Shown here piece by piece: positions 1 through 64,000 of a stretch of DNA of 64,000 bases. This stretch comes from Acholeplasmataceae bacterium. GTDB taxonomy: Bacteria; Bacillota_I; Bacilli_A; Acholeplasmatales; Acholeplasmataceae. The translations under genes were made by a program, and so were the position numbers. The stretch is from positions 496,001-560,000 of the forward strand of contig JAIOQX010000002.1 in NCBI GenBank assembly GCA_021108415.1, read 5' to 3'. Each line of letters starts with the position of its first letter. The first letter of the stretch is position 1. Under the pieces are notes generated by a model. That model saw nothing but the letters and a program-made list of their open reading frames with translations. It was not told the DNA's origin and searched no databases.

Positions 1-3000
1 ACATAATCTCCAAATGCTGGATCTTCAAAAAGTCTAGCAAGAATTGTGTAAATGAAATCTGAATCAATAAATGTTGTGAAATCATCAGTTGGTTGATCAG
101 GTTCAATCATATCAGTAAATGTATTTAATCCTAAAGAACCTAGGTCTCCAAGTAGAGAAAGTGAATTGATGATTGCTCTAAATTCTGCTTTTGGAATTTT
201 TCCTTCTTCAATTGGTTCATATAAAGCACTATCATCTGCAAGCATTGCAGCTGAAGGTGCTGTTGTAAATGTTGTAACGGAAATACCAAGTGCATCACCT
301 AACATGGTTCCAACATAATCACCAAGCTCATCAAGTTTTAATATTTTATCTAATAAAGTATAAATATAATTTGCTTTAAATACACGATCAAAATCATCTT
401 CACCTGTAACAATGTCTGGATTGCTACCTAAAAGATTTGTAAATGTTGCAATTCCAAGTGTAGAAAAGCTTGCTGTATCAGTGATACCCAAATATCTTAG
501 AGATAATAAAATATTTGATATTTCAGTTGCTCTGATGACATCGCCATCCATTAAGAGTGGATCGACTGCTAAAATATCATCTGGAAATACAACGATTGTT
601 TGTGCATTGTTTAATAAATCAACAAGTGATGCTTGTAAATTGTTATCTAATAATGCATCTGATAAAATACCATGTATTAAATCTGCACCAATTAAAGTTT
701 CTATTGAGTTATCACTAACGCCTAGAATTGCATTTAAGTATCCAGTATTTGCAGCATAATCAAGCATATCTTGAATCGTTCCGATATCTTGAGTTTGATT
801 AATATCTTCTACTAATACTGCTATAGAATAGATAAGATCAGTAAGTGTGCCTTCAACCAACATACCATCATCAAGTAAATGATCAGGAACCTTTAACTCA
901 TACCCAAATAATGTATCTCCTAAACTAGCACCAAGTGTATCAATTGTTTTTGCAATAGAGTCTCTTAAAACTACTGAACTATCAAGCGAACCAAAAGCAG
1001 CATCAGCTGTTGCTAAATCGCTGAACTGAGAAAATGCTTCTATTGCCAAGCTTGTTGGACTATTTTTAGCTTCTATAATTCCTTTTACAGATAATTCAAT
1101 ATCTGGAGTTTCACCTAAAGTTGTTGCTAAATCAAAAACAAATCCTAAAACTGCGTTGATTTCATCTTCCCATATTTCAGAATCAATATCAGCATTGGTC
1201 AATGAAGCAGGTATACTTATATAGTCAATAGTTGATCCTGTTTCACTAAAGTTTTTTAAATTATATGCGATATTTAAGAAAATTAAATCAGAATGTCTGT
1301 TATTATCAGTTGCTAGGAATAAATCAGTAAAATCAGAATCAGATAATAAATCAGTAAAATCTATGCTTTGATAATCTAAATATGAAGCACTTTGTGTATC
1401 AAGATAATTTGCAACTTCATATGCGATATCTATTAAAACTGCGATATCATGATTCAATTCAACTGTATCAGGAACATATAAATATGGAATATCAGTAATT
1501 GTTTCAATGTATTCTAATCCTGATTGACCAGCTCTTGATAAGATTTGTAAATCGTCAATAGCATCTCTTAATTCTAAGTATTCAGTATCAGTTAAAGTGC
1601 CTAATTGTGAGATTAGTTCTAACAAATCGTTTGTTTCTAAGCTTGATATTGAAGCTAGTTCACTAGCTGTTGTAAATTTAAAGACTGATTCCACGATTGA
1701 TAAAACATTATTTAACTCTTGTCCAAAACTGAAATCTACAACATCAGCAACTGGATCACTAATTAATACACCTAAGATAACTTCTTTTAAAGCTTCATCT
1801 GTAACATATTTATCAACCAATATTGGACTTGCTAATTCTATGGCAACATTGACGACATCACTGCCTTCAAATATATATTCTACAATAGCTCTTAGAGAAT
1901 CCATATGATCAACTGCAACATTATCAATTAATGTATAATAATTTGGATCATCACCAAAAACAGCACCAACACCTAATTTTAGTGCTTCTGTGTAAATGTC
2001 TGAAATATTGGTAATTTCATCATCCCATTCAATCAATTCTAATTCAGCTGAGATTTGATCAGTTAAAGTCGCATCTAGAGAATCCTTTAATTGTGTATAA
2101 AACGCGTAATCTACACCAATAGGTATAGCTTCCATAAATAATTGAATATCTGTTAGGCTATCAATAATTGATCCAATCCATTCAGGGTTTTGGTTTTCTA
2201 TTAATGCTTGAGGATCATCAAGTGAATTCAATAAAGTTGTTAAGTTATTGTCACCAAATTCATCTGAAAATACTGTATCGATAATATTAGCAAATCTATA
2301 TATTTCTCCATCACTACCTAAAAAGAACTCTGGATCATCTAATATAAATGCAAATTTTTCTTGTAAGTATCCTTCAACTTCACTTGGATCCATCCAAGTG
2401 ACAGCTTGTTGAGCTTCTTCAATTGTTGTTGCATAGTCAACTGCAACATTGATTAAAGTCAATACTTCTAAATCACCAAATGCTCTTAAGATATTAGCAA
2501 GCAGCACACCTTGTTCAGGTGTTAATTCTGCAAGGAGTTCAGGTTGATCAATATATGTTTGCCATTCACCTATGGATGCAAATGTTAATGCAGCATCAGC
2601 GATTCCAAAGACTCTTGAGAATTCTTGGTCCCACTGGATATCATAAAAGACATCCAATGCAGCTTGTGATCCATCTCTTTCACTTAAATTCAGACCATCT
2701 AAATAATCAGGCGCTAAGTTTTCTACACCATATCTAACTGCCGCAGGAATCATGTATCCAATCAAATCACTTTGACCAATATGTATAAATACTTGTTCTA
2801 AGTTATCGATGTCTGCTGAAGAAAAACTATTAAAATCATAATCATCTAAATATCCATTTTGAATAGCTATTCCAGCGATACCTACTAATTGTTCTAATTC
2901 GTTACCAAAATTTATCGGGGTTTTAACATCATCAATAACAATTTGAGTCGTAAAAACCGTATCAAAAATATAACGGTCTAATGATTTTTCTTGTATTTTA

Positions 3001-3764
3001 ATATCTTTAACGATGGCAGATAATCCACCATCATTCATTTCTTGTATATTATCTAAAATTTCTTGTATCTCACTTGGGATGATACTTGCAATTTCTGTAT
3101 CAGTTGATAATTGTGTTTGTTGATTTTGTTGACTCACATTTACACTTGTATTAACTTCAGCTGCAAATCCCGCAATCACTAAAAGTGGTACTAAGAATAC
3201 AAACGCAACAACTAATCCTCTTAAAGAGCCAATTGCTCCACCACCTAGTCTTCCTAAAATTGTCTTTTTTAGTCGTTTACTTGGTTTTAATTTTTTATTC
3301 GTTTGATTCATTTCTTGATATGCCATTAATTCTTTATCATTTTGCTTTTTCAAAAGAATTGGAAGAATGATACGCTTCCAAATCGGTTTGAAAATAGTTA
3401 AAGTAAGTAAAAACTTTAAGATTGGATAAAGTATGATAAAGCCTATAATTCTAATTACTAAGTCAATAAGTGCAGTGGCAACACCTAAAATTTGTGGTTC
3501 AGATAAATATGTAATTACATCAGCTGGAATAATACCTCCAGTTAATCCATTTACAAGATTAATAATTGATTCGAAGGACAAACCGTATTTAAAAATAAGG
3601 TTTAATGAAAGTTTGGAGACGATAAAAAGAGTCACAACTGTCATGATTAAACTAACAATTGTGAAATAAGTTGATTTCCTTGTTCCTCTTAAAAAACCAA
3701 TTAAAAAATGTACGAAAACAAAGACTCCAATAATCCCCCATTGTATCAATAGAAATGATGGCAT
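1..3764 (-). CDS. Giant CvpA-like membrane protein with very large exterior region (C-terminus beyond window)
   Basis: An open frame runs from an ATG at 3764 through the left edge: 1254 codons with no stop in the parts I translated (the first 450 or so codons and samples near 2000, 1000 and 1). The first 205 residues look like the CvpA family. Hydrophobic segments lie at about 5-25, 31-52, 96-125 and 183-203, with RGTRK after the first and a glycine-rich GRLGGGAIGSLRG stretch before the last. The following 1000 or more residues are acidic, polar and rich in Asn, Asp, Ile and Leu, with few Cys, and probably sit outside the cell. A ribosome-binding site (AAGGGA) precedes the ATG. CvpA proteins are usually under 250 residues, so the long tail is unusual. 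The function of the tail is unknown. Confidence 0.8.
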   Translation of the reverse strand, partial: MPSFLLIQWGIIGVFVFVHFLIGFLRGTRKSTYFTIVSLIMTVVTLFIVSKLSLNLIFKYGLSFESIINLVNGLTGGIIPADVITYLSEPQILGVATALIDLVIRIIGFIILYPILKFLLTLTIFKPIWKRIILPILLKKQNDKELMAYQEMNQTNKKLKPSKRLKKTILGRLGGGAIGSLRGLVVAFVFLVPLLVIAGFAAEVNTSVNVSQQNQQTQLSTDTEIASIIPSEIQEILDNIQEMNDGGLSAIVKDIKIQEKSLDRYIFDTVFTTQIVIDDVKTPINFGNELEQLVGIAGIAIQNGYLDDYDFNSFSSADIDNLEQVFIHIGQSDLIGYMIPAAVRYGVENLAPDYLDGLNLSERDGSQAALDVFYDIQWDQEFSRVFGIADAALTFASIGEWQTYIDQPELLAELTPEQGVLLANILRAFGDLEVLTLINVAVDYATTIEEAQQAVTWMDPSEVEGYLQEKFAFILDDPEFFLGSDGEIYRFANIIDTVFSDEFGDNNLTTLLNSLDDPQALIENQNPEWIGSIIDSLTDIQLFMEAIPIGVDYAFYTQLKDSLDATLTDQISAELELIEWDDEITNISDIYTEALKLGVGAVFGDDPNYYTLIDNVAVDHMDSLRAIVEYIFEGSDVVNVAIELASPILVDKYVTDEALKEVILGVLISDPVADVVDFSFGQELNNVLSIVESVFKFTTASELASISSLETNDLLELISQLGTLTDTEYLELRDAIDDLQILSRAGQSGLEYIETITDIPYLYVPDTVELNHDIAVLIDIAYEVANYLDTQSASYLDYQSIDFTDLLSDSDFTDLFLATDNNRHSDLIFLNIAYNLKNFSETGSTIDYISIPASLTNADIDSEIWEDEINAVLGFVFDLATTLGETPDIELSVKGIIEAKNSPTSLAIEAFSQFSDLATADAAFGSLDSSVVLRDSIAKTIDTLGASLGDTLFGYELKVPDHLLDDGMLVEGTLTDLIYSIAVLVEDINQTQDIGTIQDMLDYAANTGYLNAILGVSDNSIETLIGADLIHGILSDALLDNNLQASLVDLLNNAQTIVVFPDDILAVDPLLMDGDVIRATEISNILLSLRYLGITDTASFSTLGIATFTNLLGSNPDIVTGEDDFDRVFKANYIYTLLDKILKLDELGDYVGTMLGDALGISVTTFTTAPSAAMLADDSALYEPIEEGKIPKAEFRAIINSLSLLGDLGSLGLNTFTDMIEPDQPTDDFTTFIDSDFIYTILARLFEDPAFGDY

Positions 3765-3800
3765 ATATTTTCTTCCCTTCTACTCAATATGTTTACATCT

Positions 3801-3829
3801 ATTTTAGCAAAATAATGGTCATAACACAA
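3801..3829 (-). promoter_or_regulatory. Promoter of the CvpA-like gene
   Basis: On the minus strand TTGTGT (3824-3829) and TAAAAT (3801-3806) are separated by 17 bases, and a TGC immediately before the -10 makes it an extended -10. It lies 36 bases upstream of the start codon. Confidence 0.55.
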
Positions 3830-3845
3830 TAAACTAGGCATGAAT

Positions 3846-3867
3846 ATGTATATTATATAATATACAT
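3846..3867. repeat. Perfect 22-bp AT-rich palindrome
   Basis: Positions 3846-3867 read the same on both strands; the central part is TATATTATATAATATA. It lies 17 bases upstream of the -35 box of the CvpA-like gene and just past the terminator of the CDF gene, so it may be an operator. Its AT-only core also allows chance formation. Confidence 0.45.
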
Positions 3868-3870
3868 GCA

Positions 3871-3895
3871 AAAAAAATAGGCAATTAGCCTATTT
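3871..3895 (-). terminator. Rho-independent terminator of the CDF gene
   Basis: An 8-bp stem AAATAGGC / GCCTATTT with loop of five bases (3875-3895 on the plus strand) is followed on the minus strand by a run of T. The 5' arm includes the TAG stop codon of the CDF gene. Confidence 0.8.
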
Positions 3896-4774
3896 ATGGG
3901 GGTTTACATGAACCATACAATGTATAATCTCTTCAAATTGATTTTCAACAAGTTTGTGTACATCTTCTGCAATTGCATGTGCTTCTTTCAATGAAAGGTT
4001 TTCTTTCACACCGATTTCAATGTCGACATAAAGTTGAGTCATGTGCATTCTAGCTTTTAAATCATCAATTGATAAAACTCCTTTTAAACTTAAAACATAG
4101 TCCTTTATATGTTTTAGTTCACTCATATCTGGAGATTGATCAACAAGAAATGGTGTAGCTTCTTTCAATATAGAAATTGATAATCTCAAAATAAATACAC
4201 TAATGATTAATGATCCAATATAGTCAAATATAATTAAATCAAACTGTGATAAAACAAGGACAATTACTGTTAATGATGTTGACCATATATCAAAAAAATG
4301 ATTTTTATATTCTGCCTTTAATGTTGGATTTTTATACGTCTTGTTCAATTTGAAATAGAAGATTGCTAACGCAATTTTTATAATTAAACTAAAAATTGAT
4401 ATATATACAGTAATGATATTTGGATAAACGATTTCACTTGAATTCATGGTGTATTCAATTATAGAAACTATTGCTCTATAACTTATAAAAAAGGCAGTAA
4501 AAGAAAAGAAAATCCCGATTGCAAAATAAGCAAGTCCTTCAAATTTTTGATGACCGTAGGGATGATTATGATCAGGTTTTTTAGTTGAGATTTTTAAAAT
4601 AAAAAATATGATTAAACTCATAAAAATATCTGAGAAGGAGTTGATGCCATCTGATACAAGAGATTGAGCGTTTCCCCAGACTCCGAAACCTATCTTGATC
4701 ATCGTTAAAAGAATATTTGCGCTTAATCCGATATAAACAGATGTTAAAATTTTTTTTCTATCTTGCTCTTTCAT
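3890..4774 (-). CDS. Cation diffusion facilitator family metal transporter
   Basis: The 294-residue protein has the usual CDF plan: about six membrane segments in the first 200 residues, then a cytoplasmic ferredoxin-like domain. The domain holds SIDDLKARMHMTQLYVDIEI and a final HCMVHVNP that fit family metal sites. CDF proteins exchange protons for divalent metals to export them. The usual membrane metal site is one His or Asp plus Asp pair in TM2 and another in TM5. Here both positions read N-x3-D (N45/D49 and N158/D162). A histidine-rich loop (HNHPYGH) follows TM2. The start ATG is 11 bases after the stop of the unknown upstream gene, so the two are probably cotranscribed with dnaE. The metal carried cannot be told from sequence. 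Confidence 0.88.
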   Translation of the reverse strand: MKEQDRKKILTSVYIGLSANILLTMIKIGFGVWGNAQSLVSDGINSFSDIFMSLIIFFILKISTKKPDHNHPYGHQKFEGLAYFAIGIFFSFTAFFISYRAIVSIIEYTMNSSEIVYPNIITVYISIFSLIIKIALAIFYFKLNKTYKNPTLKAEYKNHFFDIWSTSLTVIVLVLSQFDLIIFDYIGSLIISVFILRLSISILKEATPFLVDQSPDMSELKHIKDYVLSLKGVLSIDDLKARMHMTQLYVDIEIGVKENLSLKEAHAIAEDVHKLVENQFEEIIHCMVHVNPHK

Positions 4775-4785
4775 TTGTAAGACTC

Positions 4786-5307
4786 CTAATTAATATGTTC
4801 TCGTTCGAAATAAAAATTCAAATGATTTTTAACAAATGAAACATCAAATCCTAATATAAGTTGTTGAGAAGTCAAGCCACTCAAATCTCCTGAAAGTAAT
4901 GACAGTTGGTCATATTTTCTTCCTATAAAGAGCATCATTTGAATCATTTTTTTTAAATCATCTCTAGTTTTCACTAATATATTTTTGTATCTGTAAATTT
5001 GAAATTGGTCATAAAAATAAATATCTACATGAAAATCAGAAAAGTTTTTTTGTTTATAGATCGTAATATCATAGGAAACCATCGATAAAAACATCCGTTC
5101 GATTAAAGATTCTGCAAATTCAAAGTGCTTTTCATCAAAAAGATTAAATAATACATTTGATATATTATCTAAAATATCTTCGCACAAATCTGCATCTGAT
5201 TGAAATCTATAAAGTTTTTTCAACATATGTACTTGTTCTGCAAATAATTGTTTATATTCAAAATCAAGTAATTGTTTTTCTTCTTTTGTCCATGTATCAA
5301 ATCTCAT
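4786..5307 (-). CDS. Hypothetical protein, 173 residues
   Basis: I do not recognise a family. The protein is soluble, with no membrane segment or signal peptide. It is rich in Phe, Tyr, Asp and Lys, and predicted mostly helical from its heptad-like spacing of Leu and Phe (for example the stretch around FAESLIERMFLSM). It begins only 3 bases after the dnaE stop and ends 11 bases before the CDF gene, so it is probably translated from the same transcript. Codon use matches the neighbours, and nothing suggests recent transfer. Confidence 0.7.
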   Translation of the reverse strand: MRFDTWTKEEKQLLDFEYKQLFAEQVHMLKKLYRFQSDADLCEDILDNISNVLFNLFDEKHFEFAESLIERMFLSMVSYDITIYKQKNFSDFHVDIYFYDQFQIYRYKNILVKTRDDLKKMIQMMLFIGRKYDQLSLLSGDLSGLTSQQLILGFDVSFVKNHLNFYFEREHIN

Positions 5308-5310
5308 ATA

Positions 5311-8274
5311 CTATACCTTCTCTATAGTATATATTCTATCAACTATGTATGTTTTTTTGTCTTTAAATGCATTTTCTTTTATATCAAACATTTTTATTTG
5401 TTCATCAAGTAGCTGTTCATAAGATAAATAAGTATTTGTAAAAAGGGTTGCTTCTATCTGATGTTGTCCATCATCAATGGTAATAAATGCCATCGGTTTA
5501 CCTTGTTTGGTTTTAATAACTTTTTTGCTTGTAATAAACCCAAGGAATCTAATTTGTTTTTGCGTGTTTAAATCTTCGATGGTTTGTAATTTATTTTTTC
5601 TAATAAACTCTTGATACATTTGTAAAGGATGATAAACCAAATTAAAACCAATCGCTTCTTTTTCATTTAACGCTAAATCTTTAAATCCATATTCTTCATG
5701 TTTTTTTAATTTAAAATCTGTGATATACATTTCATATCCTGCATGGCTAGCATCTTTGTTTTCAATCATTGTATGATGATTTAATTCAAATGAATCCAGC
5801 GCTCCACTATGAATAAGCATTTCTATGTTTTTATCATTGATAATGTTTTTTAATCTATTTTTAAAGTCATGGAAATCTTTAAACTGACCTTCTGATCTTG
5901 TGTCCATGATTTTTTGAACTTGAGCTTTTCCAATAGATTTAACAGATAATAACGGTAAGATAATTTGATTGTCTTTTAACGTATACCGATCTGTAGATAT
6001 ATTAATATTTGGAGGAAGTACGTCGATGTGATGTCTTCTTAAATCTGTGATATATTCATACGAATTTTTTGAGTTACCCATAGAATTTGATAAGAGAATC
6101 GTCATGAATTTCTCATAGTGATTTGCTTTCAAATATGCCATTTGATAAGCAACCAAAGAATAGGCAACACTATGACTTCTATTAAACCCATAATTTGCGA
6201 ATTTAACGATCAGATCATAGATCGTTTCTGCTATTTCTTTTGAGTAGTTTTTACCTGCGCATTTATCAATAAATCTAATGCGTTCTTTTTCAAGAATTTC
6301 TAAGTTTTTCTTAGATATACCTCTTCTCAGTAAATCCGCTTGAGCAAGCGTATATCCAGCAAATTCATTTGCGATTCTTATGATTTGTTCTTGATAGATA
6401 ATGATTCCAAATGTTGGTTTTAATATATCAACTAAATTGGGATGAATAATCTCATATGGTTTACCATTTCTTCTTTCAATATATTCATCAATATGATCCA
6501 TAGGACCTGGTCTAAATAATGCCAATAAAGCAATGATATCTTCAAATGTATTTGGCTTTAATTTTCTTAAGACATTTTTCATACCATTTGACTCTAACTG
6601 AAATACACCATCACTTCTTGCTTGACTTAGTAATGCATAAGTTTTTGTGTCATCAAGTGGTATTTGACTTAATTGAAATTTTTTGTTTTCTGCTTGTATA
6701 AGTTCTACAACATCATGAATGATTTGTAGGTTTCTAATCCCTAAAAAATCTATTTTTAACAGCCCTAAAGATTCTAAATCACTAGCTTCAAATTGGGACT
6801 GATAATATCCGTCTTGATTTTCTAATAAAGGAATGTATTTATCTAAATTTTGGTCAGCTAAAATCATACCTGCTGCATGAGTTCCAGTATGTCTAGGTAG
6901 TCCTTCTATTTTTTTAGCGACTTCTAATAATCTTACAGTTTCTTGATCATTAGTATCCACTTGATCATTTAGTACTCTTTTAATAATTGCATTTACTCTT
7001 TGAATATCTATCTTCATAACTCTAGCAATATCTCTAATTGAAGATCTAAGTGCAAATGTTCCAAAGGTAATAATTGATATCATATGATCTTTTCCATATT
7101 TTTCTCTTACATATGAAATCACTTCATCTCTTTTATTATCAGGGAAATCTAGATCGATATCAGGCATTGAAATACGTTCAACATTTAAAAATCTTTCAAA
7201 TAAAAGATCATATTGAATCGGATCTACATCAGTAATGCCTAAACAATAAGCAACTAATGAACCTGCAGCTGATCCTCTACCAGGACCAACTAAAATATCA
7301 TGCGTTTTTGCATATCTAACAAAATCAAATACAATTAAAAAATAGTGGTCAAATCCCATATCATGAATAATGTTTAACTCATAGATCAATCTTTCTTGAT
7401 AGATTTGATGACTTCTGGTATTATGTTCTAATCGTTTTTTTAATCCTTTAATCGCAAGTGCTTTTAAATATGCTTTTGATGATGTGCCTTTAATATCATA
7501 TTTAGGCATATCAAAGGTTGGTGCTTCCCATTTAAAATCTACTTGTTGAACCATTTCATCAAGGTTTGTGAATACTTCCTTATAATCAGAGAAATGTTTA
7601 ACAAGTTCATCTTTATTCATAAACTGATAATGAGCGTCTTCTTGCATCTGATAAGAATCATCAGATATCTTTCTTAAAGCATCATAGGCTACTCTGTCAC
7701 TTTCATCTATATAAGAAGTCTCATGAATAGGTAATAAATTTATATGACTTTGTTTTGCAAGTTCTTTTAATTTAGGTCCAACCATCACTTCCATATCAAG
7801 TGTATCAAGAGATAACCCAATATAAAGCGAGCTAAATTTTTGTTTAAATTCTATCATGATACTTAATGCTTGATCCATTTGATTATTTAAAATTGCTTGG
7901 CTAATGATGGAATCATATCCAGATGTTACACAAATTAATCCTTCTTCGTGCTTTACAAGTTCTTCATAAGTGAGTGCTTGTTTACTCTTCAGTAAACTGA
8001 TTTGAAGTAGGTTTTCATACCCTTTTTTATTTTTAACATATAATAAAAAACCACTTTGTCCTAGTTCGTGCTCTATATTGACTTTTAACCCTAATATGGG
8101 TTTAATGTTATGTTTTTTGGCTTGTTTAAAAAGATGAAGCATCCCATGAAGTTGCTCATCTGATAGCGCTATAAAATCATATCCCCCTTGTTTGGCTTTT
8201 TCAACCAATAAAGGCAGGGGAATTGTATTTTTTAGCATTGAATATGAACTTTGTAAGTATAATGTTCCAAACAT
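5311..8274 (-). CDS. dnaE: DNA polymerase III alpha subunit, DnaE type
   Basis: This is the replicative DNA polymerase alpha subunit. The N-terminal PHP domain (about 1-200) is followed by palm and fingers with GPGRGSAAGSLVAY and the catalytic aspartates in PDIDLDFPD, then FANYGFNRSHSVAYSLVAYQ, a helix-hairpin-helix region and a C-terminal OB fold near IRFLGFITSKKV. At about 987 residues it is short for the family. The PHP metal ligands appear lost: the N-terminal motif reads LYLQSSYSML where active homologues have HLHVH. I place the start at the ATG at 8274 because GGTGA lies 5 bases upstream and the protein then begins MFGTLY, like homologues. An in-frame ATG at 8286 with a more distant AAAGG is the alternative. 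No proofreading exonuclease insert is seen, so this is DnaE rather than PolC. Confidence 0.95.
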   Translation of the reverse strand: MFGTLYLQSSYSMLKNTIPLPLLVEKAKQGGYDFIALSDEQLHGMLHLFKQAKKHNIKPILGLKVNIEHELGQSGFLLYVKNKKGYENLLQISLLKSKQALTYEELVKHEEGLICVTSGYDSIISQAILNNQMDQALSIMIEFKQKFSSLYIGLSLDTLDMEVMVGPKLKELAKQSHINLLPIHETSYIDESDRVAYDALRKISDDSYQMQEDAHYQFMNKDELVKHFSDYKEVFTNLDEMVQQVDFKWEAPTFDMPKYDIKGTSSKAYLKALAIKGLKKRLEHNTRSHQIYQERLIYELNIIHDMGFDHYFLIVFDFVRYAKTHDILVGPGRGSAAGSLVAYCLGITDVDPIQYDLLFERFLNVERISMPDIDLDFPDNKRDEVISYVREKYGKDHMISIITFGTFALRSSIRDIARVMKIDIQRVNAIIKRVLNDQVDTNDQETVRLLEVAKKIEGLPRHTGTHAAGMILADQNLDKYIPLLENQDGYYQSQFEASDLESLGLLKIDFLGIRNLQIIHDVVELIQAENKKFQLSQIPLDDTKTYALLSQARSDGVFQLESNGMKNVLRKLKPNTFEDIIALLALFRPGPMDHIDEYIERRNGKPYEIIHPNLVDILKPTFGIIIYQEQIIRIANEFAGYTLAQADLLRRGISKKNLEILEKERIRFIDKCAGKNYSKEIAETIYDLIVKFANYGFNRSHSVAYSLVAYQMAYLKANHYEKFMTILLSNSMGNSKNSYEYITDLRRHHIDVLPPNINISTDRYTLKDNQIILPLLSVKSIGKAQVQKIMDTRSEGQFKDFHDFKNRLKNIINDKNIEMLIHSGALDSFELNHHTMIENKDASHAGYEMYITDFKLKKHEEYGFKDLALNEKEAIGFNLVYHPLQMYQEFIRKNKLQTIEDLNTQKQIRFLGFITSKKVIKTKQGKPMAFITIDDGQHQIEATLFTNTYLSYEQLLDEQIKMFDIKENAFKDKKTYIVDRIYTIEKV

Positions 8275-8287
8275 AAACTTCACCATA

Positions 8288-8307
8288 TTTAATAAACCTT
8301 TATTAAA
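8288..8307 (-). promoter_or_regulatory. Inverted repeat over the dnaE ribosome-binding region
   Basis: Nine-base arms TTTAATAAA and TTTATTAAA flank CC on the plus strand. The AAAGG Shine-Dalgarno-like sequence of the upstream dnaE ATG lies in the centre. A -10 box TATAAT is at 8321-8326. This could be an operator or a weak AT-only hairpin. Confidence 0.35.
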
Positions 8308-8360
8308 CTGTCCTACTCATATTATACATGTTTTTCTAGCTATTTTCTTTCTAACCTATA

Positions 8361-8385
8361 AAAAAAATGCTAAAATTAGCATTTT
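8361..8385 (-). terminator. Terminator of the flavodoxin gene
   Basis: Ten-base arms AAAATGCTAA / TTAGCATTTT (8364-8385) with a 2-base spacer are followed on the minus strand by seven T. Confidence 0.85.
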
Positions 8386-8398
8386 ATTTTATAAGTTT

Positions 8399-8827
8399 TT
8401 AATATTTTCCAAAACCTTCGCCAAATTGGAAGCATTCATCTTCTTCTTCTGAACTAGGTGTTGAATTAATTTTTAACCCAGTTTCATAAAGATCGGCACC
8501 AGAATCTTTAACACGGTCAACCCATGCATCCATCCATTCGCCTTCGCCCCAACCATATGAACCGAATATCGCAACTTTTTTACCTGCTAATTCGCCTTCA
8601 ACTTCTTCAAAGAATGGTTCAAATTCATCTTCTTCTAATGTTTCAACACCCATTGATGGGCAACCAAACACAATTTTATCAAAACCAGAAACTTCGCTTG
8701 GTTCAACCGCATCAACAGTTCTATAATCAACAGATACTCCTGAAGCTTCTAAACCTTCTTTAATCTTTTCAGCCATTATTTCTGTGTTTCCTGTACCACT
8801 CCAATAAACCAATAATACATCAGCCAT
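8399..8827 (-). CDS. fld: Flavodoxin
   Basis: This 142-residue protein is a short-chain flavodoxin, a soluble FMN-binding electron carrier. The FMN phosphate loop SGTGNTE is at residues 10-16, after the first beta strand. FGSYGWGEGEWMDAW in the second half is the second isoalloxazine-contacting loop. The length is normal. AAGGAG precedes the start at good spacing, behind a consensus promoter, and a strong terminator follows, so it is a well-expressed single-gene unit. Its redox partner is not in the window. Confidence 0.95.
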   Translation of the reverse strand: MADVLLVYWSGTGNTEIMAEKIKEGLEASGVSVDYRTVDAVEPSEVSGFDKIVFGCPSMGVETLEEDEFEPFFEEVEGELAGKKVAIFGSYGWGEGEWMDAWVDRVKDSGADLYETGLKINSTPSSEEEDECFQFGEGFGKY

Positions 8828-8873
8828 ATGTAAACAACTCCTTTTTATTTTTTAACTCTTGTTTCACGATAAC

Positions 8874-8902
8874 ATTATAATTCAATTAAAAGTTTATGTC
8901 AA
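8874..8902 (-). promoter_or_regulatory. Consensus sigma-A promoter of the flavodoxin gene
   Basis: On the minus strand TTGACA (8897-8902) and TATAAT (8874-8879) are separated by exactly 17 bases. The -35 box starts only 10 bases after the stop of the upstream Ig-repeat gene, leaving no room for a separate terminator. Confidence 0.9.
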
Positions 8903-8911
8903 AAGATAGGA

Positions 8912-10975
8912 CTACAATTTTTTATATAGATAATATAAACAAGAAATTGAAGAAATCATCAGTATGATGATTGGTATAAAGTCATTGATTTTATATGATT
9001 GTTCGATAGATTCGATATATATCATTCTTGTAAAAGTTGTAATATTTCCTCTTAAATCTGATACTCTATAACTGATTTCATATGATCCCGGGTATGAAGC
9101 ATCTATATATCTTGGTTCATAATAGACTTGATAGATGCCTACATTATCCTCTATATCAAGACCCTCTAGAAGATCTATGGATTCATACATAGAAATATAT
9201 AGTGAATCTCCTTTTATAATTGGAGCTTCATAATCATCAACATAAACATTTATGATTTTTTGAATATCGTTTAAAGATGAATCAATAAGTGTGTAAATCA
9301 GTTGATATTTCCCAACGTTAAAAATATCTATTGTTGATATGATAGATACATCATCAATTAAAATCTCATCATAATTATCAGATACTTCTAAAATATAGCT
9401 TAAAGGAGTATACCTTTCTTCACCTAAATTGAGATAAATCGTATCTGTAGATAAAGATATGACAGGTGCTGTTATATCAATTAAATGGATTTTTGTTAAA
9501 AAGATTGCGGTATTATCTGATAAATCTGTAGCATATACGCTAATATCATATGATCCAATTTTTGAGTAATCGACTAATTGATCATCTATAATCATATAGT
9601 TTTCTTCAAGATCATATTGATCAAATGCATTAAAATAGATTGATAAATCTAATGGTTCAAAGTTTGTAATAATTATTTCACTTATCTGTGTGATTTCTGG
9701 AGCTGTTTGATCCATGACGACAATTTCTGTAACATATACTGCTTTATTCTTACTTTGATCTGTAGCCTCTACCAATAATTGATATCTACCAATTTTTTCT
9801 AGATTAAATGCACCCGTATATTTAATAGTCAAATCATCAAATGCATCATAGTTATCTGATATATGAAAATATTCGCTAAAAATAGGGTTTTGATCAAACA
9901 CGTTAAAAATAAGTAAACTTGTATTTTCAATAAATGGTTTAACATCATCAATAACAGCAACTTCCAAACTTTTTGTCGTTTCATTATGCGATAAATCGCT
10001 GCATGTATAATATATATGATACTTTCCCAATCTTTTTGAATCGATATCATGTGTGATATTTAAATCATCAAGCAATATGATATCATGATTATCACCGATA
10101 GATAAAATATAGGATTTTAATAATGTATCTGTGATTTCGCTATAAACTGTTATCGGCTGAGGATTAGTAGATAATACTAAATCCGGCGGCTTTTGATCAA
10201 CAACTGATACAAGAAAAGTTTCTTTTGTCGTATTATTAGAGATATCTGTTGCAATAACAATAATCTCATATGAACCTAATTGATCATAGTTAATATTTGG
10301 ATCTATAATTTTTAATCTTACATGAAGATCATAATTATCTTTAGCTTCAATAAAATCTTCAATAATTAAGGGTTCATGAACATCAATTATCATTTGTTTT
10401 TTTAAAATAATCTCTGGTGAGATTCTATCGACGATACTAAATATTTTTGTATAAACACTTTCGTTATTCGAACTATCTATAATATGATAAAAAATTTCAT
10501 AATTTCCAATCCTTGCCTCATTTACTAGTGATGCATCAATATCAATTAGTAATTTATCATTTGCATCATAATTATCTTCATAATCAATGTTATCTAATAA
10601 ATCAGGTATATCTTGTCCAAAAGCAATTGTATATGTGGGTATATATGTTATGACTGGCGCAATCACATCAACAACATTGATCTCTAGCTTTGCTATATCT
10701 TTTACATCTTGATTTTCGAAATACGCTTCTACAAATAATGTATATGTGCCTACATAATTTGTGTTAATTGTTGAGATAAATGTTCGATTAACACCATTAA
10801 ACTGATAAGATACTTTTGCATCATTTATTAATAGACCATCTTCATAAATATTGGCTTCAACGCTATCTATATAATCATATATGTCACTACCTAATGGAAG
10901 TTCAATGGTTGTATTAAACCAACTCACATTAAAAAATAGCATACCAAAATTGAATAATAGATTAAAAAAAGACAT
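8912..10975 (-). CDS. Surface protein of tandem Ig-like (DUF5011/HYR-type) repeats with C-terminal membrane anchor
   Basis: The 687-residue protein is about eight tandem beta-sandwich units of roughly 80 residues. Units end with a VxDxxxP[IE] pattern: VVDVIAPVI, IVDRISPEI, VVDQKPPDL, VIDDVKPFI, VMDQTAPEI, LIDITAPVI and YVDDYEAPII. Inside each unit DNYD and IGxYxxxxxATDxSxN recur. Such cadherin- or Ig-like repeats occur in bacterial adhesins and enzyme stalks. A single membrane helix lies at about 663-682, ending YLYKKL, so the repeats should face outward. The N-terminus (MSFFNLLFNFGMLFFNVSWF) is hydrophobic but lacks positive charges, so it is an atypical signal. The start is supported by GAGGTGA four bases upstream, although that region lies inside a strong hairpin. 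No catalytic domain is visible; an adhesion or scaffold role is inferred. Confidence 0.85.
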   Translation of the reverse strand: MSFFNLLFNFGMLFFNVSWFNTTIELPLGSDIYDYIDSVEANIYEDGLLINDAKVSYQFNGVNRTFISTINTNYVGTYTLFVEAYFENQDVKDIAKLEINVVDVIAPVITYIPTYTIAFGQDIPDLLDNIDYEDNYDANDKLLIDIDASLVNEARIGNYEIFYHIIDSSNNESVYTKIFSIVDRISPEIILKKQMIIDVHEPLIIEDFIEAKDNYDLHVRLKIIDPNINYDQLGSYEIIVIATDISNNTTKETFLVSVVDQKPPDLVLSTNPQPITVYSEITDTLLKSYILSIGDNHDIILLDDLNITHDIDSKRLGKYHIYYTCSDLSHNETTKSLEVAVIDDVKPFIENTSLLIFNVFDQNPIFSEYFHISDNYDAFDDLTIKYTGAFNLEKIGRYQLLVEATDQSKNKAVYVTEIVVMDQTAPEITQISEIIITNFEPLDLSIYFNAFDQYDLEENYMIIDDQLVDYSKIGSYDISVYATDLSDNTAIFLTKIHLIDITAPVISLSTDTIYLNLGEERYTPLSYILEVSDNYDEILIDDVSIISTIDIFNVGKYQLIYTLIDSSLNDIQKIINVYVDDYEAPIIKGDSLYISMYESIDLLEGLDIEDNVGIYQVYYEPRYIDASYPGSYEISYRVSDLRGNITTFTRMIYIESIEQSYKINDFIPIIILMISSISCLYYLYKKL

Positions 10976-11017
10976 CTTATCACCTCTATATCATCATAGA
11001 GTTAAAGATGTCTTTTT
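10966..11017 (-). terminator. Hairpin spanning the ribosome-binding site and start codon of the Ig-repeat gene
   Basis: A perfect 13-bp stem pairs AAAAAGACATCTT (10966-10978) with AAGATGTCTTTTT (11005-11017). Inside it a second 6-bp stem CTCTAT / ATAGAG lies at 10984-10989 and 10996-11001. On the minus strand the 3' arm runs into seven T, so it is shaped like an intrinsic terminator for the DUF1295 gene. The same arm contains the ATG (10973-10975) of the Ig-repeat gene, and the GAGGTGA site lies in the enclosed region. Confidence 0.7.
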
Positions 11018-11037
11018 ACTTTTTATTTTTTAATCTT

Positions 11038-11913
11038 TTATTTAGTCGATCCCCAAGGAAATATCATTGGTGTTCTTTTTGTATAAGCTTCCCAACCATC
11101 ATATTTTGACATATGCTTTTCTAACAATGGTGTAGAAATTTTAATTAAAACTGTACTCATTAGCAATGGTGAAACGATTAAGACTAAGTAAAACCAAATA
11201 CTTACTGATGAATTAATCAAAGTCGCACCTGTAAGATACAATCCTACCCAAATTAAAATTTCACCAAAATAATTAGGGTGACGTGTAACACTCCATAAAC
11301 CTTTATCCATTAAAGTTCTAGTTTTCGCTTTAATATGTCGTCTTAATTGTTCATCTCCAACAACTTCAAAGAAAAGACCAATAACTGCAACTAATAATCC
11401 CATATATACCAAATATTGTGTATTTTGAGTAAAATCAAATGTATTAAATTTAATTACATAAAAACTTGCTGAACCTACAATGAAATTGATGATTCCTTGA
11501 ACCATGAATACTCTAAAAAAAGCTGTGATAACTACCTTATTACCCCATTCTTTGCGCCATTGAGCATATCTGAAATCTTCTGGTTTACCCCAATTTCTCT
11601 TGATCAAACGATATGATAATCTGCCACCCCAAATAGTAATAAATGCGACAACTACGTATGATAATATCGTTGGACTTGAAGTAGTTAATAATGTTGCCCA
11701 ACTTCCAAAAACAAATCCGAGTCCCCATCCCATATCAACGATAGAGTTATCTTTAATAATTGTTGCGACTATAAAGAATATTGTGAAATATCCGAGCACA
11801 ACTCCAAATGGTATTAATAAACTTTGATTTTGGAATTCTTGAAATCCTTGAGTTGCAAATGCGATTGTGATCGCAAACAAAATAGTATAAATTATAATTC
11901 TTTTAACATCCAT
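11038..11913 (-). CDS. DUF1295 / steroid 5-alpha-reductase-like membrane protein
   Basis: The 291-residue protein has about seven membrane segments. It carries the features of the DUF1295 group of the isoprenylcysteine methyltransferase and steroid reductase clan: IVDMGWGLGFVFG near residue 65, EVVGDEQLRRHIK near 190, and WSVTRHPNYFGEILIWVG near 215, which in this clan contributes to the cofactor site. The C-terminus TPMIFPWG is also typical. The real substrate is unknown for bacterial members; a lipid is likely. AGGTGG precedes the start, and an extended -10 TGATATAAT lies just upstream. A terminator-like hairpin follows at the next gene's start. Confidence 0.85.
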   Translation of the reverse strand: MDVKRIIIYTILFAITIAFATQGFQEFQNQSLLIPFGVVLGYFTIFFIVATIIKDNSIVDMGWGLGFVFGSWATLLTTSSPTILSYVVVAFITIWGGRLSYRLIKRNWGKPEDFRYAQWRKEWGNKVVITAFFRVFMVQGIINFIVGSASFYVIKFNTFDFTQNTQYLVYMGLLVAVIGLFFEVVGDEQLRRHIKAKTRTLMDKGLWSVTRHPNYFGEILIWVGLYLTGATLINSSVSIWFYLVLIVSPLLMSTVLIKISTPLLEKHMSKYDGWEAYTKRTPMIFPWGSTK

Positions 11914-11935
11914 AAATATCCACCTCTTTATAGTG

Positions 11936-11944
11936 ATTATATCA
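11936..11944 (-). promoter_or_regulatory. Extended -10 promoter of the DUF1295 gene
   Basis: TATAAT (11936-11941) is preceded by TGA on the minus strand. No convincing -35 box is seen at 16-18 bases. Confidence 0.6.
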
Positions 11945-11974
11945 TTTCTTAAAATATTATTTTTATAAAATGCT

Positions 11975-12011
11975 TAAAAAAGCCTTAACTTCTATAAAAG
12001 AAGTTAAGGCT
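11975..12011 (-). terminator. Terminator of the ABC exporter operon
   Basis: A perfect 13-bp stem AGCCTTAACTTCT / AGAAGTTAAGGCT with a 5-base loop (11981-12011) is followed on the minus strand by six T. Confidence 0.92.
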
Positions 12012-12018
12012 ATCAATT

Positions 12019-13851
12019 TTATAAATCTGCAGAATCAAATTTGTTTTCGCTTTCTTTAAAAAACTGATTTTTATATAAATCAAAATATTTCCCGCGTTTT
12101 GCAATTAACTCATCATGAGTTCCTTGTTCAATAATTTTACCCATTTCTAACATAACAATAAGATCACTGTTAACAATTGTTGAAAGTCTGTGTGCCACAA
12201 TAAAGCTAGTTCTTCCCTTTAATAGTTTATTGGTTGCTTTTTGAATGACAAGTTCTGACTCTGAATCAATTGATGAAGTTGCTTCATCTAAGATTAATAT
12301 TCTAGGATCTGCTAAAACCGCTCTAGCGAAGGATATAAGTTGTTTTTGTCCAACAGATAATAAGTTACCACCTTCACCAACAAATGACTCATAACCTTTA
12401 TCTATATGCTTAACAAAATCGTCGACGCCAACCATTTTAGCAGCATAGATTACTTCTTCATCAGTCGCATCTAATCTACCATATCTTATATTTTCTAAAA
12501 TAGTTGTGCTAAATAAATGAGGACTTTGAAGCACATAGCCTAATCTTTTGTGTAACCAATGAATTGATCGATCTTTATAATCTTTTTGATCGATTAAGAT
12601 TTGTCCACCTTTTGGTTCATAAAATCTTGATAATAGATTAACTAATGTAGTTTTTCCTGAACCTGTATGTCCTACTAATGCAACACTTTGTCCTGCTTTT
12701 ACTTTTAAATTAAAGTTTTCTAAAATGATTTCATTTTCTAAATAATAAAATGTAAGATCCCTAAACTCAACTTCACCAATTAAAGGTTCCCAATTCTCTT
12801 TTTTATCCACAAACAAAGTCCCATATTTTTCACTAACATCACTTCTATCTACTAACTCAGGTTGAGTTTCTATGAGTCCCACAATACGCTCAGCTGATGC
12901 TTGTGCATTTTGAAAGTCTGAAAGAATTCTTGAAATTGCCATAATAGGTTCAAAGAAGTTAATTGTATAAGATATGAACATTTGAAGTGTTCCTAATGTA
13001 ATAATAACTTCAAGTACATAAATGGAACCTTGATACATCGTTGTACCAACAGCAATATAAGCTAAGACTAAAATGATGGATGAAAATAATGCTGATGAGA
13101 TAACTGCTTTAATGCTTGCTGTTTTTAGTTGATGTGCTGTTTTTGCAAATTCATCAAAGTTTTGATCTTCTACACTTAAGCTCTTTGTTGTTTTTGCACC
13201 TAAGAAACCTTCGTTATATTGTGCTGTTAACTGTGAATTAAACTTTCTTGCTTTTCTATGTTGTTTTAAAATTAGTTTTCTAAAGAAAAACGCAATCACA
13301 AACATCACAGGAACGACAATAGTAACGATGAGTGCTAGTTTAAAAAACGTAACATATAAGACAATTAAGATAAAAATCATCGATAATCCAGCCCAAACAA
13401 AGTCAACTAATCCCCAAGATATAATCAAAGATAGTTTTCTTGCATCCGAAGTCATTCTAGCCATAATCCAACCTTGAGGTGTTTGATCAAAATAACTGTA
13501 TGATAATTTTTGAAGATTTTTGAATGCTTGTCTTCTTAATTCATAACTTGTTTCTGCTTCAATAACTCCCGCTTGATGAATAAAACCCCATACTGAAATA
13601 CCAAACCCTGCAGCTAATGCTAAATTAGCAGCTACAAAATATGGCCAAGTCTCATAATTGCCTTCAACAAAAAATACATCAATCGCATATCTATTGATTA
13701 ATGGAATCATTGCATCTAAAAATGCAACAACACTTGAGAAACCTATTAATAAAAATATTCTTTTTTTAGATGAAAAAACGATTCCGATTATCTTTTTCCA
13801 TGTCGATAACTGAACTTTATACTCAACATCAATATCATCTTCATGACGCAT
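12019..13851 (-). CDS. ABC exporter half-transporter, catalytic-site subunit (BmrD-like)
   Basis: This is a type IV ABC exporter half: six membrane segments in about 1-320, then a nucleotide-binding domain. Walker A is GHTGSGKTT, Walker B is ILILDEATSS with the catalytic Glu present, and the H-loop is IVAHRLST. The signature motif is LSVGQ instead of LSGGQ. Together with the Asp in the partner's Walker B this matches asymmetric heterodimers such as BmrCD and TM287/288, where one ATP site is degenerate. I choose the ATG at 13851, because AAGGTGA sits 5-6 bases upstream; a GTG three codons earlier would overlap that site. It overlaps the upstream partner by 11 bases, so translation is coupled. 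Substrate unknown; multidrug or lipid export are the usual roles. Confidence 0.9.
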   Translation of the reverse strand: MRHEDDIDVEYKVQLSTWKKIIGIVFSSKKRIFLLIGFSSVVAFLDAMIPLINRYAIDVFFVEGNYETWPYFVAANLALAAGFGISVWGFIHQAGVIEAETSYELRRQAFKNLQKLSYSYFDQTPQGWIMARMTSDARKLSLIISWGLVDFVWAGLSMIFILIVLYVTFFKLALIVTIVVPVMFVIAFFFRKLILKQHRKARKFNSQLTAQYNEGFLGAKTTKSLSVEDQNFDEFAKTAHQLKTASIKAVISSALFSSIILVLAYIAVGTTMYQGSIYVLEVIITLGTLQMFISYTINFFEPIMAISRILSDFQNAQASAERIVGLIETQPELVDRSDVSEKYGTLFVDKKENWEPLIGEVEFRDLTFYYLENEIILENFNLKVKAGQSVALVGHTGSGKTTLVNLLSRFYEPKGGQILIDQKDYKDRSIHWLHKRLGYVLQSPHLFSTTILENIRYGRLDATDEEVIYAAKMVGVDDFVKHIDKGYESFVGEGGNLLSVGQKQLISFARAVLADPRILILDEATSSIDSESELVIQKATNKLLKGRTSFIVAHRLSTIVNSDLIVMLEMGKIIEQGTHDELIAKRGKYFDLYKNQFFKESENKFDSADL

Positions 13852-15685
13852 CAGAATCACCTTCTTTCAATGTTTGTTCAAAGGCTTTTTCTAGTTTTCC
13901 TTGGATATCCCATAATTTCTTATATAAGCCTTCTTGAGCACTTAATTGTTCATGAGTTCCAATAGCTTCAATTGATCCTTTTTCTAAAACGATAATTTGA
14001 TCTGCTTCTTTAGCAGTTGTAATACGATGAGTAATAATAATTGTGGTTTGTTTATAATTTTTTTCTAATAATGCTTTTCTAATCATAATATCTGTTTGTG
14101 TATCTACTGCACTTAGTGCATCATCAAATATTAAGATTGGTTTATCATGAACTAAAACACGTGCAATAGCTACTCTTTGTTTTTGTCCACCAGACAATGT
14201 TGTTCCTTTTTCTCCAACGATTGTATCATATCCGTTTTTAAAGGTTCTAATATCTTTTTCTAAAGCAGCAATTTCTGCAGCTTTAACAACTCTGTCTTTA
14301 ACAGCGTCTTTATGAGCAATCGCAATGTTTTCATATACTGTTTTTGAATACAAGAAAGGATCTTGTAGAACAACACCAATTTGACTTCTAATATATTTTT
14401 TACTTATTGTCTTTAAAGGTACAGAATCAATTAAGATTTCTCCATCTTGATATTCATGTAATCTCATCAACATATTAATAATGGTTGATTTACCGCTGCC
14501 AGTTCTACCTATAATCGCAATAGTTTGTCCTGCTTTGATATTGAAATTAACATCTTTTAATAAGCTTTCTTGTGTATCAGGGAATTTAAATGAAACATTT
14601 TTAAATTCAATGTTACCTTTAACTTTTGGTTGATTTGTTCCATCATTATCGTATTCGCTTTTTTGATCTAAAATATGATAGATTCTCTCTGATGCAACTA
14701 GCGCTTTACCATAATCATTAATAATTCTTCCTAATCCTCTAACCGGCCATATAAGCATACCAACTAAACCTAGAGATGCAATGACACCTGCAGCATCCAT
14801 AGTTTGATTTTGAACAGCAAATACACCGATAGCAATAATTACTAAATATTGTGTGATACTTACAAAATCCATCGAGCCCCAATATACAGCAGCAAACGCA
14901 TTTGCTTTTTTTAACGCATCTGCATATTCTCTATTTTTAATATCCATTTTTTCTATTTCAAATGCTTCATTGGCAAAAGCTCTAACAACTCTTGATCCTG
15001 ACAAATTTTCTTGAACAACTGTCATCATAGAAGATTCAGTTTCTTCTATATTTTGAAAGATTTTATCTATCTTAATAAAATAGATGATTGATGAAGTCGC
15101 AATTAATGGAATCAATGAAAAAGAAACCCAAACCATCGTTGGATTAATGAAAAATAATTGATATGCTCCAAAAAATAATGTTACCAATAAATAAATAAAA
15201 TCAAGCATTCTTGTTGTTAAAAAACTCGTTGTTGTTTCAACATCTGTTGTACATCTTTGTATTAAATCACCTGTATCAGCGTTGTTATGAAATTCATAGT
15301 CTAAATCTTGAATGTGACCATACAATTTGATTCTTAATTTTTCAGCCATCTTTTCCAGTAAAGCACCTTTAATCCAAAGTTCAAAAAACCGTAGAGAAAA
15401 CCTAAATGCTTGAAGTAAAAGAAGAGCTACTGCAATTCTTAAAATAATATTTAAAACTTCGTTATCTTGTTCAAAAAATGCTAACAAAAAAGAAGGTAGG
15501 TTTACAACGCCTACGTTAACACTTTGATCTGCTATCCCTGGTTGAGCAAGTAATGTCTTAATAAGATATTGGGTAAACAAAGGGACATTAGAATACGTAT
15601 ATTGATGTATAGTTGTTAAGATTGCTGCAACGATGAATAAAAATAAAAAGCCTTTTGATAACTTAAACAACCTTATTGTGCGCAT
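13841..15685 (-). CDS. ABC exporter half-transporter, degenerate-site subunit (BmrC-like)
   Basis: This is the partner ABC exporter half. The membrane domain (about 1-330) includes a 90-residue TM1-TM2 region with a longer exterior loop. The nucleotide domain has Walker A GRTGSGKST, a perfect LSGGQKQRVAIAR signature, and Walker B ILIFDDALSAVD, in which Asp replaces the catalytic Glu. This places the canonical signature opposite the partner's intact Walker B and the degenerate site here. The start is set at the ATG at 15685, 7 bases after AGGAGG; the ATG at 15691 is only one base from that site. The gene follows a good promoter and is first in a two-gene operon. Confidence 0.9.
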   Translation of the reverse strand: MRTIRLFKLSKGFLFLFIVAAILTTIHQYTYSNVPLFTQYLIKTLLAQPGIADQSVNVGVVNLPSFLLAFFEQDNEVLNIILRIAVALLLLQAFRFSLRFFELWIKGALLEKMAEKLRIKLYGHIQDLDYEFHNNADTGDLIQRCTTDVETTTSFLTTRMLDFIYLLVTLFFGAYQLFFINPTMVWVSFSLIPLIATSSIIYFIKIDKIFQNIEETESSMMTVVQENLSGSRVVRAFANEAFEIEKMDIKNREYADALKKANAFAAVYWGSMDFVSITQYLVIIAIGVFAVQNQTMDAAGVIASLGLVGMLIWPVRGLGRIINDYGKALVASERIYHILDQKSEYDNDGTNQPKVKGNIEFKNVSFKFPDTQESLLKDVNFNIKAGQTIAIIGRTGSGKSTIINMLMRLHEYQDGEILIDSVPLKTISKKYIRSQIGVVLQDPFLYSKTVYENIAIAHKDAVKDRVVKAAEIAALEKDIRTFKNGYDTIVGEKGTTLSGGQKQRVAIARVLVHDKPILIFDDALSAVDTQTDIMIRKALLEKNYKQTTIIITHRITTAKEADQIIVLEKGSIEAIGTHEQLSAQEGLYKKLWDIQGKLEKAFEQTLKEGDSDAS

Positions 15686-15710
15686 AAGCATTCCTCCTTA
15701 ATCCTTATTA

Positions 15711-15739
15711 AGTATATATGATTAAACACATTTAGTCAA
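15711..15739 (-). promoter_or_regulatory. Promoter of the ABC exporter operon
   Basis: On the minus strand TTGACT (15734-15739) and TATACT (15711-15716) are 17 bases apart. Confidence 0.82.
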
Positions 15740-15763
15740 TATTTCAAGGTATTAAAATAAATA

Positions 15764-15783
15764 AAAACCTTGGATAAGGTTTT
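15764..15783 (-). terminator. Terminator of the XRE regulator gene
   Basis: An 8-bp stem AAAACCTT / AAGGTTTT with a 4-base loop is followed on the minus strand by a T-rich tail. Confidence 0.75.
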
Positions 15784-15801
15784 CGTTATTTTTGATATGA
15801 A

Positions 15802-17028
15802 TTATATTTTTTGACTTAATTGTCTGTTAAAGAATCTATAGGTTTGAACCGCATCTTTATAATACTGAAAACTTGATAATATTTTTTCACAATCCTTCAT
15901 CAGATAAGTTAATATATCATGATCATCTGTAAACATTTTACTCGAAAGAATATCTCCTTTAATGTAGTCTAAAATCTCATTTTGTTCTTTTAAATATTTA
16001 TATGATACATGTTTAACTAATAAGGCTAGTAAAGGATCAATTGTATTTACATTGTTTTTTATCATTTCAATGATTGCATCTGACTTCTTCATTTTGTCTA
16101 AAATCAGCAAATGTAAAACTTTCCAAGCGTTTGATAAAAGTTGAAATTTATCAGAAATATCTAAAACTTTTTTATAATCTCCGTGATGATAATAACAAGT
16201 TGAGATGATAAATGCTTTTTCTTGTACATCCATTGAGTTTATGTTTTCTACTTTTACTTTCATTTCATTTGGTAGAAATGATTTTGCTTCGTATACCAAT
16301 TTTTCAAAGTTTAGTTGTTTTAATTGCTTAAATAGATGTTTTTCTAATAGACTAGCCTCATATTTGTGATATGTTTTATATATTAAATGATGGTGCTTTA
16401 ACTTAAAAGCATATTTTAATTTCCATTTTTGTATCAATAGTGTCATGTTTTCAGATAAGGGTTCTTGCTTTTCAATAAGTGAAGTCACTCTTAATCCATC
16501 AGTATAATTCATTTGATAATAAAATAGATAGTTCGTTAAAATCATAGACATGATAAAAGTTTCTTGTGGCATTGATGAAATCATGGATACGAGTTGATGA
16601 TATAAATCCATACCCTTTCTATAATCCTGTCTTAAAACATGAAAAGCAAATGTAACGGTTACAGATTGATAATCTCTTCTGTTTTCGTAATATTCTACAT
16701 ATGATCTATCTATCACTAAATCATTAATTGCAGCATTAGCAATAAGATCTAAATGCCTTTTATATGTGTCAAGATCATAGTCAAATGCATCATTTAGTTT
16801 GAATCTATCCTTAAATTTTTCTACATATTCTTCACTTGGATTAATTGCGTTATTTTCAACTTTTGATAAATATGAAATACTGCAAATGTCTTCACTAGCC
16901 TCTTCTAATGTCAGTCCTAGTTCTTTTCTTTTATATTTTATTGCTGATCCAAACGGTTGTGCGATATATGGTTTATCGGCTTGTCTTTTTTTAATTAAAT
17001 GCATTAATTCAATCATATTGATAATCAT
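15802..17028 (-). CDS. XRE-family transcriptional regulator with helical-repeat C-terminus
   Basis: The 408-residue protein has an XRE helix-turn-helix at about residues 25-80 (IKYKRKELGLTLEEASEDIC then SISYLSKVENN). The remaining 320 residues are all-helical and look like TPR-type repeats, the plan of Rgg/PlcR-type regulators that bind peptides. The peptide link is inference only: no small signal-peptide gene is evident beside it. AGGGGGT precedes the ATG at good spacing. It lies directly upstream of the ABC exporter operon in the same direction but is separated by its own terminator. Control of that exporter is possible but not shown. Confidence 0.8.
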   Translation of the reverse strand: MIINMIELMHLIKKRQADKPYIAQPFGSAIKYKRKELGLTLEEASEDICSISYLSKVENNAINPSEEYVEKFKDRFKLNDAFDYDLDTYKRHLDLIANAAINDLVIDRSYVEYYENRRDYQSVTVTFAFHVLRQDYRKGMDLYHQLVSMISSMPQETFIMSMILTNYLFYYQMNYTDGLRVTSLIEKQEPLSENMTLLIQKWKLKYAFKLKHHHLIYKTYHKYEASLLEKHLFKQLKQLNFEKLVYEAKSFLPNEMKVKVENINSMDVQEKAFIISTCYYHHGDYKKVLDISDKFQLLSNAWKVLHLLILDKMKKSDAIIEMIKNNVNTIDPLLALLVKHVSYKYLKEQNEILDYIKGDILSSKMFTDDHDILTYLMKDCEKILSSFQYYKDAVQTYRFFNRQLSQKI

Positions 17029-17133
17029 TTTGTACCCCCTTTAGCGTTTTGAAACTATCATATGAAAATGGCGCATACAAACTCGAAAATTGTTAGAAAA
17101 AAAATAAAAAGCAAGTCTTTTAAACTTACTTTG

Positions 17134-17769
17134 TTATCTATATTTTGATTTCTCTTTAAACTTACATATATCATATAAAGGACATGAATCACATTTTGGA
17201 TTTCTAGCTAAGCAATGATATCTTCCAAAAAATATAAACTGATGATGGGCTTGTTGCCATTTATCTTTTGGTATCTTTTTCATAAGTTTTTGCTCAATTA
17301 CTAGTACAGAATCATCAACTTTAGCAAATCCTAATCTTGCAGATACACGTGCAACATGAGTATCTACGGCTAATGCTGGTATATTAAATGCATTTGATAA
17401 AACAACATTGGCTGTTTTTCTACCTACTCCAGGTAATGATTCTAAATCTGCTCTATTGTCTGGCACTTTTCCATCAAACTGTTCGACTAGTACTTTTGAT
17501 AAGGCTTTAATGTTTTTTGCTTTATTTCTATATAAACCAATGGTTTTGATATGTGATTGAATATCATCAAGATTTGAGTTCATTAAATCAAATGGTGTTG
17601 GAAAACTTTTAAATAAATTTGGTGTAACTTTATTGACAGCAACATCAGTTGTTTGTGCAGATAAGACAACTGCGACTAATAATTCAAAATGATTATGATG
17701 AAATAGCTCAACAGTTGCGTCTGGAAACATTTGATCCATCATCTCTAAAATATAGGCTGCATGTTTCAT
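17134..17769 (-). CDS. nth: Endonuclease III, DNA glycosylase/AP lyase
   Basis: This base-excision repair enzyme removes oxidised pyrimidines and cuts at abasic sites. The helix-hairpin-helix ends in LPGVGRKTANVVL, with the catalytic Lys near residue 118. The catalytic Asp is in VDTHVARVSARLG. A [4Fe-4S] cluster motif C-x6-C-x2-C-x5-C is at the C-terminus (CLARNPKCDSCPLYDIC). The length of 211 residues is normal. The start overlaps the dnaD stop by 4 bases (ATGA). The dnaD-nth order is the same as in Bacillus. Confidence 0.97.
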   Translation of the reverse strand: MKHAAYILEMMDQMFPDATVELFHHNHFELLVAVVLSAQTTDVAVNKVTPNLFKSFPTPFDLMNSNLDDIQSHIKTIGLYRNKAKNIKALSKVLVEQFDGKVPDNRADLESLPGVGRKTANVVLSNAFNIPALAVDTHVARVSARLGFAKVDDSVLVIEQKLMKKIPKDKWQQAHHQFIFFGRYHCLARNPKCDSCPLYDICKFKEKSKYR

Positions 17770-18380
17770 TTAATGCTCTTAAATATTTCATCAAGAGCTT
17801 GTTCAACATCTTGATCGATTTCAATTTTTTTAAGAGGTTGTTGGGTCAAAATGCGCTCAACATATTTAATACTTACTTTTTCTTCTGCTTGATCAATAGC
17901 TTCTACAATTTGATCATATGTATATAGTTTTTCTTCAAACCATTTTCTAATATTTTCTAATTCATAAGATCTTAATGGTCTACCTAAGCCTTGTTCAAAT
18001 TTTGTGATTGTTTGTGTCACTTCATTTTCGACTTGCTGCATTAATTTTTCATGCTCTTCATCTAAATAAAGTTTCTCTATCTTTTCAAATGTGGGTGTTA
18101 AATCAAAGACTTCTCTTTCTTTGTTTTCTAGTTGTTCTAGAGAAATGGTTACATATCCTTTATCTAACAAAGATCCAACAATCTGTCCTATTTCATTTGA
18201 GTTATACTCAACGCGTCTAGAAATGGCTAGTGTTGAAAATGTTTTTCTTTTTTTATAAATAGAAAATAATGCAATCAACACAGTGATTTCTTGCATGGTT
18301 AAAGATAGTCGTTTATGTTCTTTTAATAAAATGCGTTCAACAGAAAATCCATATTCCTCAAATAATCTCTTTAAAATCAT
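17766..18380 (-). CDS. dnaD: DnaD-family replication initiation protein
   Basis: The 204-residue protein has an N-terminal winged helix (about 25-100). A C-terminal DnaB_2/DnaD domain follows, seen in GRPLRSYELENIRKW and the following helical ILTQQPL region. In Firmicutes DnaD acts in primosome assembly with DnaA, DnaB and the DnaI helicase loader. It sits directly before nth, as in Bacillus. AAGGG is 4 bases before the ATG, inside the rnc coding end, and the two genes overlap by 23 bases. Confidence 0.85.
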   Translation of the reverse strand: MILKRLFEEYGFSVERILLKEHKRLSLTMQEITVLIALFSIYKKRKTFSTLAISRRVEYNSNEIGQIVGSLLDKGYVTISLEQLENKEREVFDLTPTFEKIEKLYLDEEHEKLMQQVENEVTQTITKFEQGLGRPLRSYELENIRKWFEEKLYTYDQIVEAIDQAEEKVSIKYVERILTQQPLKKIEIDQDVEQALDEIFKSIK

Positions 18381-19032
18381 AATTCCCTTTCTTTAATGCA
18401 TCATGAGCCGCTTTTTGTTCTGCCTCTTTTTTTGATTTACCTCTACCAACACCTAAAATAATATGGTTATCTAATTTCACAATAGACTCAAAAGTCTTCT
18501 CATGTGAAGGTCCTGTTTCTTTGATAACTTGATAACTAATATTTCTTTTATCTCCAGATTGAATATATTCTTGTAAAGCTGATTTATAATCTTTGATACC
18601 CCAAACTAAATTCAAGTGTGGTACCATGATTTTATTAAATAATCTTTTTGTTGTAGAAAATCCTAAATCCAAGAAAACTGCGCCAAATAAAGCCTCAAAA
18701 GCATCAGCAATCATAGAACTATTGGGTCCTTTGATTTTCTCACCTTTTCCTAGTTTTAAATATTCTTTTAAATTAATTTTATCTGCAAATATCACGAGAG
18801 CTTCTTCACGTACAGCTTGTGCACGTCTTTTTGTAAGTTCTCCTTCATCTGCTAAATCTTTTTGATAAAGATAATCACTTGTTAAAAGTTCGATCACTGC
18901 ATCTCCTAGAAACTCAAGTTTTTCATTGTTTTCCACTTGATTTTCATAAGCATAAGATGCATGTGTAAGTGCAATCTCATAAAGGGATTCATCCTTATAT
19001 AAAAGATTTAACTTTTTAAGTAAATCTTTCAT
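18358..19032 (-). CDS. rnc: Ribonuclease III
   Basis: This double-strand-specific endoribonuclease processes rRNA precursors. The catalytic domain (about 1-145) has the signature NEKLEFLGDAVIELL, and the second acidic site is in MIADAFEALFGAVFLD. A double-stranded RNA-binding domain follows (about 150-220), with GRGKSKKEAEQKAAHDAL. The length of 224 residues is normal. Overlaps with plsX upstream (4 bases) and dnaD downstream point to one transcript. Confidence 0.97.
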   Translation of the reverse strand: MKDLLKKLNLLYKDESLYEIALTHASYAYENQVENNEKLEFLGDAVIELLTSDYLYQKDLADEGELTKRRAQAVREEALVIFADKINLKEYLKLGKGEKIKGPNSSMIADAFEALFGAVFLDLGFSTTKRLFNKIMVPHLNLVWGIKDYKSALQEYIQSGDKRNISYQVIKETGPSHEKTFESIVKLDNHIILGVGRGKSKKEAEQKAAHDALKKGNYDFKEII

Positions 19033-20036
19033 TTTTTTTCTACTTCCTTCTTTTCTAAAGCTTCAGATACTTTATTGATTACATCAGCTTCAACCATTTC
19101 TTTTGCTTGTCTAATGCCATTAAAAAACGCAAAGTCATTTGATGACCCGTGTGCCTTAATTACAACACCATCAAGTCCCATTAAAAGTGCTCCACCAATT
19201 TCAGATGCGTCTAGTGAGCGTTTAAAATTCATTAATGATTTTTTCATTAATAAAGCTCCAATTTTACTGATCAATGATGATTTAATCTCTCTTTTTAAAA
19301 CCATGCCTAATCCTTTAGCAGTACCTTCCATGGCTTTCATAACCATGTTTGCTGTAAACCCGTCAGATAGTAGTACATCTGCTTCTGTCGTAAATATTTC
19401 TTTAGGCTCTAAGTTACCATAAAAATTAAGACTTGGATCAGCTTTTAATAGTTTAAAGGTTTCAACATCTAATTCTCTACCTTTTCCTTCTTCAGTACCA
19501 ATATTTAGTAGGGCAACTGTTGGATTTTCACGTTTTAATACTGTTTTTGCGACTACAGATGCATAAACTGCAAAGTCATGTAAATGCTCAGGTCTTAAAT
19601 CAACATTTGCACCAGAATCTAATAAGATACGACCTCTTTGATCATATGATGGAATAATTGGTGCAATCGCAACTCTTTTCATTAAAGGCATTCTTCTAAC
19701 GATAAAATGACCTCCAACAACTAATGCTTGTGTTGGTCCAGCACTAACAACTGCATCAACTTCTTTATCTTTTAAAGCCTTTAGAGCTTTAAACATTGAC
19801 AATTCTTTATTTGTTCTATATTGCTTGATTGGATCTTTTTCACCCATATCTAGATAATCAGGTGTATGCACAACTGTCAATCTATCATGCGCTTTTAAAA
19901 AAGGTTTCATTTTTTCTTGATCACCAAAAATGGTGATTTCAATATTACTATATTTTTCTAATGCTTGTAGTGTTCCTTTTACTATAGGTTCTGGAGCGAA
20001 ATCTCCGCCCATACCATCTACGGCAATTTTTATCAT
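19029..20036 (-). CDS. plsX: Phosphate acyltransferase PlsX
   Basis: PlsX makes acyl-phosphate from acyl-ACP for the PlsY step of phosphatidic acid synthesis. The N-terminus IAVDGMGGDFAPEPIVKG is diagnostic, and MGEKDPIKQYR and LLDSGANVDLRPEHL are family motifs. The protein has about 335 residues. I use the ATG at 20036: the sequence reads GAAGGTATGCTTATG, so the first ATG abuts the ribosome-binding site and the second is 6 bases away. plsX-rnc linkage is common in Firmicutes. No fapR or fab genes sit in between. Confidence 0.96.
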   Translation of the reverse strand: MIKIAVDGMGGDFAPEPIVKGTLQALEKYSNIEITIFGDQEKMKPFLKAHDRLTVVHTPDYLDMGEKDPIKQYRTNKELSMFKALKALKDKEVDAVVSAGPTQALVVGGHFIVRRMPLMKRVAIAPIIPSYDQRGRILLDSGANVDLRPEHLHDFAVYASVVAKTVLKRENPTVALLNIGTEEGKGRELDVETFKLLKADPSLNFYGNLEPKEIFTTEADVLLSDGFTANMVMKAMEGTAKGLGMVLKREIKSSLISKIGALLMKKSLMNFKRSLDASEIGGALLMGLDGVVIKAHGSSNDFAFFNGIRQAKEMVEADVINKVSEALEKKEVEKK

Positions 20037-20067
20037 AAGCATACCTTCTTTCGTATGGTTTATTATA

Positions 20068-22035
20068 TCATATTTTTAATGTGTTTTTGATGTATCTATT
20101 TAAATATTTATATTTTGAATTCGTTTTAAAATCTGGTTGTTCCATTAGCTCATCTACATTTTTATAAGCTTCTAATAAAATTTGATAGTCTGCTAATAAA
20201 TCTAAGTATTTAAAATCTAGGTATCCACTTTGTTCTTTTCCTAAAAAGTCACCTGGTCCTCTTTGAATTAAATCATATTCAGATAACTTAAATCCATCAT
20301 TAGTTTTTGTTAATATATCTAGTCTTTCTACATCTTCTTTTGTTGAAATCACAAAACATGATGAATGTAGATGTGAACGTCCCACTCTACCTCTTAGTTG
20401 ATGAAGTTGAGATAACCCAAAATATTCTGCTGAATATATAGCAATTAAGGTTGCTGTTGGAATGTCAAGTCCGACTTCAATCATCGTTGTTGACAATAAA
20501 ATAGATCCTGGAGTAAACATAAATTTCTCCATTTGAGAGGTTTGTTCTTCATTTGATAATTGACCATGAAGGATAAAGATAGGACATGCAAAATTCATTT
20601 CAAGTTCTGTTTTTACCGTTTGGATATTATCATCTACTTTATCACTAGATATCGCAGGAACAACAACATAAACATGTTCTTTATTTTTTATCTTTTGGTC
20701 GATTGCTGCATATAGTTTAGCAATATCCTTTTTTAAAAGATAATGAGTATCAATTTTCTTTCTTTCTTTTGGCTTTTCTTTGATTAATGAAATATTAGAT
20801 TCTCCAAAGGCAACCATTGCAAGTGTTCTTGGAATTGGAGTAGCTGTTAAATATAGGACATCGTGACCTTTTTGTTTATCAATTAACTCATCTCTAGTAG
20901 ATACACCAAATTTGTGTTGCTCATCAATGATAGATAGTCCTAAGTGATCAAAAATTACATCAGATTCTATTAAAGCATGTGTTCCGATTATAATATCATA
21001 TTCATGATTTTTTATATCTGCTTTCATCTTATCTTTTTGTTTTGTCTTACTTGTTAATAGACATATTTTATAACCTTTTAAATGATTATTGAAATACTGA
21101 AAGTGTTGATTAGCTAGTAATTCTGTTGGAGCCATCAATGCGACTTGTTCTCTATTATGCAAAACAGGTAGCGTCGCAAGTAATGCGACTAAGGTTTTAC
21201 CTGAGCCTACATCTCCTAAAATGAGTCTATAATGTGCATATGGTTTCTTATAATCCCGATAGATATCATTGACTGCTTGTTTTTGATCATGTGTAAGCTC
21301 ATATTCAAGTTCATCAATAAACGATTTGATTAAATTAATATCATAAGTTTTTGGTGCTCTTAAAGATTGTCTTTGTTTTTGACTGGCAATAAGTTTTAAC
21401 TGAAGATAAAAAGCTTCTTCATATTTTAATCTTCTTTTAGCTTGTCTAATATCATCAAAACTTTTTGGAAGATGCAGCATTTTGTATGCATCAATTCTTG
21501 AAACTAGATGATATTTTTCTATAAATTGCTCTGGAATAATTTCATAGAGTTGAACTAAATTTTGATTAAATATCGTTTCAACAATATTCATAATTGTCTT
21601 ATCAAATATTTGATCTATCTTATAAATAGGTTTAATTTCTACATTCTTTTCTTTTTTGATAACTGTTTGTGCAATGATTTGATGTTTGTATAATTGATAT
21701 GTCCCCTTAATAACAACTTCATCATTTAATACAAAGCTTTTTGATAAAAATGGTTTATTAAACGCAATCACTTCTATTTTTTGATCCATAAACTCTATAT
21801 AAAAACTTGAGATATGAATACGTGCATATGGATTAGATTTAACTGGTGATGTAATTCTTCCTGAGATGGTTATTTTATCCTTATGCTTTAAGTGATTGAT
21901 TTGATCAATGGAAAAATCTTCATAAGCTTTTGGCGTATGTAAAATAAGATCATAGGTTGACCATATCTTTTGATTTCTTAAGATGTATAAAAGTTTAGGG
22001 CCTACGCCTTTGACTTGATCTAATTTAGTTTCCAA
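20068..22035 (-). CDS. recG: ATP-dependent DNA helicase RecG
   Basis: RecG remodels stalled replication forks and Holliday junctions. It has an N-terminal wedge/OB region (about 50-150), Walker A GDVGSGKT, the DExH box IIDEQHKFGV, TATPIPRT, and the C-terminal QLRGRVGRS and QRGPGDFLGKEQSG motifs. It has 655 residues, normal for the family. The start codon is TTG at 22035, with AGGTGA correctly spaced. It is first in the recG-plsX-rnc-dnaD-nth series. Confidence 0.97.
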   Translation of the reverse strand: METKLDQVKGVGPKLLYILRNQKIWSTYDLILHTPKAYEDFSIDQINHLKHKDKITISGRITSPVKSNPYARIHISSFYIEFMDQKIEVIAFNKPFLSKSFVLNDEVVIKGTYQLYKHQIIAQTVIKKEKNVEIKPIYKIDQIFDKTIMNIVETIFNQNLVQLYEIIPEQFIEKYHLVSRIDAYKMLHLPKSFDDIRQAKRRLKYEEAFYLQLKLIASQKQRQSLRAPKTYDINLIKSFIDELEYELTHDQKQAVNDIYRDYKKPYAHYRLILGDVGSGKTLVALLATLPVLHNREQVALMAPTELLANQHFQYFNNHLKGYKICLLTSKTKQKDKMKADIKNHEYDIIIGTHALIESDVIFDHLGLSIIDEQHKFGVSTRDELIDKQKGHDVLYLTATPIPRTLAMVAFGESNISLIKEKPKERKKIDTHYLLKKDIAKLYAAIDQKIKNKEHVYVVVPAISSDKVDDNIQTVKTELEMNFACPIFILHGQLSNEEQTSQMEKFMFTPGSILLSTTMIEVGLDIPTATLIAIYSAEYFGLSQLHQLRGRVGRSHLHSSCFVISTKEDVERLDILTKTNDGFKLSEYDLIQRGPGDFLGKEQSGYLDFKYLDLLADYQILLEAYKNVDELMEQPDFKTNSKYKYLNRYIKNTLKI

Positions 22036-22051
22036 ATAATCACCTAAATCT

Positions 22052-22080
22052 ATTATACTTTAAAAAAAACGAAAAGTTAA
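22052..22080 (-). promoter_or_regulatory. Promoter of recG
   Basis: On the minus strand TTAACT (22075-22080) and TATAAT (22052-22057) are 17 bases apart, 17 bases before the TTG start. Confidence 0.7.
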
Positions 22081-22131
22081 AAATCTACTTAATACTTATG
22101 CCATATTTTTTAATTAAACTACTCTTTATAG

Positions 22132-22178
22132 AAAAAACTTTCTATTCGACTAGAAGAAAAGTCTTTAGAAAGTTTTTT
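22132..22178 (-). terminator. Terminator of the beta-glucoside operon
   Basis: A 13-bp stem AAAAAACTTTCTA / TAGAAAGTTTTTT (22132-22144 with 22166-22178) encloses a 4-bp GACT/AGTC stem. The T run in the 3' arm on the minus strand serves the GH1 gene end. Confidence 0.8.
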
Positions 22179-22194
22179 GGAGGAGAAAATCGAA

Positions 22195-23487
22195 TTAAGT
22201 TTTAATTCGCTTTTTGTAGTACGCATAACTATCCTTAGGAATTTTTACTAGATTGTTATAATCCGTGTAAATAATCCCGAATCTTTTGGTATATCCGAAA
22301 CTCCATTCATAATTATCAAATAAACTCCATAGATAATATCCTTTTACATTCATTTTCTTATGGATACTCTCTATGACATCTAAATGTCCTTTGATATAGT
22401 TTATTCTTTTTACATCATGGATTTCATTATCTTCTAATATATCATCAAATGCAGCACCATTTTCTGTAATATATATAGGTTTATTAGTAAATTCTTTTCT
22501 TAGCAACATAATCATATCTTTTAAACCATTAGGATTTATTTCCCAATTCATATCTGTCAAATCATATCCTGTTAAATTATGTTCAAATAAGAAAGGATTC
22601 TTCTTGTTGTAAGAAATAGTATGGTGCTGATAATAGTTAATACCTAGAAAGTCAGTTTTATTCATTAAGCTTTTTAGTTCTCTAGTTTCAATAAAATCCA
22701 GATTCACACCTAATTCCAAAAGTTTATTTAACCATGCTGTTTTATATGTACCTTTGAACATAGGATATAAAAATACATCATTATGAAACATGCTAGAATA
22801 CTGTGTTGCTATTAAGGTATCTTTATTTTGATCGATTGGATATTGCATCCATAGGTTTAATACAATTCCTATTGGTTTTTTATAGTTTTTTTTATAGTAG
22901 TCATATACTTCTTGATGTGCCATCAATGTATAATACTGTGCTTTAACCATTTTAGTTAAATCTTTTCTAAAAGGTGCATGTGTTCCATAATAATAAGCAA
23001 CAGTGCTTACGCACCAAGGTTCATTTATTGTAACCCATTGATTTACGTCTTGATCAAAAATGGAAAATATATGTTTAGCATATTTTAAGAAATGTGGAAT
23101 AATTTTTTTATCAGCGAAACCATCAAATTCATCTAATATCCATTTAGGCATATCCCAATGATATAAAGTTACATCAATTTTAATCTGATTATCTTTAAGT
23201 ATCTTAAATATGTTTTTATAGAAATTAATTCCCTCATCTGAAAATTCATTTTCTTTTGGTTCAATTCTCGCCCATGAAATACTCATTCTATAAACATCTA
23301 CACCTAAATCTAATATGTATTTGATATCATCTTTATATTTATGATAAAAATCACATGCGATTTCTCCATCACTTAAATCATCTATATGTTGTTTTTCGTC
23401 GCACCAAATCGTTTCAAATTTATGATGGGTTCCCTCTATTTGATATGCTGAGGTTGCAACACCAAACAAAAATTCTTTATCAAACAT
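22195..23487 (-). CDS. GH1 beta-glucosidase / 6-phospho-beta-glucosidase family
   Basis: A family 1 glycoside hydrolase of 430 residues. The acid/base Glu is in TINEPW (E156) and the nucleophile in TENGAA (E342), both retained. The N-terminus FLFGVATSAYQIEG is typical. The C-terminal WSLFDNYEWSFGYTKRFGI is the usual aglycone-site region. Because it is encoded with an ABC importer and not a phosphotransferase system, an unphosphorylated beta-glucoside is the likely substrate. The start overlaps the GH94 stop by 8 bases and has no strong ribosome-binding site, suggesting coupled translation. Confidence 0.93.
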   Translation of the reverse strand: MFDKEFLFGVATSAYQIEGTHHKFETIWCDEKQHIDDLSDGEIACDFYHKYKDDIKYILDLGVDVYRMSISWARIEPKENEFSDEGINFYKNIFKILKDNQIKIDVTLYHWDMPKWILDEFDGFADKKIIPHFLKYAKHIFSIFDQDVNQWVTINEPWCVSTVAYYYGTHAPFRKDLTKMVKAQYYTLMAHQEVYDYYKKNYKKPIGIVLNLWMQYPIDQNKDTLIATQYSSMFHNDVFLYPMFKGTYKTAWLNKLLELGVNLDFIETRELKSLMNKTDFLGINYYQHHTISYNKKNPFLFEHNLTGYDLTDMNWEINPNGLKDMIMLLRKEFTNKPIYITENGAAFDDILEDNEIHDVKRINYIKGHLDVIESIHKKMNVKGYYLWSLFDNYEWSFGYTKRFGIIYTDYNNLVKIPKDSYAYYKKRIKT

Positions 23488-25900
23488 AACAAATCACATT
23501 ATATGTATCTACATGCTCATCAATCTGAATTACTTTTTCTAAATGAACGTTTCCATTTACAATCATTTCATGTTTATGATTGTCATCATGCTTAATCGTA
23601 ATGTGAAAAGTTTTTTCTCTAAATACTCTTGTTATATTTATATCTTTTAAAGATTTTGGCACAACAGGGCTAATTTCCAACCCATCTAAATGTGGTTTAA
23701 TCCCTAATATGTATTGACTTATTGCAACAAACGCCCAAGATGCAGTTCCTGTAAGCCAACTATTTTTAGCTTCCCCATATGTTTTGGCACTTCTTCCAGC
23801 TATAGTTTGACTGTATACATAAGGTTCTGTTTTGTGTATATCACTAATGTCTTCAATATAAGCTGGGGCATTTAGTTTGTAAATATCAAATGCTTCTTCT
23901 GCTTGATTTAACTCAGCATGTGCAACAACTATCCAAGGATTATTATGGTTAAAAACACTACCATTTTCTTTATAACCAGGTGGATAACTTGATATTTCAC
24001 CTAACTCAATATGATATGAAGCATATGGTGGATATAAAAGTTCAAGTCCATATTCATTTCTTAAATATTTACTTGTAGATTTCAATGCACTATTTTTAAT
24101 CGCATCATCACCTATACCAGCTAAAACACAAAAACCTTGTGGTTCAATATATATTTTTCCTTCATTGTTTTCGTGACTACCAACTTTATTCCCATAAGCA
24201 TCATAAGCTCTTAGAAACCATTGTCCGTCCCAACCATTTTTGATTGTATTGTCTTTCATTTTATCGATTTCTTCAGTTACTAATTTCACTTCAGATTTTT
24301 CGTTTATTCTTTTGCATATATCTACATATTCTGATCCATATTTAACAAACATACCTGCAATAAAAACACTTTCTGCAGCTCCAAATGTTTTGTTATCGGT
24401 TGTTTGAAAAGATTCACCTGGTTCTTCAGAAAAACAATTTAAATTCAAGCAATCATTCCAATCAGCTCTACCAATTAAAGGTAGTCCATGAGGACCTAAG
24501 TTATTAATAGTAAAATGTATACTTGCTTTTAAATGTTCAAATAAACGTTCTTCTGTTCCTTTTTGATTGTTATATGGAACCAACTCATCAAGTATACTAA
24601 AGTCTCCAGTTTCTCTTATATATGCACTAGTAGCTGCTATCAGCCACAATGGATCATCATTAAACCCTGATCCTATATCTGCATTACCTAATTTGGTTAA
24701 CGGTTGAAATTGATGATATGTTGAGCCATCTTTAAATTGGATCGATGCTAAATCAATAATACGTTCTCTTGATTTTTCGGGAACCATATGAACAAAACCC
24801 AGTATATCTTGGCAACTATCTCTAAATCCAATACCTCTCCCCGTCCCACTTTCATAGTAACTAGCAGATCGGCTTAAATTAAAAGTAACCATACATTGAT
24901 ATTGATGCCACGTATTCACCATCGTATTTAATTTATCATCACTACTCTTAATTTGATAATTTCCTAAAATATTTGTCCAATGATCGCTTAATTGATTAAA
25001 AGCTTGATTAACCTTTTCTATCGTATCGTATTTATCGATTAAATGATATGCTTTTGATTTATTGACATCTAAATCTTTTATGTATTTTTGATTTTTTTCG
25101 TTTTCTATATATCCTAACAAAAAGATAATTGTTTCTTCTTGTTGTGGTCTTAAATTAATCTTTAAAAAATGACTAGCTATCGGAGCTCCACCACTAGCAA
25201 TGCTTTGATGACTTGTATGATTTAATACAGTATCAGGTTCATTCCATCCATTATATTCACCTAAAAATGATAACCGATCTGTATCAAATCCTTGAATTTT
25301 TTTATTCGTGTGAAAAAATGCATAGTGATTTCTACGTTCACGATACTCAGTTAAATGAAAAATCGTTTGATTTTCCACTTCAACTTCACCAATATTTAAA
25401 TTTCTTTGAAAGTTAGTTTGATCATCAACTGCATTCCATAAGTTCCATTCAAGTAAACTGTGTAAGTATACTTCTTTATCCTTATTTGTTTCATTTTTTA
25501 AAGTTAAAACATGTACTTCCACTTGATCTTCTAATGGTATGAAAAATTTCAGTTGTGAAGAGATACCATTCTTTTTGCTTTCAATAATGGTATATCCCAT
25601 GCCATGTCGACATTGATATGCATCTAGTGGAGTTTTAACAGGTAAAAATCCTGGATTCCAAACTTGGCTTCCATCTGAAATGTAATAGATGCGTCCATTT
25701 TGATCAATAGGTACTTGATTATATCTATATCTTGTTAAACGTCTTAATTTTGCATCTTTATAAAATGTGTATCCACCACCTGTTTGTGAAATCAAGCCAT
25801 AAAAACCTTGGTTTCCTAGATAATTAATCCATGGTGTTGGTGTTTTTGGATTTTTTATTACATATTCTCTTTTATTATTATCAAATTGTCCATATTTCAT
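23480..25900 (-). CDS. GH94 beta-glucan disaccharide phosphorylase, possibly laminaribiose phosphorylase
   Basis: The 806-residue protein is a GH94 phosphorylase. It has an N-terminal beta-sandwich (MKYGQFDNNKREYVI), a central (alpha/alpha)6 barrel and the catalytic Asp in GRADWNDCLN (D483). GH94 enzymes split a beta-linked glucosyl disaccharide with phosphate, giving glucose 1-phosphate and saving ATP. A GH94 protein of A. laidlawii has been characterised as a laminaribiose phosphorylase (from memory), which suggests beta-1,3-glucan use here. Cellobiose phosphorylase is the alternative. GGAGA precedes the ATG. It is translated between the permease and GH1 genes of one operon. Confidence 0.9.
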   Translation of the reverse strand: MKYGQFDNNKREYVIKNPKTPTPWINYLGNQGFYGLISQTGGGYTFYKDAKLRRLTRYRYNQVPIDQNGRIYYISDGSQVWNPGFLPVKTPLDAYQCRHGMGYTIIESKKNGISSQLKFFIPLEDQVEVHVLTLKNETNKDKEVYLHSLLEWNLWNAVDDQTNFQRNLNIGEVEVENQTIFHLTEYRERRNHYAFFHTNKKIQGFDTDRLSFLGEYNGWNEPDTVLNHTSHQSIASGGAPIASHFLKINLRPQQEETIIFLLGYIENEKNQKYIKDLDVNKSKAYHLIDKYDTIEKVNQAFNQLSDHWTNILGNYQIKSSDDKLNTMVNTWHQYQCMVTFNLSRSASYYESGTGRGIGFRDSCQDILGFVHMVPEKSRERIIDLASIQFKDGSTYHQFQPLTKLGNADIGSGFNDDPLWLIAATSAYIRETGDFSILDELVPYNNQKGTEERLFEHLKASIHFTINNLGPHGLPLIGRADWNDCLNLNCFSEEPGESFQTTDNKTFGAAESVFIAGMFVKYGSEYVDICKRINEKSEVKLVTEEIDKMKDNTIKNGWDGQWFLRAYDAYGNKVGSHENNEGKIYIEPQGFCVLAGIGDDAIKNSALKSTSKYLRNEYGLELLYPPYASYHIELGEISSYPPGYKENGSVFNHNNPWIVVAHAELNQAEEAFDIYKLNAPAYIEDISDIHKTEPYVYSQTIAGRSAKTYGEAKNSWLTGTASWAFVAISQYILGIKPHLDGLEISPVVPKSLKDINITRVFREKTFHITIKHDDNHKHEMIVNGNVHLEKVIQIDEHVDTYNVICYV

Positions 25901-25926
25901 ATTGTATATTCTCCATTTTATTATTT

Positions 25927-26793
25927 TTATCCTTTAACACTACCCATAGTTATACCTTTAATAATTTTTCTGGAAAAAATTAAATAAATAGTTAATAATG
26001 GAATGATTGCTACAACTAATAACATATATACAGGTCCTAAATCAAACATATCAGGACTTGATGCTTTCAGACCTGCAATAACTAAAGGAATTGTTCTTTT
26101 TGATTGCGATTGAATGATGAGTGATGGCATAAAGTAATTATTCCAACTTGCAACAAAACTAAATATGAATTGTACTGCTAAAGCTGGTGCAATCATCGGA
26201 ATGACTATTTTATGAAATGTATTCAACTCTTTTGATCCATCAACACGTGCTGATTCAATAACTTCATAAGGTAGAACACTATCTAGATATTGCTTAATAA
26301 AGAAAAATACAGCTGGTGCAGCAACACTAGGAACAATTAGAGGTACATAATTATCAATAAATTTATATTGATAAAGTAATCTAACAAGTCCTAAAGATGA
26401 GACTTGCACTGGTATCATCATAATCAATAAAATAAAAGTAAATGCAGCATTACGGTATTTAAAATGATATAAGTGGATTCCATATGCAGCCAATGCATTA
26501 AAATATGTTGCAAGTGTAGCTGATAATAATGCAATAAACAAACTATTGCCTAATGCCTTGATTACTTTAAAATTAGCATTTTCAATCATATTTCTAAAAT
26601 TGACTGTAAATTGGTTTCCTGGAAAAAATGAAAATCCTTTTTGAATGTCATAATGTGCATGTGTTGAATTAATAATAAGCACATAAAATATAAAAACGAT
26701 GATTGCTGTCAAGAGTCCTAAAACCAAATATATTAAAGCTTTTTGAAGATGCAATGATATTGGTACATTTTCTCTTGGGTTCTTTTGTGTCAT
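25927..26793 (-). CDS. Sugar ABC transporter permease (MalG-type)
   Basis: The inner-membrane permease has six segments and the EAA loop EVIESARVDGSKELNTF, which contacts the ATPase, followed by VIPMIAPALAVQF. It belongs to the carbohydrate uptake CUT1 group. I use the ATG at 26793 (MTQKNP...): the sequence GAAGGTATGTATATG places the ribosome-binding site 6 bases before it, while longer versions would overlap the upstream permease. About 288 residues. No ATPase gene is nearby, so a shared MsmK-type ATPase elsewhere is likely. Confidence 0.92.
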   Translation of the reverse strand: MTQKNPRENVPISLHLQKALIYLVLGLLTAIIVFIFYVLIINSTHAHYDIQKGFSFFPGNQFTVNFRNMIENANFKVIKALGNSLFIALLSATLATYFNALAAYGIHLYHFKYRNAAFTFILLIMMIPVQVSSLGLVRLLYQYKFIDNYVPLIVPSVAAPAVFFFIKQYLDSVLPYEVIESARVDGSKELNTFHKIVIPMIAPALAVQFIFSFVASWNNYFMPSLIIQSQSKRTIPLVIAGLKASSPDMFDLGPVYMLLVVAIIPLLTIYLIFSRKIIKGITMGSVKG

Positions 26794-26803
26794 ATACATA
26801 CCT

Positions 26804-27745
26804 TCACTTTCTCGTTGTGGATTTAACATCAACCATATCATTGTTTCTAAACGCTCTAAAAACAATAACACTTAATCCACCTGTTATGATAAATAACACT
26901 ACTGAAACAGCCCCTGCAAGACCATAATTTTTACTTGTCGTAATCAGATCATGTAAATACATAATCATAGTTTTAGTTGATAAATTTGGTCCGCCATTAC
27001 CTTCAGTTAATATTTGTGGTATATCAAACATTTGAATACCACCAATTAATGAAGTAATGAGTACAAACAAAATAATTGGTTTTAATAAAGGTATGATTAT
27101 TTTTATAAATATTTGTCTACTATTTGCACCATCTACAGATGCTGATTCTAAAATGGTTTGATCAATTCCCATAATACCTGCCATTAATAATATAGTTGTG
27201 TTTCCAAACCACATTAAAAAGTTCATCAAGGCAATAAGCGAACGAGTCGAAATTGTTTTAGCAAAAAAATCATATTGTTCTTGAAGGTATCCACCGTCCA
27301 TAAGTAAATTCACGACGGGGCCATTTTTTGCAAATATTTGTAAAAATAACATCGAAAATGCACTTGCCATAACTAAATTTGGCATATACATTATTGTTTT
27401 GTAAAACCCTGTATTTTTAATCTTTAACCTTGTAGAAGTAAACCATAACGCTAAAAGTAAAGATATAATAATTTGAGGTATAAATCCCATCAACCACATA
27501 ATTAATGTATTCCCAGCATATTTAAATAAAATTCCATCTTGGAAAATTTGCGCATAATTATCTAAAAAGATAAAATTAGGTCCGATTTTTATAATGCCTT
27601 GACGCATATAATATTCGAAAAAACTATAGTAGAATGTTGATAATAAAGGAATAAGTGAAAAAATAATATACACAATAAAAAAAGGAGCAATAAAATAAAG
27701 TCCATATCTATTGTAATTCACTCTACTTTTTTTTGTCTTTGTCAT
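26804..27745 (-). CDS. Sugar ABC transporter permease (MalF-type)
   Basis: The 313-residue CUT1 permease has six membrane segments and the EAA loop ILESASVDGANSRQIFIKI. It pairs with the MalG-type permease, whose start lies 10 bases downstream. GGAGAG precedes the ATG. A stem-loop in the 69-base gap separates it from the binding-protein gene. Confidence 0.93.
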   Translation of the reverse strand: MTKTKKSRVNYNRYGLYFIAPFFIVYIIFSLIPLLSTFYYSFFEYYMRQGIIKIGPNFIFLDNYAQIFQDGILFKYAGNTLIMWLMGFIPQIIISLLLALWFTSTRLKIKNTGFYKTIMYMPNLVMASAFSMLFLQIFAKNGPVVNLLMDGGYLQEQYDFFAKTISTRSLIALMNFLMWFGNTTILLMAGIMGIDQTILESASVDGANSRQIFIKIIIPLLKPIILFVLITSLIGGIQMFDIPQILTEGNGGPNLSTKTMIMYLHDLITTSKNYGLAGAVSVVLFIITGGLSVIVFRAFRNNDMVDVKSTTRK

Positions 27746-27763
27746 GTCTGCTCTCCTATAGAC

Positions 27764-27803
27764 ATTGATATGAGGAGGTATGATTTACCTCCTCAAAATC
27801 AAT
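27764..27803 (-). ncRNA. Intercistronic stem-loop after the solute-binding protein gene
   Basis: GAGGAGGT / ACCTCCTC (27772-27779 with 27787-27794) forms an 8-bp stem with a 7-base loop, extended by ATTGAT / ATCAAT across a small internal loop. No T run follows on the minus strand. It therefore looks like an mRNA-stabilising or processing element rather than a terminator. Confidence 0.6.
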
Positions 27804-27814
27804 ATTTTTTTATG

Positions 27815-29140
27815 TTAGTCTACTCTAATTAATTCTGGATGTTTAGCTTGAACGATTTCATAAAAATTATCCCAAGCTGCTTCTTTAGTTGCTACTTCAC
27901 CACTGAAATAATCTCTAAATGCGGTTTGAACACCTTCATTTAAAGCTTGGTCATAAGCTGAAATGTTTTCCATTGAAATTGATGCAGCTGATTCAACGAA
28001 TAATGCAACATGGTTTTGTCCACCTAAGAAATCACTGCCGAAATCTGGATCATCTGCTAATTCTTGCATTGCAGTCATATGATTTGTATAATCTTGGGTA
28101 TCAATTGTAATTTGTTTCATGATATCCTTATCTGCTGTTAATTTTAACATAATATCCTTCACTAAGTCTTTATTATCAGTACCTTTTGCTGCTGTAATCC
28201 AAGTTCCACCCCAATAGTAGCTTGCAGGACCTTGTGTAACTGCCCAGTCACCAAATCCATCTTCTCCAGCATTTCCTTGTAATGTGAAGTTAATCCCCCA
28301 TGTTGAATAGAAGAATCCAAAAACATTACCATCAGCGCTTTGGTCAGCTGCCCAAGTACTATCCCAAAGGCTAGCTCCATGATTATAATCGTTATCAGAA
28401 TATGCTTTAGTTTGATCAATCCATCTTTCGATTGATGCATCAATAACTATTTCATCATCTTCATTAACCCAAGGATTTGACATATTATTAGAGAATGTAC
28501 GATATGCATCATCATAACCTGAAAGCATATAGTATCCATCTTCTTTCATATCTTCTGCAACATCATCAAATTTATCCCATGTAGAAATGAAATTTTGAAC
28601 TGCTGCTGGATCATCAGTTCCTAAAACATCAGTAGCAATAGATCTTCTATAAGCAAATAGACCTGGAGTTGCTTGCCATGATACACCTTTAAGTTTACCA
28701 TCAGTTGATGTTACGATATCTTTAGTATATTGATATTGTTGATCAAGTTCATCTTCTTCAATACCTAAATCATTAATAACGTCTAGTGTATAATCTGTAT
28801 TCACATATTTTAATGCGTAATCAGCTTCAACTAAGAACATATCAACTTTTTCATCAGCAGATGCACTGTCTTGATTTTCTAGTGCTAAATCTAATGCGTT
28901 TTGATATCCATTATCATCATTTGCAACAATTATCCATTCAACAATAGTACCATCTTTTAACACATCAGTGCCATCACTATTTGTCTTATCATAATCTGGA
29001 TAATAATCTCTAAATCTTGTTTGGAATTCTGTGTTCCAAGCTCTAACAACTAAAACCTCGCCGCTATTATCTTTATCTGTACAAGCTAATAAAGTGAATG
29101 CAGCTACGAATAACAATAAAACTGTAAAAATTTTCTTCAT
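27815..29140 (-). CDS. Sugar-binding lipoprotein of an ABC importer
   Basis: The 441-residue extracellular solute-binding protein family 1 member has a lipoprotein signal with lipobox LLAC, so the mature protein starts at Cys20 and is lipid-anchored, as expected in a wall-less organism. The remaining sequence is acidic, Trp- and Tyr-rich (for example YYWGGTWITAAKGTDNKD), typical of oligosaccharide binding. AAGGAG precedes the start. It follows the LacI gene by 42 bases and begins the transport part of the operon. Confidence 0.93.
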   Translation of the reverse strand: MKKIFTVLLLFVAAFTLLACTDKDNSGEVLVVRAWNTEFQTRFRDYYPDYDKTNSDGTDVLKDGTIVEWIIVANDDNGYQNALDLALENQDSASADEKVDMFLVEADYALKYVNTDYTLDVINDLGIEEDELDQQYQYTKDIVTSTDGKLKGVSWQATPGLFAYRRSIATDVLGTDDPAAVQNFISTWDKFDDVAEDMKEDGYYMLSGYDDAYRTFSNNMSNPWVNEDDEIVIDASIERWIDQTKAYSDNDYNHGASLWDSTWAADQSADGNVFGFFYSTWGINFTLQGNAGEDGFGDWAVTQGPASYYWGGTWITAAKGTDNKDLVKDIMLKLTADKDIMKQITIDTQDYTNHMTAMQELADDPDFGSDFLGGQNHVALFVESAASISMENISAYDQALNEGVQTAFRDYFSGEVATKEAAWDNFYEIVQAKHPELIRVD

Positions 29141-29182
29141 ATTTTTCTCTCCTTTATTTTTTTCATAGATTTGCTATGATTT

Positions 29183-30193
29183 TTACCTAATTTTTTTTAC
29201 TGTCTGACCTTCTTGTAAATGACCATTTATGACGATTTGCTCTGCGATGAACGTTTTAGGTTTGTTGATCATTTGAATGAGTTTAAGTGCTGCCATTTTT
29301 CCGATAGCTTCACTATCTTGAACATATGTTGTAAGTATTGGTCTTAATATCCTTGATAAATAAATACCATCATAACCAACAACACTAATATCTTCGGGAA
29401 TTTTCAAACTATGTTTTTCAATTTCTGTCAATCCACCCATATATGAATAGTCATCAGGGAATATGATAACCGTTGGTCTATTTTCTAGTTCTAATAGTTC
29501 TCTAGTTGCAAGACCACTGTATTTAGGGAGATGATATAATGCTTCTTTGATGTACTCCTCAGGTATTTCTAGATTTAATTGTTGGCATGCGTGATGAAAA
29601 CTTGCTAAACGTTCTTTAGTAACGGTTGTATCTTCACCATGGATAAACGCGATTTTTCTATGACCTTGATTATATAAGTAATTTACGATTTCGCCAAGAC
29701 CTTTCGTGTTATCACTTAATATCGCTGTTCTATTATTATATAGATGATCGATTGTAATGGTTGGCATATCTGATTCAACTAAATTGATAACTTCTGGATC
29801 CTTAAAGTTGGCTGAGACTAATATGACTCCATCGCATCCACGATATCTTGAATGACTCAAGTAGGAATTTCTAGAATTACCTATTTTATTACTAATAAAT
29901 GTGACATCGTAACCTAAACTTTCGGCTTCTTTCTTTATACTATTTAAAATGACACTGAAATACTCATGTTCTAGTCCAGACTCAGATTTATCCACATACA
30001 ACAATCCTAGATTATATGATCTGTTTGTTTTTAAACTTCTAGCATTTGAGTTTGCGATATATCCCAATTCATTTGCAACTCTTATAACATGTTGTGTTGT
30101 TTTTTCACTAATTTCATGTGATCTATTTAGAGCTTTAGAAACTGTAGCAATTGATACTTCACATTTTTCAGCAATATCTTTAATTTTTACCAT
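29183..30193 (-). CDS. LacI-family transcriptional repressor of the beta-glucoside operon
   Basis: The N-terminal helix-turn-helix is IKDIAEKCEVSIATVSKALN, and the hinge helix region is NSNARSLKT. A periplasmic-binding-type sensor domain follows to residue 336. A perfect operator-like palindrome lies between its -10 box and start, indicating autoregulation. The gene heads the transport and hydrolase genes with only 42 bases to the next, so one transcript is likely. GGTGA precedes the ATG. The inducer is inferred to be a beta-glucoside. Confidence 0.93.
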   Translation of the reverse strand: MVKIKDIAEKCEVSIATVSKALNRSHEISEKTTQHVIRVANELGYIANSNARSLKTNRSYNLGLLYVDKSESGLEHEYFSVILNSIKKEAESLGYDVTFISNKIGNSRNSYLSHSRYRGCDGVILVSANFKDPEVINLVESDMPTITIDHLYNNRTAILSDNTKGLGEIVNYLYNQGHRKIAFIHGEDTTVTKERLASFHHACQQLNLEIPEEYIKEALYHLPKYSGLATRELLELENRPTVIIFPDDYSYMGGLTEIEKHSLKIPEDISVVGYDGIYLSRILRPILTTYVQDSEAIGKMAALKLIQMINKPKTFIAEQIVINGHLQEGQTVKKIR

Positions 30194-30208
30194 ATGTTCA
30201 CCGACCTT

Positions 30209-30222
30209 CGAAAACGTTTTCG
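30209..30222. promoter_or_regulatory. LacI-type operator
   Basis: The perfect palindrome CGAAAACGTTTTCG lies directly downstream of the -10 box of the LacI gene, where a repressor would block transcription. Confidence 0.85.
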
Positions 30223-30229
30223 CATTTGA

Positions 30230-30258
30230 ATTATAACACCCATAAAATCATCAGTCAA
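30230..30258 (-). promoter_or_regulatory. Promoter of the LacI/beta-glucoside operon
   Basis: On the minus strand TTGACT (30253-30258) and TATAAT (30230-30235) are 17 bases apart. Confidence 0.85.
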
Positions 30259-30277
30259 TACAAAATATCCAAAAATG

Positions 30278-30354
30278 TAAGCGTTTATATCAAAAAGACT
30301 AGAATATTTTTACGAAAATACGAAAACGTTTAAATTTGACTAGAAAACGTTTAA
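30278..30354. promoter_or_regulatory. Upstream auxiliary LacI-type operator sites
   Basis: Partial copies of the operator are seen: CGAAAACGTTTAA (30321-30333) and AGAAAACGTTTAA (30342-30354), whose centres are 21 bp apart, and a weaker TAAGCGTTTA (30278-30287). Looping with the main operator about 112 bp away is possible. Confidence 0.6.
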
Positions 30355-30380
30355 GTTTAACTTTATTATCTAAAAAATCA

Positions 30381-30409
30381 AAAAAAAGACTATTTTTTAA
30401 GTCTTTTTT
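30381..30409 (-). terminator. Terminator of the CadC/CadA operon
   Basis: A 10-bp stem AAAAAAGACT / AGTCTTTTTT (30382-30391 with 30400-30409) with an 8-base loop is followed on the minus strand by a run of T. Confidence 0.8.
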
Positions 30410-30450
30410 GTTTTTTAATTAAGAAATATGGTATTTTAATTATTTTTGTC

Positions 30451-32538
30451 TTATTTTCTTAATATACGCATTGAGTTGATGACAGCTATCAATGATATGC
30501 CTACATCAGCAAATATCGCCATCCACATATTTGCTAATCCAAATGTACCTAACCCTAAAACTACAAATTTAGTGATTAGTGCTAATAATATATTTTGAAT
30601 AACAATCTTATTTGTAAATGTTGATATATGAATAGCTTCTATTAGTTTAAAAGGTTCATCATTCATAATGACTACATCTGATGCTTCTATTGCAACATCA
30701 CTACCAAGTGTTCCCATTGATATACCGATATCTGCAGATAGTAAAACCATTGCATCATTGATACCATCACCTATAAATGCAGTTTTCCTATGTTTAGAAA
30801 AATCCATGACTAAATTCTTTTTATCTTCTGGAAGTTGTTTTGCATAGATATCTATAATGCCTAGCTTACCAGCTATATCTTTTGCAATATAATCTTGGTC
30901 TCCTGTTACCATGGATATATGTTTGTTCATTTTCTGTAGATTTTTAATTGTTTCTTTACTACTCATTTTTAAATCATCTTCTAAAACAATATAACCAACA
31001 TATTTCAAATCATATGCGACATGAATGACAGTTTGCTTTATATCAGGTATATCAAAGTTAATATGATTATCTTTAAGTAGTTTTTGGTTTCCTACGAGTA
31101 AAGCTTTATCTAGATAGTTAACTTTAATACCTTGTCCAAAAATTTCATGATAGTTTTTTAGATTCTTTGTTTCAATCTCACCTTTATATGCTCTTAAAAT
31201 CGACAAAGCAATTGGATGGTTAGATCCAGATTCTGCGTGACTTGCTAGTTTTAAAATATAATCTTTATTCTCTGCATAAACTTTAGTAACTATAAATTCA
31301 CCTTTAGTAAGTGTTCCAGTTTTATCAAATATAAAGTGTTCGATTTGATGTAGTGTTTCAAGATCGCTACCGCTTTTTACTAAAACACCTTTTTTTGATG
31401 CCATACCAATTCCAGCATAAAATGCTAGTGGAACTGATAGGACAAGTGCACATGGACAACTAATGACTAAAAATATGAGTGCTCTTTTAAAATATATTGC
31501 TAGCTCACTTATATATGTGCTTTGATTGATTAAACTAGCAAAAACAGGTATTAAAAAAGCTAATATGAAAGCAATTAAAACCACAATAGGCGTGTAGTAT
31601 TTCGCGAATCTTGTTATAAATTGTTCTGTTTTTGCTTTTTTGGATGTATTTTGTTCAACAAATTCTATGATTTGATAGACTCTAGAATCTTTATATGTCT
31701 TGTTAACTTTAATGGTTAGGATTCCATTAAGATTTATAGAACCTGACATGATCTCATCATCTATAGTTTTATAAAGTGGTAGTGACTCTCCAGTTAAACT
31801 ACTTTCATCAACATAAGTCTCACCTTCTATGATATAGCCATCTACTGGGACTTTTTCTCCAGTTTTTACAACAATCATATCATTGATACAAAGTGATTCT
31901 GGATCAACGTCTTTTATATTTTCATCGATTAGAAGATGCGCAATATCAACTTTTAAATCCATTAATGATTCAATATGCTTTCTAGATCTATGGACTGATA
32001 GATTTTGGAAATACTCTCCGATTTGATAAAACAACATCACCGCAACGCCTTCAATGTACTCTCCAATAATTAGAGCACCTAGGGTTGCGATCATCATCAA
32101 AAAGTTTTCATCAAAGATCTTACCTTTTTTTATGTTCTTCATTGCTTTAATAATAACTTTGCCACCAATTAATACATATGAGGCTATATAGAAAATGAGT
32201 TTTATATGCTGATTTAATCCGAATAACATTTGTAATACAAACATCATACCCATGATAATGATCCCTAAAATAACACTTATTTGATTAAAAGTGATCGTCT
32301 TCTTTTGAGTTTTGTTGTCTTCTTTTGAATTAAATATGGACACTTCTGATTCAACATGTCTCGCGATTTGTTGCATTTTCTCTGGATTCATTGAGTTTTG
32401 TTCATCATCAAAATATAACTTTTGTCTCATAAAATCAATCTTTACATCTTTAAGCCCTTTTACTTTTTTGATTTCGTTTTCTATTTTTATTGCACAATTG
32501 GCACAATCGATATCTCTTATCTCATAAATCTTTTTCAT
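30451..32538 (-). CDS. cadA: Zn/Cd/Pb-type P1B ATPase (CadA/ZntA family)
   Basis: The 695-residue metal efflux ATPase has one N-terminal heavy-metal domain (DCANCAIKIE). It then shows the transmembrane CPC in SCPCALVLSVPLAF, phosphorylation site DKTGTLTKGEF, the HP locus SGSNHPIALS and the hinge GDGINDAMVLLSADIG. The C-terminal TKFVVLGLGTFGLANMWMAI with Lys, then FADVG with Asp, is the P1B-2 signature for Zn, Cd and Pb. It overlaps the ArsR-family regulator by 17 bases. Export of toxic divalent metal controlled by that regulator is the expected role. Confidence 0.94.
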   Translation of the reverse strand: MKKIYEIRDIDCANCAIKIENEIKKVKGLKDVKIDFMRQKLYFDDEQNSMNPEKMQQIARHVESEVSIFNSKEDNKTQKKTITFNQISVILGIIIMGMMFVLQMLFGLNQHIKLIFYIASYVLIGGKVIIKAMKNIKKGKIFDENFLMMIATLGALIIGEYIEGVAVMLFYQIGEYFQNLSVHRSRKHIESLMDLKVDIAHLLIDENIKDVDPESLCINDMIVVKTGEKVPVDGYIIEGETYVDESSLTGESLPLYKTIDDEIMSGSINLNGILTIKVNKTYKDSRVYQIIEFVEQNTSKKAKTEQFITRFAKYYTPIVVLIAFILAFLIPVFASLINQSTYISELAIYFKRALIFLVISCPCALVLSVPLAFYAGIGMASKKGVLVKSGSDLETLHQIEHFIFDKTGTLTKGEFIVTKVYAENKDYILKLASHAESGSNHPIALSILRAYKGEIETKNLKNYHEIFGQGIKVNYLDKALLVGNQKLLKDNHINFDIPDIKQTVIHVAYDLKYVGYIVLEDDLKMSSKETIKNLQKMNKHISMVTGDQDYIAKDIAGKLGIIDIYAKQLPEDKKNLVMDFSKHRKTAFIGDGINDAMVLLSADIGISMGTLGSDVAIEASDVVIMNDEPFKLIEAIHISTFTNKIVIQNILLALITKFVVLGLGTFGLANMWMAIFADVGISLIAVINSMRILRK

Positions 32539-32893
32539 CGTGAACCTCGTTTACATGATCAATAGCTTGAGTAAAAAGTTGATGAACGTGTTCATCAGCT
32601 AGTCTATAAAATCTAGTTTTTCCATCTTTTCTAGATCTTACCAAATCTACATCTTTTAAACTTTTAAGTTGATGAGAGATGGAGCTTTGACTCATATTTA
32701 GAACAACTGATATATCACATACACAAAGTTCATTTGATTTTAGTGCATATAGGATTTTAATTCTTGTAGGATCTGAGATGGCTTTGAATAGTTTAGACAC
32801 TTTATCAATGTCATTTGTCTTTATGATATTTTTTTGTACTTCTTTGACTTTATCCTCATGGATAAAGATAGTTTCACAAGTGTATGAATTCAT
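32522..32893 (-). CDS. cadC: ArsR/SmtB-family metal-sensing repressor (CadC/CzrA-like)
   Basis: The 123-residue winged-helix repressor has ELCVCDIS in helix 3, the Cys pair of the CadC site, and one N-terminal Cys (C6). The second N-terminal Cys of CadC is replaced by Ile/His here. Its C-terminal helix reads DEHVHQLFTQAIDHVNE, an exact DxHx10HxxE zinc site as in SmtB and CzrA. The recognition helix is MSQSSISHQLKSL. It is first in the operon with the P-type ATPase, behind a promoter overlapped by a matching operator, so metal-induced derepression is expected. Confidence 0.94.
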   Translation of the reverse strand: MNSYTCETIFIHEDKVKEVQKNIIKTNDIDKVSKLFKAISDPTRIKILYALKSNELCVCDISVVLNMSQSSISHQLKSLKDVDLVRSRKDGKTRFYRLADEHVHQLFTQAIDHVNEVHDEKDL

Positions 32894-32907
32894 ATTTCCT
32901 CCTATAC

Positions 32908-32943
32908 ATATGAATGATTGCTCATATGTTCATATATAGTATA
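32908..32943 (-). promoter_or_regulatory. CadC promoter and SmtB/CadC-type operator
   Basis: The -10 box TATACT (32938-32943) is preceded by TGA, an extended -10. Immediately downstream lies an imperfect inverted repeat with arms ATATGAA (32908-32914) and TTCATAT (32929-32935). On the minus strand it starts ATATGAACATAT, close to the SmtB-family operator pattern. Confidence 0.75.
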
Positions 32944-32962
32944 TCACACTTTCATATAAAAT

Positions 32963-32987
32963 AAAAAGGGCATTTAAATTTGCCCTT
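32963..32987 (-). terminator. Terminator of the aromatic operon
   Basis: A 7-bp stem AAGGGCA / TGCCCTT (32966-32972 with 32981-32987) is followed on the minus strand by TTTATTTT, directly after the aroC stop. Confidence 0.85.
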
Positions 32988-32994
32988 ATGATTA

Positions 32995-33981
32995 CTATTG
33001 ATAAGCTTTTAGCATCAAATATTGATTTAGAAGTCCAATTGCGACCATATTTTCTAAAACAATACCAACTCTTCTAACGATTGCAACATCATGTCTACCA
33101 TTGATTTCTAATGGTTCAACTTGATTTGTTTCTAAATTGATTGTATCCTGGCTTTTTTGAATACTTGATGTTGGTTTGACAAATACATTAATAGTTAAAT
33201 CATTTCCATTTGAAATACCACCAGTCATACCACCTGAATGATTTGTTTTAGTTTTACCGTTACAATCTAATAAGACATCATTAAATTGTGAACCAAAATA
33301 TTCTACACCACTAAATCCCAATCCAAATTCTACACCTTTAACAGCTGGTACAGAAAATAACAATTGTGAGAGTTCAGAATCTAATTTGTTAAAAAATGGT
33401 TCTCCCATCCCTACGATCATATCAGAAACTGTAAGTTTGATGATACCTCCAATAGATTCGCCTTTTTTGACGACATCTAATAGATATTCATCTAGTTTGT
33501 TCATATCTTTTAATGAACCGACTTGAATAAGTTCACTTTTTATTTTAAAAGGAATCGCCATTTTAGCAATAGATCCCGCCGCAACCAATGCTGCAGTTAG
33601 TCTGCCTGAAAATCTTCCGCCACCTCTATAATCTTGAAATCCTTTATACTTAACTTGGCTTACAAAATCAGCATGTCCTGGTCTTGGATGTGTTTTTAAG
33701 TGTTGATAATCTTTAGATATGACATTTTTATTTTCAATCATGATATGAATAGGTGATCCAGTAGCATATCCGTTAAATACACCACTTGTGATTCTAAACT
33801 TATCATCTTCTTTTCGAGGTGTTGTACCAATTTGTTTAGGTTTTCTTTTTTCCAAATCTTGTTTAATGAGTTCTTCATCAATTTTAGTTCCTGCAGGTAG
33901 TCCATCTAGTACTGCACCGATTGCGTCTTGATGAGACTCACCATATAAAGTGATTTTAAATAAATGTCCATAACTATTCAC
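32995..33981 (-). CDS. aroC: Chorismate synthase
   Basis: This is the last step of the shikimate pathway, converting EPSP to chorismate with reduced flavin. The N-terminus GHLFKITLYGESHQDAIGAV, DYRGGGRFSGRLTA, and the C-terminal GRHDVAIVRR are the three family signatures. At 328 residues it is near the short end of the family. It overlaps aroE by 8 bases and is the last gene of the operon. Confidence 0.97.
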   Translation of the reverse strand: MNSYGHLFKITLYGESHQDAIGAVLDGLPAGTKIDEELIKQDLEKRKPKQIGTTPRKEDDKFRITSGVFNGYATGSPIHIMIENKNVISKDYQHLKTHPRPGHADFVSQVKYKGFQDYRGGGRFSGRLTAALVAAGSIAKMAIPFKIKSELIQVGSLKDMNKLDEYLLDVVKKGESIGGIIKLTVSDMIVGMGEPFFNKLDSELSQLLFSVPAVKGVEFGLGFSGVEYFGSQFNDVLLDCNGKTKTNHSGGMTGGISNGNDLTINVFVKPTSSIQKSQDTINLETNQVEPLEINGRHDVAIVRRVGIVLENMVAIGLLNQYLMLKAYQ

Positions 33982-34750
33982 TGATAATCACATCCTTTAA
34001 TTTTTTGTAAAGCGTCGGTGTGAGTTTAATCTCTTGATCTATCCAAATAGATAAACTCTTTAATGCTTGAATCATCAACATATCCACACCATTAACACCT
34101 TTTTTTGCATAGGTTAGTATTTTAGTTTGAGCAGGTCTATAAACCATATCAATGACAAATTTTTTGTCTACTTGTTTTTTATCTAAAATGCTATATTTAT
34201 GATTTGGATAGGTTCCTATAGGTGTTGCTTGAACATACATATCAACATCGTTTATGTTTAGATCTTTATACATGATGGTTTCAAGATTTACCTTAAGTGC
34301 ATCTCTTGTGACAAACATAGGTTTAGCTTCTAAATCTTTTAAGACATAATATGCTGCTTTAGCTGCACCACCTGTTCCTAAAATATAGACACGTTTATCT
34401 TTAACGATGATTTTATTTCTTTTTATTAAGCCTTCAAATCCTTGATAATCTGTATTATCTCCAACAATTTTATTATGTTTAACATATATTGTATTGACTG
34501 CACCAATACGTTTTGCTTCATCAGTTAATTCATCTACATAATTAATAATTATTTCTTTATAAGGTTTTGTGACATTATATCCATGATATATGCCTTGTTT
34601 TAACTCTGAAATTAACATCTCTAAGCTATTAGGTGTAACATCTATTAAATCATATGTAAATTCTATATTTAAATGTTTACTCATTAACGCAAAAATATTG
34701 GGTGATTTTGAATAACTAATTTGATGTCCAAGAAGTGCAAATCGTTTCAT
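33974..34750 (-). CDS. aroE: Shikimate dehydrogenase
   Basis: This NADPH-dependent enzyme reduces 3-dehydroshikimate to shikimate. The substrate site is seen in GHQISYSKSPNIF, GYNVTKPYK and GDNTDYQGF, with catalytic Lys and Asp present. The nucleotide loop is LGTGGAAKAAYY. The length is 258 residues, slightly short. It overlaps the chorismate mutase gene by 4 bases and aroC by 8. Confidence 0.96.
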   Translation of the reverse strand: MKRFALLGHQISYSKSPNIFALMSKHLNIEFTYDLIDVTPNSLEMLISELKQGIYHGYNVTKPYKEIIINYVDELTDEAKRIGAVNTIYVKHNKIVGDNTDYQGFEGLIKRNKIIVKDKRVYILGTGGAAKAAYYVLKDLEAKPMFVTRDALKVNLETIMYKDLNINDVDMYVQATPIGTYPNHKYSILDKKQVDKKFVIDMVYRPAQTKILTYAKKGVNGVDMLMIQALKSLSIWIDQEIKLTPTLYKKLKDVIISE

Positions 34751-35004
34751 TTCTTTTGATACTCCTTAGAAACGTCCATCAAAGTTTTAATAAATGGTTT
34801 ATAAAATGGCCATAAATCTTCATTACTCAATAATTCTTTTTGTTTATCAATGATTTCTTTTTCTCTTCTAGGATCAAAAATTGGTAAGTGATGTTCCTTT
34901 TTATAAAGTCCAATCAGTCTTGAGACTTCCATGCGTCTTAAAAATAGATCTAACATCTCTTGATCAATTTGATTGATTTGTGCTCTAAGTTCAATCAGTT
35001 TCAT
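34747..35004 (-). CDS. Chorismate mutase, AroQ type
   Basis: A small all-helical chorismate mutase of 85 residues that makes prephenate. Diagnostic residues are in ELRAQINQIDQEMLDLFLRR, then IGLYKK, and DPRREKEIID. The ATG at 35004 is chosen because GGAGG is 8 bases upstream; a longer frame back to 35073 would run through the aroA end without a ribosome-binding site. It overlaps aroA by 14 bases. No fused prephenate dehydratase or ACT domain is present. Confidence 0.92.
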   Translation of the reverse strand: MKLIELRAQINQIDQEMLDLFLRRMEVSRLIGLYKKEHHLPIFDPRREKEIIDKQKELLSNEDLWPFYKPFIKTLMDVSKEYQKK

Positions 35005-36265
35005 CAACAAGTCCTCCAAGTTCTTTAAACACTTCAAAGAAATTTGGATAACTCTTCTCAACAGCGTGAGCATCAGTTATCTTAATATTTCCATCAGCTC
35101 TTAAGCTTGCGATGGCAATCGCCATTGCGATTCTATGATCTTGATATGAACTAAATTCTAGATCACCTCTAAATGAGTCTTGTCCAGTAATCCACGCTTC
35201 ATCTTCAGTGATTTTCATTTCAACACCAAACTTAGTTAAAACTTCATACATCGCAACTAAGCGATCAGATTCTTTGATTTTTAATCGTTTACAATTGATA
35301 AAGTGAGTTTCTCCCTGACTTAATGCTGCTAAGACCATCAAGATTGGACCTAGATCAGGAATTGGATCGATATCAATTGTTATGCCTTTTGTTTCCCTAG
35401 GATGTACGACATATTGTCTTAAATCCTTTTGGAAGTATAAATATCCACCCATCTTTGAGATAATATCTGCAATTTTTTTATCCCCTTGTTTACTTAGAGG
35501 ATCAAGATTTCTTAATTGTAGGGGTAATTTATGTTGATTGATTGTTCCAGCAACCATCCAAAAAGCTGCTTGTGAATAATCACCTTCAACATCTAAAACT
35601 CTTGGTTCATATTTTTGTTTACCTGGAATAAAAATTCGATTATTTTCAAATTCATAAGTAATTCCAAATTTATTTAATGTATCTAGTGTCATATCAACAT
35701 AGCCTTTTGAAGAAAGTGGTGTTGTGATTTCTATAATAGAATCTTTTTTAGCTAATGGCAGGGCAAAAAGTAGACCAGATACAAATTGACTACTTATATC
35801 TCCTCTAACCTTATAATGTCCACCTTCTAATCTACCTTCAATCTCAAGAGGCAGATAGTGCTCATTTTCTAAATGTTTGAATCCTAATCCTTTTTCTAAA
35901 AAGATTGTTTCATAAACATTTAGTGGTCGATCGACTAGCCCACCAGAACCTTTAAAAGTAACTTTTTCTTTTTGAAGCATATAAATCGGAATCATAAATC
36001 TTAATGTAGATCCAGATTCAATACAATCAACTGTATCATTGATTAATTTAAATCCGTGAGCAATAACTTTCTCACCTTCAAATTCTACATTAAGTCCTTT
36101 AAGCGCTTGTTTGGTTGCGGATAAATCATTTGAATCTAATACATTAGAAACGACTGATGTTCCCTTAGCCAAACCTGCTGCAATCACATATCTATGTGAC
36201 AAAGATTTAGAACTAACAACTTTAACAACTCCATTTAATTTTGATGGTTTTATTAATACGTTCAT
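34991..36265 (-). CDS. aroA: EPSP synthase (3-phosphoshikimate 1-carboxyvinyltransferase)
   Basis: Transfers enolpyruvyl from PEP to shikimate 3-phosphate. KVVSSKSLSHRYVIAAGLA holds the N-terminal Lys-Ser substrate contact, GSTLRFMIPI and DYSQAAFWMVAG follow, and DHRIAMAIAIASL is the C-terminal signature. The length of 424 residues is normal. AGGTGA is 7 bases before the ATG; the start shares one base with the aroB stop (TAATG). Confidence 0.97.
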   Translation of the reverse strand: MNVLIKPSKLNGVVKVVSSKSLSHRYVIAAGLAKGTSVVSNVLDSNDLSATKQALKGLNVEFEGEKVIAHGFKLINDTVDCIESGSTLRFMIPIYMLQKEKVTFKGSGGLVDRPLNVYETIFLEKGLGFKHLENEHYLPLEIEGRLEGGHYKVRGDISSQFVSGLLFALPLAKKDSIIEITTPLSSKGYVDMTLDTLNKFGITYEFENNRIFIPGKQKYEPRVLDVEGDYSQAAFWMVAGTINQHKLPLQLRNLDPLSKQGDKKIADIISKMGGYLYFQKDLRQYVVHPRETKGITIDIDPIPDLGPILMVLAALSQGETHFINCKRLKIKESDRLVAMYEVLTKFGVEMKITEDEAWITGQDSFRGDLEFSSYQDHRIAMAIAIASLRADGNIKITDAHAVEKSYPNFFEVFKELGGLVDETD

Positions 36266-37272
36266 TAAAATTCACCTACCTTTATTTGTGTAACTACGCC
36301 TACTCCAATATCTGATAAACAGATGAAATGAAATGCTTCTGCAGTAAATTTCTTATCTGTTTTTATATCCTCTTTTAAATCTTCTGCTTTAAAATATGGT
36401 TTCTTTATGAGCCCATTTAACTCTAAGGTATGTCTGATAGACTCATATAAGTGTTTTGGTGTTAATCCCTTTTTAATGCCAATTTCAAGTGCAATGAGCA
36501 TACCATAACTAATCGCTTCACCATGTTTATATGTTTGATAATTATATTTTTTCTCAATCGCATGACCAAATGTATGACCAAAATTTAAAAGCATTCTCTC
36601 TTTTTGATCAAAAGGATCTTTTAAAACAACATTCCTTTTGACTTCAATTGCCATCAAAATTTCTTTGGTCGTTACTTTTTTAACATCTTTAAAGAAATTA
36701 TATAAATCTTTATTTGCGATTAAACCAGCCTTAATCATTTCAGCTACACCTTGATTATACTCTCTTTTACTTAATGTATCTAAAAAGATTGGATCTATGA
36801 TCACTAGTTTTGGGTGATAAAATGATCCGACTAAATTTTTTCCTTTTGCAAGATCAATACCAACTTTAGATCCAATTGAACTATCAACTTGTGATAATAA
36901 GGTTGTAGGTACTTGGATATAAGGTAGACCTCTATATAGGGTTGCGGCTACAAATCCTGTTAGATCTCCAACCACACCTCCGCCTAAAGCAATTAATAAA
37001 TGATTTCTTTTGATACCTTTATCCATTAATTGATTTATAACATCTAAATATGTTGGAAAGCTTTTTGATTGTTCACCTGCTTTAATAACAACAATATGCA
37101 GATTGAACTCATTTAAAACACCTTTTATAAAATCATGATATAATTCATCAACATTTTCATCTGTCACGACAAAAAGATCTTCATATGTATAAAAAGACTT
37201 GATATGATGTGCTAGTCCTCTTACAGAATTTTTCTCTACAATGATTTCATATTCTGGCATTTTAAGTTTCAT
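36265..37272 (-). CDS. aroB: 3-dehydroquinate synthase
   Basis: Converts DAHP to 3-dehydroquinate with NAD and zinc. GGGVVGDLTGFVAATLYRG, GSKVGIDLAKGKNLVGSF, the NFGHTFGHAIE zinc ligands and HGEAISYGM are all present. The exact start is uncertain: ATGs at 37299, 37272 and 37260 are possible and none has a strong ribosome-binding site. I use 37272, which gives 335 residues and an 11-base overlap with tyrA, consistent with coupled translation. Confidence 0.95.
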   Translation of the reverse strand: MKLKMPEYEIIVEKNSVRGLAHHIKSFYTYEDLFVVTDENVDELYHDFIKGVLNEFNLHIVVIKAGEQSKSFPTYLDVINQLMDKGIKRNHLLIALGGGVVGDLTGFVAATLYRGLPYIQVPTTLLSQVDSSIGSKVGIDLAKGKNLVGSFYHPKLVIIDPIFLDTLSKREYNQGVAEMIKAGLIANKDLYNFFKDVKKVTTKEILMAIEVKRNVVLKDPFDQKERMLLNFGHTFGHAIEKKYNYQTYKHGEAISYGMLIALEIGIKKGLTPKHLYESIRHTLELNGLIKKPYFKAEDLKEDIKTDKKFTAEAFHFICLSDIGVGVVTQIKVGEF

Positions 37273-38092
37273 CAAATAATTTTCTCTTTTCTTTAGCATG
37301 TTTTAAGTATGTTTGAATCGATGATTTATCATCTGTTTGGATAAGATTTTTAAATTTATCTAACTCAAATTCAAAATCTTCTATTTTCTTTATAAGTGCT
37401 TCTTTGTTTTCTAAAAACAATTCAGTCCACATGATTTCATTTATTTTTGCGATTCTAGTTAAATCACGATATGAATCACCTGTTGCCTGTGGAGTTTCTT
37501 TTAAGTGATCTGATTGTACAAGACTTACAGCAATCACATGTGTTAATTGTGATGTAAATGCAATCAATTGGTCATGCGTATGTGCATCAGTTATGGTTAT
37601 TTTACCAAATTTAAGGTCACTTGCAATTGTTTTTAGAATTTTTATATCTTCTTCTTTTGATTTTTCACCTTTTACAATGATAAAATTAGCACCTTTAAAG
37701 ATACGATAATCTCTTGCATCAAAACCTTGGGTCTCTTTTCCTGCCATGGGATGATGTGATGTATAACTAATCTCATCAGGAATGATTGCTTCTATTTCTT
37801 TTGTCATCCAGGCTTTGGTTCCACTGACATCCGTGATCAATTGGCCAGGTCTTAATAAATGTTTATGATTTAATAAAAACTCTATATTGTGTTTAGGATA
37901 TAATGCTAAGATGATCAGGTCAGCTTTTGATAAGTATGAAATATCATTATCTTTTTCTACGATGGATTCTTTGATTGCTAACTCAATTACTGACTCAGTT
38001 CGATTTGTAGCATAAATCTTATGGCCTGCTTTTTTTAATCCTTGAGCATAAGATGCACCAATCAAACCTAATCCAACGATAAATATGTTCAT
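37262..38092 (-). CDS. tyrA: Prephenate dehydrogenase
   Basis: The 276-residue enzyme makes 4-hydroxyphenylpyruvate for tyrosine. The N-terminal NAD loop is IVGLGLIGASYAQGL, followed by SYTSHHPMAGKETQGFDA with the catalytic His. LTHVIAVSLVQ and GDSYRDLTRIAKIN are in the helical C-terminal dimer domain. No ACT regulatory domain follows. It overlaps the DAHP synthase gene by 4 bases. Confidence 0.93.
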   Translation of the reverse strand: MNIFIVGLGLIGASYAQGLKKAGHKIYATNRTESVIELAIKESIVEKDNDISYLSKADLIILALYPKHNIEFLLNHKHLLRPGQLITDVSGTKAWMTKEIEAIIPDEISYTSHHPMAGKETQGFDARDYRIFKGANFIIVKGEKSKEEDIKILKTIASDLKFGKITITDAHTHDQLIAFTSQLTHVIAVSLVQSDHLKETPQATGDSYRDLTRIAKINEIMWTELFLENKEALIKKIEDFEFELDKFKNLIQTDDKSSIQTYLKHAKEKRKLFDET

Positions 38093-39108
38093 CTAAAGTC
38101 TTTTCCTAATAAATCTGATAATTCTTTTAATCGATCAACCATTTGTAAATACTTTTTAGGTTTTAATGATTGTGCACCATCACTTAAAGCATGTTCAGGT
38201 TCGTGATGTACCTCAACGATTAATCCATCTGCCCCAACAGCAAGACTAGCTAGAGACAGTTTTTCTATCATAGACCATCTACCTGCTGCATGACTTGGAT
38301 CAACGATAATTGGTAAATGAGATAATTCTTTAATCGCAAGCACAGATGAGATATCTAATGTATTTCTTGTGTATTTTTCAAAGGTTCTAATCCCTCTTTC
38401 ACACATAATTACTTGTTCATTTCCACCACTCATGATATATTCAGCACTCATTAACCATTCTTCAATGGTTGATGATAATCCTCTTTTTAATAAAATAGGT
38501 TTTGTTGATTTTCCTAAAGCTTTCATTAAATCGAAGTTTTGCATGTTTCTTGCACCTACTTGAATAATATCTACATACTCTTCAAATAAAGGTAGAAGAT
38601 CTGCACTAGGAATTTCAGTTACAACCAACAAATCAAACTCGTCTCCTATTTTTCTTAAGATCTTTAATCCTTCTTCTTTTAATCCTTGAAATGCATAAGG
38701 TGAAGTTCTAGGTTTATATGCACCACCTCTTAAGATATGGGCACCTGATTGTTTCACAGTTTTTGCAATCGTTCTTAATTGTTCTTCTGACTCAACAGAG
38801 CATGGTCCAGACATCATCACAAATTGATCAGATCCAATCTCTATACCATTTTTAAATTTAATAACCGTATTTTCTTTTTTAAAACTTCTTGAAGCTTTCT
38901 TAAATGGTGTCGATACCCTTGTAACCTCATCAACGCCTTCAAATGCATATAAATCTTCTGGTTCAAAAGTTGAAGTGTCTCCAATAATCCCAAAAATATG
39001 AATGAGTTTAGAACTCACATCTCTGATTTCTAAATCTTTACTTACGAGAAATTCTTCTAGTTTTTGGTATTGTTTTTTTGTTGCGTCTTTCTTCATTTTA
39101 ATAATCAT
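38089..39108 (-). CDS. aroF: DAHP synthase, type I-beta with N-terminal ferredoxin-like domain
   Basis: This is the first enzyme of the shikimate pathway, condensing PEP and erythrose 4-phosphate. The catalytic barrel starts near residue 85 with MSGPCSVES. It includes RGGAYKPRTSPYAFQGL, VGARNMQNF, LLKRGLSSTIEEW and IVDPSHAAGR. The first 80 residues form a ferredoxin-like domain, which in Thermotoga binds tyrosine for feedback inhibition. I use the ATG at 39108, because AAAGGGA lies about 10 bases upstream, while AAAGG abuts the ATG at 39135. It is first in the operon and follows a structured leader. Confidence 0.95.
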   Translation of the reverse strand: MIIKMKKDATKKQYQKLEEFLVSKDLEIRDVSSKLIHIFGIIGDTSTFEPEDLYAFEGVDEVTRVSTPFKKASRSFKKENTVIKFKNGIEIGSDQFVMMSGPCSVESEEQLRTIAKTVKQSGAHILRGGAYKPRTSPYAFQGLKEEGLKILRKIGDEFDLLVVTEIPSADLLPLFEEYVDIIQVGARNMQNFDLMKALGKSTKPILLKRGLSSTIEEWLMSAEYIMSGGNEQVIMCERGIRTFEKYTRNTLDISSVLAIKELSHLPIIVDPSHAAGRWSMIEKLSLASLAVGADGLIVEVHHEPEHALSDGAQSLKPKKYLQMVDRLKELSDLLGKDFR

Positions 39109-39140
39109 AGTTTTTTTGTCCCTTTCTTTTTTCATCCTTT

Positions 39141-39180
39141 AAAAATAAAAAATCCCTAAGGAACCCCAAGGATGATTTTT
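39141..39180 (-). terminator. Terminator hairpin in the aroF leader
   Basis: On the minus strand AAAAATC pairs with GATTTTT (39174-39180 with 39148-39154), with inner CCT/AGG pairing and a loop holding GGGGTTCC. T-rich sequence follows. It lies between the leader promoter and aroF, so it would be an attenuator. Confidence 0.7.
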
Positions 39181-39240
39181 GTAATCATGATTTGGCTGTT
39201 CCTTTAAATCCACAAAAAGGAATGCCTTGTTATAGACAAC
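39145..39240 (-). ncRNA. aroF leader RNA with alternative hairpins (candidate attenuator)
   Basis: On the minus strand segment 1, GGCATTCCTTT (39216-39226), pairs with segment 2, AAAGGAACAGCC (39194-39205), to form a hairpin with a 10-base loop. Seven bases of segment 2, AAGGAAC, can instead pair with GTTCCTT (39158-39164) inside the terminator. The two pairings exclude each other, the arrangement of a terminator/antiterminator switch. The leader is under 100 bases and lacks the conserved T-box sequence. Confidence 0.6.
39156..39188 (-). CDS. Possible 10-codon leader ORF upstream of aroF
   Basis: ATG at 39188 opens a frame reading MITKIILGVP and then TAG. AAAGGA lies about 11 bases upstream. 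The frame ends inside the terminator hairpin. There are no aromatic codons, so it is not an ordinary tyrosine- or tryptophan-sensing leader. It may be only chance. Confidence 0.3.
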   Translation of the reverse strand: MITKIILGVP

Positions 39241-39243
39241 CCT

Positions 39244-39271
39244 TATATACTGTATGAATAATAATAGTCAA
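39244..39271 (-). promoter_or_regulatory. Promoter of the aromatic operon
   Basis: On the minus strand TTGACT (39266-39271) and TATATA (39244-39249) are 16 bases apart, upstream of the leader RNA. Confidence 0.7.
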
Positions 39272-39372
39272 CCTTTTTTATTTTTAACATAGAGTGATCT
39301 CCTCATCTATTTGTTGATATAGTATCACAATATATTTAAAAAGACAAGATAAAGCGAAAAAAAACATTTTTT
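39272..39372. other. AT-rich divergent intergenic stretch
   Basis: Between the aromatic-operon promoter and the PadR promoter I see only AT-rich sequence, with a loose GTGAT/ATCAC inverted repeat (39293-39297 and 39323-39327). No gene is supported. Confidence 0.5.
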
Positions 39373-39382
39373 CATTTTGGTA

Positions 39383-39430
39383 TTGTGTTTTGCACACTAC
39401 CTATGTTATATTAGTAGTGTGTATCACACA
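39383..39430 (+). promoter_or_regulatory. PadR promoter with inverted-repeat operator
   Basis: TTGTGT (39383-39388) and TTATAT (39406-39411) are 17 bases apart. An 8-bp inverted repeat, CACACTAC (39393-39400) and GTAGTGTG (39414-39421), spans the -10 box. A second one, TGTGT/ACACA, is at 39418-39430. Such repeats fit autoregulation by the PadR protein. Confidence 0.6.
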
Positions 39431-39443
39431 ATAAAGGAGGCAA

Positions 39444-39767
39444 ATGATGAATACTCAATTCAAAAAAGGTATTCTTGAGATGTGTATCTTGTATGTTATT
39501 AATGAACAAGACATGTATGGGTTTGAAGTTATTGAACGTCTGGCAAAAGATATAGATGTCAATGAAAACACTGTATATCCCATTTTAAGAAGACTTACCA
39601 GTCAAGATCTATTTACAACCTATCAGAAACAAACTAATTTAGGTGCTCCAAGAAAGTATTATAAAATCACAACACAAGGTCAATCAAAATTAAACCATTC
39701 ATTAGATGAATGGAAAACATTTCTAAATGGTGTATTCCATATCGTAGGAGGAACAAAACATGAATAA
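39444..39767 (+). CDS. PadR-family transcriptional regulator
   Basis: The 107-residue winged-helix repressor starts QFKKGILEMCILYVI and has DMYGFEVIERL, NENTVYPILRRL and GAPRKYYKIT, all typical PadR motifs. It is the short subfamily 2 type, common next to HAAS-domain membrane proteins. AGGAGG precedes two consecutive ATGs (39444 and 39447). The next gene overlaps by 8 bases. Confidence 0.93.
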   Translation: MMNTQFKKGILEMCILYVINEQDMYGFEVIERLAKDIDVNENTVYPILRRLTSQDLFTTYQKQTNLGAPRKYYKITTQGQSKLNHSLDEWKTFLNGVFHIVGGTKHE

Positions 39768-40719
39768 AAAAACTTATATGAGTGAATTAAATGAAATTTT
39801 AGTAAAGTATCAAGTCAACGAAAATGACATTGAAGATGTGTTAGTTGATTATGAACAAATGTATGATGATGCTTTAGATAGAGGGCTTACAGATGATGAA
39901 GTTTATCAGTTGTTAGGTAATCCAGAACATGTAATCAACGAATTACGAGACACATTAACTCTTAAAAGACAAAAACAATATAAAAATAAATTGATTGCTT
40001 TAACGCCTTTTATAGCTGTGATCACATTTATGATTATTGGACTCACTACTGAAGTCTATCATCCAACTTGGTTAATCTTTTTAATCATTCCTATGTCTGC
40101 CATCATTTTGAATACACATGGTAAGGAAAAAATAGTTGCGCTATCTCCATTTATAGCATTAATATTCTTTTTCATTGTGAGTATGACCACTGAAACTTGG
40201 CAACCTACTTGGTTAATCTTTTTAATTATTCCTCTACTTAGTATGCTTTATAATAAAAACACATTAAAAAAGATTATCTCTATTGGCGCACTTTTAGTTG
40301 CGGTTGCATTTTATTTATACATGGGCTATGTTCAAGATAATTTTGAATATGGTGCACTTGGCTTTATCCTTCCAATAGGTGTTGCAATTCTTTATGGTGA
40401 TATTAGTGTAAGCATCAAAAAAATGGATCCAATAGAAAGAAAAAGTGGATATATATTATTCTTTGTAATTTTAAGCTCAATCATCATATTCTTTGTCCTA
40501 GGATTTATCTACCAAGGATGGGCATATGCTTGGATGATATTCTTATTCATACCTATGGCTTCAATTTATTTATTTGATAAATCAAGAAAAATAACACCTT
40601 TTATGCCATTTATTGCAGTGATTATTTTCTTTAGTGTCGGGTACTTCTTTTCACTATTTCAACTATCATGGATTGCGTTCTTATTAATTCCTATTGTTGC
40701 AGTTATAGAAAACGCATAA
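39760..40719 (+). CDS. HAAS/DUF1700-type membrane protein with four repeated membrane units
   Basis: The first 65 residues form the HAAS (DUF1700) helical domain, MSELNEILVKYQVNENDIED through YQLLGNPEHVINELR. It is followed by four hydrophobic units with shared wording: LTPFIAVITFMIIGLTTE, LSPFIALIFFFIVSMTTE, a diverged third, and FMPFIAVIIFFSVGYFF. Units one and two both continue with a PTWLIFLIIP stretch. PadR-HAAS pairs are widespread in Firmicutes, and the HAAS domain is thought to be the signalling partner of the PadR protein. The function of the membrane part is unknown. Confidence 0.85.
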   Translation: MNKKTYMSELNEILVKYQVNENDIEDVLVDYEQMYDDALDRGLTDDEVYQLLGNPEHVINELRDTLTLKRQKQYKNKLIALTPFIAVITFMIIGLTTEVYHPTWLIFLIIPMSAIILNTHGKEKIVALSPFIALIFFFIVSMTTETWQPTWLIFLIIPLLSMLYNKNTLKKIISIGALLVAVAFYLYMGYVQDNFEYGALGFILPIGVAILYGDISVSIKKMDPIERKSGYILFFVILSSIIIFFVLGFIYQGWAYAWMIFLFIPMASIYLFDKSRKITPFMPFIAVIIFFSVGYFFSLFQLSWIAFLLIPIVAVIENA

Positions 40720-40741
40720 AATAATTTAATAATAAATAAAA

Positions 40742-40773
40742 AAAGAGTGTTTAGGAAATCCTAAGCACTCTTT
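40742..40773. terminator. Convergent terminator between HAAS gene and degV
   Basis: A 14-bp stem with one G-T pair (40742-40755 with 40760-40773, loop of 4) begins AAAGAGTG and ends CACTCTTT. A seven-T run follows on the minus strand, so it serves the degV gene best and may stop both transcripts. Confidence 0.85.
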
Positions 40774-40781
40774 GTCTATCA

Positions 40782-41636
40782 TTAATCAATTTCTATATAT
40801 CCTAATCCTAAAGCTTTTGGACCTGCATGAGCTCCAACAACTGGTGTTAAATACGCAACCACAACTTCTCTATTTGGAAATACTTTTTTGAGTTCATCTA
40901 AAAACCAATCTACATATTCATCTGCATGTGCATGAGATATATAAGTGATAACATTTTTATCTTTGGTTGCTTCTATATATTTTTCTAACACACGAACGTG
41001 TGCTTTTTTAGTTGTTCTAATTTTTTCTAAGGTTTCGACCTTACCATTATCTCCTAAAACAAGTAATGGTTTTAATTGTAACATAGTTCCTAGTGTTCCT
41101 GAGAGTTTTGATAATCTACCGTTTTTAACAAGATACAATAGTGTATCAACTGCAAAGAAGACTTCATCATGATCTCTAATTTTTTCTAAATAAGGCAAAA
41201 TTTCTTTAACGTTCTTTCCTTCTTCCGCTAGGCGATGTGCTTCTAAGACCATATAAGCTTCACTATAAGCTAGTGTTTTAGAATCAAATGCAGTGACTTT
41301 AATCTTCACTTCACTTGCAGTTCTTACAACTGCATCATATAGTCCACTTAATTCTGAAGAAATCACAATAACTAAAGCTTCCTCATAACCTTCTTTTTCT
41401 AATGCTTCAAAGTTTTCAATCATTGTTCCTATAGACACATAAGATGTCTTAGGTATATCATTAGGTTTTTCTAAGATGCGTGTATAAAACGTTTTTGCGT
41501 CCATATCAACAAAATCATTGTAACTCTCATCTGCACCAAAATGAATCATTGATCTTAAAATTCTAATGTCTTTTGGATAATCTAAGTAATCTAGACCAGC
41601 ATTACTACAAGTTAAAATTGCTACTTTTTTCATCAT
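40782..41636 (-). CDS. DegV-family fatty-acid-binding protein (copy 1)
   Basis: DegV proteins bind a fatty acid and, as FakB, present it to the FakA kinase. This one has 284 residues with ILTCSNAGLDYLDYPKDIRI at the start, PKTSYVSIGTMIENF in the middle, VISSELSGLYDAV, and the C-terminal PVVGAHAGPKALGLGYIE. All family positions seem intact. It is translated after mscL with a 10-base gap. A second copy lies at 53372. No fakA gene is in the window. Confidence 0.93.
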   Translation of the reverse strand: MMKKVAILTCSNAGLDYLDYPKDIRILRSMIHFGADESYNDFVDMDAKTFYTRILEKPNDIPKTSYVSIGTMIENFEALEKEGYEEALVIVISSELSGLYDAVVRTASEVKIKVTAFDSKTLAYSEAYMVLEAHRLAEEGKNVKEILPYLEKIRDHDEVFFAVDTLLYLVKNGRLSKLSGTLGTMLQLKPLLVLGDNGKVETLEKIRTTKKAHVRVLEKYIEATKDKNVITYISHAHADEYVDWFLDELKKVFPNREVVVAYLTPVVGAHAGPKALGLGYIEID

Positions 41637-41646
41637 AATCTCCCTT

Positions 41647-42078
41647 TTATTTCTTTTTTAATTCCTTTAATTCATCTCTTATTTCTGTTAATAATTTAAT
41701 ATCTTCTGGTATGACAACTTCTTTAACTTCTTCAACTACAGGTGCACTTTCTTTTTGAACACGTTCATTAAATTCTTTTCTTCTAATCACTAAAGTAACA
41801 GCTGCATAAATGCTAAACGCAATAATTAAAAATTCTACAACCGCTTGAATAAATGATCCATAGCGCACTTCTGATCCGTTAACTAGCCAAATAAGTTCTG
41901 AAAAATCAGCATTACCTGTAAGTGTATTTACCAATGGCATGATGATATCATTCACAAGTGAAGTAATAATTGCTTTAAATGCAGCACCTATAATAAACGC
42001 AATAGCTAAATCCATGATATTGCCTTTAGTTATAAAATCCTTAAATCCTTTGAAAAAACTATCTGCTCTATTTTTCAC
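41647..42078 (-). CDS. mscL: Large-conductance mechanosensitive channel
   Basis: MscL opens on membrane tension to release solutes, important for a wall-less cell. FFKGFKDFITKGNIMDLAIA is the N-terminal and TM1 signature, with VNDIIMPLVN, then TM2 near SFIQAVVEFLIIAFSIYA. The C-terminal helix ends LTEIRDELKELKKK. I place the start at the GTG at 42078, about 9 bases after GGAGAG; an ATG at 42108 lies before that site and would add ten residues foreign to the family. About 143 residues. Confidence 0.93.
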   Translation of the reverse strand: MKNRADSFFKGFKDFITKGNIMDLAIAFIIGAAFKAIITSLVNDIIMPLVNTLTGNADFSELIWLVNGSEVRYGSFIQAVVEFLIIAFSIYAAVTLVIRRKEFNERVQKESAPVVEEVKEVVIPEDIKLLTEIRDELKELKKK

Positions 42079-42188
42079 AATAATTAACTCTCCTTTTTTA
42101 TTTATCATATCATATTTTTAGTTAATAATATATATTATGTTTAAACTTAAATTACCAATGCACACAATTGTACATATATGACAATAAA

Positions 42189-43061
42189 TTATAAATCGGT
42201 TAGATCTTGAATTTGTTCTAACTCACTCATAAAATATATATACAATTGATTTAAGATATCAAGCGATACCTTTTTATGTTTTCTTGCAGGATGTTTTTTA
42301 TGCCATAAAGCAAGGTGAACTTCATCTTCAATGACACTTAAATATACATGCTTTAAGTTATTCGTTTTTTCTATATTTTCTACAAAACTAATTAGTTTAT
42401 AGTCTATCGCATTTAAATGCATGCCAACTTCCTTATAAACCTTTAAACTTCCACGCTCTTCTAATTTTTCAAATTTAAGTCCTTTTACTCTTGGTTTCCC
42501 TTGTGCTCTGACTTGAACTCTTGTGTTTGATTTTTTATGCAACACATAATAAATACCATCTAGATGTGTTTGTTGACTATTATTTGAAGATGTTGTTATG
42601 GTCGTATCATATATATCAAAATCTAATTGATCTTCTGTATGACCTTTTATATGTCTTTTGACTCTAGCAAGTGCATAATATGGAAATATACCACCAATTT
42701 TATTGAAATCAAATTTACCTTTTTCATAGGATTCATAGGTTAAGAATAAACCTTCTTCACGATTGATTTTATCAATAATAGTCGTATATAAATATTCAAA
42801 GAATGGTTTTTCACTTAAGAATTTTAAACTTACAAAAAATCCTATTAAACATACAATTAAGGTAATACCACCATAAACAGGTAAAATCCAAACTGTATCT
42901 CCATTATCAAATTGATTTGGAAATATAATAAGTGCCGCAATAACTAATACAAGTGTAATCCCAAGAAGTATGCCCCATATTTTCATTAACTTTTTCTTGC
43001 GATTTTGTTGAGCCTTATTAAAATCTCGATTGATCAGACTAAACTCATTAATCGTAAACAT
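42189..43061 (-). CDS. Hypothetical membrane protein with two N-terminal membrane segments
   Basis: The 290-residue protein has two hydrophobic segments at about 27-48 and 60-82, then a cytoplasmic domain of 200 residues. That layout resembles DUF3137-type proteins, although I cannot confirm membership. The domain has FFEYLYTTIIDKINREEG, then a beta-rich centre (THLDGIYYVLHKK). It is the last gene of the walJ-rlmH-HAD set with a 23-base gap. No clear terminator is seen after it. Confidence 0.75.
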   Translation of the reverse strand: MFTINEFSLINRDFNKAQQNRKKKLMKIWGILLGITLVLVIAALIIFPNQFDNGDTVWILPVYGGITLIVCLIGFFVSLKFLSEKPFFEYLYTTIIDKINREEGLFLTYESYEKGKFDFNKIGGIFPYYALARVKRHIKGHTEDQLDFDIYDTTITTSSNNSQQTHLDGIYYVLHKKSNTRVQVRAQGKPRVKGLKFEKLEERGSLKVYKEVGMHLNAIDYKLISFVENIEKTNNLKHVYLSVIEDEVHLALWHKKHPARKHKKVSLDILNQLYIYFMSELEQIQDLTDL

Positions 43062-43084
43062 CGAATGCCTTCTTTCTAAACAAC

Positions 43085-43723
43085 TTATTTCTTATTAATA
43101 ATTTCACTTAACTCATAAAAATTATCGATGGTTTTATATTTTTTTAATCTTGACTTATGTTGGTGCCCTTTTGTGTATAAAATAACATCCATACCCAAAC
43201 TTTCGGCAACTTCTGCATCGTGAAGTGTATCACCAATCATAATCGCATCTTTAGGGTTTATTTTGTGTTTTAAAACATAGGCTTTTGCAACTTCAATCTT
43301 TGATTCCCCATGTGTGTTTGTTGTACCTAAAACATCTTCAAAATAATGACCGATACCAAAATGTTTAACTTGATCATCTAAATTGTTTTTCTCTGATGCA
43401 GATAACAAGATGTTTTTAACGCCCATTGATTGATAATAAAAGATCGAATCAATAATTCCTTTATGTAATTTTTCATCATAACTAGCTGGTTGATATAATT
43501 CAATAAATCGATTTGATAATTCTTTAAAAGGTGTTTGTTCTAAGTCATATACTTTTGCATAATAGTTTTTAACTGGAAAATCAAAAATCATTAAATACTC
43601 ATTTAGCGTAACTGTTTTTCTTCCCTTTTCTACTAACATTTTGTTTAAGATTTCAAAACACAACCTTTTATCATCTAAAATGGTCCCATTAAAATCCCAA
43701 AAAATATATTTTTTCTTTTTCAT
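43085..43723 (-). CDS. HAD-family hydrolase, phosphoglycolate-phosphatase-like
   Basis: The 212-residue HAD hydrolase has motif I FWDFNGTILDD, with the nucleophile Asp. The usual second Asp is Asn here, as in some HAD groups. Motif II is NILLSASEKN, the Lys of motif III follows in ESKIEVAKAY, and motif IV is MIGDTLHDAE. A helical cap sits between motifs I and II. The substrate is unknown. It begins 10 bases after rlmH. Confidence 0.85.
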   Translation of the reverse strand: MKKKKYIFWDFNGTILDDKRLCFEILNKMLVEKGRKTVTLNEYLMIFDFPVKNYYAKVYDLEQTPFKELSNRFIELYQPASYDEKLHKGIIDSIFYYQSMGVKNILLSASEKNNLDDQVKHFGIGHYFEDVLGTTNTHGESKIEVAKAYVLKHKINPKDAIMIGDTLHDAEVAESLGMDVILYTKGHQHKSRLKKYKTIDNFYELSEIINKK

Positions 43724-43733
43724 AAAGTCCCTC

Positions 43734-44177
43734 CTACTTATGATATGGGTGATGTTTCATAATCATAAACCCACGATATATTTGTTCGATTAATATTAAT
43801 CGCATTAACTGATGTGGAAATGTCATTTTTGAAAATGATATTTTTTGATTTGCTCTTTCATAAACTTCTTCACTTAAGCCATATGAACCGCCAATCACAA
43901 AAACTAAATCTCCTTGCATATAAGTGTTCACATCTTCAATCATTTTTGAAAACCCTATACTGTCTAAGATTTTACCTTTAATCGCTAATGCGACTACGAC
44001 ATCAGAATCTTTAATCTTATTCAAGATGTTTCTGCCTTCAATCTTCATGCCTTCACTATCTTTTTCATCCTTAATTTCAATGATATCAAGATCGACTGGT
44101 ATTTGTTTTTTATAATACAAAATACCTTCATTTAAATACTTATGATTCATTTTACCGACAACGATACATTTAATCAT
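43734..44177 (-). CDS. rlmH: 23S rRNA pseudouridine-1915 N3-methyltransferase
   Basis: A SPOUT-knot methyltransferase that modifies helix 69 of 23S rRNA. The cofactor knot is GDLVFVIGGSYGLSEEV, then SKMTFPHQLMRLILIEQIYRG. The C-terminal HHPYHK is diagnostic. The length of 147 residues is slightly short of the usual 155-159. It overlaps walJ by 4 bases. Confidence 0.96.
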   Translation of the reverse strand: MIKCIVVGKMNHKYLNEGILYYKKQIPVDLDIIEIKDEKDSEGMKIEGRNILNKIKDSDVVVALAIKGKILDSIGFSKMIEDVNTYMQGDLVFVIGGSYGLSEEVYERANQKISFSKMTFPHQLMRLILIEQIYRGFMIMKHHPYHK

Positions 44178-44944
44178 ATTTTAATCACGTCTAACCCTTC
44201 TTTTGTCGCATAATAAACTTCTACTTTAGTTGGATCATCAAAAGTCTTTACAATCGATTCTTCTATATCTAATACTGAATTACAATCTTCAGAAATATGC
44301 GTAATAATCCATTTACTTTCTTTGTTTTTAACTAAATGATTAATAAGCCAAGCGGCATCATCATTTGATAGATGTCCTCTTTCCCCTAAAATCCTTTTTT
44401 TTAGCAAAAAAGGTCTTGGTGATTGCATCAATTTAGTCGGATGATGATTAGCTTCTAATAAATAACAATCCGCATCACTTAACATGTCATAATATGCCTG
44501 ATCGACATAACCAGTATCATTAACAAAACAAATCTTTTTACCTTCATGCTCGATTACATATCCAACCGGTTCACTTGCGTCATGAGAAACCATAAAACTA
44601 CGCACTTTTAAACCCAAGACATCAAAGGTGTCTTCTGATTGAATAATGTGTACGTTTGACATCCATATTTTTATATCTTCACTTAAAGCTTTATATGTTC
44701 CAGAAGTTAAATAAACATCTGTAATAATCTTGTTTTTCAATAACAATCTTAAACCCATCACATGATCTGAGTGTTCATGCGTAATTAAGATGCTTTTTAC
44801 ATCATATAAATCCTCTTGATAAGCATCCATTTTTTCTTTAATTCTTTTATAACTTATGCCTGCATCGACAAAGATTTTAATATGCCCTACTTTTAAGTAG
44901 GTCATATTTCCTTTTGAACCACTGGCTAAAACGAATATTTCCAC
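44174..44944 (-). CDS. WalJ/YycJ-type metallo-beta-lactamase-fold hydrolase
   Basis: The 256-residue protein has VLASGSKGNMTYL at its N-terminus and the metal motif ILITHEHSDHVMGL. GERGHLSNDDAAW provides a further ligand region. Family members are YycJ/WalJ exonuclease-like proteins. I place the start at the GTG at 44944, with GAAGGTGA 4 bases upstream; the ATG at 44965 precedes that site. It is first in the four-gene operon that ends with the two-segment membrane protein. Confidence 0.9.
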   Translation of the reverse strand: MEIFVLASGSKGNMTYLKVGHIKIFVDAGISYKRIKEKMDAYQEDLYDVKSILITHEHSDHVMGLRLLLKNKIITDVYLTSGTYKALSEDIKIWMSNVHIIQSEDTFDVLGLKVRSFMVSHDASEPVGYVIEHEGKKICFVNDTGYVDQAYYDMLSDADCYLLEANHHPTKLMQSPRPFLLKKRILGERGHLSNDDAAWLINHLVKNKESKWIITHISEDCNSVLDIEESIVKTFDDPTKVEVYYATKEGLDVIKI

Positions 44945-45006
44945 ACTATCACCTTCTATAATCATAACATATAAATATGTGATATTATAAAATAAAGTGA
45001 AAGTGG

Positions 45007-45041
45007 TTGCATTTACACCCCAAAAAATGCTATATTATACT
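45007..45041 (+). promoter_or_regulatory. Promoter of the PrsA-like lipoprotein gene
   Basis: TTGCAT (45007-45012) is 18 bases before TATATT (45031-45036), which is preceded by TGC. An alternative pair is TTTACA (45012-45017) with TATACT (45036-45041). Confidence 0.55.
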
Positions 45042-45074
45042 TGCTTGTATGAAACAATTGAAGGAGTGAACACA

Positions 45075-48041
45075 ATGAATCAATTAAAAAACTTTAGAAG
45101 ACTTGCTCTACTTGTGCTTGTAGTTGCTGGTTCTCTAACATTAGCTGCCTGCAAGGGTAGTGACAAAACACCATATGGTAGTCTTTCAGACGATAATGTC
45201 TATCTAACTTATGGAGATTTAGAAGTAACTGAAATAGAATTATATGATCAACTTCGTATGCAAGGTGCTGCAACATTAGCAACTATGGTAGATGAAGAAA
45301 TATTTAAGACACAAATAATAGATGCTAAAGCTGATCTTGCTGCTGGCGATGAATCATTAATCGAATATTTAGATGAAACAGTAAACACAGCAATTTATGG
45401 GACTTCAGAATTAGAAGATCTACAAGATTTTTATGATGATACCCCTGAATTATATATTAGAAGTATTGAAAAATACGCAGATTCAGTTTATCTACTAGAT
45501 AATAGTATTGTTATTGATGATGTCATAAATGCAATTCTTGGATTAGCACAAACCCAAGAAAATCCATTCACTGGATATCACACACTTGACTTCTTACTTG
45601 AACGTTATGCATTAAGAGTTGCTCAAAGAGCATATGCAAATGAACTTTTAGTTGCTGAAGTTTTAGATGAAGAAAGTGATGCTTATATCTCAGATGAAAA
45701 TATTGTTACTTATTATAAGAACAATAAAGAAGGTCAATATGATACAGATGCTCTTGTTGTTCGTTTCATTAATTTAAATGAAGCAAATGCTGCATTATAT
45801 CAAGTTGGCTTAAAGCCTGATTCAAAAGGATTCTGGTATGCAATTCCTGATGTACGTATTACAGAAGGTAACCCAGGTTATGTTGATTTAGACAATCCAG
45901 ATTATGCTTATGTTTCAGAAATCTTAGATGATTTAGAAATCACATCTAAATTAGGTGTTGATGGCGAATCAAGAGAAATGATAACAGTTGATGACTATGA
46001 AGCATATTATAAAGCTTATGTTATTAACACTGATAGAAACGATGGTTTCTCAGATATCAAGTTATTACCTGAAGGTGTAAAAGCAAAATATATTGAAATA
46101 TATAATTTACTACACCCAGCAGCTCCGATCAAATTAGATACAGATGGTATCTCTATTGTTGGCGATGGCAATGATTACACAACTACTTATACTTATGACG
46201 ACTTAACAGAAATCAATACAAGCCTTAGAAGTCACATTTATGATACGTTAATCGCTGAAGCTGATATGGAAGATGTTGATGATACAACTGATGGTAAACC
46301 TTATTCTTCAAGAATCCAAACTTTTGGAGATGCTCGTTACTTAGTCTTTAAATTAGATGACCAAAGTGAAACTGAAGAAGGTATCTTAATCGAAGATCCT
46401 GAAAATAGTGAAGCTGAAGTATTCTCTAATACAGCTGAAGCTATCGCGATGATGGCTGAAATGAAAGACGAGTTAATTGACTCTAAACTAACTGATACAT
46501 ATATTTCAAGTAAAGTAAATGAAATGTATGAAGAAGAAACTTTAGATATTTATGATTCTGTTGTTAGATTATTCTATGAACAAAGTTATGGATATGATGG
46601 TACAGATACAAATAGAAATGGTGACATCTTAGCTTCTATGGGTGATATTGAAATAACTGTTGCTGACTTTTATGCAGAGTTAGAATCATCTTATGGTATC
46701 AATCTTGCATTAGACATTTTAGCTAACAAATGGTTAATGGCTAGTGAAGATTATACAGTATCAGATGCTGACAAAGATGATTACACAGAACAATTTGAAA
46801 ATATTATCTCACAATTTTCTGCTGATAACTTTGCTTCTTCTGGTTATCCAGCAAGCTTAGGTAGACAAAACTTCTTATTAACTGCTTTTGGTTCAAGATC
46901 AAATGCTGAAGCAATTGAAAACCTATATATTTATCCAGATTTAAGACAACAATACTTAGAAGATTATGAAGTTCATTTTGAAGATGCTAACATTTATGAA
47001 AGTCTTGCAACATTAGCTCAAAAACAATATGATAACTTTGAATCTATTACAGTAAGTCATTTATTAGTTTATTTTGACCAAAATGGTGATGGTACACCAG
47101 ATGATCCTCAAGAATATTTAGATACTCTAGATAATGCTGCTAAACAAGAAGTGTTAGATGGATTAGTTGATCTTGTAGATTTAATCTATTCACGTATTGG
47201 TATGTATAAAGGTTTCTCTGAAGCTTTAACTGCAATCGCAACTGACTTTAATGACTCAGGTCGTATTGAAACTGGTTCTACAGTTCCACCATATGATTAC
47301 ACATTAGAAAGTATTTGGGCTGAATATCGTCAATTAGGTTTCTATTTGAAGTTTGAAGGTATCTCTTCTGCAATTACAAATAAATCTAACTTCATCAGTG
47401 GTTCAAGTGTATTAGACGAAGTCTTCTACGACCGTGCAATGGAAATCCATGACACACTAGCTGAAATGGATGATGATGATTCTAAATTCCCATATCTTGA
47501 TTTCTATGATGCATGGGTAACTACAAGTAATGCAGTAAACCAAGCAGCTTTAGAATCTGTACAATCAGCATTTGGATATCATTTAATTTTAGCAACTAAA
47601 GTAGCTGAAACTACTTCTGCTATGTATGATGGTGTTAATGATTCTGATGGAGATTATGTATTAGCTGATGATGAAACACTTAATGCTTATAATACAGTAA
47701 GTGACACATTAACTGCTTCACAAATAGAATACTATTTAGTTGGTTCTCTATCTGATGAAGGTGTTGAATTGCCTACTGATGTACAAACAGCAATTACAAA
47801 TTACTTAACTCCAGTACTTACAGTTTATCAAGGTACTTACATGCAAAGAGAGTTAATCTTCAGTTTATTAGAAGATGCAGTATTCACTGATGCAGCAAAC
47901 AACTTGCGCATTGATGAAATCAGACAAATCAACTTAAATCAAATGCATAGTTATATGCTATCTGAAAATGGTGGAGTGTTTGACGCAAACTATGATGCAT
48001 TGTTTGGAGATATCCTAGATATCTTAGAAGGTAACGCTTAA
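45075..48041 (+). CDS. Giant PrsA/SurA-like foldase lipoprotein
   Basis: The 988-residue lipoprotein has lipobox LAAC after a lysine-arginine signal; the ATG at 45075 is 9 bases after AAGGAG, so an upstream frame from 44997 is rejected. Near the N-terminus YLTYGDLEVTEIELYDQLRM and MVDEEIFK resemble PrsA/SurA chaperone wording. Around residues 660-860, ITVSHLLVYF, a long helical part and FGYHLILATK resemble a parvulin prolyl isomerase. The usual domain is stretched by large insertions. DQNGDGTPDD within it resembles a calcium loop (DxNxDGxxD). PrsA proteins are near 300 residues, so this is over three times the norm. A folding role for surface proteins is inferred. Confidence 0.75.
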   Translation: MNQLKNFRRLALLVLVVAGSLTLAACKGSDKTPYGSLSDDNVYLTYGDLEVTEIELYDQLRMQGAATLATMVDEEIFKTQIIDAKADLAAGDESLIEYLDETVNTAIYGTSELEDLQDFYDDTPELYIRSIEKYADSVYLLDNSIVIDDVINAILGLAQTQENPFTGYHTLDFLLERYALRVAQRAYANELLVAEVLDEESDAYISDENIVTYYKNNKEGQYDTDALVVRFINLNEANAALYQVGLKPDSKGFWYAIPDVRITEGNPGYVDLDNPDYAYVSEILDDLEITSKLGVDGESREMITVDDYEAYYKAYVINTDRNDGFSDIKLLPEGVKAKYIEIYNLLHPAAPIKLDTDGISIVGDGNDYTTTYTYDDLTEINTSLRSHIYDTLIAEADMEDVDDTTDGKPYSSRIQTFGDARYLVFKLDDQSETEEGILIEDPENSEAEVFSNTAEAIAMMAEMKDELIDSKLTDTYISSKVNEMYEEETLDIYDSVVRLFYEQSYGYDGTDTNRNGDILASMGDIEITVADFYAELESSYGINLALDILANKWLMASEDYTVSDADKDDYTEQFENIISQFSADNFASSGYPASLGRQNFLLTAFGSRSNAEAIENLYIYPDLRQQYLEDYEVHFEDANIYESLATLAQKQYDNFESITVSHLLVYFDQNGDGTPDDPQEYLDTLDNAAKQEVLDGLVDLVDLIYSRIGMYKGFSEALTAIATDFNDSGRIETGSTVPPYDYTLESIWAEYRQLGFYLKFEGISSAITNKSNFISGSSVLDEVFYDRAMEIHDTLAEMDDDDSKFPYLDFYDAWVTTSNAVNQAALESVQSAFGYHLILATKVAETTSAMYDGVNDSDGDYVLADDETLNAYNTVSDTLTASQIEYYLVGSLSDEGVELPTDVQTAITNYLTPVLTVYQGTYMQRELIFSLLEDAVFTDAANNLRIDEIRQINLNQMHSYMLSENGGVFDANYDALFGDILDILEGNA

Positions 48042-48057
48042 TTGATCATTTTCATAT

Positions 48058-48083
48058 AAGACCACTTCGGTGGTCTTTTTTTT
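48058..48083 (+). terminator. Terminator of the PrsA-like gene
   Basis: An 8-bp stem AAGACCAC / GTGGTCTT with TTCG loop (48058-48077) is followed by six T. Confidence 0.95.
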
Positions 48084-48094
48084 ACCTTTTTTGA

Positions 48095-48140
48095 TTAAAA
48101 AGGATGCTATAGGCAATAACAATTGCCTATAGCATCCTTT
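48095..48140 (-). terminator. Terminator of the sigma/anti-sigma operon
   Basis: A perfect 19-bp stem (48099-48117 with 48122-48140, loop AACA) starts AAAGGATGCTATAGG. Five T follow on the minus strand, just past the anti-sigma gene. Confidence 0.92.
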
Positions 48141-48153
48141 GTATTATATTAGA

Positions 48154-49293
48154 TTAAAGATCATCTTCGTTTTCTTCGATTGGATCATCCTCTTCATCTT
48201 CATCTTCTTCATCTACGTCTTCATCATCTTCGTCTTCATCTTCATCATCTTCGTCTTCTTCATCTCTATCTACTTCATACTCTTCATCATCTAGTATAAG
48301 TTTGTATATAGTATTATTAGTTAAAGGATCGGTGATTATATAAACTTCAATCTCGCCATCTTTTTCAATTCCTTTAATAATAGTTTCATAATTTATAGAT
48401 AAGATAGCTTGTTCGTTTTTTTCTTCATAAGTAAACTCATAGACTCTTCTATCAACTCCATTGATAAATTCTAATTTAATTTCTATTTTATCATTCTCTT
48501 TTTCAATCTCTACAACTGATTCTTCAACAGTAATTGAGTTTACAACAGTTTTAAAACTAAACTTTGTCTCATCTTTGTCAATTTCATATTTAGATTCAAC
48601 ATAATTATCATCATCAATTAGTGATTTAAACTCTATAATTTCTTCATCATCTTCGATTTCTTTAGAACCTTGAATTTGATATGTCTTTTGGCCGTAGATG
48701 AGAATACCCTCCATTTGATAGTTTTCTTCATCATTTTCAATTGTTGAGCTTGTTATATTGTAATACATTGTATAAGTGATTGCACTATGTGTAAGGGTAA
48801 TCGTTTTAAATATAGACTTGTTCGTATATTCTGCAAGATCAGATTCAATTTCGGTGATATTAAAACCATCACCAATCGTGATAAATCTTTCTGCCATTTC
48901 TAAATATGGAACAATGGGATCAATCGGCGTTTGACTTGTTTGACTGCTTAATAAGACGATTTGATCAGAAGCTAGTAAAGCATCGCTTTCTAGATGAGAA
49001 AGTATTGATGATGTAGACATTGCACTAAATGAAACCACTTGATTTTCTGCGCTGAAAGCATATGGTTGTCTATTTATAACTTCTCTACTTGGTCTTAATG
49101 CAAATGCAGTAACTACTATAGCAATTAAAACAAATGAAGCAAATGATAAACCTAGTCTTTTATTAAAAGAAAAGCTTGTATTTTTAATTGGTTTATCATG
49201 TTTGATCAAACCAAAACTTGATGTATCCAAGCGCTCAGGGATACGGTTATCAATTTCTTGTCTTAATATTTTTTTAATTTGTTTTTGTTTCAT
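48154..49293 (-). CDS. Probable membrane anti-sigma factor with exterior sensor domain and polyacidic tail
   Basis: The 379-residue protein starts 1 base after the ECF sigma gene, the classic sigma/anti-sigma layout. It has about 48 cytoplasmic residues, a membrane helix at about 50-67, then a large exterior part. The exterior domain (roughly 125-345) is paralogous to that of the lipoprotein at 49896: GILIYGQKTYQIQGSKEIE here matches GILMYSDQTLDVYGEKEIE there. The last 40 residues are almost entirely Asp and Glu. No zinc-binding anti-sigma motif is seen in the short cytoplasmic part. The anti-sigma role is inferred from position and topology. Confidence 0.75.
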   Translation of the reverse strand: MKQKQIKKILRQEIDNRIPERLDTSSFGLIKHDKPIKNTSFSFNKRLGLSFASFVLIAIVVTAFALRPSREVINRQPYAFSAENQVVSFSAMSTSSILSHLESDALLASDQIVLLSSQTSQTPIDPIVPYLEMAERFITIGDGFNITEIESDLAEYTNKSIFKTITLTHSAITYTMYYNITSSTIENDEENYQMEGILIYGQKTYQIQGSKEIEDDEEIIEFKSLIDDDNYVESKYEIDKDETKFSFKTVVNSITVEESVVEIEKENDKIEIKLEFINGVDRRVYEFTYEEKNEQAILSINYETIIKGIEKDGEIEVYIITDPLTNNTIYKLILDDEEYEVDRDEEDEDDEDEDEDDEDVDEEDEDEEDDPIEENEDDL

Positions 49294-49294
49294 A

Positions 49295-49807
49295 TTATCC
49301 CCAACCTTTCTTCATTTTTTTTAACGCTTCATGATATATCCAAATCACTGTACCTAAGGGTTTATCAACTAATTTGGCGATATCCTTGTGTTTCATGTCA
49401 TCAACTATCTTAAATAGTATTATTTGTCGCTCATCATCACTTAAAACGCTCAACAGCGATTCAAATTCATCTTTTTGAGAAGGATCTTCTTCAATAGAAG
49501 TAAATTTTTGATCATAATCAACGTCATCAATGTAAGTTAATTTTTGATTTCTTCTATATGTATCTAAAGCTTTATTCTTAGCTATCATTAATAACCAATT
49601 GTAAAAATTTGTTTGCGGTTTATATTTGTCTATTTTGTCTAACATTAAAAGATATACATCTTGCATTAAATCTTGTGTTAGTTCATAATCTTTAACGATA
49701 TTATAGATGACAATATAAACTCCCTTTTTGGTTTGGGCATAAACGCGCTCAAATGCATCTTCATCTCTTAAAGCTAACTTTTCAATTGTTTTTTGTTTTA
49801 TGATCAT
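49295..49807 (-). CDS. ECF-type RNA polymerase sigma factor
   Basis: The 170-residue protein has region 2 (about 15-85), with YELTQDLMQDVYLLMLDKID and NFYNWLLMIAKNKALDTYRR. Region 4 is at about 115-165, with LSDDERQIILFKIVDDMKHK and AKLVDKPLGTVIWIYHEALK, the last being the -35 recognition helix. GAGGG precedes the ATG. It is cotranscribed with the downstream anti-sigma candidate and lies after the related lipoprotein gene, so all three likely form one regulatory unit. Confidence 0.93.
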   Translation of the reverse strand: MIIKQKTIEKLALRDEDAFERVYAQTKKGVYIVIYNIVKDYELTQDLMQDVYLLMLDKIDKYKPQTNFYNWLLMIAKNKALDTYRRNQKLTYIDDVDYDQKFTSIEEDPSQKDEFESLLSVLSDDERQIILFKIVDDMKHKDIAKLVDKPLGTVIWIYHEALKKMKKGWG

Positions 49808-49829
49808 TTTTTAAACCCTCACAACTAGA

Positions 49830-49857
49830 ATTAAGGGATAAAATATTATCCCTTAAT
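49830..49857 (-). promoter_or_regulatory. Inverted repeat between the lipoprotein and ECF sigma genes
   Basis: The 11-bp arms ATTAAGGGATA and TATCCCTTAAT flank six bases. No good T run follows on the minus strand, so it is a weak terminator at best. It lies just downstream of an extended -10 box, so it could be an operator or the 5' hairpin of the sigma mRNA. Confidence 0.5.
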
Positions 49858-49859
49858 CC

Positions 49860-49868
49860 ATTTTATCA
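49860..49868 (-). promoter_or_regulatory. Possible extended -10 promoter of the ECF sigma gene
   Basis: TAAAAT (49860-49865) with TGA before it on the minus strand; no -35 is recognised. Confidence 0.4.
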
Positions 49869-49895
49869 TAATTTGCTTATTAGTCCTTTTTTAGA

Positions 49896-51026
49896 TTAAT
49901 CATTTAATTCATCTTCTGAATCATCGTCTTCGTCATCTTCTGAATCATCATCTTCATCATCTTCTTCGTCATAGTCATCATCGTCATCTTCTCTATCTGA
50001 TTCATACTCATAGTCTAATTCTCCATCTGAATCTTCATCTACTAGAAATACATAAGTAGTTTCTTGTGTCACTTCATCTACGGAGATCAACACTTCAACT
50101 TCTCCAGCTTCTTCAACATCATCAACTACGGTTTGATATTCAATTTTTAATACTGGATTACCATCTTTAGTTTCATATTTGAATTCATATTCATATGCAT
50201 TTTCTTCAAATATATATTGTAATTCTACTTTGACTTCATTATCTTCTATTTTAATTTCAATTTCTGATTCTGAATAAACTTCACCATTTCTTACTTCTGT
50301 GATTGAAAATTCAGTTTTTTCATCTTCAATTATATATTCACTAGTTACATAATTTAATTTATCTATATAAGCTGTAAATTCTAAAGTTTCTTCATCCTCT
50401 TCAATCTCTTTTTCTCCATATACATCTAATGTTTGATCACTATACATTAAGATACCGGTAATTATAAATTCTAATTCATCCTCATCTTCTTCTTTTAAAT
50501 CTTGATTATAATATAATGTATATGTTGTTTTTTGATTTAAGATATCTAAAGCTTCAAATACTAACTTATATTCGTAAGCTTCTAAGTCTGAGTCTGATTT
50601 TACTACATCAAGTCCGTTATTACCTGATACGAATTTTTCCACCATACCTAAGAACTTTTCAGCTAATTCAACTGGAGTTTCTGTTTGTGTATCTTCAGTT
50701 ACTAGATCTTCTGTTTGTGGTTCTTCAGTTACAGGATTTTCAGTAGTTGGTTCATCTGTAGTTGGTTCATCTGTAGTTGGTTCATCTGTAGTTGGTTCAT
50801 CTGAGGTTGCTCCTGAAGTAAAATCAATCAATATATTATTCGAATGATCTATAGATAATACTTGATCTGACATTTGTTGTCCTAAAAGTGATGATGTTGT
50901 TATCGCTTGATAAGATAAAACATCCTCATCTGTTGCTAAACTAAACTGAGCTATTCCTAATTGTGAACAAGCTCCTAACACTAATGCTGCTGTCGCAAAT
51001 AATATTATTCCTAATATTTTTTTCAT
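49896..51026 (-). CDS. Lipoprotein paralogous to the anti-sigma exterior domain, with TTDEP repeats and acidic tail
   Basis: The 376-residue protein has lipobox LGAC, so it is anchored by lipid at Cys20. After a first part including LSYQAITTSSLLG (compare VSFSAMSTSSILS in the anti-sigma protein) comes a linker with four or five TTDEP copies. Then follows a domain (about 115-345) that aligns with the anti-sigma exterior: TYTLYYN with TYTMYYN, NYVTSEYIIEDEKTEFS with NYVESKYEIDKDETKFS, GEVEVLISVDEVTQETTYVF with GEIEVYIITDPLTNNTIYKL. The last 35 residues are almost all Asp and Glu. It is encoded just upstream of the sigma gene. It is not a family I know; an envelope sensor, ligand or target role is inferred. 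Confidence 0.8.
   Translation of the reverse strand: MKKILGIILFATAALVLGACSQLGIAQFSLATDEDVLSYQAITTSSLLGQQMSDQVLSIDHSNNILIDFTSGATSDEPTTDEPTTDEPTTDEPTTENPVTEEPQTEDLVTEDTQTETPVELAEKFLGMVEKFVSGNNGLDVVKSDSDLEAYEYKLVFEALDILNQKTTYTLYYNQDLKEEDEDELEFIITGILMYSDQTLDVYGEKEIEEDEETLEFTAYIDKLNYVTSEYIIEDEKTEFSITEVRNGEVYSESEIEIKIEDNEVKVELQYIFEENAYEYEFKYETKDGNPVLKIEYQTVVDDVEEAGEVEVLISVDEVTQETTYVFLVDEDSDGELDYEYESDREDDDDDYDEEDDEDDDSEDDEDDDSEDELND
50743..50802 (-). repeat. Four tandem copies of a 15-bp unit
   Basis: The plus-strand unit GTAGTTGGTTCATCT repeats four times without change and encodes the TTDEP repeats of the lipoprotein. Copy-number changes would stay in frame. Confidence 0.9.
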
Positions 51027-51174
51027 AGTTTCTACCTTCCCTTCACTTTATAAACGAATGTGATATAGTTTTTATTGGTAAAAAATTTATTTCTTTTACT
51101 AAATTATCAAAAAAACGTACTTATCCTCATACGTAAGCGATCTTTTTTATTATCAAAAATCATTAAAAATAAAA

Positions 51175-51205
51175 AATCACATCAAGAATAAGTCTCAATG
51201 TGATT
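51175..51205 (-). terminator. Terminator of the yhaM operon
   Basis: An 8-bp stem AATCACAT / ATGTGATT (51175-51182 with 51198-51205) is followed on the minus strand by TTTTATTTTT. Confidence 0.75.
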
Positions 51206-51216
51206 ATAAATTCAAT

Positions 51217-52143
51217 TTATTTCTTTAGATTGGGTTTATAAAATCTCATTTTATCTAAGACACTTACCATCTGAGTGAATTGTCCTTCTAATGTTTGATC
51301 TAGGACTTCACCTAAAACTGTGAACTTAGAGTCGATCGTATCAATAAACCATAACAATAGTGCCTCACCGGTTTGTGGTTTTTTAGGTGATCCATAGTGA
51401 AGTTGTCCATGATGTGATAAAATCATATGTTTTAAAATCAAGACTTCTTCTAATGCTTCATGTCCTAATTGTTTTGCAACTTGATCTATATCAATGGTTT
51501 GCATCACAAGATGTCCGATTAATAAGCCTTCTTTAGTATATTCACCATCTACACCAGATATTTCACTAATCTTTGACATATCATGTAGTAGTGTTGCGGC
51601 ATATAATAGATCTCTATTTAGATATGGATAAATATCTAAAAATGGATCTATAAGTTTTAACATCGTATATGTATGGTAGCTCAAACCACCTACATAGGCA
51701 TGATGAAACTTAGTTGCTGCAGGGTGCATGTAGAATACTTTTTTATGTTGATCATATATTGTTTTAGTTATATCGTATAATGCTTTGTTTTCTATCTTTG
51801 ATAAGAATGATTCAATCCCTTTTTTGATTTGTACCATTGGAATAGGTGCATAAACATAAAAGTGATCTAACAATTCAGATAATTCATCTGCTTCTAAGAC
51901 ATCTTCAATTTGTTTAAGACCTTGAAATCTTAAAACAAGTTCTTCTTCAGATTTTAATACTGCGATTGCCTCAAATTGATATACATTACCCATCTTAATA
52001 TCTGTTAATTGATCAAACTCTAGTTTGATATTTACATGTTCTCCATCTTTTTTTAAAATTGTTGTATTAGAAAAGTGAGGACCTGTATTAATATTTTCTA
52101 CTTTACCAATTATTTGATATACTTCATTTTCTTTTAATTCCAT
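51217..52143 (-). CDS. yhaM: YhaM-type 3'-5' exoribonuclease with OB fold and HD domain
   Basis: The 308-residue protein has an N-terminal OB fold (about 1-90). An HD phosphohydrolase domain follows, with KFHHAYVGGLSYHTYTMLK, the HD pair in ATLLHDMSKI, and LILKHMILSHHGQLHYGSP. This is the domain order of YhaM, a 3'-5' exonuclease of Firmicutes. The length matches. AGGTG precedes the ATG; it lies 8 bases after cca. Confidence 0.93.
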   Translation of the reverse strand: MELKENEVYQIIGKVENINTGPHFSNTTILKKDGEHVNIKLEFDQLTDIKMGNVYQFEAIAVLKSEEELVLRFQGLKQIEDVLEADELSELLDHFYVYAPIPMVQIKKGIESFLSKIENKALYDITKTIYDQHKKVFYMHPAATKFHHAYVGGLSYHTYTMLKLIDPFLDIYPYLNRDLLYAATLLHDMSKISEISGVDGEYTKEGLLIGHLVMQTIDIDQVAKQLGHEALEEVLILKHMILSHHGQLHYGSPKKPQTGEALLLWFIDTIDSKFTVLGEVLDQTLEGQFTQMVSVLDKMRFYKPNLKK

Positions 52144-52151
52144 AAAAACAC

Positions 52152-53300
52152 CTACCCTATATTTTCATTAAGAAATGCTGTTAAGCTTTCTTTGTCATTT
52201 TTTAATTCTTTTTTCAATACTTTTAAAACCATTTGATGTTGCATGTCTTTTAGCCATGCACCAGCTTTTTTACCCGTTATCATCATCATTTCAGTAGCTC
52301 TTAGTTTTAAATCAAGTTCTGACTGAATTGGAAGATTATGATATGTTTCTTCAATTTCTGATTTCATATTGCTTGAACGATTAAGCATAAAATTCACTTT
52401 ATTAGCTAGTAAACATAAGTCGATCCCATATGTGTATAAATAATATGCATCAAACACTTTAGTTTTTCTAGCAAGAGTCGCTGCTTGTTGATATCTATGT
52501 CTATGCTTATTTGAAAACGTCCATTCTTGAGGAACAATACCATCGTTTAATGTGAAGCATAAAGCGAAAAACGGATCAACAAATGGCATATCTTCCATAG
52601 TCAAAATGTGTTCAATCCCTTTTTTAAGACCTGGTAGAACTTCATGGACTTGTGTTGTAACCATCGATTTATATGCTCTTTTCGCATGAGGTCCTTGAAT
52701 AATTTTAATCATTTCATTAACGATACGTTCCATTGCGACATTTTTTAGTTTATCTTTTAATTCAAAAATTGCATCTCTAGTTTTAGTTTCTATTTGAAAC
52801 CCTAATTTAGATTGGAAATAAAAAGCTCTCATGATTCTAAGTGCATCTTCATCAAACCTTAGATGAGGATCACCTATAGTTCTAATGAGTTTTGCTTTTA
52901 AGTCTTCTTGCCCTTTAATAAAATCTATGATTTCTTGTTTATCACTTAATAAAAGTCCATTAATCGTAAAATCTCTGCGTTTAACATCTTCTTGAACATC
53001 TTCACTAAAAGTCACATTATCAGGATGACGGTCATCTTGATATTCTCCATCAATTCTATAAGTTGTCACTTCAAACTTTTCATCTTTATATAAGACTGTT
53101 AATGTTCCATATTTTACTCCGGTTGGAATCGTTCTAAAGATTTTACTGACTTGATGTGGTCTTGCGTTTGTCGTAATATCCACGTCATTAATTGGCATTC
53201 TTAAAAGATAGTCCCTAACGGCACCACCAACTATATATGCTTCATATCCTGCTTTGTTTAATTCGTATAACACGCCTTTTGCGGTTTTTATTGTACTCAT
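52152..53300 (-). CDS. cca: CCA-adding enzyme (tRNA nucleotidyltransferase)
   Basis: Adds or repairs the CCA end of tRNA. The class II nucleotidyltransferase head has VGGAVRDYLLRMPINDVDIT with the two metal Asp. Then RRDFTINGLLL and FDEDALRIMRAFYFQSKLGF follow, with the helical neck and body. It has 382 residues, close to Bacillus. No HD domain is fused. It is followed by yhaM after 8 bases. Confidence 0.96.
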   Translation of the reverse strand: MSTIKTAKGVLYELNKAGYEAYIVGGAVRDYLLRMPINDVDITTNARPHQVSKIFRTIPTGVKYGTLTVLYKDEKFEVTTYRIDGEYQDDRHPDNVTFSEDVQEDVKRRDFTINGLLLSDKQEIIDFIKGQEDLKAKLIRTIGDPHLRFDEDALRIMRAFYFQSKLGFQIETKTRDAIFELKDKLKNVAMERIVNEMIKIIQGPHAKRAYKSMVTTQVHEVLPGLKKGIEHILTMEDMPFVDPFFALCFTLNDGIVPQEWTFSNKHRHRYQQAATLARKTKVFDAYYLYTYGIDLCLLANKVNFMLNRSSNMKSEIEETYHNLPIQSELDLKLRATEMMMITGKKAGAWLKDMQHQMVLKVLKKELKNDKESLTAFLNENIG

Positions 53301-53371
53301 TCATATCACCTGTTATATTATACCAAGAATTGCTTTATTTTTATAGTCTAAAAAAATAAGACGAAGTCGTC

Positions 53372-54223
53372 TTATTTCAAAAATATACCGATTCCAGTAA
53401 CATCTGGTCCTATATGTGCACCAACAACTGGAGTTGAAGGAGATTCATAAAGGTTTTCTAGATTAAGTTCACTTTTTACGATTTCTATAAAGTGTGCTTT
53501 TAATTTAGGATTACCTGTGTATAATATATATGCTTCAAACTCTCTGCCATTTGCGTATGCATTAATTTTACTCGTAATTGAAGCTAGGGCACTTTTAATA
53601 TTTCTAATTCTTTCAATAGAAACGATATGCCCTGTTTCTTGAACTTGTAAGATTGGTTTTATCTTTAAGAGTTTTCCTACAAATGCTTGAGCGTTAGATA
53701 ATCTTCCATTTTTCACTAAATAAGATAATGAGTCAACCGCAAAAAATATCGTGTTGTTATTTCTCATCTCAAATAAAACTTGATCGACTTCTTCAAATGA
53801 TTTTCCTGATTTGATTAATTTATCTGCCTCTAGTGCAAAGAGTCCTTCAGAAAAACATACAGTCAATGTATCAAATATATGGATATCCATTTTATCTTTT
53901 AATTCTAGTGCTGCTTGTGTAATTGCGTTATGTGTTCCACTTAATTTAGATGAAAGAGTCGTGACGTAGAATTTATCATAGCCTTGTTCATACAAATTCT
54001 CAAAAAACGATACAACTTCACCTATAGATGGTTGAGATGTTTTTGGAACAAGGTCTGGTTGTTCTCTTAAAATTTTATAAAAATCATCTGCTTTTAATTC
54101 TGATCCATCTAAATAACCTTGATCTCCTAAAAATACTTTTATTCTTAAGATCTCTACATCATGACTAAATGGATAATAATCCAATCCTCCTGTAGATGTA
54201 TCGACAACTAATGTTTTATTCAT
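53372..54223 (-). CDS. DegV-family fatty-acid-binding protein (copy 2)
   Basis: A second DegV homologue of 283 residues, with VVDTSTGGLDYYPFSHDVEI, PKTSQPSIGEVVSFF, TTLSSKLSGTHNAITQ, and the C-terminal TPVVGAHIGPDVTGIGIF. Copy 1 at 40782 shares the same frame of motifs, so this is an old duplication rather than a recent one. FakB paralogues often differ in acyl-chain preference. AGGGGAT precedes the ATG, and the promoter has TGATATAAT at 54254-54262. Confidence 0.93.
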   Translation of the reverse strand: MNKTLVVDTSTGGLDYYPFSHDVEILRIKVFLGDQGYLDGSELKADDFYKILREQPDLVPKTSQPSIGEVVSFFENLYEQGYDKFYVTTLSSKLSGTHNAITQAALELKDKMDIHIFDTLTVCFSEGLFALEADKLIKSGKSFEEVDQVLFEMRNNNTIFFAVDSLSYLVKNGRLSNAQAFVGKLLKIKPILQVQETGHIVSIERIRNIKSALASITSKINAYANGREFEAYILYTGNPKLKAHFIEIVKSELNLENLYESPSTPVVGAHIGPDVTGIGIFLK

Positions 54224-54253
54224 TATATGATCCCCTTTTCTTTTACCATGACT

Positions 54254-54262
54254 ATTATATCA
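54254..54262 (-). promoter_or_regulatory. Extended -10 promoter of degV copy 2
   Basis: TATAAT (54254-54259) with TGA before it on the minus strand, about 30 bases upstream of the start. Confidence 0.6.
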
Positions 54263-54284
54263 AAAATAAGTTTATATATAAATA

Positions 54285-54293
54285 TGATATAAT
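54285..54293 (+). promoter_or_regulatory. Extended -10 promoter of the YigZ-type gene
   Basis: TGATATAAT at 54285-54293. The mRNA would begin only a few bases before the GGTGA ribosome-binding site. Confidence 0.6.
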
Positions 54294-54308
54294 AACTTTG
54301 GTGATTAT

Positions 54309-54917
54309 ATGAAGTATATAAAAGAGATCTATACCCATCAAATAGAAATAGATAAGTCAATTTTTATTGGTATATTATTTCCTTTAAATGATCTTGATGA
54401 CATTAAACTTAATATCCAAAAAGCAAAAGAGATGTTTCCAAAAGCATCTCATTATTGTAGTGCTTCATTATTTGGTAAAGGGCTTGAGCATGCGACTTCA
54501 TCAGATGATGGAGAACCTTCAAGAACTGCAGGTATTCCTATATTAGAAATCTTAAAACACCATGATATTACAAATGTGTTATGTGTTGTTGTTAGATTTT
54601 TTGGTGGGACAAAACTTGGAGCTGGTGGTTTAATTAGAGCATATGCAAAAGCTGCAAATGAAGTATTATCTATTGCAGATTTTTATGAAAAAAAAGAAAT
54701 GCAAGGCTATGAAATTATTTTTGATTATTCATTAATTCAAACTATTGATCAATTACTTAATGACATAACAATTGTTGAGGAGAAAAAATTTTTAGAGCAT
54801 GTTACCTATCAAATATATTTTAAAGATTTAAATATATCTGTTTTAGATGAGGTTAAACATTTAATTATAAGTATAAAACCTTTAAATGACAAAACACTAT
54901 ATTGTCAAACAACTTAA
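54309..54917 (+). CDS. YigZ/IMPACT-family protein
   Basis: The 202-residue protein has the UPF0029 N-terminal domain: KASHYCSASLFGKG, then SSDDGEPSRTAGIPIL, and VVVRFFGGTKLGAGGLIRAY, which are the family signatures. A shorter C-terminal domain follows. IMPACT homologues are linked to translation control in eukaryotes; the bacterial role is not settled. GGTGA precedes the ATG. It is divergent from degV copy 2. Confidence 0.93.
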   Translation: MKYIKEIYTHQIEIDKSIFIGILFPLNDLDDIKLNIQKAKEMFPKASHYCSASLFGKGLEHATSSDDGEPSRTAGIPILEILKHHDITNVLCVVVRFFGGTKLGAGGLIRAYAKAANEVLSIADFYEKKEMQGYEIIFDYSLIQTIDQLLNDITIVEEKKFLEHVTYQIYFKDLNISVLDEVKHLIISIKPLNDKTLYCQTT

Positions 54918-54930
54918 TATACAGTATAAT
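54902..54930 (+). promoter_or_regulatory. Promoter of the small membrane protein gene
   Basis: TTGTCA (54902-54907) and TATAAT (54925-54930) are 17 bases apart, overlapping the end of the YigZ-type gene. Confidence 0.8.
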
Positions 54931-54951
54931 AAATCAAAAGGGGAGAAACTT

Positions 54952-55245
54952 ATGATAAGAAAAATAGTTACACCTATATTGTTTATCACTTTTAATATCA
55001 TGATATTCTTTATTGAATCTTCTATAAGTTTACCACTTGATCCAAGTGGTGATTCACATAATAGGGTTAATTTGTTTAATCGAATACTAATTTTAAGTGT
55101 TCTTGTTTTAATCTTATTTTTTGAGGTAAGACCACAATTTCGGAAAATGAATACAACAAAATATAAATATATCTATCTCATAACCACTACTGTTATACTA
55201 TTTATCACATCATATTATTTTATTCAAAATTTTGTTTGGAAATAA
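54952..55245 (+). CDS. Small membrane protein with three membrane segments
   Basis: The 97-residue protein has hydrophobic segments at about 5-22, 43-60 and 74-92, with a polar loop (PLDPSGDSHNRVN) between the first two. The ATG at 54952 follows GGGGAG; an earlier in-frame ATG at 54886 would lie inside the preceding gene. It has its own promoter. I recognise no family. Confidence 0.75.
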   Translation: MIRKIVTPILFITFNIMIFFIESSISLPLDPSGDSHNRVNLFNRILILSVLVLILFFEVRPQFRKMNTTKYKYIYLITTTVILFITSYYFIQNFVWK

Positions 55246-55264
55246 CAATTTAATTAAAACAATA

Positions 55265-55294
55265 AAGAGGCTCGTTCACATGAACGAGCCTCTT
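55265..55294. terminator. Bidirectional terminator
   Basis: A perfect palindromic stem, AAGAGGCTCGTTCA with its complement (55265-55278 and 55281-55294), separates the plus-strand membrane gene from the end of the ATP synthase cluster. Only a TTTATTG-like tail follows on the minus strand. Confidence 0.8.
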
Positions 55295-55307
55295 ATACTT
55301 TAATATT

Positions 55308-55517
55308 CTAAATAAATAATCCATCCAATAGTTCATAAAACCTAACCATAATCTCTGCAAGCATATGAGCTAATCCTAAACTGATTAGAAAATAAGCAGC
55401 TTTGATTTCCCATATTTTAAATTTTTCAAATTTGTTTTCAATATGCAATGCACCAAGTATTCTTAAATTAAATGCGAAAAAGAAAATTAATGACATAAAA
55501 TAAATGATTTGTTCCAT
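55308..55517 (-). CDS. DUF1146-type small membrane protein
   Basis: The 69-residue protein has two membrane segments, near residues 3-20 and 45-62, with FNLRILGALHIENKFEKFK between them. Its place directly after atpC and its size match DUF1146 (YwzB-like) proteins of Firmicutes. The ATG at 55517 is 8 bases after AAGGAG; a TTG two codons earlier lies too close. The function is unknown. Confidence 0.7.
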   Translation of the reverse strand: MEQIIYFMSLIFFFAFNLRILGALHIENKFEKFKIWEIKAAYFLISLGLAHMLAEIMVRFYELLDGLFI

Positions 55518-55532
55518 ATACAAAACTCCTTT

Positions 55533-58157
<2,625 letters not shown>

Positions 58158-58158
58158 G

Positions 58159-59664
58159 TTATATCAACCTCTTTAATCCGTTGATAAACTTCTCTAAATC
58201 CTCATCTTTTGGTAATTTTTGTGTTTCAACTAATTGTTTTTGAATTTTTATGCCAAGTTCATTCATTTTTAAGCCTTGATGAATTTCATTTTCTAAAAGT
58301 TTAACTTGATCAATGTTAAGATCATCCATTAATCCTCTAGATAATGCAAATATCGTTACAATTTGAGTCGGCATATCCACAAGTTCATGAACATCTTGTT
58401 TTAACATTTCAACTGTTTTTCTACCACGTTCTAATCGACGTTTAGCAGATTGATCTAGATCAGATCCAAACTGTGCAAATGATTCTAATTCTCTAAAGTT
58501 AGCTAAGTTAATTCTTAGGGTACCTGCTACTTTTTTCATTGCGTTCCATTGAGCAGCACCACCCACACGAGAGACCGATAGTCCCGCATTAATCGCTGGT
58601 CTAATACCTGAATAGAACAATTCAGTCTCTAAGAAGATTTGCCCATCTGTAATAGAGATAACATTTGTTGAAATATAAGCTGAGATATCTCCAGCTTTTG
58701 TTTCAATAATTGGTAGGGCAGTAATTGAACCACCACCAAGTTTATCATTTAACTTAGCAGAACGTTCTAATAATCTTGAATGTAGATAAAAGACATCCCC
58801 TGGATATGCTTCTCGTCCTGGTGGACGTCTAAGCAATAAGGATAATTCACGGTAGGCAACCGCATGTTTTGATAAATCATCATAGACGATTAACACATCT
58901 TTGCCTTGTTCCATGAAATATTCAGCAATCGTTACACCAGCAAATGGTGCAAGATATAATAGTGTTCCTTCTTTAGATGCACCAGCATTTACAATCACTG
59001 TATAATCCAGTGCGCCTTCTTTTTTAAATAATTCAACTAATCCAGTAACACTAGAGTCTTTTTGACCAATTGCAACATATACACAAATAACATCTTTACC
59101 TTTTTGATTGATAATTGAATCAATAGCAAGTGTTGTTTTTCCTGTTTGTCTATCGCCAATAATTAACTCTCTTTGTCCACGACCAATTGGAACAAGGGCA
59201 TCAATAACTTTAATCCCTGTTTCCATGGATTGATTAATTGAACCACGTGCCATAACACCTCTAGCTTTTCTTTCAACTGGTAGAGTTTTTGTTGTTTTAA
59301 TCACACCACCTGCATCAAGAGGTTCACCTAAAGGATTTACAACTCGACCTAACAAAGCTTCTCCTACTGGTACTTCAAAAATGCGCTTGGTTGTCTTAAC
59401 CATATCGCCTTCTTTAATTAAATTACTTTCTCCAAGAAGAATCACACCAACTTGATGTTCTTCTAAGTTAAATACTAAACCCTTAACTCCATGTGGAAAA
59501 ACTAAAAGTTCGCCCATCATGGCTTGTTGCAAGCCATAAACAATCGCAATCCCATCACCTACTGATAAAACTTTACCAATATTTTCTAGTTTAACGTCTT
59601 GTTCAAATGATTCTATTTGTTTTTTAATAACTTGAGTCATTTCTTTTACATTTATTTTTGACAA
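58159..59664 (-). CDS. atpA: ATP synthase alpha subunit
   Basis: The non-catalytic F1 subunit has P-loop [13 protein letters not shown], then [28 protein letters not shown] and ISVTDGQ-like [12 protein letters not shown]. The start is taken at the TTG at 59664: AAGGTGGTGA is well spaced before it, while the GTGs at 59676 and 59673 overlap that site. About 501 residues, normal for the family. Confidence 0.97.
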
Positions 59665-59677
59665 TGTCGTCACCACC

Positions 59678-60184
59678 TTAAATCGTTGTAAATAATTCTT
59701 CTAGTTCACGAGCAACTGATCTATCTAAGGATTGTCCTTGATAAATAACTTTAATCCCACCGATTAAAGTATGATCAATTGTTTTATGTAGGGTTATCGT
59801 TTTCCCTTTAAATCTTGGTTTTAAAACTTCCATCAGTTTTAATTCTTGTTCATCAGATAATGGAGCTGCTAGATAGACATTTAAATGTGCAATCTTCTGA
59901 GATGCTCTGACTAAATATTTCCATTCTTGATGAATTTCATCAAGATAACCCATCAAATGTTTTTGTGATAATGTTTTTAAAAATGATAAAAACAATACAT
60001 CAAAATCAAGTTCATCGATTAGTTTATTTTTCTCAGCAGCATCTAACATCGGTGAGTCCATCATCTCAGACCACTTAGGTAGTTCATTTTTCAAGCGTTT
60101 GAGTTCCTCGAAATTATAATTGATTTGATCTAATTTATTTTGCTCGACTGCAAGTTGATGCAGTGCTTTTGCATAACTAGTCAT
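59678..60184 (-). CDS. atpH: ATP synthase delta subunit
   Basis: The 168-residue peripheral-stalk subunit begins [18 protein letters not shown] and has a C-terminal domain with [19 protein letters not shown]. It lies between atpF and atpA, as usual, 3 bases after atpF. Sequence conservation in this family is low, but position and ends agree. Confidence 0.93.
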
Positions 60185-60187
60185 AAT

Positions 60188-60721
60188 CTAAATATCTCTT
60201 TCTTCTAAAATCTCATCAATGATGTCTTGATGAACTGATTCATCAATCTCACGCTTAACAATTTTACTGGCAGCTGAAAAAGCAATCTCTTTAATAGACT
60301 GTTTGATTTCTTCATTTGCTTGAGCAATTTCATATTCAATATCTTTTTCTGCTTGTTCTAAACGGCGTTTTGCTTCATTTTTAGCGTTTGTGACAAGTTT
60401 CTCTTGTTCTTGATATGCTTCTAAGACTAATTTCTCTTTAAGTTGTCTAGTCTCTTCTTTCATACCTTCATATTCTTTTAAAGATTTTTCTTGCAAAGAT
60501 TTTGCGACACTTCTTTCATGATCTGCTTGATCAATTGCTTCTAATAAAGCGACTTGTCTTTTATCAAGATAAGCAGTGACTTTTTTCCACAAAAATGTTC
60601 TTACAAAAAATAGTAAGACCAAAAGTGCAAGAATATTTAAAACGACGATTTCAGGATTATTAATTACTGAATATAATCCTTCTTCAACCATTTCAGTGAT
60701 TTGATCAAATATTTCGTTCAC
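60188..60721 (-). CDS. atpF: ATP synthase b subunit
   Basis: The 177-residue peripheral-stalk subunit has one N-terminal membrane helix (about 25-45) with LLFFVRTFLWKKVTAYLDKR. A long charged coiled coil follows (about 50-155), rich in Glu, Lys and Ala, and the conserved end KIVKREIDESVHQDIIDEI. Confidence 0.95.
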   Translation of the reverse strand: MNEIFDQITEMVEEGLYSVINNPEIVVLNILALLVLLFFVRTFLWKKVTAYLDKRQVALLEAIDQADHERSVAKSLQEKSLKEYEGMKEETRQLKEKLVLEAYQEQEKLVTNAKNEAKRRLEQAEKDIEYEIAQANEEIKQSIKEIAFSAASKIVKREIDESVHQDIIDEILEERDI

Positions 60722-60741
60722 TAATCATCAATTCCTTTTTT

Positions 60742-61023
60742 TTATTTTCCTGTTAAGATAAATGCAATAATCAATCCATATAATGCTGATGTTTCAGCAA
60801 CCGCTTGTCCAATAAGCATGGTAGATGTGATTTTACCTGCTGCTTCTGGTTGACGTCCAACTGCTTCAACTGCTTTAGATGCTGCAATACCTTGACCAAT
60901 CGCAGTCCCAAAACCTGTTAATACTGCGATACCAGCTCCAATATAAGCCATACCACTTCTAAAAAATTCATTTGCAACAACTTCCATTACATTTGGTAAA
61001 AATACATTAACTAAATCAAACAT
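60742..61023 (-). CDS. atpE: ATP synthase c subunit, with sodium-type ion site
   Basis: The 93-residue rotor-ring subunit has two membrane helices (about 25-48 and 68-90) joined by the polar loop [11 protein letters not shown]. The ion-carrying Glu is E77. It is paired with Q44 in IGQG, T78 and Y82. These are the spacings of Q32, E65, S66 and Y70 in the sodium-binding c ring of Ilyobacter, with Thr for Ser. Proton-type rings such as Bacillus lack the Gln and hydroxyl pair. A sodium-driven enzyme is therefore suggested. Confidence 0.96.
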
Positions 61024-61055
61024 AGTTTCTATCTCCTTTTATATATTTATATATT

Positions 61056-61739
61056 TTAATTTTTATTAAAATCTAAATCATCTTCGTCAATCTTAATTGA
61101 CGCAAATACTATTGTTAATAAGACAAGCACTAGTGTTTGCACCAGTCCAAATCCAATATCAAACACTAAGTGAAATGCTGGTGCAACCGCTAGGGAAGCC
61201 CAACCTGTTAGTTTATAAACCAACATCAATATGACAGACCCACTCACTATATTACCAAATAAACGAAGTGCCATTGATAATATCGGTGTGACATCACTAA
61301 TCAAATTTAGAGGAAACAATGGCCATAAAGGTTTAAATAAACCTAATAAATGTCTCCAACTTTGTGATATAAATCCTGTCATTTGTACAACCACAAATGA
61401 AATTATCGATAAGCTAAATGTAATGGATGTATATCTTGTTGGTGCTTCAAGTGCTAGAATACCACTCATATTTGCAATTGCAACATATAATGCAAGTGTT
61501 AATGTGATTGGTGTTACAAACTTCCAATGTTTACCAATATATCCTTTAACATAATTATTAAAGAAATCTATAAATTGTATAACAAGTGTAACAATTGCAT
61601 TTGGTTTATCTCTAACATCTAACTTTGACACATAATTACCGACAAGGATACTAAAAATGATGATAACTAAGATAATGCCTAATGATGTTATAAAGTATAC
61701 AGGTAGGTCTTTGATAAAATTTAAAACTTGATCAAACAT
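61056..61739 (-). CDS. atpB: ATP synthase a subunit
   Basis: The 227-residue F0 stator subunit has five to six membrane segments. SMALRLFGNIVSGSVIL holds the essential Arg. A second conserved segment, FHLVFDIGFGLVQTLVLVLL, is near the C-terminus, with the Gln in GLVQT. It overlaps atpI by 8 bases. Confidence 0.96.
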   Translation of the reverse strand: MFDQVLNFIKDLPVYFITSLGIILVIIIFSILVGNYVSKLDVRDKPNAIVTLVIQFIDFFNNYVKGYIGKHWKFVTPITLTLALYVAIANMSGILALEAPTRYTSITFSLSIISFVVVQMTGFISQSWRHLLGLFKPLWPLFPLNLISDVTPILSMALRLFGNIVSGSVILMLVYKLTGWASLAVAPAFHLVFDIGFGLVQTLVLVLLTIVFASIKIDEDDLDFNKN

Positions 61740-62148
61740 TTATATCATCCTCCTTAATGTCTATATCATCTTTTAATCTGTGTTTTTTGAAAAATGGTAA
61801 AGCATAAATAAAAATACCTACTTTTATTGAAAAGATACCAAGTAATAAAAAGATATATACTCTAATCAATTCTGAATCACCGTTTGCTCTTTGATCAAAA
61901 TATGCAAAAGCTATAACGACAAAATACATTACAAATCTAATTACAAAATGAGTTGCTATTTTTTTTGCATCAAATTTTTCTTTTGTTAATCTTATGGTTT
62001 GAGAATGATTGAAAAGTGCTGTTGCACTTCCCAATACTGCCCAAACAGCATATGTTCTAAAAAAAATTAAAGATACTAAAGTCAATAAGACAGCATATCC
62101 TAGTGCGATTAAATTAATTACGCTTACGTCTTTCATATCTTTCCTCAC
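61732..62148 (-). CDS. atpI: ATP synthase protein I-like membrane protein
   Basis: The 138-residue protein has four membrane segments (about 8-28, 33-45, 67-85 and 97-115). Position before atpB and the pattern VWAVLGSATALFNH in the second segment fit the AtpI family, which assists c-ring assembly. Sequence conservation is weak. It overlaps atpZ by 35 bases. Confidence 0.8.
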   Translation of the reverse strand: MRKDMKDVSVINLIALGYAVLLTLVSLIFFRTYAVWAVLGSATALFNHSQTIRLTKEKFDAKKIATHFVIRFVMYFVVIAFAYFDQRANGDSELIRVYIFLLLGIFSIKVGIFIYALPFFKKHRLKDDIDIKEDDINV

Positions 62149-62362
62149 TTTTAATAAATTGATGCAATGTCATAAATCCAATAAAAATTCCGATAAATAG
62201 TCCTGCAGCAGCTAAATAAGTTGCAAGTTCACCTTCTGGATCCATTTTTCTTCCAATATAAATCCCTAAAACAGATAACCCGATGACCGTAAAAAACATT
62301 TGCATCACCATGGTGTAAGTCATCATGATTTTTCTTCTTTTTTCTTTTTTATTTGGTTCCAA
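62114..62362 (-). CDS. atpZ: AtpZ-like F0F1 accessory protein
   Basis: A small protein with a basic N-terminus ([10 protein letters not shown]) and two membrane segments: [17 protein letters not shown], and [19 protein letters not shown]. That is the AtpZ/AtpI family pattern, and its place before atpI fits. The start is uncertain: a TTG at 62362 (used, with AGG 5 bases upstream) gives 82 residues. An ATG at 62413 would overlap upp by 65 bases, and ATGs near 62326 would remove the basic part. Confidence 0.75.
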
Positions 62363-62975
62363 ATAACCTGTCCCCACAATCTCCAAGTCCAGGTACGATA
62401 TATCCGTTTTCATTTAAATGAGAATCCATTGCTGCAAGATATATGGCTACATCTGGATGTTCATCATGAATCCGTTTAACACCTTCAGGACATCCAACTA
62501 AACCAACGTATCTTATATCTGTTGCACCAGTACTTTTAACGATTTCAATTGCTTTAGCAGCAGATCCACCAGTCGCAAGCATAGGATCAACAACTAAGAC
62601 AACACTATCTTTAATGATGTCTGGAAATTTTGAATAATAGACTTGAGGTTCTAGGCTAGTCTCATCACGATAAAGTCCTACATGTCCAATTTTTGCGGTT
62701 GGAATAATGTTATGAATACCTTCAACCATTCCAAGTCCAGCTCTTAAAATTGGTACAATGACGATTTGTTTTTCTAATTCATATGCTTCTGTTTTACATA
62801 TTGGTGTTTCAATTATTTTTTTCACGGTCGCAAAATCTCTAGTGATTTCATAAGTAATCAACCCACCTACTTCACTTACCGCTTCTCTAAATTCTTTTGT
62901 TCCAGTGTTTTTATCTCTAATTCTTGTCATCTTATGATCAATCAAAGGATGATTTAATACAACTAATTTAGACAT
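62349..62975 (-). CDS. upp: Uracil phosphoribosyltransferase
   Basis: Makes UMP from uracil and PRPP. The N-terminus is [19 protein letters not shown]. Then [15 protein letters not shown], the PRPP loop [15 protein letters not shown], and the end [15 protein letters not shown] follow. Using the ATG at 62975, 6 bases after GAGGAGGAG minus its last ATG, gives 208 residues, the family length. It overlaps rpiB by 8 bases. Confidence 0.97.
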
Positions 62976-63414
62976 CATACTCCTCCTCAATTTTATTAAT
63001 TTTATCAAGTCTTTTTTGATGTCTTGGTTCATATGTCGATTCCATAAAAGCCTCAACTATTTTTACAGCCATCTCTTGTGTTGTAGTTCTACCACCAAGT
63101 GCGATGACATTTGCATGATTGTGTTGTTTTGCTAATCTTGCTGTCTCTTGGTTATAAACCAATGCTGCTCTGATGCCCTTAACCTTGTTTGCTGCTATAG
63201 ATATACCAATACCTGTTCCACATATAACAATACCAAAATCATAAGGCTTAGCTAAAACTGCTTCTGCTACTTTCTTGCCATAATCAGGGTAATCCACTGA
63301 GTCAGTTGAGTGTGTTCCAAAATCATCATAGTCAATCTCATGTTTATCAAAATATGATGTTAAATATGTTTTAAGTTCATATCCACCATGATCACTACCA
63401 ATTGCAATTTTCAT
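62968..63414 (-). CDS. rpiB: Ribose-5-phosphate isomerase B
   Basis: Interconverts ribose and ribulose 5-phosphate. [13 protein letters not shown] has the substrate Asp-His, VDYPDYG and [14 protein letters not shown] the catalytic Cys, and ALGGRTT the later loop. The length of 148 residues is normal. AGGAGG is 5 bases before the ATG. It heads the cluster that continues through upp to the ATP synthase genes. Confidence 0.97.
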
Positions 63415-63446
63415 CTCTTCCTCCTTATATCGATATTCCAGTATAT

Positions 63447-63455
63447 ATTATATCA
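63447..63455 (-). promoter_or_regulatory. Extended -10 promoter of the rpiB-upp-atp cluster
   Basis: TATAAT (63447-63452) is preceded by TGA on the minus strand, about 32 bases upstream of rpiB. No strong -35 is seen. Confidence 0.6.
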
Positions 63456-63533
63456 TAATATATGTTTTATATCTCTAATATCTCTCACTTAATTATTGTG
63501 TGTTTTTATGTATGCAACGTCACTTTAAAGAAG

Positions 63534-63555
63534 AAAAAGATGTTGCCATCTTTTT
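63534..63555 (-). terminator. Terminator of typA
   Basis: A 9-bp stem AAAAAGATG / CATCTTTTT with loop TTGC is followed on the minus strand by CTTCTTT. It directly follows the typA stop codon. Confidence 0.75.
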
Positions 63556-64000
63556 TATACTTCTTTATTTATTGAATAAAAAGCTTTCTTTCTTTCATTA
63601 GCTTTTAAAATCGCTTTTCTAAGTCTTATCGTTTTAGGTGTAATTTCGATAAGTTCGTCATCATTAATAAATGCTAAACAAGCTTCTAAGTTCATGTTTT
63701 TAGATTTCTTTAAAACGACAGTTGAGTCTTTACCAGCAGTACGCATATTTGTTAATTGTTTCTCTTGAGTCACATTAACAACCATATCTGAATCTTTATT
63801 TGCTTCTCCTATAATCATACCTTCATAAACATTCATTCTAGGATCGACAAACATGATGCCTCGTTCTTCTAGTTTTCCGATTGCATATGCAGTTGTCATT
63901 GATGTGTTTATTGAAACAAGTGCGCCAGCTCTTCTATTTCCAACTGCTTCATAAATCATAGGTCTATAATCTAAAAATACATGTGATATGATGCCATATC
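63555..64000 (-). CDS. typA: TypA/BipA translational GTPase, C-terminal part
   Basis: The frame is open through the right edge, so only the last 148 or so codons are here. HVFLDYRPM, then GNRRAGALVSINTSMTTAYA and ERGIMFVDPRMNVYEGMIIGE, match the C-terminal domain specific to TypA/BipA. NVTQEKQLTNMRTAGKD and RKAILKANERKK complete the typical end. TypA is a ribosome-associated GTPase for stress and assembly. The GTPase domain lies outside the window. Confidence 0.93.
   Translation of the reverse strand, partial: YGIISHVFLDYRPMIYEAVGNRRAGALVSINTSMTTAYAIGKLEERGIMFVDPRMNVYEGMIIGEANKDSDMVVNVTQEKQLTNMRTAGKDSTVVLKKSKNMNLEACLAFINDDELIEITPKTIRLRKAILKANERKKAFYSINKEV

Follow-up and report, generated by a model that had tools for sequence, protein, structure and literature searches.

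Which signal controls the aroF operon of this wall-less bacterium? In the 64,000-nucleotide stretch of DNA analysed here (the window), aroF, encoding DAHP synthase, is the first gene of a minus-strand operon with tyrA, aroB and aroA, and its divergent neighbour at 39444 is a PadR-type regulator gene. Between the two genes lie an intrinsic terminator (39147-39173, minus strand) and the hairpins described in an earlier note on this DNA, which had left the sensed signal open. From the comparison of leader sequences we consider it highly probable that the leader of aroF-tyrA-aroB-aroA is a ribosome-mediated transcription attenuator sensing charged Tyr-tRNA via Tyr codons; Tyr, acting by ribosome stalling on these codons, is a strong candidate for the signal.

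All features given below are on the minus strand. The aroF gene was predicted as the longest ORF at 38092-39135, and its likely start is the ATG at 39108 (38092-39108) rather than 39135, with a conserved protein start MIIKMKK and AGAAAGGGA ahead of it at 39119-39127. The longest-ORF start is probably 27 nt too early (region 39094-39135). A tyrA-like prephenate dehydrogenase gene (37265-38092) is the second gene of the operon, and aroB encoding 3-dehydroquinate synthase (36268-37299) and aroA encoding EPSP synthase (34994-36265) were also found. Three more operon ORFs were read by eye at 32995-35073, which we take to be chorismate mutase, aroE and aroC.

Upstream of the hairpins, we found a conserved promoter-like site composed of the -35 hexamer TTGTCT (39342-39347) and the -10 hexamer TACTAT (39319-39324), the latter with TG ahead as in an extended -10. 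TTGTCT or a close variant, with the spacing of 17 nt, was present in most of the 43 leaders described below, and in the window the -10 hexamer begins 34 nt ahead of the leader start codon. By this site the leader RNA would start near 39312, about 70 nt upstream of the leader in the earlier note. A Shine-Dalgarno sequence GATGAGG (39301-39307) is followed by a short ORF (39243-39290) encoding a leader peptide of 15 residues, MLKIKKVDYYYSYSI, with four Tyr codons and no Phe or Trp codon; a short ORF with its own ribosome-binding site in the leader is what an attenuator of this kind should contain. Since the promoter-like site stands ahead of it, we infer that this ORF is transcribed. The Tyr codons are clustered as TAT TAT TAT TCA TAC (39252-39266), the proposed stall site, and the last of them is located 9 nt ahead of the stop codon.

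This ORF was missed in the earlier note, which had instead named a 10-codon ORF with no aromatic codons (39156-39188). That ORF is not the leader peptide, and it is not conserved: among four same-genus relatives it has two codons in one and runs past the terminator in three. Folding the shorter leader of that note alone misses the true start and mispairs segment 1 (defined below). The promoter of the earlier note was probably TTGACT-16-TATATA, judging by its end coordinate 39271, and these letters belong to the leader-peptide coding sequence, Tyr codons included. Were TTGACT-16-TATATA a second real promoter, its transcript would lack the leader start, fold as 1:2 + 3:4 and read through constitutively. 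TTGACT does match five of the six bases of the -35 consensus, and RNA from segment 1 onward folds in the antiterminated form; however, TTGACT is missing at that place in all four same-genus relatives, most leaders conserve the upstream promoter instead, and the pair was unlisted in the window scan that gave the terminator. We regard a second promoter here as improbable and keep the upstream site as the leader promoter. At codon 8 of the leader peptide (39266-39271) the window has GAC and its sister L002 has GTC (GTTGAC versus GTTGTC). This change weakens the pairing between the leader ORF and segment 3, and it creates the -35-like hexamer TTGACT, which probably misled the earlier note.

Relatives were compared through their AroF genes. 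AroF was searched for in the window's own genome and in 100 relatives, 101 genomes in all, of which 76 had a match. From 83 AroF places, 70 upstream regions were examined, the other 13 being fragments, second pieces or distant copies. A Tyr-rich short ORF with a Shine-Dalgarno-like site just ahead of the hairpins was found in 43 of the 70 regions, window included, and these 43 leaders come from two families. Examples of the relatives' leader peptides are MLKIKKVVYYYSY, MKNMKKAVYYYYAYLI, MFTQKMAGYYYYYYIS and MQTTQIRFSYYYYYI. Every one of the 43 ORFs contains two to six Tyr codons; Tyr accounts for 184 of the 578 non-initiator residues over the 43 peptides, and Trp for none. The last Tyr codon is located 3-12 nt ahead of the stop codon, and segment 1 starts no more than about 6 nt from the stop codon (43/43). 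In the other 27 regions (L042-L046, L048-L065 and L067-L070) aroF had no leader, so the attenuator has a patchy distribution in the order.

The choice of leader ORF in the 43 leaders, and in 18 further ones found by covariance search, favoured or required at least two Tyr codons. A locus-blind rule is free of this bias and covers the 43 and the 27 regions, not the 18: an ORF of 10-25 codons with a Shine-Dalgarno-like site and at least three of one residue within six codons. With Tyr as the residue, the rule picked out 41 of the 43 leaders, versus none of the 27 leaderless aroF regions and 8 of 2,150 dinucleotide shuffles, and on the opposite strands of the 43 it found none. Other residues gave nothing like Tyr in the 43 leaders (Phe 0/43, Trp 0/43, Lys 7/43). 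The operon includes tyrA, and the clustered leader codons specify one of its end products, as expected of an attenuator.

A covariance model (R1) was built from 25 leaders using the part after the peptide, the peptide itself being excluded. Through the search of 160 genomes of the order, 45 matched and ten matches were new; nine of the ten were ahead of aroF, and all nine had a Tyr-rich peptide. The tenth, L135 (G080:C36, E 0.0048), a weak match, turned out to be a T-box-like leader in front of a gene resembling ileS and was left uncounted as a false positive. Extending the search to 395 genomes of the class gave 18 that matched, four of which belong to another order; among 90 genomes from this second order nine matched, each preceding aroF with a Tyr-rich peptide. 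The Tyr-rich peptide was thus present in all 18 further aroF leaders, nine of which come from another order. In the window's own genome R1 had a single match, the aroF leader. R1 misses genus g12 entirely (eight genomes, with leaders identified via the gene), so these covariance counts are lower bounds. The earlier note had proposed a covariance search of its leader; R1 finds further leaders before aroF, and the Rfam scan of the leader gave no family, with no match above the gathering threshold and the E-value matches far below the gathering scores.

That note had also supposed a family it did not recognise. The leader does belong to no Rfam family; it is very probably a published motif, with no unknown aptamer family involved. 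The motif is uORFC-13-1, published in 2021 from Acholeplasma and environmental sequences and, in the part of the report available to us, placed only upstream of aroF (PMC8632094). It was described there from 24 representatives as a uORF just ahead of an intrinsic terminator, with tentative Phe codons in a U-run (PMC8632094). The window leader, too, lies upstream of aroF in an Acholeplasma-type bacterium and before a terminator; the Phe-coding U-run in the uORF, a tentative feature and not part of the definition, is lacking. Compared with the accessible description of uORFC-13-1 (24 representatives, Phe), our set comprises 61 leaders (43 + 18) with a Tyr-rich peptide, nine of them belonging to another order, and the present analysis sets out the alternating pairings.

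If the published proposal holds (PMC8632094), the same leader-peptide attenuator would sense Phe via that U-run, and indeed at least one Phe codon occurs in 29 of the 43 leader peptides. However, the other 14 have none, the window's included; the locus-blind rule finds Tyr in 41 of the 43 leaders and Phe in none; and an ATG-started ORF reading the U-run of segment 2 as UUU is missing in 22 of 43, again with the window included. Which U-run PMC8632094 meant is our own deduction from the accessible text. Phe sensing appears extremely unlikely to us, and the Tyr reading, if right, corrects the published Phe guess for uORFC-13-1.

The RNA after the leader peptide is composed of segments that exchange partners. 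Segment 1, AAGGGUUGUC (39235-39244), shares its first two bases with the last two of the stop codon. Segment 2, GGCAUUCCUUUU (39215-39226), is near-invariant and can pair with segment 1 or 3, and segment 3, AAAGGAACAGCC (39194-39205), with segment 2, 4 or 0. A small hairpin AUGAUU...AAUCAU (39172-39188) forms the tip of the antiterminator, and the 10-codon ORF of the earlier note begins in it. Segment 4, UUGGGGUUCCUU (39158-39169), which makes up the terminator's 5' arm and loop, pairs with segment 3. The terminator itself, AUCCUUGGGGUUCCUUAGGGAU with a U-run, follows the leader ORF and precedes the first gene, as an attenuator requires. Inside the leader ORF, segment 0 (core GGUUG, 39269-39273) is able to base-pair with the CAGCC in segment 3 if the leader is untranslated, and this pairing is weak in the window. 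The pairs 1:2 + 3:4 are mutually exclusive with 2:3 + terminator. The earlier note was right in seeing an attenuator that acts in cis and whose hairpins exclude each other: its leader and intrinsic terminator ahead of aroF are borne out and conserved, and so are the exclusive pairings of AAAGGAAC (39198-39205) with UUCCUUU in segment 2 or with GUUCCUU in the terminator (39158-39164).

Two alignments were made, A1 with 41 of the 43 leaders and A2 with 25 of them, near-duplicates and genera g12, g21 and g15 being omitted from A2. On A2 the paired cells amounted to 93.9% in the antiterminated fold and 94.3% in the terminated fold, versus 36-67% when partners were slid by 1-3 columns. Both pairings are therefore kept in homologous leaders, and the loss of either, which the earlier note had named as evidence against itself, was not observed. 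The covariation score of the terminated fold was reached by none of 500 letter shuffles; the antiterminator, which excludes the terminator as in known attenuators, was weak under these controls, its covariation score being reached by 30/500 and its both-side changes by 61/500. Because segment 2 hardly varies, single-helix covariation within one alignment is weak.

Comparison across divergent genera says more. Pairing at the own locus was better than swaps between genera for 3:4 in 39/43, for 2:3 in 37/43 and for 1:2 in 39/43 leaders. When 3:4 was swapped between genera, the mean changed from -12.6 to -10.3 kcal/mol, and the own pairing was better in 10/10 genus means. Against same-locus windows, the pairings fell within the best 5% for 1:2 in 42/43, for 2:3 in 39/43 and for 3:4 in 32/43, and in the window leader each of the three was the best; against shuffled partners, 3:4 was within the best 5% in only 16/43. 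By eye, segment 3 GGAGAU in genus g14 matches terminator AUCUCC, and AGGACA in L007 (genus g11) matches UGUCCU.

The near-invariance of segment 2, perhaps beyond what pairing demands, and the terminator downstream might also fit a small-molecule riboswitch for Tyr, Phe or chorismate, whose aptamer would be the 1:2 or 2:3 hairpin region. However, an aptamer has no need of a conserved Tyr ORF with a Shine-Dalgarno sequence, the conserved bases are mostly in the alternating helices with loops that differ in length and sequence, and Rfam gave no match at gathering score. We judge a riboswitch very unlikely and return to the Tyr-codon attenuator.

In the mechanism we propose, a ribosome would follow RNA polymerase and translate the 15 codons of the Tyr-rich peptide. 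When Tyr-tRNA is short, it would stall on the Tyr codons, leaving segment 1 (from the stop codon on) outside its footprint, and hairpin 1:2 would persist; with 1:2 standing, segment 3 could pair with segment 4, and transcription would read through into the operon. When Tyr-tRNA is ample, the ribosome would reach the stop codon and cover segment 1, segment 2 would capture segment 3, the terminator would fold and transcription would end. The leader ORF, its Tyr codons, the promoter-like site, the pairings and their conservation are seen in the sequences; stalling, the footprint, the direction of the response and termination in vivo are predictions of this scheme, and the predicted direction, readthrough at Tyr shortage, is that expected of a biosynthetic operon. 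Our confidence in each relay step is lower than in the Tyr-codon attenuator as such. In family f16 of the other order (L130, L136, L138 and L140) the Tyr-rich ORF runs through segment 1, two of these ORFs stopping in the 1:2 loop and two after segment 2. As these are four of the nine other-order leaders, covering of segment 1 by a ribosome at the stop codon cannot be general in this form, and in these four the release step has to be a different one.

Complementarity was also found ahead of segment 1. The leader ORF region and the segment-3 region paired with -18.1 at the own locus versus -12.8 when swapped, and their own pairing beat both kinds of swap in 40/43 leaders; against same-locus windows it was in the best 5% in only 21/43. 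Because this complementarity goes beyond chance in most genera, it suggests that an untranslated leader is in an OFF state through leader-ORF:segment-3 pairing. In the window, 0:3 was no better than swaps (-11.4 versus -11.3 and -11.7), with a rank of 0.38 among same-locus windows.

Two versions of Tyr attenuation differ in the use of this pairing. One follows the classical logic only and is compatible with Tyr sensing, being a sub-version of our explanation: the stalled ribosome would mask segment 0 and free segment 3 for the antiterminator, with 1:2 as a mere pause hairpin. The excess of own-locus pairing over other genera agrees with it, and untranslated RNA was predicted as 0:3 + 1:2 + terminator in most leaders; on the other hand, 0:3 in the window does not exceed its controls, and the version assigns no role to the fact that segment 1 sits by the stop codon in all 43 leaders. 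We find it possible and rather doubtful. The other is a Tyr-specific relay of three states, in which the ribosome position would be read twice by one segment with three partners, and we put it forward tentatively as a plausible reading. Without translation, segment 0 would hold segment 3 and the terminator would form (OFF); a ribosome stalled at the Tyr codons would cover segment 0, 1:2 would stand and 3:4 would antiterminate (ON); with a ribosome at the stop codon, 1:2 would be opened and segment 2 freed to capture segment 3 (OFF). The segment-0 OFF state is offered only within this relay, because 0:3 of the window is no better than its controls.

Each leader was folded with a ribosome footprint set at chosen codons. 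For RNA up to segment 3, the mean pairs were 6.2 in 1:2 and 3.5 in 2:3 with the ribosome mid-Tyr, 0.3 and 7.8 with the ribosome at the stop codon, and 8.7 and 0.8 with no ribosome; in this last state the leader ORF region formed 21.4 pairs with the segment-3 region. In the full leader of the window, the terminator was formed at 0.00 mid-Tyr, 0.41 at the stop codon and 0.25 without a ribosome, and the two predicted OFF states are thus leaky. Among the 43 leaders the terminator was lower mid-Tyr than at the stop codon in 13 and higher in none. In 34 of 43, the full-length terminator exceeded 0.5 at equilibrium even with the ribosome mid-Tyr, so in those leaders the antiterminator has to form before the terminator and then hold; by these folding models, antitermination outside the window's genus must mostly be kinetic.

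The trp, pheA and his attenuators have a well-known segment architecture. In them, as far as the accessible parts of the reports describe, a stall at end-product codons likewise selects the antiterminator over the terminator (trp and pheA, PMC11802643; his, PMC9413887), and his leader-peptide attenuators were reported in other Firmicutes lineages (PMC9413887). Unlike in these systems, the sensed residue here would be Tyr, and an extra hairpin (1:2) downstream of the stop codon seems to pass the arrival of the ribosome on to segment 3. The aroR leader of Corynebacterium glutamicum controls aroF, carries Phe-Tyr-Phe and is described in the available text as responding to Phe, not to Tyr (PMC11802643, PMC4046766). 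It resembles the window leader as a leader-peptide attenuator of a DAHP synthase gene and differs in its Phe-Tyr-Phe, its Phe response and its actinobacterial host. A search of the open-access literature, with most subscription papers outside it, found no Tyr-specific leader-peptide attenuator, aroR being the nearest, and in the open-access literature we found none worked out in Mollicutes. The motif had been seen and the kind of regulation is known; new is the well-supported Tyr signal, and the relay hairpin is unusual, a simple variation on the textbook mechanism. If right, our reading supplies the regulator of the aroF operon of this lineage.

The T-box (RF00230) also senses tRNA charging and acts by transcription attenuation. 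The earlier note had correctly set it aside: no RF00230 match was found at the aroF leader, which is too short for one. This genome has 12 RF00230 matches, and the matches listed lie at other loci; a T-box-rich lineage would then rely on ribosome stalling for one operon. In family f3, the aroF upstream regions L068, L069 and L070 look T-box-like by eye, pointing to tRNA control by another device, and L068 overlaps the RF00230 match G094:C3:190892-191135.

Follow-up and report, generated by a model that had tools for sequence, protein, structure and literature searches.

An ECF sigma factor operon of Acholeplasmataceae encodes a lipoprotein paralogous to the ectodomain of its putative anti-sigma factor

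Results

The 64,000-nt window analysed here (the whole stretch of DNA under study) comes from the 1.78 Mb genome of a wall-less bacterium of the Acholeplasmataceae. On its minus strand lie three genes, in the transcription order lipoprotein (49896-51026), ECF sigma factor (49295-49807) and one-span putative anti-sigma factor (48154-49293), with the sigma gene between the other two as a preliminary description had placed it. Ahead of the first gene is an ECF-type promoter, CCAATAAAAACTATATCACATTCGTTTA (51051-51078, minus strand), with a -35 element CCAATA, a 16-base spacer and a -10 element CGTTTA. It lies 24 bases before the lipoprotein start codon, is an exact match to the consensus described below, and has the two conserved elements about 16 bases apart that characterise an ECF-type autoregulatory promoter.

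The lipoprotein (376 aa) carries a signal peptide and the lipobox LGAC of bacterial lipoproteins, and its lipid-anchor residue, Cys20, is invariant in 40/40 aligned homologues. A beta-rich domain predicted by AlphaFold at residues 118-344 (49995-50675, minus strand) is followed by a tail rich in Asp and Glu at residues 345-376 (49899-49994, minus strand). The sigma factor (170 aa) consists of sigma-70 regions 2 and 4 only and falls within the size range of ECF factors (about 170-200 aa); both regions were found above cut-off in Pfam (Sigma70_r2, 8.9e-12; Sigma70_r4_2, 2.4e-8), as was the NCBIfam model TIGR02937 (1.4e-22). Between these two genes, a gap feature at 49831-49870 (minus strand) combines a sigma-A-like extended -10 element, TATGATAAAAT (49860-49870), with a perfect hairpin, TTAAGGGATAA-TATT-TTATCCCTTAA (49831-49856).

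The third open reading frame begins 1 base past the sigma stop codon and encodes 379 aa with the topology of a membrane anti-sigma factor: one helix lies in a cytoplasmic N-terminus of about 44 residues, and a single membrane helix leads to a large exported domain. AlphaFold predicts helices at residues 3-17 and 45-65, the latter corresponding to the membrane helix (about 45-65). Outside the membrane follow a juxtamembrane helix (residues 83-108; 48970-49047, minus strand), the ectodomain (residues 125-342; 48268-48921, minus strand) and an acidic tail (residues 343-379; 48157-48267, minus strand). No recognisable anti-sigma domain (class I, zinc or helical) was found in this protein with Pfam or NCBIfam; from its gene position and topology it is likely to be the anti-sigma factor that inhibits the sigma factor. 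An RseP-type M50 protease is encoded in the same genome.

The ectodomain of the putative anti-sigma factor and the lipoprotein are true paralogues, as the preliminary description had proposed from aligned segments. BLASTP aligned the two exported proteins with 107/353 identities (E 3e-30, composition-adjusted), and comparison of the profiles of the two protein families gave a probability of 100 and an E value of 1.3e-55 over 275 columns. Acidic composition as the source of this similarity was ruled out: with the tails removed the local score was 418, compared with a maximum of 162 in 1000 shuffles that preserved composition within 10-residue windows and with 96 for the reversed sequence. A juxtamembrane helix is common to both proteins (residues 33-58 in the lipoprotein), as seen in the alignment and in both AlphaFold models, and carries the common motif VxSFSAxSTSSIL / VLSYQAITTSSLL.

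The models of the two proteins (mean pLDDT 82.7 and 76.8; 50 and 40 sequences) do not have unrelated folds but one and the same, identical in helix order and in 15 strands. Register is constant for about 160 residues, from strand 158-165 of the anti-sigma factor through strand 309-321, and pLDDT of the lipoprotein is mostly 82-98 across residues 139-330. Neither a fold search of the PDB (E<=0.001) nor Pfam and NCBIfam returned a match to a solved structure or known domain for this ectodomain, and a profile search of PDB sequences matched a signal peptide only. Pfam and NCBIfam likewise held no enzyme or ligand-binding signature, the RsgI_M (SEAL) domain with its Asn-Pro motif was absent from both window proteins (Pfam, profiles), and RseB was matched neither in Pfam nor as a PDB fold at E<=0.001. 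The ectodomain represents a family without a named relative.

We then examined the distribution of this arrangement in up to 12 kb around each of 40 loci, of which 39 hold a sigma gene of the family, and in about 8 kb around another 80 taken from named genomes. Neighbouring genes were classed by profiles, and 104 distinct sigma loci resulted. The same ectodomain occurs in both the anti-sigma factor and the lipoprotein at 42 of the 104 (class A), so the matched pair of membrane-bound and lipid-anchored proteins and its gene set, which the preliminary description knew from one operon, recur in relatives. The lipoprotein gene is ahead of sigma in 30 of these loci and behind the anti-sigma gene in 12. 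At 21/104 loci (class B), an anti-sigma factor with the window-type ectodomain is followed by a lipoprotein with an RsgI_M (SEAL) domain (Pfam E about 1e-25) that, by profiles, does not share the anti-sigma ectodomain; one such operon lies beside leuS in the window's own genome (L058). Class C (7/104) has RsgI_M in both proteins, confirmed by Pfam in three loci. In these related operons RsgI_M (Pfam PF23750) has a conserved D-x-N-P motif and is found in lipoproteins and in some anti-sigma factors. Sigma and anti-sigma genes are therefore often accompanied by a lipoprotein gene, yet none was detected at 11 complete loci with a window-type anti-sigma ectodomain. Because 21 loci pair the ectodomain with an RsgI_M lipoprotein, it does not hold universally that partners share a domain and with it a ligand. 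The ectodomain was present in 110/395 sampled genomes of the class, from several families, and further lipoproteins that carry it sit away from sigma genes.

Both window proteins end in Asp/Glu tails, which the preliminary description had also recorded and which measure 30-40 residues; as a general trait the tails did not hold up. Both partners have a strongly acidic tail in 10/42 pairs and neither has one in 26/42; the acidity of one partner's tail correlates with that of the other (Spearman rho 0.68, species kinship uncorrected). Because the acidic tails are lineage-specific, and most relatives do without them, cation sensing through the tails, as had been suggested, is ruled out as the general core function.

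In an ectodomain tree rebuilt without the long branches of a first tree, the Acholeplasmataceae anti-sigma and lipoprotein copies cluster together (99/96, 24 rows) and separately from those of other lineages; branches in the tree are long and five rows deviate in amino-acid make-up. AU tests rejected monophyly both of the lipoproteins (p 0.013) and of the anti-sigma factors (p 0.016), and with it one ancient duplication. Independent duplication or gene conversion explains the tree, and on its evidence the beta-domain pair is re-made or homogenised, made alike again within a lineage. The Acholeplasmataceae grouping is as expected if sensor and twin must stay alike. We restrict this claim to the beta domain, as most RsgI_M lipoproteins and anti-sigma factors separate into two old groups; one possible exception attaches through long branches. 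Distances between anti-sigma factors and between lipoproteins correlate beyond those of sigma (partial r 0.59), for which conversion alone could also be the cause, and pairwise scores of partners from the same locus were not consistently above those of foreign partners.

The class A promoter consensus is CCAAYAAAA followed by CGTWT, with 16 (sometimes 17) bases from CCAAYA to CGT and an unconserved spacer. Its derivation used 14 upstream regions of class A and two sigma genes of class B, and positives from these are by construction; downstream lipoproteins, RsgI_M lipoproteins and most loci of named genomes are independent of the derivation. The broader form of the motif, CCAAYAAAA...[CT]GTWT, was counted as CCAAYA-N15..17-[CT]GTWW from -120 to +60 bases relative to the starts of all ORFs of 140 aa or more in the loci. 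It precedes 62/70 lipoproteins of these loci compared with 2/583 other genes (Fisher p 3e-75, kinship uncorrected). Lipoproteins encoded first have it in 31/35 cases, paralogous lipoproteins behind the anti-sigma gene in 12/12 and RsgI_M lipoproteins behind the anti-sigma gene in 19/23; the lipoprotein gene thus tends to have the promoter on whichever side of the sigma gene it is placed. Sigma genes without such a lipoprotein ahead also have it (47/68), and it was found before none of the 36 sigma genes placed behind a lipoprotein and none of the 102 anti-sigma genes. The sigma factor very likely recognises this motif.

The strict class A form, CCAAYA-N15..17-CGTWTA, has 18 matches in five genomes of the genus. 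Fourteen are intragenic, and the 4 intergenic ones each lie 24 bases before a lipoprotein gene, one per genome in the four genomes with the operon; that of the window is the sole one in its genome. Strict matches elsewhere in the genus being all intragenic, a wide class A regulon is ruled out at the level of the strict motif, by which the regulon was judged; weaker sites are indistinguishable from chance, a two-mismatch scan giving 53 matches against 57 in the reversed control, with no excess. Across the genus, the class B form (TGTATA) lies before the class B sigma operon and, as a separate promoter, before the RsgI_M lipoprotein; it also marks either a DUF2202 lipoprotein (genome G000; similar in G004) or a secreted subtilase (genomes G001, G002, G003). 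By these targets, class A resembles a closed loop and class B a small regulon of exported proteins. As the promoter precedes the lipoproteins and the strict motif has a sole intergenic site in each genome with the operon, the sigma factor probably has the lipoprotein as its main product.

In the window and its close relatives the gap between the lipoprotein and sigma genes holds the sigma-A-like -10 element with a strong hairpin directly after it. Interval folding gave strong stems whose sequence differs among close relatives, and an absent or weak hairpin in several distant ones. We infer a basal start for the sigma and anti-sigma genes and a partial uncoupling of these from the lipoprotein message.

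Discussion

An ECF sigma factor, a membrane anti-sigma factor and a lipoprotein are parts of known kind. To judge from the literature searched, three things have not been described before: a sensor paired with a lipid-anchored twin under sigma control, an ectodomain family that has no named relative, and the exchange between this family and RsgI_M. The preliminary description knew of no such pair, and none was found described in the open-access literature searched.

Several known systems share single features with this operon. In BlaR1 and class D beta-lactamases a sensor domain is homologous to a protein that handles the same ligand, but BlaR1 is not a sigma/anti-sigma system. RpoE-RseA-RseB of Escherichia coli also places an ECF sigma factor, a one-span anti-sigma factor and an exported partner in one operon. 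However, RseB is not known to be a lipid-anchored paralogue of a domain of RseA, as the window partner is of the anti-sigma ectodomain. RseB is a periplasmic protein that binds RseA (PMC8103513). Streptomyces SigE-CseA likewise has a lipoprotein gene within an ECF sigma operon, but works without an anti-sigma factor. Loss of CseA raises sigE promoter activity, CseA may act on the sensor kinase CseC, and SigE does not target the promoter of sigE (PMC6767563). In SigV-RsiV of Bacillus, as here, a membrane anti-sigma factor doubles as receptor, although its ectodomain is another one and its ligand is lysozyme. We know of no paired lipoprotein copy in that system. RsiV is described as the receptor itself, destroyed by regulated proteolysis (PMC4183432, PMC5014341). 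RsgI of SigI/RsgI (Bacillus, Clostridium) resembles the window protein in its cytoplasmic part, single membrane helix and signalling ectodomain, and RsgI_M occurs in the related operons described here; the window proteins differ in lacking RsgI_M, their ectodomain being of another family, and the window sigma is ECF and not SigI. RseP carries out site-2 cleavage of RsgI (PMC12203970), and a lipoprotein with a copy of the sensor domain was not found described in the SigI/RsgI literature.

We propose, at about even confidence, that the operon is an ECF loop complete in itself, and that the lipid-anchored sensor copy it puts out acts as a feedback decoy; instead or in addition, this copy may serve as an effector. 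At rest, the short cytoplasmic part of the anti-sigma factor would hold sigma at the membrane, as topology and operon structure suggest. An envelope signal sensed by the ectodomain would lead to destruction of the anti-sigma factor, probably by regulated intramembrane proteolysis with the RseP site-2 protease acting last. Freed sigma would recognise the observed motif CCAATAAAA...CGTWTA. Its sole clear intergenic target in the genome is its own operon, the first product of which is the lipoprotein with a second sensor ectodomain. This lipid-anchored twin would gather at the outer membrane surface of the cell and there most likely bind the same ligand, or replace the ectodomain in its assembly or at the site-1 protease. 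The signal may thereby be damped, a homeostatic feedback by a receptor-like decoy, and the sigma-A-type start before the sigma gene may hold basal levels of sigma and anti-sigma independent of the loop. An earlier suggestion that the lipoprotein competes for or titrates the signal fits the lipoprotein gene's own sigma-type promoter, with the binding itself putative; cation sensing by the tails, offered with it, does not carry over.

The loop is favoured by the paralogy and shared predicted fold, the placement of the promoter, the 42 matched pairs, the tree grouping with its AU tests, the second type of matched pair with RsgI_M, the partial r of 0.59 and the RseP-type M50 protease. Against it stand the 21 RsgI_M-paired loci, the 11 loci without a detected lipoprotein, the inconsistent scores of own partners and a regulon defined by the strict motif only. 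That the lipoprotein serves as a decoy or feedback arm is, on this balance, an evenly poised reading.

Alternatively, the lipoprotein could be the working product of the response, for example binding or neutralising a damaging ligand or protecting surface proteins, which we consider unlikely; on this unlikely reading the anti-sigma factor would gauge that ligand through its own copy of the domain, and feedback would be a by-product. With no further intergenic site of the strict motif across the genus, the obvious output is the lipoprotein, which has a sigma-type promoter ahead of its gene at any position. Lipoproteins with the ectodomain also exist away from sigma genes, and substrate sensors of the RsgI type in Clostridium thermocellum control genes serving those substrates, as two reports describe (PMC12203970, PMC4711584). 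However, neither Pfam nor NCBIfam shows an enzymatic or ligand-binding signature in the proteins, and class B RsgI_M lipoproteins do without the anti-sigma ectodomain.

A role as co-inhibitor, in which the lipoprotein binds the anti-sigma ectodomain and blocks site-1 cleavage until a signal parts them, seems less likely still, as does a contact through like-domain pairing or shared juxtamembrane helices. RseB is not known to be a copy of a domain of RseA, and some sigma/anti-sigma pairs have no lipoprotein. Partner distances do correlate beyond those of sigma, AlphaFold puts the matched domains of the two proteins about equally far from the membrane anchor, and RseB binds the periplasmic domain of RseA and must depart before cleavage (PMC8103513). 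Plain duplication, with a drifting ectodomain copy retained by chance beside the sigma gene, would be easy between neighbouring genes, but it is close to refuted by the AU tests and promoter placement, and is further opposed by the occurrence of the ectodomain in 110/395 genomes, the pair being re-made or homogenised and the invariant lipid-anchor Cys.

Beyond the window, the feedback-decoy reading can be generalised, although only tentatively: there may be a general class of bacterial signalling loops where the chief product of an ECF sigma factor is a lipid-anchored copy of the sensor of its anti-sigma factor, which would close the loop as a decoy receptor at the membrane surface. Such loops would use two domain families, the beta domain and RsgI_M, and the beta-domain pair would have been made alike on more than one occasion, by re-making or homogenisation.

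ECF systems have mostly been portrayed as a sensor and a switch that acts on many targets. In this operon the switch seems to act on a single clear target, the lipid-anchored twin of the sensor. The system recurs across Acholeplasmatales, Izemoplasmatales and relatives, and to our knowledge the envelope stress responses of Acholeplasmatales and Izemoplasmatales are almost undescribed. The promoter motif makes regulons readable from sequence in these genomes, and the ectodomain adds a protein domain with no solved relative. If the lipoprotein is a decoy, the operon would represent receptor-decoy feedback built from duplicated ectodomains in bacteria.

Ectodomain and RsgI_M pairings

The genome that carries the window holds a second ECF operon adjoining leuS (locus L058, G000:C2:13313-25774), in which a homologue of the window's anti-sigma factor is followed by a lipoprotein with an RsgI_M domain (E = 4e-25). 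This lipoprotein has its own promoter, CCAATAAAA-TGTATA, at C2:20872-20899. At loci L210, L219, L221, L203, L205, L234 and L075, mostly from Izemoplasmatales and related uncultured bacteria, RsgI_M with a D-x-N-P motif was found in the anti-sigma factor and also in its lipoprotein partner. The matched pair at these loci is based on a domain other than the window's ectodomain.

Lipoproteins with the window-type ectodomain were also found as orphans in two genomes (L316:2644-3639 and L317:2222-3217), distant from any sigma gene and flanked by transposase-like genes; their starts are near-identical between the two genomes. Another, of 596 aa (L321:1357-3147), has a sigma-type promoter upstream and no sigma gene on the 3.5 kb examined. 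The linker of the window lipoprotein consists of DEPTT repeats (window 50680-50800, minus strand), and an EEPVT repeat occurs at a different position in a relative, L054. Convergent with the window's sigma operon lies a gene for a 1014-aa lipoprotein-like protein (window 44997-48041, plus strand) with weak similarity to PRK00059, peptidylprolyl isomerase (E = 0.009).

Candidate regulon members

A class B type promoter (the form with TGTATA) lies 36 bases ahead of a DUF2202 lipoprotein gene (E = 6e-7; loci L268:1564-2115, in the G000:C1:254583 region, and L295), a probable regulon member. G004, of the same genus, encodes a lipoprotein that looks similar, at nearly equal promoter spacing. In three genomes of the genus (L296, L298, L306), such a promoter precedes the gene for a secreted S8 subtilase bearing a Listeria-Bacteroides repeat. 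This subtilase might serve as an effector or act in site-1 proteolysis.
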